A stretch of 38,463 nucleotides of DNA from Bacteroidota bacterium (GTDB lineage Bacteria > Bacteroidota > Ignavibacteria > UBA10030): the NCBI GenBank assembly GCA_026416125.1, contig JAOAFT010000021.1, forward strand, positions 1 to 38,463, read 5' to 3'. Shown here in pieces: positions 1-38,463 of this stretch (its first letter is position 1; the number at the start of each line of letters is the position of its first letter). The translations under genes were made by a program, and so were the position numbers. A model generated the notes under the pieces. The model searched no databases. It had not been told where the DNA came from and saw only the letters and a list, made by a program, of their open reading frames with translations.

Positions 1-270
1 CTTGTTCCAAGTCTTGATGGAAAGCGTGTATTAGCGAAAGAAGTAATGCTTGCAACTCCAAGTGTTCGCGCTGCGATCAAGAACAATAATACGAGTGAAA
101 TTTACCAGATGATCAATGAAGGGATTGAGCAAGGAATGATCACTATGGAACAAGATTTGAAACGATTGTATCTCCAAAAAAAGATCTCGCTTGAGAATGC
201 AATGAATTTTGCAAACAATAAACGTAGGCTTCAACAACTACTTCAAGTATCGGGTGGAACTGGTGAATAA
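1..270 (+). CDS. pilT: Type IV pilus retraction ATPase PilT, C-terminal fragment
   Basis: The reading frame is open from the first base and ends at a TAA. The roughly 89 visible residues match the C-terminal end of PilT: the segment GKRVLAKEVMLATPSVRAAI is the conserved strand-helix after the ATPase core (PilT proteins usually read R-V-A-x-E-I/V-M-x-x-T-P-A-I-R-N-L-I), followed by the helices beginning I-Y-Q-M-I and M-E-Q-D-L-K. PilT is the hexameric cytoplasmic motor that powers pilus retraction. The Walker motifs lie upstream of the window. The next gene follows after 39 bases on the same strand and encodes the pilus alignment complex, which supports the assignment. A PilB-type extension motor is less likely, because the M-E-Q-D-L tail is the PilT form. 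Confidence 0.88.
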   Translation, partial: LVPSLDGKRVLAKEVMLATPSVRAAIKNNNTSEIYQMINEGIEQGMITMEQDLKRLYLQKKISLENAMNFANNKRRLQQLLQVSGGTGE

Positions 271-309
271 CTATAACGTGTGTTGAATTAGCGGGAAGGA
301 TGGGAATCA

Positions 310-1887
310 ATGGCGAAAGGAAAAACTGCAGTTGCTTTATTTGCAGACGGATTGGAGTTAAAGTTTGTTAAGCTCTCCCTTAAAAAAGGCCGGGTGGTTC
401 TTGATGATCTCAAATCAGTTACATTAGCAAAGAAGATTGAAGAGAAACTTATACTGACCGAGGAGGCAGTAATCGGTGATTTAAGTTCTAGTGAGTATAG
501 TTCATCCTTGGAAACGCTAGGAGGGATTGGGGAGGTTTCTAATTCATCGGTTATACTTTCATTATTAAATGAGGCAGGTTCACCGCGAAGTTACACAATT
601 TCATATGCTTTGACAGAACCTGCTATTACGTACCATGAGTTTGAGACTGACTTTGGTTTGAAGGGTGAGAAACTTCGAAAGAGAATTGCTGAGGAGTTAG
701 CTGCCACACGTGGATCAGCTCCACCAATCGATGGAATAGAGATAATTCCAACATCAACAGAAGGAATACTCACAATAGTCCGTGAAGATGGATTACAGAT
801 GTTTGAAACGTTAAGTGAACTAAAGCCATTTCTTGGTGGACGTATTCCGATAATAAGAATGGTTAAAAGTGCAGATGTAGCACTTATGGAACTTGTCCGT
901 TCTGAATATGAACCACAGGAAGAAGAAGTCACAGTTATTGTATATGTTGGACACGATTTTAGTCGCCTTCTCTTCATGCAAGGGGAACACTACTTGCATT
1001 TTGCACCGATCATCAGTGAAGGGTATGGGTCACCTAATATAGAAAATATTATATACAACCGTATTTTTCTTGAACAAGATAACATAGCATTAACTCGAAT
1101 TGATCGTATTCTGCTTGCAGGCGAAGCACATAAAGCAAATTTATATGAAACCCTGTCTCCACAATTTCCAAGTGCCCTTGTTGAATATATTAAAATTCCG
1201 TCGCTTGATCTTGGTAATTTTGAGGGTTCAATAGGAGAAGCACTCTCTGAATATGCCATTCCAATAATAACTGCATGGCATGCATTGCAGCCAGAAAGAC
1301 CAAGTTTTTACAAGATAAATTTAATTCCTCAAGCCATTATAGAAAGTCAACGTGTACTTGCACTCGCATGGCATGGGATTCTTGTAGCACTCGCAATTAT
1401 TGTAACTATAGTATTTTTCTGGACATCAATTACAAAACGACATATGGAAATTTCTAGAACACAAGATGAAGTAAGGCGAGCAGAAGCACGATTGGTAGAG
1501 TTAGAAAATTTCAATGCTCGAAAAAATTCTCTTCTGGAAGATATCTCACGCTATCGAGAAGCTGCGACAATATATAATGAAATTGCTCCTGGAAGTGATC
1601 GATGGAGTAGAGTACTCCATTACCTTGCTAATAGTATTGAAGATATTAATTCTTTGTGGTTAATGAGTTTGCAACCTGATTCACGAGTAAAAAATGCAAT
1701 TCTTATCAAAGGACGATCACTATATCGCTCACGGATTCCTAGAATAACAAGTGCTTTCGAAAAGGCTACACTCAGAGAAGTACGAACAATTACAATTAGG
1801 AATAAAGTACTTTATGAATTCGAAATTGTTGTAGAGAAGGTTGATAAATACGATATTCCAGAAATCGATTACAAAGGGCCAAGGTAA
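310..1887 (+). CDS. Fused PilM-PilN type IV pilus assembly protein
   Basis: This 525-residue protein joins two pilus proteins that are usually separate. Residues 1 to about 335 resemble the actin-like PilM fold. Residues 336-341 (INLIPQ) are the start signature of PilN, followed by a transmembrane helix (about 353-374), a coiled coil (about 378-415) and a periplasmic PilN-like domain to the end. The layout is like GspL of type II secretion. In the pilus machine PilM-N-O-P link the cytoplasmic motors to the outer-membrane secretin. The first phosphate loop, normally G-I-D-I-G-S-S-S-x-K in PilM, reads here L-F-A-D-G-L-E-L-K, so nucleotide binding may be lost. The start at 310 has a GGAAGGA upstream. 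The PilO gene follows after 8 bases. The family call rests on architecture, TM position and context; the sequence itself is divergent. Confidence 0.8.
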   Translation: MAKGKTAVALFADGLELKFVKLSLKKGRVVLDDLKSVTLAKKIEEKLILTEEAVIGDLSSSEYSSSLETLGGIGEVSNSSVILSLLNEAGSPRSYTISYALTEPAITYHEFETDFGLKGEKLRKRIAEELAATRGSAPPIDGIEIIPTSTEGILTIVREDGLQMFETLSELKPFLGGRIPIIRMVKSADVALMELVRSEYEPQEEEVTVIVYVGHDFSRLLFMQGEHYLHFAPIISEGYGSPNIENIIYNRIFLEQDNIALTRIDRILLAGEAHKANLYETLSPQFPSALVEYIKIPSLDLGNFEGSIGEALSEYAIPIITAWHALQPERPSFYKINLIPQAIIESQRVLALAWHGILVALAIIVTIVFFWTSITKRHMEISRTQDEVRRAEARLVELENFNARKNSLLEDISRYREAATIYNEIAPGSDRWSRVLHYLANSIEDINSLWLMSLQPDSRVKNAILIKGRSLYRSRIPRITSAFEKATLREVRTITIRNKVLYEFEIVVEKVDKYDIPEIDYKGPR

Positions 1888-1895
1888 GAATAACT

Positions 1896-2786
1896 ATGAC
1901 TTTCAAGGTAAAAAACACAATTTACTTAGCGATTGTTCTAGCTATATTCCTTATCATTGGGTCTGTCATTTACTACATTTGGCAACCCAGGCAATTGCGC
2001 GCGCTTCAAAAAAAGCAACGACAGATCGAAAGACAATTACAAGATTTGCCGGCACTTATCGAAGAAGTCCAACGTTTAACAGAAGAATTTCAAGATGTTA
2101 AACGACGCTACGACTCAAGGAGCAAAGTGATACCCATTGCAGATGTTTCATCTCAGACTTATGATTACATGAATCAAGGACTTGAAGAAGGTGGAGTTGT
2201 AAAGTTTGATATGCGTTTTATGGGAACTGATAATAGAGGGAAATGGGGATTCAATGCATATGCTATTACACAAGGTGAAGCAAATTTTGAGAACTTGTAC
2301 AAATTTGTATATTTCCTTGAAAATGGTGTACGATTGTATAAAATTGCTTCAATCGACATCGGTGTTCGCGAAACAATAGATGAAGAAACGAAGGAGTCAA
2401 AAGAGCATGTTGCTTTCACGATGGAACTTCATGCATATTATTCATCGATTCCAGAACTAAGTACGTCACTTGCGGCAAAACAACTAACATCTATCCCTAT
2501 AGTCCCAAATCCTTTTAAACCTCTGGTGACTGAGGTTATTGCGACACAACCTCCTGAAGGTGAAATTAATGCGGATCTTGTTGAAGTAAAGGCGATATTA
2601 CCTGGAAAGGCTTTTGTGCTTTATAGCGGTGAAATGATAGTTCTGCATGTTGGTGACAAGGTATGGCGTGGATCAGTAACTTCTATTGATCCACAAACCA
2701 GTACAGTAGAGTTTATTCTAAACGAAGGTGGTGTCATACGAAAAATAGAAAAGAAAATAAAGTATGATAAGTATCGAACGAGGTAA
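1896..2786 (+). CDS. pilO: PilO-like pilus alignment protein with PilP-like C-terminal domain
   Basis: The protein (296 residues) starts with a short cytoplasmic tail, one transmembrane helix (about residues 8-29), a coiled coil (about 32-75) and a periplasmic alpha/beta domain (about 80-185), which is the PilO layout. After a proline-rich linker near 205-220, residues about 225-292 form a small beta-rich domain containing G-K-A-F-V-L-Y and V-G-D-K-V-W-R-G-S-V. This resembles the PilP/GspC-type domain that contacts the secretin. PilO pairs with PilN; PilP, usually a separate lipoprotein, bridges to PilQ. One protein may therefore do both jobs. The stop is 2 bases before the secretin start, implying translational coupling. 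PilO is well supported by order and topology; the PilP part is inference. Confidence 0.72.
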   Translation: MTFKVKNTIYLAIVLAIFLIIGSVIYYIWQPRQLRALQKKQRQIERQLQDLPALIEEVQRLTEEFQDVKRRYDSRSKVIPIADVSSQTYDYMNQGLEEGGVVKFDMRFMGTDNRGKWGFNAYAITQGEANFENLYKFVYFLENGVRLYKIASIDIGVRETIDEETKESKEHVAFTMELHAYYSSIPELSTSLAAKQLTSIPIVPNPFKPLVTEVIATQPPEGEINADLVEVKAILPGKAFVLYSGEMIVLHVGDKVWRGSVTSIDPQTSTVEFILNEGGVIRKIEKKIKYDKYRTR

Positions 2787-2788
2787 AT

Positions 2789-4078
2789 ATGAAAAAAATA
2801 TTACTTTCATTGATTATTTGTCTTGTTTTTTTGCAATGTGAAAGTGTAGCTCAGAGTGAACGAGCAGTCCGAAGAGCTGCCCAAACAGGAAAAGCAGGTG
2901 TGTCAAAAGAAGAAATGGTTTCGATGAAGTCTGATGTTCCGTACGCACAAGCGATTCAAATGCTTGGTGAGATGGCCCGTAAATTAGAGGAACGAATTTT
3001 GATAGATCGTTCCCCAATGCGTGATAGTCAAAAGCCTATAGGTCTTAATATCGAAGCGATGTACTGGAAAGATGCTTTAGAGCTAATCTTACGGAATAAC
3101 CAGTTATGGTATAATGATTATCCAGATTATATCGAAATTGTTGCAGTAGAGGAACTCTTACGTCAGCAACAAGCAGAGCAACCCAAAGCAGTTCGAACAG
3201 AAGATCAAAGGCAACAATCTGCTCAAGGAGCTGTTGTTCGACCCGATACCATGGGACGTTACATTGCTCAACAACGAGAAATAACAATATCGTCAATTTT
3301 CTTTCAACTTGATAGAACTAAACTAGCAGAAAAAGGAGTAAATTTTAGCATCTTTCGTGGAAAAAATCTGAATTTAGGGGTTGAATTTGCTGGTGCCAGC
3401 GAATTAATTAAGCCGATTTTTACAGTTGGAGCGCAACCACGAGGAGGTAAAATGGTTGTTGATATAGATGCTGCGTTGGCGATGATGGAAGGGGAAAACT
3501 TAGGTGAGGTTATATCACGCCCTGAAATTACTGTACGAGCAGGAAATACGGGACGTATCCAAATTGGAACGGACTTTTCTGTTAAAGAAAAAGATTTTGC
3601 TGGAAATACCGTAGAACGATTCTATCCAAGTGGAACAATTCTTACAGTAACACCTAAAATCCTTAAAGTGAACGATGTTGAATTTATTGACTTGAACTAT
3701 ACAATTGAACGAAGTACGGTTACAACAGGTGCAACAAGTACACTCCTTGATAAAACACAAGCATCTGGAACACTCTCATTGTTGAACGGTGAAGAAAGTT
3801 ATGTTGGTGGTCTATACACTAACGAAGAAACAGTTGTTAGAACTGGAGTACCATTCTTGAAAGATCTGCCATGGTGGTTTTTTGGACTTCGGTACTTATT
3901 TGGCTACGATAAAAAACAAACTATACGAAAAGAGTTAATTGTTTTGCTAAGAGCAAAATTTTTACCTTTAGTTGAAGAACGTGCAGCTATGGTGGAGGAA
4001 GAGCGAAAGAATATAATCCAAGAAAAATTGCAAGAATCGAATACAGATGTAAAAAGCAGAACGACAGTAAAACCTTAG
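2789..4078 (+). CDS. pilQ: Short PilQ-type secretin (outer-membrane pilus pore)
   Basis: A 429-residue secretin. A signal peptide covers residues 1 to about 22, with a likely cut after S-V-A-Q. A single N0/STN-like domain (about 48-118) is followed by a Q-rich linker and the secretin beta-domain (about 165-390). The secretin hallmark V-P-F-L-K-D-L-P-W near residue 351, followed by R-K-E-L-I-V-L-L, is the conserved C-terminal signature (V-P-x-L-x-x-I-P, then x-x-E-L-x-I-x-I/L). Typical PilQ proteins are 600-750 residues with AMIN and N1 domains; both appear absent here. It would form the multimeric gate through which the pilus passes. It starts 2 bases after the PilO stop, with its ribosome site inside that gene. 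A cysteine at residue 17 does not make a good lipobox. Secretin identity is firm; pilus assignment comes from the neighbours. Confidence 0.85.
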   Translation: MKKILLSLIICLVFLQCESVAQSERAVRRAAQTGKAGVSKEEMVSMKSDVPYAQAIQMLGEMARKLEERILIDRSPMRDSQKPIGLNIEAMYWKDALELILRNNQLWYNDYPDYIEIVAVEELLRQQQAEQPKAVRTEDQRQQSAQGAVVRPDTMGRYIAQQREITISSIFFQLDRTKLAEKGVNFSIFRGKNLNLGVEFAGASELIKPIFTVGAQPRGGKMVVDIDAALAMMEGENLGEVISRPEITVRAGNTGRIQIGTDFSVKEKDFAGNTVERFYPSGTILTVTPKILKVNDVEFIDLNYTIERSTVTTGATSTLLDKTQASGTLSLLNGEESYVGGLYTNEETVVRTGVPFLKDLPWWFFGLRYLFGYDKKQTIRKELIVLLRAKFLPLVEERAAMVEEERKNIIQEKLQESNTDVKSRTTVKP

Positions 4079-4125
4079 ATTATTTTAGTTCTCAATGGAT
4101 TGATTATTTTTTTGGGAGTTTACAT

Positions 4126-4890
4126 ATGGTGTATCGTATTATTTTTATCGCAAGTACAGTAGCTTTCTTTCTCCTTTTTATTGTTTCTTGTGAAGAAGGG
4201 CCTGTAGAGACCACAAAAGAAGCACAAACATCAACCATAAGTGGATATGTTCGTGACAGTCTCAATCAACCAATATTTGGTGCTATTGTTGTTGATAATG
4301 GGCAACATGGATTAACCGATACTACTGATGTTTCTGGTGCTTACAAATTTGAGTACAAACTCCAATCTGAATATAAGACAAAAATCACAGTGTATGCTAT
4401 TGGGTATTATCGCGATACAGCTGAAGTAACATTACCAGTAGGAGGTACAGTAACAAAAAATTTCCAACTACGACGAGATTGGAGTCAACAAGCAATAATT
4501 GGGTCGGGAAAATCTGCGGCTAATATTAAGTTAATTTCTGTTTCAGATCGTGACATTGCTATTCGTGGGACAGGTCTTAAAGATTACTCAGTTTTACAGT
4601 TTCAGATTACTGATTCAAGTGGTAATCCTCTTGTAGGGGCTAATAAAGCTATTGTTCGTTTTTCTCTACTGAGTGGACCTCAAGGTGGTGAATATATTAG
4701 TCCAGATTCTGTTGAAACCGATATTAATGGGATGGTAACTACTACAGTTTGGAGTGGTTCTAAAGCGGGAATAGTCCAAGTGAATGCTACTACTTTGAGA
4801 GGCCTTGTTAAAGCTATGCCTGTAACAATTACGATTACAGGTGGATACCCTGATGGAGAACATTTCTCCTGTAACACCAGGCCAATATAA
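4126..4890 (+). CDS. N-terminal part of a frameshifted Ig-like repeat lipoprotein
   Basis: This frame encodes 254 residues. It starts with a lipoprotein signal peptide ending F-I-V-S-C (Cys22), then a carboxypeptidase-regulatory-like beta-sandwich (about residues 36-115, starting I-S-G-Y-V-R-D), then the first copy of an invasin/Big_1-like Ig module (from about residue 135). The ribosome site GGGAG lies 7 bases before the ATG. The frame is lost just after G-G-Y-P-D-G-E-H-F: the homologous modules at about 5930 and 6990 continue past the same G-[GF]-[YF]-P-D motif, whereas here only nine unrelated residues follow before a TAA. The matching continuation lies in the +1 frame at about 4862-7693. 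Together the two frames give one protein of about 1190 residues, probably an outer-membrane or surface lipoprotein working with the pilus. Either a real mutation or a sequence error broke the gene. Confidence 0.75.
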   Translation: MVYRIIFIASTVAFFLLFIVSCEEGPVETTKEAQTSTISGYVRDSLNQPIFGAIVVDNGQHGLTDTTDVSGAYKFEYKLQSEYKTKITVYAIGYYRDTAEVTLPVGGTVTKNFQLRRDWSQQAIIGSGKSAANIKLISVSDRDIAIRGTGLKDYSVLQFQITDSSGNPLVGANKAIVRFSLLSGPQGGEYISPDSVETDINGMVTTTVWSGSKAGIVQVNATTLRGLVKAMPVTITITGGYPDGEHFSCNTRPI

Positions 4891-7693
4891 TGTAGCTGGG
4901 CAAATATGGGATAATTTAGTTGTTCCAATTACAGTTATTGTTGGTGATCGATATGGTAATCCACCTGTACCTTCTGTTGTAAAATTTACTACAACAGGAG
5001 GTATTATTACAGGTTCAGCAATTACAAATGAGCATGGTATTGCAACGGCGACTCTTATCACGACAAATCCGAGGCCATCTAATGGGAGAGTGTATGTAAC
5101 AGCTTCAACCGTTGGTGATTCAAATTATCGTCGGAGTGACTCCCTGATTTCACGCACAATTCTAATTGTATTTTCTGGAAAAACACGTATTATCGCACCA
5201 ACCAATACTATTGTTGTTCCCGACAGTGGTTCTATTTCGTTTTCGTATAAGGTATCAGACGAGAACGGTTTTCCTCTTGTGGCAGGTTCCACAATTTCGG
5301 TTCGGATTACAGATTTGTTAGGTAATCAAATGTCGAGCGTACAATTGAGAGGTGACGTTAACGTAACAACGAAGGATACATACGATACGAGTAGTACAAA
5401 CTTTAAAGTAACACTAATTAAGACTTCTCGATCAGCAATTGGTGGACCTGCCAAAGTTGTAATAGATGTAAAGACACCAATGAATGGAAATGGTGATGCA
5501 ATAAGTGAGGTTAGTGCTTATGTAGTATCTACCTCTATTTCAGGTGGAACTTCTGGCTTTTCAAAGGTACCAGCTAAAATTGAAGTTTTAAGTGTTGAGC
5601 GTTCAACGTTGGAATTAGCAGAAAGTGGAACGAACACAGCATCCACAACTCGATTAACATTTGTTGTAAAAGATTCATTGGGTAACAGGATAGTTAACTT
5701 TGCCAATTCTGGGATACCAAGAACATACGTTGCATTCTCATTGATACCGAGTACAGGTTTAGGAGGTGGTGAATACTTTACACCAAGTATAGATTCACTT
5801 AACGATAATGGCGAGGTTACAACTACATTCCATGCAGGTACACGCTCTGGTATAGTTCGCATAGCTGCTTCAATTGTTGGAAGTTCAAGCCAACCCGCGT
5901 ATGTAGATTTGACTATATTCGGTGGATATCCAGATGAGAATCGTGTGATTGCAAACCTTGATCGACAAAATTACCCAGGGTTAGTTACAACTGGGCCAGT
6001 TGGTACTATTTCAGTTCAACTGAGTGATCAATACAATAATCCTGTTCGTCTCAATACTCCTATTTATTTCACGACTACAGGAGGACAGGTTCAACCATTA
6101 GCAGTTACAGATGGAACAGGAAAAGCCACTGCTACCCTCTATGGAGGAGGACAAGCTCCTAACGATGGTGGGAGGGTAGGATATGGTCAAGTAATACTTA
6201 GAACATATGGGCGAGGATCCACTCTTATTCAACAAACAATTCCATTCCTCTTTTCTGGTAAACCTATTATTTCTGTTACTGGTTTAAGAAGGGACTCAAT
6301 AAATCTATATACCGGAGATATTTTTGTTTTGAACTTTAAGGTGTTTGATGAGAATCGAAATCCACTTGCGGCTGGGAATACAATAAAAGTTAGTATTTCA
6401 GGTCCAGCATCCAGTGCAATTAGTATGGCTGGAGATTATAGTATAACAACAGTGGATACAAAAGATACGAATTATACAAACTTCCAAGTTACACTTAAAG
6501 GTGGTGAAATATTGCAAACAAGCGCATTCGATGTCTATATTTCTGTTGAAGGACCTAATGGTTCCACGACGAAGCGTCTTTTTGGAACATTGTATCCAGT
6601 AACAACAATTATACCACCAACAGAGTCTGCAAGGCAACCAGCTCAGATTGCATTTTTAGGTATTTCACGAACAAGTATATACGTTGCTGGTACTGGTGGA
6701 ATCGAGAATTCCGTTATCACTTATGAAATTCGAGATTCCCTTGGTACGCCAGTTAAACCTCCAATTGATGTTACTGTAAAATTTGAACTTTCTTTCTTAC
6801 CAAGTTCGTATAATACGACTGGTACCAATCCAGAGTTGTTACCCGATAGTGCAAGGAACGATAATAATGGACAAGTCAAAGTACTCGTTTATAGTGGTAC
6901 TCGGGCCGGTGTTGTTCAAGTCAGAGCAAGAATCGAGTTACCAAATGGGAAAGTAATAATATCAGAGCCTGTAAAAGTTCAGGTTCATGCGGGATTCCCT
7001 GATCAAAAGCACTTTACTCTAACAGCGGCAAAAAGAAATTTTCCTGGTCTTGATAAGGCATTTCAAGAAAACACTATAACCGTTCAGGTTGGAGATAAGT
7101 TTAGTAATCCAGTTGCTGTTGGGACAACAGTTCGGTTTGAAACATGGCATGGAACAATATCTACAGGTGGATTGACAAATGAACAGGGTTTTGTATCACA
7201 AATACTGTGGTCTTCCAATCCATTCCCAATGGGTTCCAATGTGTTACCAGCCCTTGGTCCTGGCTACTCGTATGTTAAAGCAATGACAGAAGGTCAAGGT
7301 GGTGCAACTATTCAGGATTCCATTATACTTCTTTGGACTGGGGAGCCAATTATTGTTAAAACACGAGGACCGCAGTCATTTACATTGCTTGATGGAACTA
7401 TGTCTGATTCGTTGTGGGAATTTACTGTTACCGATCGCTTCGGTCATCCAATGAGTTCAGGTACGAGAATATCCATAGAAGCACCGGGTGCTCGTGTGCA
7501 TTCGAATGCTGATGTTACCCTTGGTGACACTTTTCAAACAGGAGATGGTATTACAAAGTTTTATGTTATGCTCGAAGATGCTAACCCGAATGATCCTGAT
7601 CCAAATCCAAAGCCGTGTCCCTTAAAAGTTGTAGTGAATCACCCAGTATATGGAATTTATTCATTGACATTGGCGATAGGTGTGATTCATTGA
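4841..7693 (+). CDS. C-terminal part of the frameshifted Ig-like repeat lipoprotein
   Basis: This is a long open frame whose ATG at 4841 lies inside the end of the preceding frame. It has no signal peptide, so it makes sense only as the continuation of the lipoprotein begun at 4126. From about residue 8 the sequence aligns with internal modules: G-D-R-Y-G-N-P, D-Q-Y-N-N-P and G-D-K-F-S-N-P recur at the same place in three successive units, each followed by F-T/E-T-x-G/H-G and later F-x-W/S-G-K/E-P. The units are beta-rich, with T/S/V/G-rich strands and D-S-L-G or D-E-N-x-P turns typical of Big_1/invasin-like Ig folds. No membrane helix, sorting signal or enzyme motif is seen. A role as an adhesin or a pilus-associated surface stalk is inference. 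A strong terminator follows the stop. Confidence 0.75.
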   Translation: MDTLMENISPVTPGQYNVAGQIWDNLVVPITVIVGDRYGNPPVPSVVKFTTTGGIITGSAITNEHGIATATLITTNPRPSNGRVYVTASTVGDSNYRRSDSLISRTILIVFSGKTRIIAPTNTIVVPDSGSISFSYKVSDENGFPLVAGSTISVRITDLLGNQMSSVQLRGDVNVTTKDTYDTSSTNFKVTLIKTSRSAIGGPAKVVIDVKTPMNGNGDAISEVSAYVVSTSISGGTSGFSKVPAKIEVLSVERSTLELAESGTNTASTTRLTFVVKDSLGNRIVNFANSGIPRTYVAFSLIPSTGLGGGEYFTPSIDSLNDNGEVTTTFHAGTRSGIVRIAASIVGSSSQPAYVDLTIFGGYPDENRVIANLDRQNYPGLVTTGPVGTISVQLSDQYNNPVRLNTPIYFTTTGGQVQPLAVTDGTGKATATLYGGGQAPNDGGRVGYGQVILRTYGRGSTLIQQTIPFLFSGKPIISVTGLRRDSINLYTGDIFVLNFKVFDENRNPLAAGNTIKVSISGPASSAISMAGDYSITTVDTKDTNYTNFQVTLKGGEILQTSAFDVYISVEGPNGSTTKRLFGTLYPVTTIIPPTESARQPAQIAFLGISRTSIYVAGTGGIENSVITYEIRDSLGTPVKPPIDVTVKFELSFLPSSYNTTGTNPELLPDSARNDNNGQVKVLVYSGTRAGVVQVRARIELPNGKVIISEPVKVQVHAGFPDQKHFTLTAAKRNFPGLDKAFQENTITVQVGDKFSNPVAVGTTVRFETWHGTISTGGLTNEQGFVSQILWSSNPFPMGSNVLPALGPGYSYVKAMTEGQGGATIQDSIILLWTGEPIIVKTRGPQSFTLLDGTMSDSLWEFTVTDRFGHPMSSGTRISIEAPGARVHSNADVTLGDTFQTGDGITKFYVMLEDANPNDPDPNPKPCPLKVVVNHPVYGIYSLTLAIGVIH
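4861..4872 (+). other. +1 frameshift point in the lipoprotein gene
   Basis: Up to about 4869 the homologous protein is read in the frame of 4126; from about 4862-4871 onward it is read in the frame of 4841. Skipping one base after the TCC at 4867-4869 joins the frames as ...G-E-H-F-S-V-T-P-G-Q-Y-N, which aligns with the other two units. There is no homopolymer longer than 3 here, so simple slippage is not obvious. TCC followed by T loosely resembles a +1 site, but the next zero-frame codon is TGT and not a stop, so programmed frameshifting is not well supported. Confidence 0.7.
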
Positions 7694-7721
7694 TATTGTG
7701 GTAGTGTTTATTCATGGATAG

Positions 7722-7746
7722 CCCCGATATATTTTCGGGGTTTTTT
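7722..7746 (+). terminator. Rho-independent terminator after the pilus/lipoprotein cluster
   Basis: A 6-bp perfect stem CCCCGA/TCGGGG (7722-7727 with 7735-7740) with a 7-base AT loop is followed at once by six T residues. It lies 29 bases after the lipoprotein stop and overlaps the stop codon of the converging gene on the other strand. The T-run is on the + strand only, so it acts on + strand transcription. Confidence 0.9.
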
Positions 7747-8971
7747 ATTGTAGGACTTGTTTGAAAATGGTAATGGTTTTATCAATAATTTTGTCTGTGT
7801 GAGCAGTTGAAAGAAATGCTGGAAATTGCTGTATCCAAGGTAGTGCAATTCCTTTGTTGGAGCAGTGCTGAAGAAATTTCATGTAGTGTGAGTGTTGTGA
7901 AGATGATTCTGTGTTAGTGTCATTTCCAGTTTGGAATGAAAATATGGAACCAATACGATTGAATGTGAATGAATGTTGGAATTCGTATAGTATTTCGCGT
8001 ATACCGTTTTCGAGTTCTTGCCCACGAAGTTCAAGATGCTTGTAAATCATCTTGTTCGTAGCTAGTATTCGTAGTGTTTGGTAGCCAGCTGCGAGCGCAA
8101 TAATGTTGATCGGTTGAAGAGTGTAATATTTGTACATATGGTGTACTGAATCAGGTTCCATAATTGTTTGTTTACCCCCGAAAGCTGCAAGAGGATAACC
8201 ACCACCAATGATACCACCTAGAAGTGTTATGTCTGGGGTGACATTGTATAACCTTTGGATACCGCCAAGTGTAAGTCGGAAACCTGTGATCGATTCATCA
8301 AAAATGAGCACTGTGTGGTTAATGTTGCATAGTGCTCGAAGTTGTTGTATAAATGATTGTGAGTACAACGTGTAGTTCCTTGTGAGTGGCAAGAAAAGTA
8401 CAGCAGCTATCTTCCCTTGATGCTCATTGAATACTTCTTGGATTTTTTCGATGGTACAGTTCTCAGAGATAAAGATAAAAAGACCATGTTCAAATTGTAC
8501 TTTGTGTGTGTACTCGAATAATCCTATTTCGTCAATTACTAGTATTAAAGATCGGTCAGTATATATACGGGCAAGAGTAAGAGCTGAAGAGCAGGCTTCT
8601 GAAAGTGTACACGTGAATTGCAGCATTTCGATTGAGGGAATATACTTCGTGACAAGTTCAGCAAGTCGAAGCTCCAATTTTGTTGGATAACCAACACTAA
8701 AACCCTGTGGCGCAAGTTTACGCACCTCTTTTACTATTGCTGGATTAGCATGACCCAATATCAACGATCCGTTTCCACAGGTGTAATCGATGTATTTGTT
8801 GTTATCTTCATCCCAAATGTATGGGCCACTAGCTTTCTTTATGAAAAGGGGCGGATACAATGAGCTCCCATGAAAGAGAAAATGAGATTGACATATAATT
8901 TTCGAAGATTTGAGAAAGAGCTTTTGCGATTTTTTGGTTATACGTTTTGTTCGAAATAACCTTGTTTTCAT
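7745..8971 (-). CDS. GSA-aminotransferase-like (class III) protein lacking the PLP lysine
   Basis: The 408-residue protein follows the glutamate-1-semialdehyde 2,1-aminomutase (HemL) fold along its length: I-W-D-E-D-N-N-K-Y-I-D-Y near residue 52, L-I-L-G-H-A-N-P, P-T-K-L-E, L-I-F-D-E-S-I-T-G-F-R, and G-G-G-Y-P-L-A-A-F-G-G. The PLP-binding lysine in L-G-K-I-I-G-G-G is replaced by glycine (L-G-G-I-I-G-G-G, Gly253, codon 8213-8215). The phosphate-binding N-S-G-T-E-A is altered to C-T-L-S-E-A, and the C-Y-H-G-H region is missing. The protein should not do normal PLP transamination, although the frame is intact, suggesting a retained non-catalytic or altered role. The first 35 residues are unusually basic. 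It is the last gene of a three-gene - strand run, starting 2 bases after the glycosyltransferase stop. Confidence 0.82.
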   Translation of the reverse strand: MKTRLFRTKRITKKSQKLFLKSSKIICQSHFLFHGSSLYPPLFIKKASGPYIWDEDNNKYIDYTCGNGSLILGHANPAIVKEVRKLAPQGFSVGYPTKLELRLAELVTKYIPSIEMLQFTCTLSEACSSALTLARIYTDRSLILVIDEIGLFEYTHKVQFEHGLFIFISENCTIEKIQEVFNEHQGKIAAVLFLPLTRNYTLYSQSFIQQLRALCNINHTVLIFDESITGFRLTLGGIQRLYNVTPDITLLGGIIGGGYPLAAFGGKQTIMEPDSVHHMYKYYTLQPINIIALAAGYQTLRILATNKMIYKHLELRGQELENGIREILYEFQHSFTFNRIGSIFSFQTGNDTNTESSSQHSHYMKFLQHCSNKGIALPWIQQFPAFLSTAHTDKIIDKTITIFKQVLQ

Positions 8972-8973
8972 GA

Positions 8974-11397
8974 CTATAATCCTTTTTTAATTCGATATAT
9001 CGAGAGTCGAGCTTGTGTGTGAGATGAATCAATCTCTAAAGTCTTCTTGTAGAGTTTATATGCAGCAAGCGGCGCTCCTTGCTCTTCATAGAGTTGACCA
9101 AGGTAAAACCATCGATTACTGTTAGTTGGATCATAGGCAATGCTTTTTTCTCCATAATCGATTGCCTCGTTTGGAAGGCCAATTGTTTGGTATATATTGG
9201 CAAGTACTGAATCGATTCGTGAGTATTCGTGAAATGTGCGTGCGTGAGCAAGCGAGTCCCGTACACGGAGAATTCTGTGAAATGCTTGAACAAGGATGTT
9301 CGTTGATTCAAGAGAAGTTAATCGTTGAAGATAAAGTGTGTTGGGTGAGCCATTCTGAATACTCAAGTGAAGTGCCCACAGGAGTCCAATGAAATTTGCT
9401 GAATCAACAGAAAGGGCTTCGTTTAGTAATCGTTCTGCTTGGGTAGTATATCCGGTGTTTAAGTAAAACTGACTAATGCGAAACAACTCATCGGATGCAG
9501 CAACAGGGTTTTTCGCTTCCCGAGCGTTTTTGTATGACGTAAGTGTTTCTAGAAATGATCGAGCGAGCGGGATGTATGGTGATGCATGAGGAAATCGAGT
9601 TAGTATGCGAAAGTCTCGTTGTGCTAACGAATCATTTTGGGAGAATACATTAATGAGAAGCTTGTGAAAGTGCAAGTCTTCAGGAAATGGGTAATGATTC
9701 TTTAGTTCGTGTAGAGTATAGAGTGCAGTGGTATACTGTTCAGAGTGAATCGATTTCCGTAATGATCGATAGAGGCTATCAGCTGTACTTTGAGGATTCG
9801 ATTCCGGGAAAGGAAGGAGTGAAAGATTTCTATAGTGAATTTTGTATATACCAACTTGGCCGTGCGTTGCAATGAGTTCGTAAGAGCATCGTACACCCTC
9901 TGTGGTTTGAATTGCATACTCTGGCATTGTACCAACAACAAACGGTACTACAAGGAACTCTGCTTGATGCATTCGTATCGATGATTCAAAGATTGGTACA
10001 GGGACAGTTTTGGTAAGTACCAATAATTTTATATGTGGTGCGTACAAAGATACCTCTTTCGAGGGTGCAACAACGACCGTTCCTTGAGGGACATTTGCAG
10101 AAAACCACTTCCCGATTCGTTCCCATGGCTTGGAATAGTACGCAAAGCTTTCATAGGAAGTTCTCGCTACCCGTACTCTATCAGCACTTCTCAAGTAAGT
10201 AATGTTTGAACGGAGCATTTCGATCGTTGTGAAAACATTCGGAAGAAGTATCGTTACAAAGACTGTAAACCCAAAGTACCGATAAAATAATGATACTTTT
10301 CCTGCGTTGATGAGGTGTGAAAATCCTCTGATGCTGAACAAGAGAATGAGTGGGACGAGTGGAAATATAATACGAAAGTCGTACCTTGGTGTTGTTACAA
10401 CAATGCCGAGTGAAATAATAAAGAATAAAACTCGAACCTTGCCGGACGATGATTTCCACTCTTCGGTTAGTCCGATAAATATGAGTGGAACAAAAATGAA
10501 AGGAGAGTATACGCTGATTGTATCGATGATTGATAACAACAACTGAGTAAAGGACAAAGGCGCAAGTAGTACGTTCGTTGGAACGGTAAAGAAAACAACT
10601 CCTGCACATTGGAAAAGGTACTTTACTCCATTGTGAAGGATACGTTGCCATAGTTCTACAATGAAAGGCGCATCAGGTGGTGTATACTGGTGGATTAAGT
10701 ACGAAAAAATGGGCAACGCTGCAGAAGTACCCATTGAGGTATTGCGGAGAATAAGTAATCCGACAAGGAAGATTGTAAGAAGCAATACTGTTCCTGAATC
10801 ATACTTTTTGTTCTCAGAAAAAAGTACAATCGTAAGGGCGATGCTGAGAGCGTAACCGTACCAATGGAGGAGTGGGAGAAGGCTAACAAGTACAAAGAAT
10901 AACAATTTCTTTCTTCCTATCAGTGAACCACGAAAGTATGGTATGCTAACATAGAACACAAGCAAAAACACACTGATGAAGAGAAGTTCTGGTATTGCTT
11001 CTGTTGCGAAGAGTAAGGTTAGTGGTGAAAGAGCGAAAAGAGTTGTACTTGCAAAAGCAAGAGATTCTGATACAAAGTTTGTTAGTAGGAGGTAGAGAGA
11101 AACGATAGCACAGCATCCGAAGAAGAGCGTAAGTATTTTAGCTGTTATGAGCGAATGTGGGAATATCATGAATGATGGTGTAAGAATTATGGGGTACAAA
11201 GGTGTTTCTACAATTGTTGGAGAAGGAATTGGTTGCGTTTCATCAATGAACCCCTTTCCTTGGGCCAGGGCTGTTCCCCAGAGAACATTGAGAACACTGT
11301 CCTGATACAGAGTAAGATCGTTAAGGCGAATAAATCCTAACACAAAAAATGTTGTAGAGAGGAGAATAATACCTGCGAAACGTTTTGATGATGTCAT
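8974..11397 (-). CDS. GT39/ArnT-like membrane glycosyltransferase with C-terminal TPRs
   Basis: An 807-residue protein. Residues 1 to about 400 contain many hydrophobic helices. The first luminal loop includes L-Y-Q-D-S-V-L, the place where GT-C enzymes (PMT, ArnT and relatives) keep an acidic catalytic residue. A soluble part follows, and residues about 640-800 form TPR-like helical repeats with G-x-x-x-x-A and A-x-x-x-D-P/S signatures (for example I-G-L-P-N-E-A-I-D-Y and Y-L-G-Q-L-Y-E-E-Q-G). GT-C enzymes transfer sugars from polyprenyl-phosphate donors to lipids or proteins at the outer face of the inner membrane; the substrate cannot be read here. The start at 11397 has AAAGGGA 8 bases upstream, inside the end of the uracil-DNA glycosylase region. 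The GT family is inferred from topology and not from a strict motif. Confidence 0.72.
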   Translation of the reverse strand: MTSSKRFAGIILLSTTFFVLGFIRLNDLTLYQDSVLNVLWGTALAQGKGFIDETQPIPSPTIVETPLYPIILTPSFMIFPHSLITAKILTLFFGCCAIVSLYLLLTNFVSESLAFASTTLFALSPLTLLFATEAIPELLFISVFLLVFYVSIPYFRGSLIGRKKLLFFVLVSLLPLLHWYGYALSIALTIVLFSENKKYDSGTVLLLTIFLVGLLILRNTSMGTSAALPIFSYLIHQYTPPDAPFIVELWQRILHNGVKYLFQCAGVVFFTVPTNVLLAPLSFTQLLLSIIDTISVYSPFIFVPLIFIGLTEEWKSSSGKVRVLFFIISLGIVVTTPRYDFRIIFPLVPLILLFSIRGFSHLINAGKVSLFYRYFGFTVFVTILLPNVFTTIEMLRSNITYLRSADRVRVARTSYESFAYYSKPWERIGKWFSANVPQGTVVVAPSKEVSLYAPHIKLLVLTKTVPVPIFESSIRMHQAEFLVVPFVVGTMPEYAIQTTEGVRCSYELIATHGQVGIYKIHYRNLSLLPFPESNPQSTADSLYRSLRKSIHSEQYTTALYTLHELKNHYPFPEDLHFHKLLINVFSQNDSLAQRDFRILTRFPHASPYIPLARSFLETLTSYKNAREAKNPVAASDELFRISQFYLNTGYTTQAERLLNEALSVDSANFIGLLWALHLSIQNGSPNTLYLQRLTSLESTNILVQAFHRILRVRDSLAHARTFHEYSRIDSVLANIYQTIGLPNEAIDYGEKSIAYDPTNSNRWFYLGQLYEEQGAPLAAYKLYKKTLEIDSSHTQARLSIYRIKKGL

Positions 11398-11408
11398 AGT
11401 ATATCCCT

Positions 11409-12083
11409 TTACATTTGAGTTGCCACTTTGAAAATGTTATCAAACATTACTTCTGTCAATCGACCTGTAAATGTGTTTTGTTGACTCGGATGGTAGGAAC
11501 CGATGATTTTCAGTGTGTTTGTAAACGGTACGATCACCCCATGGTGAAATCTTGGTCGTTTCGTGTATGAAATAAGCTGAAGTTCTTTACAACATTCAAG
11601 TGTTGTATCGAAAGCAACTTTCCCAAGGCAGATAAGTGTTTTCTTCCTTGTAAGTAATTGGAGCTCTTCTTTGAGGTATTCACTGCAATTACGAAGTTCC
11701 TGTGGTGTTGGTTTGTTTTGTGGTGGTGCACAACGGCATACAGCAGTAATGAAACAATTGGTAACACGCAATCCATCAGTAGGTGAGATTGAATTTGGTT
11801 TGTTAGCAAGACCCGCTTTATAGAGCGCACGAAATAGCCAATCACCACTTCGGTCTCCGGTGAATAATCGCCCAGTTCTATTTGCACCGTGCGCACCAGG
11901 GGCTAATCCAATAACAATAATTTCAGCCTTAGGATCTCCGAATCCAGGGACCGGTTTTCCCCAATAGGTCCAATTATGGTATCGCTTTACCTTTTTCTCT
12001 GCAATATTCTTACACCACCTGCGAAGCCGAGTGCATCGAGTGCATTCAATAATTTTCGTTGTAAGTTCAGAAAAAGTTTTCAT
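11409..12083 (-). CDS. Family 5 (UDGb-type) uracil-DNA glycosylase
   Basis: A 224-residue protein with the family 5 signatures: G-L-A-P-G-A-H-G-A-N-R-T-G-R followed by F-T-G-D, and the C-terminal S-Y-H-P-S-Q-Q-N-T-F-T-G-R-L. Cys14, Cys17 and Cys24 plus a cysteine near C-R-C-A-P-P are placed to bind the iron-sulfur cluster of UDGa/UDGb enzymes. The motif A-P-G-A lacks the catalytic Asp/Glu of family 4, which is normal for family 5. The enzyme removes uracil and other deaminated bases such as hypoxanthine from DNA, starting base excision repair. It is the first gene of the - strand run ending at 7745 and is divergent from the esterase gene. The association with the glycosyltransferase is probably only positional. 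Confidence 0.92.
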   Translation of the reverse strand: MKTFSELTTKIIECTRCTRLRRWCKNIAEKKVKRYHNWTYWGKPVPGFGDPKAEIIVIGLAPGAHGANRTGRLFTGDRSGDWLFRALYKAGLANKPNSISPTDGLRVTNCFITAVCRCAPPQNKPTPQELRNCSEYLKEELQLLTRKKTLICLGKVAFDTTLECCKELQLISYTKRPRFHHGVIVPFTNTLKIIGSYHPSQQNTFTGRLTEVMFDNIFKVATQM

Positions 12084-12156
12084 ATTCTTACCGTTAGTAT
12101 AGTTTGTGAATAATGAAGAAGCAAGAGTTCTGTCAATTCTTTATGGAGATGCAGAT

Positions 12157-13086
12157 ATGGCATTCAGAATTCTAGTACAGTGTGTAGCAACGGTACTTTT
12201 TTATTCAGAATTCATTTTGGCTCAAACAACTGTTTTGAAAGTGTGGGAAACAACGATACCTAATTGCATTCGTCAGGTACACTATAACGAAGAACGGATT
12301 GTTACTGCATCGGGTGTACGGGTGAGGAATGTTGTTGAACCAATTATTACAGTTTATTTCCCTGAACAAAAACAACGGACAACGACAGCAATACTCGTTA
12401 TTCCTGGTGGAGGATACGCGTATATTACCGTTACAAAAGAGGGTGAAGCTGTTGCTCGATGGTTAAATGACAATGGTATTACAGCAGCTGTGTTAACGTA
12501 TCGTTTACCATCAGATTCCATTATGGAGAATAAAACAATCGGTCCACTACAGGATGCTCAGGAAGCGATTCGAATTATCCGAAGAAATGCCTACGCGTGG
12601 AATATTGATCAGCAGAAGATAGGGGTTTTGGGCTTTTCTGCTGGTGGACACTTAGCAGCAACACTCTCTACAAAATACGATGAGTCTATCTATCCCGTAG
12701 CCGATAGTACAAGTGCTCGTCCAAACTTTACAATTCTTGTATATCCTGTCATTTCAATGGAGCTATCAGTGACACATCGTGGCTCTCGCGAACGGTTACT
12801 TGGGCAAAATCCATCAGAGATTATAGTCAGACGTTATTCGGCAGAGTACAATGTTACACCATTTACACCACCGACCTTTTTAGTTCATGCTTTAGATGAT
12901 GATAGTGTTCCAGTTGAGAATAGTCTACGGTACTTTTCTGCTCTGCGGTTCAATAAAGTAACTGTTGAGATGCACATCTACCAACAGGGAGGACATGGAT
13001 TTGGATTAGCAACGCATCGCCAAAGTACAGAAGCAGACTGGACTCACGCCTGCCTTCGATGGCTAGAGATAAATGGCTGGAAATAA
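12157..13086 (+). CDS. Secreted alpha/beta hydrolase (acetyl-xylan-esterase/BD-FAE type)
   Basis: The protein has about 309 residues. The ATG at 12157 is chosen over a possible one at 12106 because it has GGAG 8 bases upstream and begins a clean signal peptide (to about residue 23, ending I-L-A-Q). The fold carries an oxyanion motif I-P-G-G-G-Y, the nucleophile elbow G-F-S-A-G-G-H (Ser161), an acidic motif H-A-L-D-D-D-S-V-P and the catalytic histidine G-G-H-G-F-G-L. This is the pattern of lipase/esterases that remove acetyl or feruloyl groups from carbohydrates (BD-FAE/Axe-like). It probably acts in the periplasm or outside the cell. It is alone on the + strand between two - strand operons, and its stop is 7 bases from the stop of the converging hydrolase. 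The exact substrate is unknown. Confidence 0.85.
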   Translation: MAFRILVQCVATVLFYSEFILAQTTVLKVWETTIPNCIRQVHYNEERIVTASGVRVRNVVEPIITVYFPEQKQRTTTAILVIPGGGYAYITVTKEGEAVARWLNDNGITAAVLTYRLPSDSIMENKTIGPLQDAQEAIRIIRRNAYAWNIDQQKIGVLGFSAGGHLAATLSTKYDESIYPVADSTSARPNFTILVYPVISMELSVTHRGSRERLLGQNPSEIIVRRYSAEYNVTPFTPPTFLVHALDDDSVPVENSLRYFSALRFNKVTVEMHIYQQGGHGFGLATHRQSTEADWTHACLRWLEINGWK

Positions 13087-13093
13087 GTATTGG

Positions 13094-13903
13094 TTACACT
13101 CCATGAAAATAGCGTTTAATAAAGGTGCCAACGATCTCAGTAAAATGTTCTGGTTCTTCTAGGTTGCACATGTGAGCTGAATTCGAAAAAACATGGAACT
13201 CTGAATTAGGGATATTTTTGTGCATAGTTTCCATAACGCATGGTGGTGAAAATCGATCGTGGTTTCCTGCAATGAGTAACGTTGGTACTGTGATGGAGGG
13301 AAGGAACTCTGTTGTATCAGTACGAGCGGCTAATGCTAGTTGAACACCACAAAACCCGAGTAGAGGTGTATTGAGGATCATTGACCGAATTCGATCGATG
13401 ATATGCGGATTTGTAGTGAACGTTGTAGGAGCAAAAAGTTTTTGGATAAATTCATCAGCAAATGGGGTAAGTCCTTCGTGCTTTACTCGTAGGATTGTTT
13501 GTGCCCGCTGAATTTTTGCTTGATTATTATCAGCTTCACTCTTTGTGTTGCTGAGAATAAGTCCGGCAATACGTTCTGGGTAACGTTGGAATGTCCGTAG
13601 CGCAATGTACCCGCCCATGGAAAGTCCACAAAGAACTGCAGTTGCTATTTTGAGGTAGTCTAGGAGTGCAATAAGATCGTCAACAAAGAGTTCAATGGTA
13701 TACTGCCCATCACCTACAGCACTTTTTCCTAAGCCGCGAACATCGTATGTAACCATTGTTACTTTCGATGAAAGTGCAGAAACTTGTGGTTCCCACATTT
13801 CGCTGCTAAATGGGAAGCCGTGGATGAATACTAGTGGGGGAGTTCTATTCTCGTTTTCATATAGTGTGTAGTTGATCATTGTATTATTAATTGTTGCCAC
13901 CAT
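13094..13903 (-). CDS. Alpha/beta hydrolase (3-oxoadipate enol-lactonase-like)
   Basis: From the ATG at 13903 the protein has about 269 residues. This start has a perfect AAGGAG 9 bases upstream and begins right at the first beta-strand (M-V-A-T-I-N); a start at 14023 would add 40 residues that read through the upstream gene. Motifs are the oxyanion loop F-I-H-G-F-P-F, the nucleophile C-G-L-S-M-G-G-Y, the acid I-A-G-N-H-D-R-F-S-P and the histidine S-N-S-A-H-M-C-N-L-E-E-P. This is the classic PcaD/haloperoxidase-like fold. The substrate cannot be told; no aromatic-degradation genes are nearby, so true enol-lactonase function is doubtful. It overlaps the upstream glycosyltransferase gene by 17 bases, indicating coupled translation. 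It is cytoplasmic, with no signal peptide. Confidence 0.85.
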   Translation of the reverse strand: MVATINNTMINYTLYENENRTPPLVFIHGFPFSSEMWEPQVSALSSKVTMVTYDVRGLGKSAVGDGQYTIELFVDDLIALLDYLKIATAVLCGLSMGGYIALRTFQRYPERIAGLILSNTKSEADNNQAKIQRAQTILRVKHEGLTPFADEFIQKLFAPTTFTTNPHIIDRIRSMILNTPLLGFCGVQLALAARTDTTEFLPSITVPTLLIAGNHDRFSPPCVMETMHKNIPNSEFHVFSNSAHMCNLEEPEHFTEIVGTFIKRYFHGV

Positions 13904-15071
13904 TTTCGAATTCTCCTTTGGAAGAAATGCGGCGGAGTACGTCAAGAAGGATGTACTTCGATGCATGAGGTTTTGCAAGTGTTTTCGATGCTTTCCGAGC
14001 AGTGTGTAATCGATGTGGTTCATCGAGTATTTGTTTCAGTTTAAAACCAACGGTTGAAGGATTATGAGCTTTCCAGGCTACACCATGTTCAACGAGAATA
14101 TCCGCGTTTCTCGTTTCCTGTCCAGGAATAGGGTTTACGATAATCATAGGTAACCGTTTTGCAAGAGCTTCCGAGGAAGTAAGTCCACCTGATTTTGAAA
14201 CAATGATGTCAGCAGCATCCATATACTCATCGACATTGGAAATAAATCCATGGCGTTGCACGTAGATGTTTTCAGGAAAGACCATGGATTCAATTGAGGT
14301 GAAGAGAGATGGATTTTTTCCGCATAGTATGATAAGTGTAAATTTCTTTCGAGGATAGAGTACGAGGAGATCGACAATAGCAGTAAGTACACTTACAATG
14401 TCTCCAGTACCAAAACCTCCAGACATTAACAGGATGGTAAAGTTGGTGAGCGGCAGAGCGAGATTTTTTCGAGCGTCTTGTTTCGAGCGTACTTTTGTAA
14501 ATTCTGGTACAAGTGGTATACCTGTTACAGAAATTGTTTCACGCTTCACCCCTTTTGCTGCAAGTTGCCATGCTGTTTCTTCACAAAAAACATAGTAGTG
14601 TTCGACAACAGGATGTATCCAAAGTTGATGTACGTCGAAATCAGTAGTTGCTGCGAAAAATCGATACTGGACATTCGTACCAAGGTTGTGTTGAAGTGCG
14701 AGAAATGGAAGGAAGTGTGTGCAAACGATAGCGTCTGGTTTTCGTTTGGAAAGGAACCGTTGATAGCGTTTATAATTAAAGTGATCAAAAAGTTGTACAA
14801 TCCACTGTTTTCTATACGGTCGCTTCTCTGTACGTTCATACATGTATCCCCAGAGTTCGGGAGCAGTATTTACAAGGTGTATGTATGTTTCGGAGTATAG
14901 ACGTTTAAACAAGGGTGATGTAAAGTCGAGAACATCATACTGTTCAATGTGGATAGGGATCTTCAGTTGTTGAGCAGTACGGTACAAACCTTCAGCAGCA
15001 CGGTTATGACCAGCTCCACCTGAACACGAAAGAATAAGGAGTGAAAATGTTTTAGCCACTGATTGTACCAT
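13887..15071 (-). CDS. MGDG-synthase-like glycosyltransferase (GT28, UgtP/MgdA type)
   Basis: The enzyme has about 394 residues from the ATG at 15071. An alternative ATG at 15119 would add 16 residues and overlap citrate synthase by 35 bases. The N-terminus has the acceptor-side motif S-C-S-G-G-A-G-H-N-R-A-A typical of monogalactosyldiacylglycerol synthases. The C-terminal donor domain has S-K-S-G-G-L-T-S-S-E-A-L and N-P-I-P-G-Q-E-T-R-N-A, which bind the UDP-sugar. Such enzymes move galactose or glucose from a UDP-sugar to diacylglycerol at the inner membrane face, making glycolipids. It lies between citrate synthase and an alpha/beta hydrolase, which overlaps its 3' end, so all three are probably one transcript. 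MurG is excluded by the motif set. The sugar specificity is not readable. Confidence 0.88.
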   Translation of the reverse strand: MVQSVAKTFSLLILSCSGGAGHNRAAEGLYRTAQQLKIPIHIEQYDVLDFTSPLFKRLYSETYIHLVNTAPELWGYMYERTEKRPYRKQWIVQLFDHFNYKRYQRFLSKRKPDAIVCTHFLPFLALQHNLGTNVQYRFFAATTDFDVHQLWIHPVVEHYYVFCEETAWQLAAKGVKRETISVTGIPLVPEFTKVRSKQDARKNLALPLTNFTILLMSGGFGTGDIVSVLTAIVDLLVLYPRKKFTLIILCGKNPSLFTSIESMVFPENIYVQRHGFISNVDEYMDAADIIVSKSGGLTSSEALAKRLPMIIVNPIPGQETRNADILVEHGVAWKAHNPSTVGFKLKQILDEPHRLHTARKASKTLAKPHASKYILLDVLRRISSKGEFENGGNN

Positions 15072-15084
15072 TTTCTGGTGTCTT

Positions 15085-16359
15085 CTAACGTTGGTTAATC
15101 GGGATATATGGTCGCTCATCGTACCCTACGTATACTTGTCGTGGGCGAGCGATTTTCTGCTCAGGGTCTGTGATGTGTTCATTCCATTGTGCGAGCCATC
15201 CAATCATTCGGCCAAGGGCAAAAAGTACGGTGAAAAAGTTTGTAGGAAATCCCATTGCTTGATAAATAAGGCCAGAGTAGAAGTCAACATTTGGGTAAAG
15301 GCGGCGTTTGATGAAGTACTCGTCTTCGAGAGCGATTTTTTCAAGTGCAAGTGCTATTTCTAATTTTGGGTTTTTGCCAGTGACTTCAAAAACCTCATAG
15401 GCAAGTTGTTTTATCACTCGCGCGCGTGGGTCGTAGTTTTTATAAACACGATGGCCAAATCCCATTAATCGACGTTTTCCTTCTTTTACTTCTTTTATAA
15501 ATGCAGGAACATTTTCGATTGTTCGGATTTCATCGAGCATCTTAAGAACCTCTTCATTAGCACCACCATGAAGTGGTCCCCAAAGGGCAGCTGTAGCACC
15601 AGCTGCTGCTGCGTATGGATTTGCAAGTGAACTTCCTATACAGCGCATGACATTGGTGCTACAGTTTTGTTCATGATCAGCATGGAGGATAAGAAGAACA
15701 CGCATTGCTCGTTCGAAAACGGGGTGTACAGTGGTTGTACCGAATGTCATTGCGAGAAAATTTCCTGAATAGGAGAGTTGGAGATTTGGTTCCTGGAAAG
15801 GTAAGCCTTTGGTGTGTCGAAAAATCATCGCACAGAGTGTAGGTGTGTGGCCCATTAATCGGTACACTTGTTTCATCCTGATTGTTGGATCGTGGATATT
15901 CTGTGATTCTGGATAGAGCGTTGATAATGCTCCGAGGAGACTCACAAGCATTCCCATGGGGTGGGATGATAAATCGAATCCTTTTAGAATTGTTGCAATA
16001 GACTCTGGGATGAAACATTCGCTCATAATGTTGCTTCGCCACTCGTCTAATTGATCTTTGGTTGGCAATTCGCCGTGAAAAATGAGATACGCAACTTCAA
16101 GAAACGAATGGGATTCTTCAGCTAATTGTTCTATAGGGTACCCACGGTAACGAAGAATGCCTTTATCACCGTCAATATAGGTAATCTTACTTTTCACGGA
16201 AGCGGTATTCATAAATGCGGGATCATATCCCATTATTCCAAAATCATCGTCATTCACCTTTATATTTCGAAGTTCCATTGTACGAATAGCACCATTTTCT
16301 ATTGGTATTGTGTACTGCTTTTGTGTACGTGAATCTGTGATTTGTAAAGAGTTTACCAT
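15085..16359 (-). CDS. gltA: Citrate synthase
   Basis: The protein has about 424 residues from the ATG at 16359. That start has AAGGAG about 10 bases upstream and is preferred over the ATG at 16392, which would add 11 residues. All core motifs of type II citrate synthase are present: I-L-R-Y-R-G-Y-P-I near residue 80, H-A-D-H-E-Q-N-C-S-T, G-P-L-H-G-G-A-N-E, the catalytic loop G-F-G-H-R-V-Y-K-N-Y-D-P-R, and the catalytic aspartate in N-V-D-F-Y-S-G. It condenses acetyl-CoA and oxaloacetate to citrate, the first step of the TCA cycle. There is no signal peptide. The length and the long C-terminal domain fit the bacterial hexameric class. It leads a three-gene - strand run; a promoter should lie in 16360-16500, but none matches well enough to mark. 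Confidence 0.96.
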   Translation of the reverse strand: MVNSLQITDSRTQKQYTIPIENGAIRTMELRNIKVNDDDFGIMGYDPAFMNTASVKSKITYIDGDKGILRYRGYPIEQLAEESHSFLEVAYLIFHGELPTKDQLDEWRSNIMSECFIPESIATILKGFDLSSHPMGMLVSLLGALSTLYPESQNIHDPTIRMKQVYRLMGHTPTLCAMIFRHTKGLPFQEPNLQLSYSGNFLAMTFGTTTVHPVFERAMRVLLILHADHEQNCSTNVMRCIGSSLANPYAAAAGATAALWGPLHGGANEEVLKMLDEIRTIENVPAFIKEVKEGKRRLMGFGHRVYKNYDPRARVIKQLAYEVFEVTGKNPKLEIALALEKIALEDEYFIKRRLYPNVDFYSGLIYQAMGFPTNFFTVLFALGRMIGWLAQWNEHITDPEQKIARPRQVYVGYDERPYIPINQR

Positions 16360-16503
16360 TGCAAACGATCTCCTTAAAATTATTTTGTTCATTTAGGAAA
16401 GCTATTTAATAATTAAGAATTTATTTCGCAAATCTCCACAAAAAAGATTATTGAATAAGTATCAGAATTTTTTCAGAAACTTTTTTTAACTCTATTTCGT
16501 TAT

Positions 16504-16511
16504 TATATTTG
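16504..16511 (+). promoter_or_regulatory. Possible TAnnTTTG-type -7 element before the small RNA
   Basis: TATATTTG at 16504-16511 fits the Bacteroidota -7 consensus TAnnTTTG exactly, with a T-run (16481-16487) at about the -33 distance. It sits just upstream of a strongly structured transcript that ends in a terminator. The other promoters in this window look sigma70-like, so this assignment is tentative. Confidence 0.4.
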
Positions 16512-16515
16512 ACAA

Positions 16516-16602
16516 GCGCCTACCGTCCCTCCTCCCTTAAAAATCGGTAGGTGTCCTCTTAGCCTCCCTGGCCCCGGCGCATAAATGTGCGTCGGGGTTT
16601 TT
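16516..16602 (+). ncRNA. Candidate small RNA or leader attenuator with C/U-rich loop
   Basis: Between the divergent citrate synthase and 5'-nucleotidase genes lies a compact structured segment of about 85 bases with no coding capacity. A 9-bp stem CGCCTACCG/CGGTAGGTG (16517-16525 with 16545-16553, one G-U pair) encloses a 19-base loop containing TCCCTCCTCCC. A second C/U-rich stretch (about 16554-16570, including GCCTCCCTGG) follows, then a strong terminator. The loop is complementary to the purine-rich AAGGAG ribosome sites used by genes here. This suggests either a trans-acting small RNA that covers ribosome sites, or a 5' leader that attenuates the 5'-nucleotidase gene starting at 16697. 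I do not recognise a known RNA family. The structure is read directly from the sequence; the function is inference. Confidence 0.5.
16572..16602 (+). terminator. Strong Rho-independent terminator ending the small RNA
   Basis: CCCCGGCGCA (16572-16581) pairs with TGTGCGTCGGGG (paired bases 16588-16597) to give a 10-bp stem with one G-U pair and a short AT loop, followed by TTTTT at 16598-16602. No + strand protein gene ends upstream, since the neighbour on that side runs the other way. The terminator must therefore serve a non-coding transcript or act as an attenuator about 95 bases before the 5'-nucleotidase start. Confidence 0.85.
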
Positions 16603-16696
16603 GTTGTACCTCGCTTATAGTTCTTGGAGTTTGCTGAGGTAGATTTTGAAAGAGAAAAAAACTCAGTATCTTGGGCAAGAGCTGAAAGGAATGTGT

Positions 16697-18202
16697 ATGA
16701 ACAGAATTAATAAATGTATAATGGTAGTGTTGCTTGTAGGGAATATTTATTCCCATGCGCAACAACAGACAGTTGTGATTCTTCATACAAATGATTTGCA
16801 TGCAAGTTTTCTTCCCCGCGAAGCATTTTGGAGTAAGGGAAGCCCGAAACCATTCATTGGTGGATTTCGTGAGCTTCAAGCAGTTATCGATAGCATACGG
16901 AATATATATGAACTGTCGCTTCTCTTCGATGCTGGTGATGTTATGACAGGGAATCCTATAACTGAATACGTATACAAGGGCGCTGAAGGAGGAGCATTGT
17001 TTGAAATGATGAATATGATTGGGTACGATGGATGGACTGTTGGTAATCACGATTTCGATGTCTCGGTGAACAATTTACAGAAAATTACTTCAATTGTTCG
17101 TTTTCCAACGATAGTAGCGAATATTCGAGATAGTTCCGATGGTTTTCCTATTCACAATGTGGAATATATTCTTCTTACTAAAGGTGGACTTCGGATAGGT
17201 GTGTTCGGAATTATCTCCAAGGAGTTCTACGGGCTTGTTAATAAAAATAGTGCGAGGAATATAAAAATTCTCCACCCTATTGAAACCGCAAAACGTATTA
17301 CTACCATAATACGGCCTCACGTAGATATTCTCATCGCACTAACTCACCAGGGTATTGATGACGATGAACGCATGGCTCTTGAGGTGAAAGGAATTGACGT
17401 TATCATTGGTGGTCATTCTCATACTCGGTTACACAAGCCTCGTATCGTAAATGGAACTATTATTGCGCAAGCTGGTGCGAATTGTGAGTATTTAGGTGTT
17501 GTACTGCTACATCTTGAGAACAAAAAAATTGTTGGGAAAGATGGGAACCTTATTCCGCTATGGATACATTCGGATCGTCCAGAAACACAACTTTCAAAGT
17601 TTATTGATTCATTACACTTAATTGTTGAGCGAGACTATGCAACAGTACTTGGAGAACTTCGATCTCCATGGATTCGAGGACGGGGTGGTGAGAGTGGAGT
17701 TGGGAATTATATTTCTGATGCACAACGAGAAGCGGCGGGCGCAGATGTTGCCTTTATGAATGACCATGGGATTCGGCAAGATGTTGGTGTTGGACCTTTG
17801 ACAAAACGAAAATTGTTTGAAGTACTTCCTTTTCGAAATGTACTCTGTACATTTACTGTGAATGGGGAACAATTGAAAACAATAGTTGAGTACGTTATTC
17901 GTGAACGATCACCAATACAAACATCGGGGTTAAAAGTTGAATGGTCCAAACGATCGGACGGTTCTATTATATTTCATACGTTCATTGTGAATGGGAAGCC
18001 ATTGGATGAAAGAAAAGTATACCGAGTAGCAGCAAGTGATTATTTTATTGGTGAAGCCCGACGCTATATTGGAATAGAAGTATCTGACTACAGTATGCTC
18101 GATCTAACTGTGTTTGGTGCTGTTGCAGAGAAAATTCGCAGAGAAAAATTTATTGATTCACGGATAGAGGGGCGAATCTTAGAATCTAGAAGAACAGATT
18201 GA
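16697..18202 (+). CDS. UshA-type 5'-nucleotidase/metallophosphoesterase, exported
   Basis: From the ATG at 16697 the protein has 501 residues; AAAGGA lies 6 bases upstream and a signal peptide runs to about residue 21 (ending S-H-A-Q). Upstream in-frame starts (TTG 16646, ATG 16691) would place extra residues before the signal peptide. Metal-site motifs occur in order: H-T-N-D-L-H, D-A-G-D, G-N-H-D-F-D, T-H-Q-G and G-G-H-S-H. The C-terminal substrate domain contains G-N-Y-I-S-D-A and the stretch L-F-E-V-L-P-F-R-N. Enzymes of this family hydrolyse nucleotides or UDP-sugars in the periplasm and salvage nucleosides and phosphate. It is followed after 13 bases by a P-loop protein gene. A structured leader with a terminator precedes it and might control it. 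Confidence 0.9.
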   Translation: MNRINKCIMVVLLVGNIYSHAQQQTVVILHTNDLHASFLPREAFWSKGSPKPFIGGFRELQAVIDSIRNIYELSLLFDAGDVMTGNPITEYVYKGAEGGALFEMMNMIGYDGWTVGNHDFDVSVNNLQKITSIVRFPTIVANIRDSSDGFPIHNVEYILLTKGGLRIGVFGIISKEFYGLVNKNSARNIKILHPIETAKRITTIIRPHVDILIALTHQGIDDDERMALEVKGIDVIIGGHSHTRLHKPRIVNGTIIAQAGANCEYLGVVLLHLENKKIVGKDGNLIPLWIHSDRPETQLSKFIDSLHLIVERDYATVLGELRSPWIRGRGGESGVGNYISDAQREAAGADVAFMNDHGIRQDVGVGPLTKRKLFEVLPFRNVLCTFTVNGEQLKTIVEYVIRERSPIQTSGLKVEWSKRSDGSIIFHTFIVNGKPLDERKVYRVAASDYFIGEARRYIGIEVSDYSMLDLTVFGAVAEKIRREKFIDSRIEGRILESRRTD

Positions 18203-18215
18203 GAGGAGAACTTCA

Positions 18216-18929
18216 ATGAAACATTTTCCTATTTTAATTATCACAGGTCGACCAGCAGCAGGAAAGTCAGAAGTTATTGATTTTCTAAAAAAATGTGACC
18301 CAATCGTACGTTTAGAAAAATTTTACATTGCAAATTTCGAAGAACTCGATGATTTTCTCTATGTATGGGAAACGTTTGAACTCGATGACTTGATGGCACA
18401 AATGGGGAAGCCACGGATTTGGACTGATGAAAAATACTGGTTTAAAGAACCTTACATCTGGGATTTGTACATCAAACGACTGGCACTTGAGTATAAGAAA
18501 AGAGTTACAAAAGATCCAACGTACCATGAACGGATGACTACGATTGTGGAGTTTGCACGAGGCGGTGAAAATGCTATACAAAATGCCCTTGCATATCTTT
18601 CCGACGAAATGCTTGAAAAGGCAGTACTTATGTACATTAAGGTAACATACGAAGAATCCGTGCGGAAAAATCGACGACGTGCTCGGAAGGGGGAGGAAGA
18701 TTCGATTCTCTACCACTCGTTGCCGGATGATAAGATGGATTTTTACTATAAGATAAATGACTGGGAGGAAATTGAACACAAGGATCCACACTTTATTCAT
18801 ATTCGTGGTTTTAAAATTCCCTATGCAGTATTCGATAACATGCCTGAGAAAACCCTTGATCCGCTTCTTATCGAACAGGAGTTGATGAAAGTAACATCCC
18901 ACCTTTGGCAGTTATTCAAGAGCAAGTAA
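18216..18929 (+). CDS. P-loop NTPase of unknown function (kinase-like)
   Basis: A 237-residue protein with a clear Walker A motif G-R-P-A-A-G-K-S (residues 11-18) right after the first beta-strand, as in adenylate/shikimate-kinase-like P-loop kinases. A basic segment (K-N-R-R-R-A-R-K-G-E-E-D, near residue 149) looks like a LID or anion-binding region, and V-E-F-A-R-G-G near residue 110 may be the Walker B area. The rest is rich in aromatic and acidic residues (W-E-T-F-E-L-D-D, Y-Y-K-I-N-D-W-E-E). I do not recognise the family. It starts 13 bases after the 5'-nucleotidase stop with GAGGAG upstream, so the two are probably co-transcribed, which makes a nucleotide- or sugar-related kinase role possible. 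No terminator is evident after it. Confidence 0.75.
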   Translation: MKHFPILIITGRPAAGKSEVIDFLKKCDPIVRLEKFYIANFEELDDFLYVWETFELDDLMAQMGKPRIWTDEKYWFKEPYIWDLYIKRLALEYKKRVTKDPTYHERMTTIVEFARGGENAIQNALAYLSDEMLEKAVLMYIKVTYEESVRKNRRRARKGEEDSILYHSLPDDKMDFYYKINDWEEIEHKDPHFIHIRGFKIPYAVFDNMPEKTLDPLLIEQELMKVTSHLWQLFKSK

Positions 18930-19146
18930 AATTTTTCAGGAAGTAGTGTATTAGCTTTCATCTGCTATGTGGACGAAAGACTCTCTATTTGTTCGTTACC
19001 TTGAGTACAGCAGATTGACATAGACTTAGTTCGCGTCTATTTTGCCTGTAATGCTTAATATATGTACTCCTCGCCTTACTAGTAAAGTTTCATAGACCAA
19101 TCCTCTTAGTGCACTTTCAACATTACAATGATTAATATTCATGCCG

Positions 19147-19168
19147 CTTTTGAGAGTAAACTCAAAAG
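19147..19168. repeat. Perfect 8-bp inverted repeat (hairpin)
   Basis: CTTTTGAG (19147-19154) and CTCAAAAG (19161-19168) form a perfect stem around a 6-base loop. No T-run follows on either strand, so it is not a standard terminator. It lies in the decayed region and its role is unknown. Confidence 0.5.
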
Positions 19169-19895
19169 GCATATTGACTTAATACGAAATGAGTACTTCT
19201 ATCATGATCGACAACGTTCTACTCATTGCTAGTACTTTTTCGATCCATTTCAAAATCGATTTACCTTTAAGGTATTCTCTTTAGGATGGTTACTTTTACT
19301 GGTATGAACGTGCAGTTCTATTATTCACAGTGGATCAATCTATAGTGGTGGCGTGTTTGGTGTTGTACATTGTGTTGCTTAGATGTACTGAAATGAAATA
19401 GTTTCTGGTTTGACTACGATTGTTGTTCCTGTTGTCATTGGGTTGCTAGTTCTCCAATTGTAGAATAGTTAGCAGAGAAAATGTCTTTGTGGTTTCTTTA
19501 TAGTATAGGCCCACCTGCATAGTTTTATTCTTTACTTTACTTTATATTGGGACTTACTCCCAGAGCAGAGTGGAGCATTAGTTGTGAGTAATATTTCGAT
19601 ACCTATGAGCAGAAATATGTGTAAGTGAAGAGAAATTTTGAACAGTTTCTTGCACAATAATGTTGCAATATTCGTTTCCCAATGAGTTCGTTTTTGTTAC
19701 GCCCATAAATACCCGAAAGTGATATCGTGATATCCAAGGAAAGAACTCATTATGTTTAAATGTGGGAACCCTTTCATCAAGACCAGGGAAAAAGGGCGAA
19801 AAAACGTGCGATCCACAAGGGTGTGAAATGAGAATCTTTAGCGAAAGGAGGAGAAACACAATAGGTTGGCTTTAGGGCGGGATGTGTAATTCAGT

Positions 19896-20065
19896 ATGAA
19901 AGTAAGGTATCTTGGCGTTGGTTCAGATATTGATTTAACTGATGGAAACGATGTGAAGAAGAGCCTCAAATAAATCACAAATGTTACCAAGTGATACTCA
20001 ATTCCATTAACGATGCAGAGACATACCGAATAATTGTTGTAAAACGATACGCGTATAAAATATAA
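19896..20065 (+). pseudogene. Decayed + strand reading frame, two fragments
   Basis: An ATG at 19896 opens a 25-codon frame starting M-K-V-R-Y-L-G-V-G-S-D-I-D-L. Near 19958 the coding-like sequence changes frame and goes on for 35 codons (E-E-P-Q-I-N-H-K-C-Y-Q-V-I-L, then E-T-Y-R-I-I-V-V-K-R-Y) up to a TAA at 20063. The amino-acid mix is protein-like but matches no family I know. The frame change suggests a decayed gene; the assignment is weak. Confidence 0.35.
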
Positions 20066-20096
20066 TATGTATAATATGTATAATATGTATAATATG
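20061..20096. repeat. Tandem repeat, TATAATATG x 4
   Basis: Four perfect head-to-tail copies of the 9-mer TATAATATG occupy 20061-20096. Each copy carries TATAAT, the sigma70 -10 consensus. The array lies in the gene-poor region and could change length by slippage. Confidence 0.92.
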
Positions 20097-20400
20097 CTAT
20101 CTGACGAGCTTATCCAAATGGTAAGGAAAACGCTTTGTTGTTGTGCCGAATATTTGTTAAATGTAAGAATATAGAAGGATCACTGAAAGAGACTGAAGAC
20201 TACTACCGACAGTTGTTCAAAGACCATATGGCAGTAAAATTGTTGATAGAGCAAAAGAGAGGAGATTGTAGAGGATCACTATAGAAATAAACAATTCTAT
20301 GGAAGGAGTCGTGATTAACTTCTATCGATGACAATTCAGTAAATTAATTTCATGCTACAAGAATAAATCAAAGGAGAGATGGATAATACGCTGAGGCTAA

Positions 20401-21026
20401 AAAAACCACTACGATTTCCGTTATCGTCGTGTTGGTGGTTTGATTCGTGATGTTGAAGTATTCAGTTTAAGAACAACCGAGCAATACAAACGATTTTACA
20501 TAGAAGAGAGGATTGTTCAGGCATTTTTTGTCAAAAGAGGTGGAACACTACTCAATTGTAACCCTGCATTTGTTTGAATTTTTGATTTTGAACTTTATAA
20601 AGGGAGAAACCATTGCAGAAAATGTTACACGACTCATCCGAACGACTAAAATTCGTACTTGACTTTTAACCCATCTAAGACGAGAACGAATGATCGAAAG
20701 TGTTGAGATCACGATGTGGAAATTTGATAGTATTGAACTCACACTTATTGCTAACTTCATCGGTCATTTTGATAACCAAGTTATGTTGTGCGAAATCCAT
20801 GGATACTTATATGATGATATAAAAACATCACTTATTTGCAGAGCAACTCGGGGAGTCACATAAGTTCGAAAGTAGTAGTCCAATAGCAAGTGGGTATTGC
20901 CCCAACTTTATGAGTGATTCTACTCAAGAACAGGTTTGAGAGTTAATTTCAAAGCTAAACATCCCAGGCGAAGTTCTAAGAAAATTTCGCAAAGTGCACC
21001 ACAACACTAAAGGCATCTATAGTTGA
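20401..21026 (+). pseudogene. Decayed + strand gene with in-frame stops and frameshifts
   Basis: Coding-like sequence runs almost without a break across three frames: 20401-20577 (including H-Y-D-F-R-Y-R-R-V-G-G-L-I-R-D), 20573-20863 in a second frame with one internal TGA at 20660 (including G-E-T-I-A-E-N-V-T-R-L-I and R-R-E-R-M-I-E-S-V-E-I), and 20826-21026 in a third frame with one internal TGA at 20937 (including H-L-F-A-E-Q-L-G-E-S and I-P-G-E-V-L-R-K-F-R-K). Adjacent fragments abut or overlap, and each has a normal protein composition, as expected for a single gene inactivated by point changes and small indels. I do not recognise the family. Alternatively these are chance open frames, but their order and shared strand argue against that. 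Confidence 0.45.
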
Positions 21027-21176
21027 CCGGATTTCGTATGTAGTATACGTCTTTGCTCTCTTACAAAATTTTTTGTGGTATATTCGCACCTATATGTAGG
21101 AATTTTCTTTCAGACGAGCAGAAAATCTTAGCGTATAAGATATAAGAAATAACAAAATGGGATTTCCTAGCTAAAG

Positions 21177-22532
21177 TTAATGAGATCCTCTTCCTTTCGG
21201 GAATGCATTCCAAATTCGTATTGTTAACAAAATTCCAAAAACAGCAAATGGGATTAGAAAGATTGGCCAGAAATGCCAGTTCCAGGTTGTGATATATCCA
21301 AGAGCGATTGATTGAACACCTGTGCCCAAGTAAACAAGTCCATCAATTAATCCTACAGCTGTTGCCGCTGCTCGTTTACCACCAAAATCCATAGTTGCTG
21401 TACCGCTCAACATTCCATGAGTACCTATGACAAAAATAGAAATTAAAGAAGCAAAAGTTCCAAGGAGCAGCGGATTGCTACTAAGTGTAAAACTCATTCC
21501 AATTGTTGCAACCAAGAGACCAGTATAAAGAATTCCTGCAACAGGAGCTCGACGAGAACCGAAAAGTGCATCAGACATCCAACCAGCCACCATACCTCCT
21601 CCTGCACCTGCAAATGCAAGAATAAGTCCCCAATTATTTAACCAAAAACTCCATTCTGCAGAATATGATGGTGAAAGTTGAATTTGTTCTTTTGCAAAGA
21701 TAGGAAACCAATGCATGACACCGTTGCGAAGTACACCGGTGCAGAATTCAATAAGTCCCACTGTAATTATGACAGGATTTGTAAAAATTCGGATGAGTAC
21801 TTCACGAATACCAATAGTTTCTTCTGTTTCTCCGGAAGAAGCGTCCCCAGTGTCGAAGTCCTGAAATCCTGCTTCGCGTGGAAAATCTTTCAAGATGAGT
21901 GTATCAATAAGTACCCAGAAGAGCAAGATCGTAGCGGGAATAAAAAATACCAACCAGTATTGTGGTTGTTCGGGATTGAGAGATTCTGTTAAATTAACAA
22001 CATATTGTGACCAGTCGAAAGCGAAGTACAATCCAAGGGAAATAAGTATACCAAAGATACCACCAAACGTACCTCGTTCACGCACATGAAACCAAGCTGA
22101 ATTTACCTTAACTATAGCGACAGCGCCGTAACTCTGAAAGTACATGTTTAAACCATATGCAATACTGAAAGCAATCGTGAGATTAATTGACCAGTGAAGC
22201 TGAAGCATTGCATACACAATAAGCCCCATTATAATGTTCATGATGGCTGCACCACTTGCGCCAATAAGAATGGCTCGTTTTCCACCAATTTTATCTGTAA
22301 GTGGTCCATTGATGAGGAACGAAATTGCATAGGTCCAAGTACCAACTGCAAAGATAATACCGAAATCTTCTTTTGTCATGAGGTTGCCGAGTGCATTTTT
22401 ACTGACGGTAAGATTGTACCGTGCCATATAGAGAAAAGCATACGTTAATCCTAATGGGAACCAGTTTAAAAAACGACGTCGCCGAAATGCAATGCTATGT
22501 TGTGGAGGAGCAAGATATTCTTGTTGTACCAT
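21177..22532 (-). CDS. OPA-family MFS transporter (GlpT/UhpC-like)
   Basis: About 451 residues with 12 predicted membrane helices. The start at 22532 is chosen because AAGG lies 9 bases upstream; the ATG at 22538 would leave only 3 bases. Organophosphate:phosphate antiporter features are the N-terminal N-W-F-P-L-G-L-T-Y-A-F-L-Y-M-A-R-Y-N (with the Arg that binds phosphate in GlpT-type carriers), D-K-I-G-G-K-R in loop 2-3, and W-F-H-V-R-E-R-G-T-F-G-G after helix 4. Family members exchange glycerol-3-phosphate, hexose-6-phosphate or related phosphate esters for phosphate, or act as sensors (UhpC). No UhpAB-type partner is adjacent, so transport is more likely. The substrate is not readable. It is downstream of murI but separated from it by a terminator, so it probably has its own promoter. 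Confidence 0.88.
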   Translation of the reverse strand: MVQQEYLAPPQHSIAFRRRRFLNWFPLGLTYAFLYMARYNLTVSKNALGNLMTKEDFGIIFAVGTWTYAISFLINGPLTDKIGGKRAILIGASGAAIMNIIMGLIVYAMLQLHWSINLTIAFSIAYGLNMYFQSYGAVAIVKVNSAWFHVRERGTFGGIFGILISLGLYFAFDWSQYVVNLTESLNPEQPQYWLVFFIPATILLFWVLIDTLILKDFPREAGFQDFDTGDASSGETEETIGIREVLIRIFTNPVIITVGLIEFCTGVLRNGVMHWFPIFAKEQIQLSPSYSAEWSFWLNNWGLILAFAGAGGGMVAGWMSDALFGSRRAPVAGILYTGLLVATIGMSFTLSSNPLLLGTFASLISIFVIGTHGMLSGTATMDFGGKRAAATAVGLIDGLVYLGTGVQSIALGYITTWNWHFWPIFLIPFAVFGILLTIRIWNAFPKGRGSH

Positions 22533-22599
22533 ACACATCTACCTTTTTTGTTGATATAAACGGATAAAAAATACTGAAGCTTTTTGAAAAATCATACTT

Positions 22600-22639
22600 G
22601 AAAAAGTTGCTATTCAAATTGCGTTTGAACGTATAGCAA
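22600..22639 (-). terminator. Rho-independent terminator after murI
   Basis: Reading the - strand, TTGCTA...TAGCAA (22639-22634 with 22612-22607) and the inner TTCAAA/TTTGAA (22629-22624 with 22618-22613) make a 12-bp stem with a 4-base bulge and a 5-base loop, followed by five T residues (complement of 22601-22605). It sits 50 bases after the murI stop and before the transporter gene. Confidence 0.72.
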
Positions 22640-22688
22640 TGTATCCAGAAGGAATTTTTCATTTCGAAGGATACCAGTCGTTGGTGAA

Positions 22689-23498
22689 TTAGTGGGGTAC
22701 AGGGATACGATGGATTTTTCCCAGTTTTTTCCCAAGAAAACGTTCTCCAATTTCAGAAAATCTGTGTGGAATATCGCTTACAAAGAATTGGAGATTCGGT
22801 TTGAGCATACTAGGATTTTTAAGTCCATTCTGCTCGAGGTATGAGCGTACTGCAAGTGCAGTAGCTTCACCCGAATCAATGAGTATCGTTGTTTCTGGGA
22901 ACACTTTTCGGATTGCGGGTTTAAGTAATGGATAGTGTGTACAACCAAGCACAAGAGTATCAATTTTTTCCTGCACCAAAGGGAAAAGGTACTCTCGAGC
23001 AATAAGCTCAGTTGCTTTATGCTCAATCCACCCTTCTTCTGCAAGTGGTACAAAGAGTGGACATGGTTGACTAATGACGGTAATGTTTTTGTCAAGTTGT
23101 TTGATTGCGTTAGTGTATGCTTTGCTCAAGATAGTACCAACTGTACCTATGACTCCAATGCGCTTATTCTTGGTTGCTTTTACTGCTGCTTCTGCACCGG
23201 GAAGAATGACTCCAAAAACAGGTAACCGCGCACGTTTTTGTACTACATCGAGTGCAACAGAAGAAACGGTATTGCATGCAACGACGATCATTTTCACATT
23301 ATGTTGAAGAAGAATGTCGGTATCTTGAAGGGCATATTCACGGACGACATGTTGTGATTTAGGGCCATAAGGGACTCGCGCAGTGTCACCAAAGTATACG
23401 ATGTTTTCGCTTGGAAGAACGGTACTGAGAGCACGTACGACTGTGAGTCCACCTACACCTGAGTCAAAAACACCAATTGGTTGTTTTGGATCTACCAT
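22689..23498 (-). CDS. murI: Glutamate racemase
   Basis: The protein has 269 residues from the ATG at 23498, which has AAGGG 8 bases upstream and starts right before the conserved I-G-V-F-D-S-G-V-G-G-L-T-V. A start at 23579 would add 27 residues of poor character. The two catalytic cysteines are present in V-A-C-N-T-V-S and L-G-C-T-H-Y-P, along with V-Y-F-G-D-T-A-R-V-P-Y-G and G-V-I-G-T-V-G-T. MurI converts L- to D-glutamate for peptidoglycan and is essential in most bacteria. The length is normal (about 265). It is divergent from the zinc-ribbon/DUF2007 gene with a 138-base spacer that should hold both promoters, though I could not mark them with confidence. A strong terminator follows. Confidence 0.96.
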   Translation of the reverse strand: MVDPKQPIGVFDSGVGGLTVVRALSTVLPSENIVYFGDTARVPYGPKSQHVVREYALQDTDILLQHNVKMIVVACNTVSSVALDVVQKRARLPVFGVILPGAEAAVKATKNKRIGVIGTVGTILSKAYTNAIKQLDKNITVISQPCPLFVPLAEEGWIEHKATELIAREYLFPLVQEKIDTLVLGCTHYPLLKPAIRKVFPETTILIDSGEATALAVRSYLEQNGLKNPSMLKPNLQFFVSDIPHRFSEIGERFLGKKLGKIHRIPVPH

Positions 23499-23636
23499 AT
23501 GGTTTACCCTTAATAACAATAATCTATAGTAATAATTTGCTAAAATCCAATTAGTGGGGAAATAAACGCTGTGAACCATGCGTAACTTTCAAAAAAAATC
23601 ATTAAGTTTAATGAAAAAACATGAAGGAATTGCTAC

Positions 23637-24125
23637 ATGGAATCTCTACGATGTCAACAGTGCGAAGAACCCAACGCTGTTGATAGTGAATATTGTATTT
23701 ATTGTGGAACAATTCTAAACAAAAGTCAACTCATTCTCTGCGCATTTCACCCAGACCGACTTGCTCAGTGTGTTTGTGTTCTATGCCAACAGCCGCTGTG
23801 TGAAACGTGTTCAATTCATGTTGATAAAAGGGTACTCTGTACATTTCACCAGGATGTTGAACTTGTTGAAGATTTTGCGATAATATATACATCTTCTGAT
23901 GTTACTGAGGCTGATCTTATTCGTGCAGTGTTGGAAGAGAACGGTTTTCAAGTTGTAGTGCAGAATTTTGATTCGATTGCATACATGTGGGATGGTGGAG
24001 GTGATTCTTCAGTGTCCCGGAGTAATTTAAGTAAACCAGCTCGTGTACTCGTGCCGCTGTGGGAATATGCCGATGCTGAACAGTGTATCGAAGAGTGGCG
24101 TTCAGGGCAGCAAGTGCAAGAATAG
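23637..24125 (+). CDS. Zinc-ribbon, B-box-like and DUF2007 domain protein
   Basis: A 162-residue protein with three parts. Residues 6-23 are a zinc ribbon (C-Q-Q-C and C-I-Y-C). Residues about 35-71 form a cysteine/histidine-rich B-box-like zinc site (C-A-F-H, C-V-C-V-L-C, C-E-T-C, then C-T-F-H). Residues about 83-155 form a DUF2007-type alpha/beta domain beginning I-Y-T-S-S-D-V-T-E-A-D-L-I-R and including L-E-E-N-G-F. DUF2007 is described as a putative signal-transducing domain with a GlnB-like fold; its ligand is not known. There is no membrane segment. AAGGA lies upstream of the ATG. It sits 17 bases before sucC and may be co-transcribed with sucC, gatB and tpiA. Domain assignments are from motif spacing; the cellular role is open. 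Confidence 0.78.
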   Translation: MESLRCQQCEEPNAVDSEYCIYCGTILNKSQLILCAFHPDRLAQCVCVLCQQPLCETCSIHVDKRVLCTFHQDVELVEDFAIIYTSSDVTEADLIRAVLEENGFQVVVQNFDSIAYMWDGGGDSSVSRSNLSKPARVLVPLWEYADAEQCIEEWRSGQQVQE

Positions 24126-24142
24126 CGTTCCTGGGTCCTGCC

Positions 24143-25312
24143 ATGAAAATTCATGAATATCAAGCGAAAGAGCTATTAAGGAAGTATGGAGTACCTGTGC
24201 CCCGAGGCGGGATTGCATGTACAATAGATGAGGCAGTAGCTGTCGCTACACGGATTGGTGGCTCACGGTGGGTTGTGAAAGCACAAATACATGCTGGTGG
24301 TCGTGGTAAGGCAGGGGGGATAAAGATAGCCACAAGTTTAGAAGAAGTACGGGAACAAGCTGATAAGTTGCTCGGGATGCGACTCGTAACGAATCAGACA
24401 GGTGAAGAAGGCCGAATAGTACGTCGACTGTTGATTGAAGAAGCTGTTTCGATCGAACAAGAATACTACATCGGAATAACACTCGATCGAGCACAAATGC
24501 TCAACACTGTAATAGCATCAACAGAAGGGGGTGTTGAAATTGAATCTGTTGCTGCACATTCACCAGAGAAAATTTTCAAAGAGTACGTTACACCATGTCG
24601 TGGGTTTCTTCCATATCAAGCACGTCGATTATGTTTTAATTTGGGGCTTAAAGAGAAGGCAGTAGAACAAGGAGTAACGTGCCTTCGTACACTCTATACA
24701 GCATATACTGGACTCGATGCTTCGCTCATAGAGATTAATCCACTCGGTGTAACAGACACGGGAGCTCTGATTGCACTTGATACAAAAGTCACGTTTGATG
24801 ATAATGCACTGTATCGCCATCCTGAATATCAGGAACTCCGCGATTACTATGAAGAAGAACCATTAGAAATTGAAGCATCTGCAGTAAACTTGAATTACAT
24901 TAAGCTCGATGGAAACGTTGGTTGCATGGTAAACGGAGCTGGTCTTGCGATGGCAACAATGGATTTAATTAAGCTTGCAGGAGGCTCGCCAGCAAACTTC
25001 CTCGATGTTGGTGGCACTGCGAGTGCAAAAACTATTGAGGCAGGATTTACCATTCTTCTAAAGGATCCCAATGTAAAAGCGATACTCATTAATATTTTTG
25101 GAGGCATAGTACGGTGCGATAGAGTTGCCCAAGGTATTATTGAAACTGTGAAAAATGTTGCAGTTTCTGTTCCAATTGTTATTCGACTAGCTGGTACCAA
25201 TGCCGATCGGGCTGCACACTTACTTCAACAATCTGGTTTGCAGTTTACTGTAGCGAAGAGTTTATCGGAAGCAGCAACAATAGTTACACAAATAGTTCAA
25301 TCACGACAATGA
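24143..25312 (+). CDS. sucC: Succinyl-CoA synthetase (ADP/GDP-forming), beta subunit
   Basis: A 389-residue protein starting [12 protein letters not shown], the standard SucC start. The possible ATG at 24083 lies inside the previous gene and is not used. An ATP-grasp domain carries [10 protein letters not shown] (about 53-62) and E-I-N-P-L-G-V near residue 198. The C-terminal CoA-ligase half has the stretch [11 protein letters not shown]. Together with the alpha subunit it makes succinate and a nucleoside triphosphate from succinyl-CoA in the TCA cycle, or runs in reverse. No sucD is next to it, so the alpha subunit must lie elsewhere. There is no good ribosome site; coupling to the gene 17 bases upstream is likely. 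gatB follows 16 bases later. Confidence 0.95.
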
Positions 25313-25328
25313 AGGAACAAAGAGGTGT

Positions 25329-26786
25329 ATGTGGTGGAGTGAAAAGTACGAACCTGTCATCGGTTTAGAAGTTCATGCACAACTCCTTACGCGATCAAAA
25401 GCGTTTTGTGGATGTTCAACAAAGTTTGGGGATTCACCAAATTCCAATGTATGTCCTATTTGTTTAGGGATGCCGGGTGTTCTCCCTGTACTTAACAAAC
25501 AGGTTGTCAATTTTACTATTCGAATGGGACTCGCTACGCATTGTACGATTGCACCAATTTCAATTTTTGCTCGAAAAAACTACTTCTACCCCGATTTACC
25601 AAAAGGGTACCAAATATCGCAGTATGAAGAACCAATTTGTCAAAACGGGTGGGTTGAAATCGAGCTTAAAAATGGAGTACGAAAAAAAATAGGTATAACT
25701 CGGATCCACATGGAAGAAGATGCGGGTAAATCTATTCATGAGATTGATATCGATACATACGTTGATGCAAATCGGTGTGGTGTACCACTTATAGAAATCG
25801 TTAGCGAGCCAGACATGCGCTCACCTGAAGAGGCCTATCATTACCTTGTAACGATCAGGCAATTAGTAACATATCTTGGCATTTGCGATGGAAACATGGA
25901 GGAAGGAAGTTTACGGTGTGATGCAAATGTTTCTGTTCGTCTGAAGGGGGAAAAAAAATTGGGGACAAAAGTCGAAGTGAAGAATATGAATTCGTTTCGC
26001 TTTGTGGAACGCGCATTACAGTACGAAATTGAACGACAAGTCGAAGCACTCGAACGAGGAGATGAAATAACACAGGAAACAATGCTGTGGGATGCTAACA
26101 GAGGTATTTGTGTACCAATGAGAAGTAAAGAAGAGGCACATGACTATCGTTATTTCCCTGACCCTGATTTGGTACCCGTTGTTGTTTCAGAAGCGTGGAT
26201 TGAAGAAGTACGAAGGGAATTGCCAGAATTACCTCTGGAAAAACGTGATCGATACATTAGGGAATATAAGATACCGCAGTACGATGCAGACGTACTTACA
26301 TCGGAATACGAAATAGCCAACTACTTTGAGCGTGTTATTAAACACCTAACACATAGAACTGAAGAAGCGTATAAGCTTGTAAGCAATTGGACCATGGGGG
26401 ATGTGCTCCGTGTTGTTAACGAAACACATGTTTCGATGGAGAATTTCCCTGTTGAGCCACAACGACTTGCTGAAATGGTTGATCTCCTTGTTGATGGAAC
26501 AATTAGTAGTAAAATTGCTAAAGAAGTTTTTGAGGAAATGCTCACATCAAAAGAAACACCTCGATGCATTATTGAACGAAAGGGGTTAATGCAAATCAAC
26601 GATCCTGGTGTAATCGGAAAAGTCCTTGATGAAATTCTTACCCGTCATGCACAACAAGTCGAAGCATACCGAAGTGGGAAAACACAGGTATTTGGATTTT
26701 TTGTGGGGGAAACCATGAAAGCAATGAAGGGGAAGGCTAATCCTAAAATTGTCAATGAATTACTAAAACACAAATTACAATCGTAA
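25329..26786 (+). CDS. gatB: Asp-tRNA(Asn)/Glu-tRNA(Gln) amidotransferase subunit B
   Basis: A 485-residue GatB. It begins with [13 protein letters not shown] and has the zinc cysteines C-G-C and C-P-I-C-L-G-M-P-G, the stretch [17 protein letters not shown], and I-H-M-E-E-D-A-G-K. The C-terminal YqeY-like tail domain (about 340-485) ends in [10 protein letters not shown], which contacts tRNA. GatB, with GatA and GatC, amidates mischarged Glu-tRNA(Gln) or Asp-tRNA(Asn). gatA and gatC are not in this window, so the three genes are unlinked, as is common in this group. AGAGG precedes the ATG. Length and motifs are full, so the gene is intact. Confidence 0.96.
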
Positions 26787-26811
26787 ACAAAAGAGGAGTA
26801 CACAAAAACAT

Positions 26812-27570
26812 ATGAGACAAAAAATTATCGCAGGCAATTGGAAAATGAATAAAGACATCAATGAAACTGTTGAACTTATCGACGGTGTCAAGTCTCTCTA
26901 TTCGACAAACCTCCACAGTGTCAAGGTAATCGTGTGCCCCCCTTTTCCATCGCTCAATGTAGCGAATGAACTTTTGCGAGGGACTGGTATTGAACTTGGA
27001 GCACAGAATATGTACCACGAAAATGAAGGAGCGTACACTGGCGAAGTATCTCCAAAAATGTTGAAAGCTGTCGGTTGTCGATACGTTATCATTGGACATT
27101 CAGAACGACGGCAATACTTTAAAGAAACCGACGATTTTATTAATCGGAAAGCACGGAAAGCACTTACCGAAGGGTTGATCCCAATTATTTGTGTAGGCGA
27201 AACATTACAGGAACGAGAACAGAACATAACGCATCAGGTTGTAACAACACAAGTCGAGGGGTGTTTGCAAAATATCCCTGGAGAGAATGTTGAAAAGGTC
27301 ATCATTGCGTATGAACCTGTGTGGGCAATTGGAACGGGAAAAAATGCAACACCTGAACAAGCACAGGAGGTTCATGCACTCATACGATCACTTCTTTCGA
27401 AGCTTTACTCTCCTGACGTTGCATCCAAGGTTACTATTCAGTATGGCGGGAGTGTCAAACCTGAAAATGCGAAAGACCTTCTCCATCAGCCTGATATTGA
27501 TGGTGCACTGGTTGGGGGTGCATGTTTGAAAGCAGATTCATTTATTGCTATTGTAAAGGCGGCATTGTAA
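26812..27570 (+). CDS. tpiA: Triosephosphate isomerase
   Basis: A 252-residue TIM barrel with all catalytic residues: Lys11 in G-N-W-K-M-N-K, His96 in I-I-G-H-S-E-R-R and Glu168 in A-Y-E-P-V-W-A-I-G-T-G. The phosphate loops I-Q-Y-G-G-S-V near residue 206 and V-G-G-A near residue 229 are intact. It interconverts dihydroxyacetone phosphate and glyceraldehyde-3-phosphate in glycolysis and gluconeogenesis. It follows gatB by 25 bases with AGAGGAG upstream and is probably the last gene of the run starting at 23637. No clear terminator is seen before the histidine kinase gene 61 bases downstream. Confidence 0.98.
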   Translation: MRQKIIAGNWKMNKDINETVELIDGVKSLYSTNLHSVKVIVCPPFPSLNVANELLRGTGIELGAQNMYHENEGAYTGEVSPKMLKAVGCRYVIIGHSERRQYFKETDDFINRKARKALTEGLIPIICVGETLQEREQNITHQVVTTQVEGCLQNIPGENVEKVIIAYEPVWAIGTGKNATPEQAQEVHALIRSLLSKLYSPDVASKVTIQYGGSVKPENAKDLLHQPDIDGALVGGACLKADSFIAIVKAAL

Positions 27571-27631
27571 TATTGAGTAAACACTGCCATGGTGGGTATC
27601 CAGGGGTGTACGTAATATAAATGAGGTAACT

Positions 27632-30499
27632 ATGCGTAAATCGAGGCTATTTTGGAAAGTACTAGGGTACTTTGCAATACTTCTTCTGATTCTTACAGCC
27701 TTAACATACATTATTAACGCATACATCCAACAAATCGAAAAAAATTTTGCTGTAGCAACTTCAGATGTGAGAAACCTGAGTGTTATAGAAGAATTAAGAA
27801 ATTGTATAGTCAATGCACCACGGAGCGTGTTCCTCTATTCTTTTACAAAATCGGATACAGCCCGTGTACTGTACCTTGAAAGTATTGATGGATTCGAGCC
27901 GGCTTATAACGCTGTTAGTAAGGTTATAAAGGACTCACTTACACTCGATCTTCTTGCACAAGTACGATCGAATTTTTACAAGTGGAATGAAAGAGTGGGA
28001 ACTCCAATGATCCAAGCTACAGAAGCTCAAAACCAACCAGGTGAAGTGCTTCGGATCCTTGGTGAATTGCAACATATAGATCTTACTGAGCAATACATCC
28101 AAAAAGCACTAAACCTCGTCAATTCAATATACCATTCAACACTTCGGAACCAAACACGAGCAATTGAAACTGCCGTAAAACAAAGCAAAGATCTTTCGTT
28201 CTACGTTGTCTTTGTGAATGTGCTCCTTGCGGTCTTTGCGCTTGTCCTAGGCTTTGTACTTACCCATTCGATAACAAAGCCAATTGGGGTGGTTAAACAG
28301 GGGGCACAGCATATTATGGAAGGAAAGTTTACACAAATTACTATTAATAGGGCTGATGAAATTGGTGAACTTGCTCGAGTATTCAATCAAATGTCGCGGA
28401 TACTAGGGGAAAATTACACACGGTTACAAGCCTACTCAGAGCTTGTTACTACTCTCAATAACCTCAAAGGAATTGAAGAAATACAAAAACGAAGCTTACA
28501 GCTCTTATGTGAACATACACGTTCTGCATTAGGAGCATTGTACTTTTTCAACAAAACAGAACACATCCTTTCCTTAACTGCAACATATGGTTTTATTTCC
28601 GATGGGACAAGAACTAAACTCTTATTGGGTGAAGGAATACCAGGGGAATGTGCACTCGAACGAAAACCACTTGTCCTGAGGGATATTCCACCTACAACGG
28701 AGTACGTAATCTCTACCGGCATTTTCGATATCGTACCACGTACGGTGATAGCTCGACCAATACTCTTCCAGGAAGAGTTACTTGGTGTACTCATTCTTGC
28801 AAGCACAACAGAGTACGAACCTGCCCACATGGAGATATTGAATAATTCAATTCCACAACTCGCAGTTGCAATAAACAATGCAATTAATGATGAAGCAACA
28901 CAGAAACTTTCCCTTGAAATAGCGCAACGCAATGAAGAATTGAATGCAAAAAATGCTGAATTGGAAGAAGCATACAGAGTAAAGTCAAACTTTTTAGCGA
29001 GTATGTCTCATGAACTTAGAACACCGCTGAATTCGATAATAGGCTTCAGTCAAGTTCTCTTATCAGAGGCAGCAGATCCTCTTACCGATGAGCAACGAAT
29101 TGCAATCGAGAAAGTACTCAAAAACGGCAAACATCTTCTTCAACTCATTAACGATATTCTTGACCTTTCGAAGATTGAAGCTGGTCGCATGACCGTGAAT
29201 ATCGAAACTGAGGACATACAATCAATTATTTCAAATAGTGTTCTCACAATTGAGCCAATGCTAAAACAAAAGGGTCTACAGTTAACAACGGAAATTAATT
29301 CTAAAATCAAAGCATTACAAACAGATATTGTCAAGGTCAAACAAATTTTAATGAATCTATTGAGTAATGCAGTAAAGTTCACGGAGAAAGGCGGTATAAC
29401 AATTCGTGTATATGATAAAGATGCGATGGTAGCGTTTGCAGTACAAGATACTGGTATTGGAATCGAGAAGAAAAATCTTGAACTTATCTTCAAAGAATTT
29501 CAACAAGTTGATTCAAGTAGCACCCGTAAATACCAAGGTACTGGTCTTGGTTTAGCGATTGCCCGACGCCTTGCGCGTATGCTTGGTGGTGATCTCGTTG
29601 CAGAAAGTATTGTTGGACAAGGAACAACGTTCACTCTTACATTACCACCTGTTTACGTTGCTAAGAAAGGAGAAGAAAAAATTCAAACAGGTGGTGCAGA
29701 GTTTGTTGTTCAAGCAGAGAAAAAGCAAATTCAAGATTTAGTAACATCAGCAGGAGGCACGCGTATTCTCTGCATAGATGATGATCCTGATGTACTAGAT
29801 ATATTACGGAAGTATCTCACACCCGAAGGGTACACTGTAGAATGTGCAACGAGTGGTGACGAGGGTATTGCACTTGCACGAAAACATAAGCCTTCGTTAA
29901 TAACACTCGATATCATGATGCCAGAAAAAGATGGATGGCAGGTATTGAGAGAGCTTAAACAACTTGAAGAAACAAAGAATATCCCTGTGATAATCCATTC
30001 AATTATTGATAACAAACCCCTTGCGCTCTCTCTTGGAGCAGTCGATTTTTTAACGAAACCTGCAGAACCACGCACATTGTTAGAAGTTGTCACTAAATTT
30101 TGTCAATCGAAATCGCAATCGATTCTCGTTGTTGACGATAATGAAGACTTTGCCCAAACAATTAAGCAATTGCTTTCCAGGGATTACCGTGATGTCCGTA
30201 TCGCATACAATGGAAAGCAGGCTCTCGAGATGCTTCAACGTTTTACACCAGCACTCATCTTGCTCGATTTAGCAATGCCTGAGATGGACGGGTTTGAAGT
30301 GGTCAGTCATCTCCATAATGATGAACGATACAGACACATTCCTGTTGTCATTCTCTCTGGGAAGGATGTATCCCAGCAAGAAATGGCAAAACTCCGTGAG
30401 CATATTTCAGAGTTTATTCAGAAAGGCGAGCTAGCAAATATTAACCTTTCAGCAGCTGTGAAACGTATTCTCCAGCAGCAGGGAGTAAAGAATGGGTAA
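27632..30499 (+). CDS. Hybrid sensor histidine kinase (HAMP-GAF-HisKA-HATPase-REC-REC)
   Basis: A 955-residue membrane kinase. TM1 lies at about residues 9-33 and TM2 at about 190-212, with a periplasmic sensor between them. A HAMP domain (about 212-265) is followed by a GAF domain (about 275-425), a short coiled coil, and HisKA with S-H-E-L-R-T-P (His460). The HATPase part has the N-box L-M-N-L-L-S-N-A-V-K-F and the G-boxes D-T-G-I-G-I and G-T-G-L-G-L-A-I-A. Two receiver domains follow, with phospho-acceptor Asp760 (T-L-D-I-M-M-P) and Asp879 (L-L-D-L-A-M-P); both keep their conserved Lys. It should sense an external and perhaps an internal signal and pass phosphate along the receivers. The signal is unknown. 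Its stop overlaps the next gene, a second kinase, by 8 bases. Confidence 0.93.
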   Translation: MRKSRLFWKVLGYFAILLLILTALTYIINAYIQQIEKNFAVATSDVRNLSVIEELRNCIVNAPRSVFLYSFTKSDTARVLYLESIDGFEPAYNAVSKVIKDSLTLDLLAQVRSNFYKWNERVGTPMIQATEAQNQPGEVLRILGELQHIDLTEQYIQKALNLVNSIYHSTLRNQTRAIETAVKQSKDLSFYVVFVNVLLAVFALVLGFVLTHSITKPIGVVKQGAQHIMEGKFTQITINRADEIGELARVFNQMSRILGENYTRLQAYSELVTTLNNLKGIEEIQKRSLQLLCEHTRSALGALYFFNKTEHILSLTATYGFISDGTRTKLLLGEGIPGECALERKPLVLRDIPPTTEYVISTGIFDIVPRTVIARPILFQEELLGVLILASTTEYEPAHMEILNNSIPQLAVAINNAINDEATQKLSLEIAQRNEELNAKNAELEEAYRVKSNFLASMSHELRTPLNSIIGFSQVLLSEAADPLTDEQRIAIEKVLKNGKHLLQLINDILDLSKIEAGRMTVNIETEDIQSIISNSVLTIEPMLKQKGLQLTTEINSKIKALQTDIVKVKQILMNLLSNAVKFTEKGGITIRVYDKDAMVAFAVQDTGIGIEKKNLELIFKEFQQVDSSSTRKYQGTGLGLAIARRLARMLGGDLVAESIVGQGTTFTLTLPPVYVAKKGEEKIQTGGAEFVVQAEKKQIQDLVTSAGGTRILCIDDDPDVLDILRKYLTPEGYTVECATSGDEGIALARKHKPSLITLDIMMPEKDGWQVLRELKQLEETKNIPVIIHSIIDNKPLALSLGAVDFLTKPAEPRTLLEVVTKFCQSKSQSILVVDDNEDFAQTIKQLLSRDYRDVRIAYNGKQALEMLQRFTPALILLDLAMPEMDGFEVVSHLHNDERYRHIPVVILSGKDVSQQEMAKLREHISEFIQKGELANINLSAAVKRILQQQGVKNG

Positions 30500-31625
30500 G
30501 GGAGCAGCGAACGAAGTTGAAATTCCGACCATACTTGTTGTTGATGATATTGAAGATAACTTAGATTTATTGGAATTTGCCCTTCGGCGGAAGCCTATCA
30601 AGATGCTTCGAGCCACAAGCGGTTACGAGTGTCTGGAAATGGCACGTGTTCATAGCCCAGATGTTATTTTACTCGATATTCAAATGCCTGGAATGGATGG
30701 GTTTGAAACACTCAAACGACTTCGTGAAGATAGAAGCACAGCAAAAATTCCCGTTATTTTTCTCACCGCACAAAAGAAAGATCCGACGAGTATTGAGGAA
30801 GGATTGAAACTCGGTGCAGATCTTTACCTTACCAAACCTATTGATACTGATGAGCTCCTTGTTCGTACAAAAATGCTCATCCGTGTGCGAAAAGCTGAAG
30901 AAGAGCTTGAGCGTACTAAGGCTGACTTCATGGCGATGCTTGTACACGACATGCGTAATCCAATTCTTATTGTCAAATCGTTCTTAGAATTACTTCTCGA
31001 AGATGAAAGTGCAAAAGCAATGTCGCAAGACATGCGGTCACTTGCAGAATCTGCTTTGGAATCGTCAGGGAAAATGCTGGAGCTCATCAACGAAATACTT
31101 GATCTCTCAAAGTATGAGTCTGGCAATGTTCCGCTTCGAAAATCTCGTATTATGCTCCAGAATGTTCTCGAGAATGTTATAAAGCAGATAGCTGTTCAAT
31201 GTCGGCAGAAGGAAATTTCCATCATCAAGGATTTTCAAGAGAATGTATCACCAATTGAAGCCGACGAGAGCAAATTAGAGCAAGCGTTTATGAATGTTTT
31301 CAGTAATGCTCTTAAGTTTACGCCATGCGAGGGTGTTATCTACGTTCGACTGTTTACAGAAACAATTACCAATATATTTCCACAACCGACAACAGTGTAC
31401 CATGTGTCAATTGCTGATAATGGAATAGGTATTCCTGCTGAAGAACTCCCTAACATATTTAATCGGTACAAACAGCTTTCTACGGCAATGATGATAAAGC
31501 AAAAAGGTACAGGGCTTGGATTAGCAATATCCAAGTTGATAGTGGAAGCGCATGGTGGTCGTATTTCGCTTGAAAGTACGGTGAACAAAGGAACGACAGT
31601 TCACATTTACCTTCCAATAATGTAA
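30492..31625 (+). CDS. Response-regulator/histidine kinase (REC-HisKA-HATPase), soluble
   Basis: A 377-residue cytoplasmic protein. An N-terminal receiver (about residues 12-130) has D-D at the acidic pocket and phospho-acceptor Asp62 (L-L-D-I-Q-M-P), with the conserved Lys in L-T-K-P. A short coiled coil leads to HisKA with L-V-H-D-M-R-N-P (His152) and a HATPase domain with N-x-x-x-N-A-L-K-F-T, D-N-G-I-G-I and G-T-G-L-G-L-A-I-S. It overlaps the upstream hybrid kinase by 8 bases, so the two are translated together and likely act in one phosphorelay: the membrane kinase could phosphorylate Asp62, which would tune this kinase. No DNA-binding output regulator is next to them, so the final target is not visible here. 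Confidence 0.93.
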   Translation: MGKGAANEVEIPTILVVDDIEDNLDLLEFALRRKPIKMLRATSGYECLEMARVHSPDVILLDIQMPGMDGFETLKRLREDRSTAKIPVIFLTAQKKDPTSIEEGLKLGADLYLTKPIDTDELLVRTKMLIRVRKAEEELERTKADFMAMLVHDMRNPILIVKSFLELLLEDESAKAMSQDMRSLAESALESSGKMLELINEILDLSKYESGNVPLRKSRIMLQNVLENVIKQIAVQCRQKEISIIKDFQENVSPIEADESKLEQAFMNVFSNALKFTPCEGVIYVRLFTETITNIFPQPTTVYHVSIADNGIGIPAEELPNIFNRYKQLSTAMMIKQKGTGLGLAISKLIVEAHGGRISLESTVNKGTTVHIYLPIM

Positions 31626-31626
31626 A

Positions 31627-31673
31627 CACAAAGTTTTTCAATTCTTTGTGAATTGAGGTTTTCGATTTTTTTT
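31627..31673 (+). terminator. Overlapping inverted repeats plus T-run after the kinase pair
   Basis: Two hairpins share bases: CACAAAG/CTTTGTG (31627-31633 with 31644-31650) and TCAATTC/GAATTGA (31638-31644 with 31650-31656). They cannot both form. A run of eight T residues follows at 31666-31673, about 10 bases after the second stem, which is farther than usual for a terminator. It may be a weak terminator for the kinase operon. Confidence 0.35.
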
Positions 31674-31700
31674 GACTTTCGGGTGTTTTTTCTGTATACT
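31672..31700 (+). promoter_or_regulatory. Sigma70-like promoter for the M23 peptidase/ATP synthase run
   Basis: TTGACT (31672-31677), a 17-base spacer and TATACT (31695-31700) make a near-consensus sigma70 promoter. The expected start point is near 31707, about 19 bases before the GTG start of the M23 peptidase. No other comparable promoter is seen before atpG, so this one could drive the whole run to 38377. Confidence 0.75.
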
Positions 31701-31725
31701 TTGTACCTAAAATTTAGGATGAAAT

Positions 31726-32616
31726 GTGGTTTCGAGTAACGAACATCATAAATCGAAAAAGAAAATATATACATTCATCCTTATTTCTGAGGAAGAAGCG
31801 CGCAATTCTATGGCGTTCCGATGTAAGCGCTGGCACCTTGTTGTAGGAGCAGTCGGTGTCGTTGCTATGTTCTTTGGCATTTTTTGGGCCTTAATTGTCT
31901 ATACTCCCGTCGGATACATTTTCCCTATCACAAGTCCTGGGTTGCGAAATCAGTATACGCAACAACTTGTCGAACTCCACCAACGATTGTCGTCGATGAT
32001 GGATGAGTTAGTAGTGCTGCGTACATATAATGCAAAATTAAGAAAAGCACTAGGTGATTCTGTAAGTACAAGTAATGCCCAGAACCACGTTGTGCAAACG
32101 CAGAATGAGCTACCACAGAATATCGCAAATGACGACATTGGAGTTGCTAGGTACCAATTCCCACCGCAAGGATCGTGGTACGATAATTCGAAACAGGTGC
32201 CGATGAAAGTTAGTGGAGAGAGAATCCAACGAATGTATCAATTCCCTGCAATTTTTCCAACACAAGGATATGTAACACGTGGATTTGAACCATCAATTAA
32301 TCACTATGGAATTGATATTGCAGGAAAAAGTGGTGCACCAATTTATGCAGCAGCTGATGGAATTGTTGTATACTCTGGTTGGACACAAAATGATGGTTAT
32401 GTTATTATACTCTCCCATGTAGATGGATTTATGACTCTCTATAAACACAATGATGCTGTGTTAAAATTTCAAGGAACACAAGTACGGCGCGGAGAGACTA
32501 TTGCACTGCTGGGAAATACTGGGGAAACAAGTCGAGGGCCCCATCTTCACTTCGAAATATGGAAAGATGGCCTTCCTGTGGATCCTGCAGCGTTCATTAT
32601 TAACTATTCGTTATGA
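31726..32616 (+). CDS. M23 (LytM) family metallopeptidase, membrane-anchored
   Basis: A 296-residue protein starting with GTG at 31726. AGGA lies about 6 bases upstream, and the N-terminal K-K-K-I-Y-T-F-I-L-I-S-E-E-E is a typical cytoplasmic tail of such proteins, so the ATG at 31810 is less likely. One transmembrane helix (about 36-58) is followed by a short coiled coil and the peptidase domain (about 175-292). All zinc ligands are present: His193 and Asp197 in N-H-Y-G-I-D-I-A-G, and H-L-H (273-275). Enzymes of this type cut peptide crosslinks in peptidoglycan. Its gene is 10 bases from a bactofilin gene, a pairing seen in many bacteria where bactofilin places the peptidase. Catalysis is expected because no ligand is missing. 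Confidence 0.92.
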   Translation: MVSSNEHHKSKKKIYTFILISEEEARNSMAFRCKRWHLVVGAVGVVAMFFGIFWALIVYTPVGYIFPITSPGLRNQYTQQLVELHQRLSSMMDELVVLRTYNAKLRKALGDSVSTSNAQNHVVQTQNELPQNIANDDIGVARYQFPPQGSWYDNSKQVPMKVSGERIQRMYQFPAIFPTQGYVTRGFEPSINHYGIDIAGKSGAPIYAAADGIVVYSGWTQNDGYVIILSHVDGFMTLYKHNDAVLKFQGTQVRRGETIALLGNTGETSRGPHLHFEIWKDGLPVDPAAFIINYSL

Positions 32617-32626
32617 GGAGATGCTG

Positions 32627-32986
32627 ATGAAGAGCGATGCAGTAAAGGAAGTTAACCTGATAGGTGCAGGGACAGTTGTTGAAGGAAAAATTAGGAGTCA
32701 AGGGAGTATACGAATCGATGGGAAAGTTCTCGGGGATATACTAGCAAATGAAGCCGTGGCTATTGGATTAAGTGGGGAAGTAGAAGGAAACATTACAGCA
32801 AAGAATGTAACAGTCGGTGGAAAGGTTCGTGGGACAATTACTGCTGCGGAAAAAGTTGTCTTTGAAGGAAAGTCTGTCATACGAGGTGATGTACGAGCAA
32901 CAAGGTTGGTTGTAGATGAAGGATCAATCTTCGACGGCAAAATTGCTATGGCAGAGAAATCACAACAAGAGGTACGTCAACACTAA
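32627..32986 (+). CDS. Bactofilin (polymer-forming cytoskeletal protein)
   Basis: A 119-residue protein starting at the ATG at 32627, which has GGAG 6 bases upstream. The in-frame ATG at 32621 directly abuts that site and is unlikely. From about residue 10 it is a continuous right-handed beta-helix of short repeats (G-A-G-T-V-V-E-G-K-I, G-S-I-R-I-D-G-K-V-L-G-D-I, G-E-V-E-G-N-I-T-A), the bactofilin (DUF583) core. It has short hydrophilic ends and no membrane helix. Bactofilins form filaments without nucleotides and place cell-wall or other enzymes; the preceding M23 peptidase is the natural partner. It ends 5 bases before atpZ, so it is probably part of the ATP synthase transcript. Confidence 0.93.
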   Translation: MKSDAVKEVNLIGAGTVVEGKIRSQGSIRIDGKVLGDILANEAVAIGLSGEVEGNITAKNVTVGGKVRGTITAAEKVVFEGKSVIRGDVRATRLVVDEGSIFDGKIAMAEKSQQEVRQH

Positions 32987-32991
32987 TTACC

Positions 32992-33252
32992 ATGAACAAT
33001 GAACTACCGAAGGATACCAAAACTTCGACTTTTGCAATCCTTCGTGAAACATTGAGAAATATTGCACCATACTTGACACTTGGGGTGCAATTAGCACTAG
33101 CTGTAATTGTCTTTTTTGCAATAGGGTGGTGGTTCGATAATACAATAGGTACTGATCCGTGGGGAAAACTTATAGGTGTGGTAGTTGGTGTAACAGGGGG
33201 AATGATTAAATTTTTTCGAACAGTGAGAGAAATGGTAAAGAAAAATGGTTAA
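32992..33252 (+). CDS. atpZ: AtpZ/AtpI-type ATP synthase accessory protein
   Basis: An 86-residue protein with two transmembrane helices (about 27-47 and 56-74) and a short amphipathic N-terminus. The first helix end I-G-W-W-F-D-N and loop G-T-D-P-W-G-K-L-I-G-V-V-V-G-V are typical of AtpZ/AtpI-like proteins found upstream of atpB. Members are thought to help c-ring assembly or bring in divalent cations for ATP synthase. It overlaps the next gene by 8 bases and has no good ribosome site of its own, which suggests coupling to the bactofilin gene 5 bases upstream. Family membership is supported by size, topology, the W-F-D motif and position. Confidence 0.82.
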   Translation: MNNELPKDTKTSTFAILRETLRNIAPYLTLGVQLALAVIVFFAIGWWFDNTIGTDPWGKLIGVVVGVTGGMIKFFRTVREMVKKNG

Positions 33253-33640
33253 AGCAGTACATATTGATTGGAAATTTGTACGATGGGTAGTGCTTTGCTT
33301 TACAGCGGCAGGAATACTGACGTATTACCCGATTTCAGAATTTGCTACACCTCACATTGTGCGAAGTATTCTTGCTGGTGGGTGTATGAGTTTTTTCAAT
33401 ATTCTTTTGGGATATGTTGCCATTGAAGTTGGATTTGAGAAATCACACACTGTTTTTCTGAAGATAATCCTCGGTAGTATGATTGTTCGATTGTTACTAA
33501 TGTGGGGAATATTACTTCTCCTTATTAAACAATTTGGGTTCCATGCTGCATCGTTGATGCTGTCGCTTCTTTTCTTTTATGTCATGACATTGGTGTTGGA
33601 AATTCTCTATCTCCAAAAACGAATTGCTGTAAAAAAGTGA
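33245..33640 (+). CDS. AtpI-like membrane protein of the ATP synthase locus
   Basis: A 131-residue protein with four predicted membrane helices (about 14-32, 40-60, 70-95 and 97-122) and a basic C-terminus (K-R-I-A-V-K-K). Its place, right after atpZ and 6 bases before atpB, and its four-helix shape fit the ATP synthase subunit I group, which assists c-ring assembly. The sequence itself is not conserved enough for a firm family call. It starts inside atpZ (8-base overlap), so translation is coupled. I leave the symbol blank because the identity depends mainly on position and topology. Confidence 0.65.
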   Translation: MVKAVHIDWKFVRWVVLCFTAAGILTYYPISEFATPHIVRSILAGGCMSFFNILLGYVAIEVGFEKSHTVFLKIILGSMIVRLLLMWGILLLLIKQFGFHAASLMLSLLFFYVMTLVLEILYLQKRIAVKK

Positions 33641-33646
33641 GAACGA

Positions 33647-34534
33647 ATGACTATGGGACAAGCAACGATAAAACCAGATACCCTCATTCACCATTCCACG
33701 CATGGTGAAGAAGGATTTAGTTTTACTCATTTGCTTGAGCATGTGAAAGATTCGAGAGAAATTGAACTTCCAGGAACACATCTTGAACTCCCGCGATTTG
33801 ATCCAATCCATATAGGATCGCTCACAATAGACTTGTCTCCTACAAAGCATGTTGTATTTCTTCTTCTCGCAGCAATCGTTTTGATTACTATTGCAATTCT
33901 GACAGCTCGAAGGTACAAGAAATCTCTTGTTCCCACTGGATTTACGAATCTTATGGAAATACTGGTTCTTTTTATTCGAGATGAGGTTGCCTTGCCAAGT
34001 ATGGGTCACACTGGTGTTAAGTATGTACCATTTCTACTTACAACGTTTTTCTTTATTCTCATTATGAATCTTGCAGGTCTTGTTCCTTATGGTGCAACGG
34101 CAACGGGAAATATCGCTGTCACTGCAGGTTTAGCTACAATTGCTTTTTTCATGATTCAACTGTCGGCAATTCGTGCACAAGGGTTGAAACATTACCTTGC
34201 ACACTTAACAGGTGGGGTTCATTGGGCACTGTGGCCTATCATGATTCCAATAGAAATTCTTGGACTTTTTACAAAACCATTTGCACTCTGTATGCGATTA
34301 TTTGCCAATATGACAGGCGGACATATAGTTATCCTGTCGCTTATTGGGCTTATTTTTCTCTTTAAATCATTTATTGTAGCACCTATTTCTGTACTTTTTG
34401 CTCTTGCAATTTACATGCTCGAACTCTTTGTAGCTTTTCTACAAGCATATGTATTTACTATGTTAACATCGCTCTTTATGGGGTTGGGAATGCAAGTTGA
34501 ACATTCAACAGAAACACATGAGTCTCATTCATAG
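33647..34534 (+). CDS. atpB: F-type ATP synthase subunit a
   Basis: A 295-residue membrane protein with a hydrophilic N-terminal part of about 65 residues and then five to six helices. The essential arginine that faces the c-ring is Arg217 in L-C-M-R-L-F-A-N-M-T-G-G-H. The preceding I-P-I-E-I-L-G-L-F-T-K-P and the last helix with E-L-F-V-A-F-L-Q-A-Y-V-F-T-M-L are also standard. Subunit a forms the two proton half-channels. The start at 33647 has GAGAACGA upstream, a weak ribosome site. It is longer at the N-terminus than the E. coli protein, as is usual in Chlorobiota/Bacteroidota. A 68-base spacer separates it from atpE. Confidence 0.96.
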   Translation: MTMGQATIKPDTLIHHSTHGEEGFSFTHLLEHVKDSREIELPGTHLELPRFDPIHIGSLTIDLSPTKHVVFLLLAAIVLITIAILTARRYKKSLVPTGFTNLMEILVLFIRDEVALPSMGHTGVKYVPFLLTTFFFILIMNLAGLVPYGATATGNIAVTAGLATIAFFMIQLSAIRAQGLKHYLAHLTGGVHWALWPIMIPIEILGLFTKPFALCMRLFANMTGGHIVILSLIGLIFLFKSFIVAPISVLFALAIYMLELFVAFLQAYVFTMLTSLFMGLGMQVEHSTETHESHS

Positions 34535-34602
34535 ACCGAATACTATATATTGAATACTATACTATTGTTAACGTTAACGTCACTAAATTGGAGGAACTAA
34601 CT
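34535..34602 (+). promoter_or_regulatory. AT-rich spacer with repeats before atpE
   Basis: The only sizeable gap inside the ATP synthase run. It has two copies of GAATACTATA (34538-34547 and 34552-34561), the 12-base palindrome GTTAACGTTAAC (34567-34578), and then a strong ribosome site GGAGGA 7 bases before the atpE ATG. This would raise c-subunit translation, matching its high copy number. An extra promoter or binding site is possible but not shown. Confidence 0.5.
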
Positions 34603-34839
34603 ATGGAACAATATATGGCACAAGCATTAGGGTACTTAGCAGCTGGATTTGGTTCAGCATTTGTTATTATTGGTGCAGCTTTCGGCATTGGGAAATTAGC
34701 AGCTGCGGCGATGGACGCTAGTGGTCGCCAACCAGAAGTTGCTGGGCAAGTCAGAACAACGATGCTCATCGCAGCTGCACTTATTGAAGGGGTTACCTTC
34801 TTTGCACTTGCTATTTGTATGATCCTTGCAACAAAATAA
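34603..34839 (+). CDS. atpE: F-type ATP synthase subunit c
   Basis: A 78-residue two-helix hairpin. The ATG at 34603 follows GGAGGA closely and is chosen over the TTG at 34588. The polar loop has G-R-Q-P-E, and the ion-binding carboxylate is Glu62 in A-L-I-E-G-V. Helix 1 is glycine/alanine rich (G-A-A-F-G-I-G-K-L-A-A-A). Positions that bind sodium in Na+-type rings (a Gln in helix 1 and Ser/Thr after the Glu) are Ile and Gly here, so proton coupling is expected. Ten or more copies form the rotor ring in the inner membrane. Confidence 0.96.
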   Translation: MEQYMAQALGYLAAGFGSAFVIIGAAFGIGKLAAAAMDASGRQPEVAGQVRTTMLIAAALIEGVTFFALAICMILATK

Positions 34840-34856
34840 TGTGAAAGCAAAAAGCT

Positions 34857-35342
34857 ATGTTTGAGATCAATCCAGGATTAATGATCTGGACAAGTATCAC
34901 ATTTGTTGCATTGGTAATTGTCCTTACAAAATTTGCATGGAAGCCAATGCTCACAATGATAGCTAAGCGTGAGGAGCAAATACGGGAAGCTTTAACGCAG
35001 GCAGAAAAAGCTCGTGCTGAAGCTGCTGAAATGATGAGGCAGAATGAGCAGAATCTCGCTCGAGCTGAAGACGAGTACCGTCGGATTCTCCGAGAAGGAA
35101 AAGAGATGGCTGAAAAGCTTAAGGATGAGATTGTTTCAAAAGCACGTGTACAAGCGGAACAAGAACTCCTTAAAGCACAAGAGGAGATTCAGCGTAGTCT
35201 CGAAGCAGCAAGGCAGGAGCTTAAAAGTGAAGTGGCAGAACTTGCTATTCGTGCCGCGGAAAAAATTCTCAATGAATCGCTCGATGCTCAAAAACATAAG
35301 AATATAATTGATAGTGTGTTGCGACAACTTCCTAAGAATTAA
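34857..35342 (+). CDS. atpF: F-type ATP synthase subunit b
   Basis: A 161-residue protein with one N-terminal membrane helix (about residues 8-28, ending T-K-F-A-W-K-P-M) followed by a long charged coiled coil to the end, with many E/K/R/A heptads (for example A-R-A-E-A-A-E-M and E-E-I-Q-R-S-L-E-A-A). Subunit b is the outer stalk that holds the catalytic head against the membrane part. There is only one b-type gene here, so it is likely a homodimer as in E. coli. Its start is 17 bases after atpE and its stop is 2 bases before atpH, which supports a single transcript. Confidence 0.95.
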   Translation: MFEINPGLMIWTSITFVALVIVLTKFAWKPMLTMIAKREEQIREALTQAEKARAEAAEMMRQNEQNLARAEDEYRRILREGKEMAEKLKDEIVSKARVQAEQELLKAQEEIQRSLEAARQELKSEVAELAIRAAEKILNESLDAQKHKNIIDSVLRQLPKN

Positions 35343-35344
35343 GT

Positions 35345-35890
35345 ATGTACCATAGCAGAATTGCAAAACGGTACGCTGAAGCATTACTGCTCTCAGCAAG
35401 TAATGAAAAATCACTCGAGACACTCATGCAAGATTGTTTAACAGTCAAGGGCGTGAGTGTTGAATCTCACGAATTCAGGCTTTTTTTAAAAAGTCCCATT
35501 ATTAAGAAAGAGAAAAAATTATTGATTATGAAGCAATTGTTTCACGGAAAAGTTAGTGAAACGATGGAGCAGTTTCTTATCCTTGTTGTTGAAAAAGGAC
35601 GAGAGAGTATGCTACTCGATATTTTTGATGAATTCGTGAGGCTTACCAATGAGCAAAAAGGGATCGTAGATGTTGAAGTACAAACAGCTGTTCCATTATC
35701 GAAAGAACACGAAACACGGCTAATTCAGTACTTCAATGCCTACACAAATAAGAATGTACAACTTAAAACAATACTTAACCCTTCAATCATAGGTGGGTTG
35801 ATTGTACGCATTGGGGATACAGTGTTCGATGGTAGTGTCCGACATCAATTGGAACTACTACGAATGCATTTCACAGGTGGAAGTACATAA
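35345..35890 (+). CDS. atpH: F-type ATP synthase subunit delta
   Basis: A 181-residue protein with the OSCP/delta pattern. The N-terminal helices begin [12 protein letters not shown], and the C-terminal signature is [23 protein letters not shown] close to the end. Delta sits on top of the catalytic head and joins it to the b stalk. The length is normal. It begins 2 bases after the atpF stop. The 46 bases between its stop and atpA hold only a ribosome site (AAAGAGGAAG). Confidence 0.95.
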
Positions 35891-35936
35891 ATTAGTCATT
35901 GATTTACATAAAGATTTACTAAAAAGAGGAAGAACA

Positions 35937-37490
35937 ATGGTGGAAGTGAGACCTGACGAAGTATCTGCAATATTACGAAAGCAGTTATCCGGTTTCGAAA
36001 AGGAAGTCGATGTCTATGACATTGGGACCGTTCTTCAAGTAGGTGATGGTATTGCACGTATCTATGGACTTTCAAAAGTAATGGCTAGTGAACTCCTCGA
36101 GTTTCCTGGAAATGTATATGGTATGGCAATGAACCTTGAGGAGGATAATGTTGGTGCTGTTATTTTTGGCGAAAGTAATCACATCAAAGAGGGTGATACT
36201 GTCAAACGAACTGGGCGGGTTGCTTCGATGCCAGTTGGCGAACAAATGCTTGGTCGTGTAATCACACCGCTTGGAATCCCTATCGACGGAAAAGGGCCTA
36301 TTAAAACTGAGAAGTTCCTCCCTTTGGAACGGAAAGCACTCGGAGTTATTGCGCGCCAGCCTGTGAAAGAACCACTCCAAACGGGGTTGAAAGCTATTGA
36401 CGGGATGATTCCAATTGGTCGTGGACAACGAGAGTTAATCATCGGTGATCGACAAACTGGTAAAACTGCGATAGCCATTGACACTATTATCAATCAAAAA
36501 TACACACATACCAAACGTGCACAAGAAGAAGGTGTAAAACCTGTTTACTGTATCTATGTAGCAATAGGGCAAAAAGGCTCGACCATAGCACAAGTTGTTG
36601 CAAAACTTGAAGAAGAAGGAGCTATGGAGTACACCGTTGTCATTCAAGCTTCGGCAAGTGATTCTGCGCCAATGCAATTTATTGCACCCTATGCTGGTGC
36701 AACACTGGGGGAGTACTTCCGCGATAGTGGACGTCACGCTCTCGTTATTTACGATGATCTTTCGAAACATGCTCAAGCGTATCGTCAAATGTCCCTTTTA
36801 CTTCGACGTCCGCCTGGTCGTGAAGCATACCCTGGCGATGTGTTTTACCTCCACTCTCGATTACTTGAACGTGCTTCAAAGTTGAGTGATGATCTTGGTG
36901 GTGGAAGTTTAACTGCCTTGCCAGTAATTGAAACGCAAGCTGGTGATGTTTCTGCCTATATTCCTACTAATGTAATTTCGATTACCGATGGCCAAATTTA
37001 CTTAGAACCAAATTTATTTAATGCTGGAGTACGTCCTGCTATTAATGTTGGTATCTCTGTGTCTCGTGTTGGTGGTAATGCACAGATTAAAGCTATGAAA
37101 AAAGTTGCAGGTCGTTTGCGTATAGATCTTGCAAACTACCGAGAACTTGAGGCATTTGCAAAGTTTGGTTCAGATCTCGATAAAGCAACACAACAAGTGC
37201 TTCGACGAGGGGCACGGTTGGTTGAGTTACTCAAACAAGGGCAATACGTACCAATGCCTGTTGAGAAACAAGTTGTGAGTATCTTTGCTGGCACAAATGG
37301 TTACCTCGATGAGATACCTCTAGAGAAAGTACAGCAGTTTGAAAAAGAATTCCTCGAACATATCGAAACTCGTTATCCAGAAATTCTTAAGAGTATCGTT
37401 CAAACAAAGGATCTCACAAGCGAAACAGAAGAGAAACTTCATTCTGTCGCAAAGGAATTTGCTCAACGTTTTCTTGGTCCAAAGGAATAA
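35937..37490 (+). CDS. atpA: F-type ATP synthase subunit alpha
   Basis: A 517-residue subunit from the ATG at 35937, which has AGAGGAAG upstream and the standard start [10 protein letters not shown]; any upstream in-frame start would read through atpH. Features are the N-terminal beta-barrel, Walker [10 protein letters not shown], the stretch [10 protein letters not shown] and the signature [13 protein letters not shown] near residue 365. Alpha carries the non-catalytic nucleotide sites of the alpha3-beta3 head. The gene is intact and 2 bases before atpG. The partner beta gene, atpD, is not in the window. Confidence 0.98.
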
Positions 37491-37492
37491 TT

Positions 37493-38377
37493 GTGGCAAC
37501 GTTACGTGAAATTCGCCGGCGTATAGCTGGAATTAAAAGTACAGAAAAAATTACAAAAGCAATGAAAATGGTTGCTGCTGCTAAATTGCGGCGTTTTCAG
37601 GAAGCAATTTTTGCAACTCGTCCGTATGCCAAAAGGATGCAGGGAGTATTAACAAGGTTGCTCAATGAAACATCTACCCTCACTCACCCCTTTATTGAGC
37701 AACGACCGTTACGGAGAGCTGCACTCGTGGTTCTTGCAAGTGATCGGGGTCTGTGTGGCGCATTCAATAGTACTATCATCCGTGCTGCTGTAGACTATTA
37801 CCAACGGCATTCCAATGACGCAGAATTATTAATAATTCCCATTGGGAAAAAGGCGGTTGATTTCTTTACAAAGCAAGGATATACTATTCTATCTTCCTAT
37901 ACTCATATTGTAGATTCTCTCCAGTTTCATCATGCACAACGTATTGTCGATGAGCTTGTGTCATATTATACCAAAGAAACCATCGACAGGGTTGATATAC
38001 TATACAATGAGTTCAAGTCAGTCATCCAGCAGCAAGTTGTTGTTGAACAATTTCTTCCGTTTTCAACAACCATTTTATCACAACAAGCTTACGCAAGAAA
38101 AACTCCACCAACACATTACATCTATGAGCCATCGCAGATAGGCATTCTTACAGCACTTATTCCACGATATTTAAATTACCAAATGTGGCGAATTCTATTA
38201 GAATCGGCAACGGCAGAACAAGCTGCACGTATGACGGCAATGAACAATGCGACTGAAAACGCTACTGAACTTTTAGAAGAACTAACACTAACTTACAACA
38301 AAGCAAGACAAGCCGGAATAACAAAAGAACTTCTTGAAATTGTGAGTGGGGCAGAGGCACTAAAGAAAGCAGGCTAA
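37493..38377 (+). CDS. atpG: F-type ATP synthase subunit gamma
   Basis: A 294-residue subunit that begins with GTG at 37493, with AAAGGA just upstream. The start A-T-L-R-E-I-R-R-R-I-A-G-I-K-S-T and K-I-T-K-A-M-K-M-V-A-A-A-K-L-R form the N-terminal coiled coil of the rotor shaft. The C-terminal helix has A-R-M-T-A-M-N-N-A-T-E-N-A and the stretch Y-N-K-A-R-Q-A-G-I-T-K-E. Gamma turns inside the alpha3-beta3 head. It is the last gene of the run: after its stop there are 86 bases with a new promoter, so atpD and atpC do not follow directly, as in the split loci of Chlorobiota and Bacteroidota. Confidence 0.97.
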   Translation: MATLREIRRRIAGIKSTEKITKAMKMVAAAKLRRFQEAIFATRPYAKRMQGVLTRLLNETSTLTHPFIEQRPLRRAALVVLASDRGLCGAFNSTIIRAAVDYYQRHSNDAELLIIPIGKKAVDFFTKQGYTILSSYTHIVDSLQFHHAQRIVDELVSYYTKETIDRVDILYNEFKSVIQQQVVVEQFLPFSTTILSQQAYARKTPPTHYIYEPSQIGILTALIPRYLNYQMWRILLESATAEQAARMTAMNNATENATELLEELTLTYNKARQAGITKELLEIVSGAEALKKAG

Positions 38378-38418
38378 TTTATAAATTAAAAATATAGGGG
38401 AGGGTTCGTACTGCATTG

Positions 38419-38447
38419 TTGACAAAGACAAAAAAGTCTTGTACTAT
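38419..38447 (+). promoter_or_regulatory. Sigma70-like promoter at the window edge
   Basis: TTGACA (38419-38424), a 17-base spacer and TACTAT (38442-38447). The spacer contains the inverted repeat AAGAC-N6-GTCTT (38425-38440), a possible operator. The gene or RNA it drives starts beyond the window. Confidence 0.65.
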
Positions 38448-38463
38448 TCACTTACGATTGGAG

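What the first reader, a model, noticed from the sequence alone, without database searches (positions are those of the whole stretch)
16504..16602. Possible novel small RNA or attenuator with an anti-ribosome-site loop
The sequence shows a 9-bp stem with a 19-base loop rich in TCCC/CCTCC, a second C/U-rich stretch, and a strong terminator, all on the + strand between two divergent genes with no protein gene to terminate. C-rich unpaired loops that pair with AAGGAG-like ribosome sites are a known mode of action for regulatory RNAs in several bacteria. Genes in this window (for example at 13903 and 16359) do use AAGGAG. It could act in trans, or act in cis on the 5'-nucleotidase gene at 16697.
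Basis: partly seen in the sequence, partly recalled or inferred. Interest (0 to 1): 0.62.

Follow-up and report, generated by a model that had tools for sequence, protein, structure and literature searches.

The report
Stress-sigma-factor small RNA with C-rich loop
The segment is a real, conserved small-RNA gene that a group of little-studied Bacteroidota bacteria appear to switch on together with an efflux pump through an envelope-stress sigma factor, and it probably silences mRNAs by pairing its C-rich stretches with their ribosome-binding sites.

Summary
In detail: a 10-bp hairpin with a 19-nt CU-rich loop, an unpaired CCUCCC stretch and a strong terminator (fold z -5.7). It is a lineage-specific small-RNA family that no Rfam model matches. 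A covariance model finds it in 25 of 32 genomes of the same family (13 of 17 genera), 1 to 8 copies each. Outside the family only look-alike terminators turn up. The 5' hairpin changes almost completely in sequence but keeps pairing; the CCUCCC linker and terminator stem are nearly invariant. In 12 genomes it sits divergently beside citrate synthase (gltA), as in the window; the downstream gene varies, so cis control of the 5'-nucleotidase gene is unlikely.

New here is the promoter. 28 of 55 copies carry G(G/A)AAC-N16/17-YGTT (0.1 expected), an ECF-sigma signature. In the window's genome the strict form occurs at only three places: this RNA, an ECF sigma gene (with a zinc-finger anti-sigma), and a TolC-HlyD-ABC efflux operon. 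The genomes lack a detectable Hfq.

Best reading: the non-coding arm of an envelope-stress ECF regulon, acting in trans at ribosome-binding sites. RNA gene and promoter are well supported; the exact sigma is inferred; targets are unproven. Closest working analogues: FoxI/FoxJ, LhrC, sX13.

The parts
16476..16501 (+). ECF-sigma-type promoter GAAAC-N17-CGTT of the small RNA
   Evidence: Same motif class upstream of 28 of 55 family copies, 0.1 expected by shuffling, 27 of 28 with a 17-nt spacer; strict form GAAACTTT-N13/14-CGTTWW occurs three times in the whole genome
16510..16603 (+). small RNA gene (5' end inferred to within a few bases)
   Evidence: Covariance model R1 match 61.9 bits, E 4e-16 per genome; note that the window sequence is one of the 31 used to build R1
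16516..16554 (+). 5' hairpin: 10-bp stem, 19-nt CU-rich loop 16526-16544 (first candidate seed)
   Evidence: Fold; 5' hairpin with changed stem sequence in relatives
16555..16569 (+). unpaired linker with the nearly invariant RCCUCCCU motif (second candidate seed)
   Evidence: Alignment A1
16570..16606 (+). intrinsic terminator, CCCCGGCG..CGTCGGGG stem and T tail
   Evidence: stem core invariant in 31 sequences
15085..16392 (-). citrate synthase gene (gltA), the conserved divergent neighbour (likely start codon at 16359; the mechanical ORF begins at 16392)
   Evidence: Pfam Citrate_synt E 1e-133; gltA-sRNA divergent arrangement within 1 kb in 12 genomes
16646..18202 (+). 5'-nucleotidase/metallophosphoesterase gene (likely start at 16697), non-conserved downstream neighbour, not judged part of the system
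   Evidence: Pfam; downstream genes differ in relatives

Best explanation
A trans-acting small RNA of about 95 nt, transcribed from an ECF-sigma promoter as part of an envelope-stress regulon that also contains the sigma gene itself and a TolC-HlyD-ABC efflux operon. Its two CU-rich single-stranded regions (hairpin loop and RCCUCCCU linker) most likely pair with purine-rich Shine-Dalgarno regions and block translation of selected, probably envelope-related, mRNAs without Hfq. Shown computationally: the conserved gene, structure, terminator and ECF-type promoter. Inferred: which ECF sigma, the transcript ends, the pairing mode and the class of targets.
For: Fold z -5.7. Covariance-model matches with the CCUCCC motif in 25 of 32 family genomes, 1-8 copies each. 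Covariation: 28 cells changed on both sides against 8.3 in shuffles, all five stem-1 pairs with double changes, sliding the partner destroys it; native arms pair at -14.5 against -6.0 kcal/mol when arms are swapped between members. Promoter G(G/A)AAC-N16/17-YGTT in 28 of 55 copies, 0.1 expected. The ECF sigma found in all 32 genomes carries GAAAC-N16-CGTT upstream of its own gene in 23 of 30, 0.2 expected. Strict motif in own genome only at this RNA, that sigma gene and a TolC operon (OEP, HlyD, ABC_tran by Pfam); sigma and TolC recur with it in relatives. A zf-HC2 anti-sigma gene follows the sigma gene. No Hfq match in 32 genomes. C-rich seeds acting on mRNAs are established for sX13 (PMC3771888), LhrC (PMC13350326) and the sigma-E-dependent FoxI/FoxJ of Hfq-less Fusobacterium (PMC11005410).
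Against: No transcript data. sRNA promoters have a 17-nt spacer while the sigma gene and TolC promoters have mostly 16, and most relatives' sRNA promoters read GGAAC rather than GAAAC, so another ECF sigma could drive some copies. GGGAGG-type ribosome sites are not enriched in the genome and no conserved target was found. Five relatives have 5' loops that are not C-rich (GGCAAG in G004, G011, G018; GAGGAG in G012, G023), so the loop seed is not universal.
Confidence: 0.62

Rival explanations
1. Cis-acting leader or attenuator of the downstream 5'-nucleotidase gene: the terminator would be conditionally read through into 16697.
For: The gene lies on the same strand about 95 nt beyond the terminator.
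Against: Downstream neighbours differ in relatives (dipeptidyl peptidase, DapA-like protein) and are often on the opposite strand (pseudouridine synthase, convergent), while the RNA is retained. The terminator is strong and no alternative anti-terminator pairing was seen in the folds.
Confidence: 0.05
2. The RNA acts through a protein: the invariant CCUCCC linker and invariant terminator stem are a binding or processing site (an RRM protein such as Bacteroides RbpB, or RNase), and the C-rich loop is incidental.
For: The terminator stem CCCCGRCG/CGYCGGGG is far more conserved than terminators need to be; five relatives have non-C-rich 5' loops but keep the linker; no Hfq; RbpB binds multicopy sRNAs in Bacteroides (PMC11697453).
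Against: Most loops are C-rich (UCCCC, UCCUACCU, UCCCUCCUCCC, CCCCUCCCC) in hairpins with unrelated stems, which fits base-pairing seeds. The two readings are compatible.
Confidence: 0.17
3. The same small RNA, but driven by a different ECF sigma or by a housekeeping promoter rather than by the sigma gene found on contig 76.
For: 17-nt against 16-nt spacer and GGAAC against GAAAC in relatives; a TAnnTTTG-like box (TATATTTG, 16504-16511) resembles the Bacteroidota primary promoter (from memory); 16 paralogous copies elsewhere use TTGAC-N17-19-TANNNT.
Against: In the window's own genome the RNA promoter is of the same strict class as that of the sigma gene, with only three hits in the genome, and G003's copy has it too. 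Of the five own-genome sigma genes whose upstream was inspected only this one carries the motif (the sixth was not fetched).
Confidence: 0.25
4. A chance or solitary terminator with no RNA function.
For: Outside the family many terminators with CCCCGGCG stems score 23-36 bits with the model.
Against: Within the family promoter, hairpin, linker and terminator occur together, often with gltA synteny, in 25 genomes.
Confidence: 0.02

Closest known systems
FoxI and FoxJ sRNAs of Fusobacterium nucleatum (PMC11005410)
   Same: Driven by an envelope-stress sigma-E; C-stretch seeds (in a predicted loop in FoxJ, linear in FoxI); the host lacks Hfq and ProQ; proven repression of a porin mRNA.
   Different: Different phylum; FoxJ is about 156 nt; no homology was tested; the targets of the present RNA are unknown, and it is multicopy in some genera with a second promoter class.
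LhrC family of Listeria monocytogenes (PMC13350326)
   Same: Multicopy family; stem-loop A, single-stranded linker and terminator; CU-rich motifs in single-stranded regions; mostly acts at ribosome sites and without Hfq.
   Different: Firmicute; LhrC also has a CU-rich terminator loop, and its envelope-stress control is by a two-component system (from memory).
sX13 of Xanthomonas (Rfam RF02232; PMC3771888)
   Same: C-rich loops, Hfq-independent, represses mRNAs with G-rich motifs near the start codon; sub-threshold Rfam similarity.
   Different: Three stem-loops, 115-position model; match 12.8 bits against a gathering score of 50.
sigma-E-dependent sRNAs MicA/RybB of enterobacteria (PMC1804206)
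   Same: Non-coding arm of an ECF envelope-stress regulon.
   Different: Depend on Hfq and use linear seeds (from memory), no C-rich hairpin loop.
FopS/GibS sRNAs of Bacteroides (PMC11697453)
   Same: Multicopy, paralogous sRNA family in the same phylum, ends in a terminator.
   Different: Primary sigma promoters, single-stranded 5' region without the 5' hairpin; no Rfam match here.
anti-hemB (RF02837) and ar14 (RF02344)
   Same: Weak sequence-structure resemblance in the Rfam scan at sub-threshold level.
   Different: 19.3 and 13.8 bits against gathering scores 49.5 and 58.8; proteobacterial.

Membership tests
Any Rfam 15 family | Score at or above the gathering threshold | tested here: not met
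   No match in the whole window; best sub-threshold match anti-hemB 19.3 of 49.5 bits
New lineage-specific family defined here (model R1) | 5' hairpin, RCCUCCCU linker, CCCCGRCG-type terminator stem | tested here: met
ECF envelope-stress-dependent sRNAs (MicA/RybB, FoxI/FoxJ type) | ECF-type promoter shared with an autoregulated sigma gene | tested here: met
   spacer differs by one base
ECF envelope-stress-dependent sRNAs (MicA/RybB, FoxI/FoxJ type) | Induction by the sigma factor in cells | not testable with these tools
   No transcriptome available
ECF envelope-stress-dependent sRNAs (MicA/RybB, FoxI/FoxJ type) | Represses mRNAs of outer-membrane or envelope proteins | tested here: inconclusive
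   Complementarity search at ribosome sites gave no conserved target; outer-membrane protein genes were not surveyed systematically
C-rich-loop sRNAs acting at ribosome sites (sX13, LhrC type) | C-rich unpaired loop or linker | tested here: met
   five relatives lack the C-rich loop but keep the linker
C-rich-loop sRNAs acting at ribosome sites (sX13, LhrC type) | Base pairing with G-rich ribosome sites of targets | not testable with these tools
   Needs mutational or ligation experiments
sX13 (RF02232) | Rfam gathering score | tested here: not met
   12.8 of 50 bits
Hfq-dependent sRNAs | Hfq encoded in the genome | tested here: not met
   0 of 32 genomes match Pfam PF17209, while 5 of 14 control genomes do

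The most novel reading that the evidence does not exclude
A modular sRNA family with a fixed anti-Shine-Dalgarno-like linker and terminator but exchangeable 5' loops and exchangeable promoters (ECF sigma or housekeeping), so that one ribosome-site-pairing chassis is redeployed under different signals and with different loop seeds, including loops (GAGGAG) complementary to the family's own linker that could act as sponges, all without Hfq.
Probability: 0.25. Interest if true: 0.72.

Novelty: new member of a known kind. Interest (0 to 1): 0.52.

Why it matters
It appears to be an undescribed sRNA family in a mostly uncultivated branch of Bacteroidota, tied by its promoter to a defined ECF sigma and efflux regulon. 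If confirmed, an envelope-stress sigma with a non-coding arm would have parallels in Proteobacteria, Fusobacteria and Bacteroidota, the latter two using C-rich seeds without Hfq. That makes it directly testable whether this circuit design arises repeatedly. The covariance model and the promoter motif give a ready handle for annotating these genomes.

Tried and rejected
Rfam at gathering and relaxed thresholds: no known family. Plain promoter motif GRAAC-N17-YGTT over the genome: not enriched (106 against 161 for the reversed control), so the loose motif alone proves nothing; only the stricter motif and its conserved placement do. Target search AGGGAGG-N3-10-ATG: 13 sites, fewer than the control. 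The best candidate, a STAS-domain gene with AGGGAGGAGG (10-bp match to the loop), is not conserved in 26 other genomes, so it is not proposed as a target. Weak model matches outside the family are only CCCCGGCG-type terminators without the CCTCCC motif. A pattern scan of genome contigs also returned unrelated actinobacterial and proteobacterial sequence, discarded by eye for lack of promoter, hairpin and T tail. The possibility that genomes without a model hit keep a divergent copy beside gltA was checked in G002, G005, G006, G013 and G014, plus G003 and G010 whose copies lie elsewhere: none there.

Full report
Observation. The region reads as described. It folds into a 10-bp hairpin (16516-16525/16545-16554) with a 19-nt loop UCCCUCCUCCCUUAAAAAU, an unpaired linker ending in GCCUCCCU and a 13-bp terminator; MFE -38.9, shuffle mean -22.8, z -5.70. 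Neighbours are citrate synthase (minus strand) and a 5'-nucleotidase-like metallophosphoesterase (plus strand). No Rfam family reaches threshold; below threshold anti-hemB, ar14 and sX13 appear weakly.

Conservation. The segment is single-copy in its genome. BLAST in relatives hit mainly the linker plus terminator, yet upstream of those hits lay hairpins of different sequence and a common upstream motif. A model from 31 sequences (A1, R1) finds strong matches carrying CCTCCC in 25 of 32 genomes of the same family, 13 of 17 genera, with one to eight copies. The window itself is one of the 31, so its own score is by construction; the spread over genera is not. In 80 relatives and 296 genomes sampled across the phylum, matches outside the family are weak and are only terminators with a similar stem.

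Structure. Stem 1 varies at every pair with double changes (5 of 5 pairs), and over the whole structure 28 cells are changed on both sides against 8.3 in shuffles; sliding the 3' partners by 1-3 columns drops paired cells from 94% to 33-52%. Swapping 3' arms between members drops mean arm pairing from -14.5 to -6.0 kcal/mol. Sixteen members folded one by one give hairpin, linker and terminator, z -2.7 to -6.6. The terminator core and CCUCCC are invariant in the 31 aligned sequences. Most loops are C-rich (UCCCC, UCCUACCU, CCCCUCCCC, UCCCUCCUCCC); exceptions are GGCAAG (G004, G011, G018) and GAGGAG (G012, G023).

Location. In 12 genomes of 9 genera the RNA lies divergently within 1 kb of gltA, as in the window (coordinates). 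On the other side the neighbour differs: pseudouridine synthase (convergent), prolyl-oligopeptidase-like, DapA-like, 5'-nucleotidase (names from reading the translated sequences). Genomes without a strong hit (G002, G005, G006, G013, G014) and two whose copies lie elsewhere (G003, G010) have no RNA beside gltA. This argues for an ancestral gene beside gltA and against a cis-acting leader.

Promoter and regulon. 28 of 55 copies have G(G/A)AAC-N16/17-YGTT upstream (0.1 expected), 27 with a 17-nt spacer; 16 further copies, mostly paralogues in one genus, have a TTGAC-type sigma-70 promoter instead (0.3 expected). In the window it is 16476-16501. An ECF sigma gene (196 aa; Sigma70_r2, Sigma70_r4_2) followed by a zf-HC2 anti-sigma gene lies on another contig. 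Its relatives occur in all 32 genomes; of the 30 best matches, 23 carry G(G/A)AAC-N16/17-YGTT upstream, nearly always as GAAAC-N16-CGTT, 0.2 expected, so the gene is probably autoregulated. The strict motif GAAACTTT-N13/14-CGTTWW occurs three times in the 2.4-Mb genome: at this RNA, at this sigma gene and at an OEP-HlyD-ABC (TolC/MacAB-like) operon. In relatives the same motif repeatedly precedes the sigma gene and TolC-like genes. The loose motif is not enriched genome-wide, so the claim rests on the strict motif and on conserved placement. Open point: 17-nt against 16-nt spacer. That the stress is an envelope stress is inferred from the TolC operon, the membrane-type anti-sigma and the small exported-looking protein in the sigma operon, not measured.

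Mechanism. No Hfq is detectable in the 32 genomes. An RNA with CU-rich loop and linker, an ECF promoter and no Hfq is built like FoxI/FoxJ, LhrC and sX13, all shown experimentally to act on mRNAs, the last two at or near ribosome sites. I infer the same here. Direct support for targets is lacking: ribosome sites with AGGGAGG are few, and the best one (STAS-domain gene, 10-bp match) is not conserved.

Verdict. A real, conserved, apparently undescribed sRNA family, most likely the non-coding arm of an ECF envelope-stress regulon. As a kind of regulator it is known; as a family, host group and regulon it is new. A literature search in the open-access library found no description in this clade, which does not exclude one elsewhere.

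Noticed in passing
L142, L134 (genomes G012, G023): In these relatives the 5' loop carries GAGGAG instead of a C-rich motif, complementary to the family's own CCUCCC linker; a kissing, pseudoknot or sponge interaction is possible.
   Followed up: no
G007, G020, G024, G026, G028, G030 and G003 loci (L042, L071, L159, L165-L169, L173-L179): Up to eight paralogous copies per genome, mostly with sigma-70-type promoters and a CUCCCCG loop; the same RNA body appears to have been put under a different promoter class.
   Followed up: partly
L170 (G025:C138): Two copies about 3 kb apart keep linker and terminator but have no recognisable long 5' hairpin or ECF promoter; possibly decaying or differently built.
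   Followed up: no
L295, L297, L301, L311: An amidohydrolase-like gene in several genera carries the same strict ECF promoter motif, suggesting another protein-coding branch of the regulon.
   Followed up: partly
L309:5113-5457 (contig 76 of the window's genome): A 114-aa protein with an N-terminal hydrophobic stretch follows the ECF sigma and anti-sigma genes; by eye it has an LTxDQ motif like CpxP/Spy-type periplasmic proteins; no Pfam or NCBIfam match above cut-off.
   Followed up: partly
L040:6048-6272 (G015:C121): Two copies of the small RNA in tandem about 135 nt apart; the second lacks the ECF promoter.
   Followed up: no
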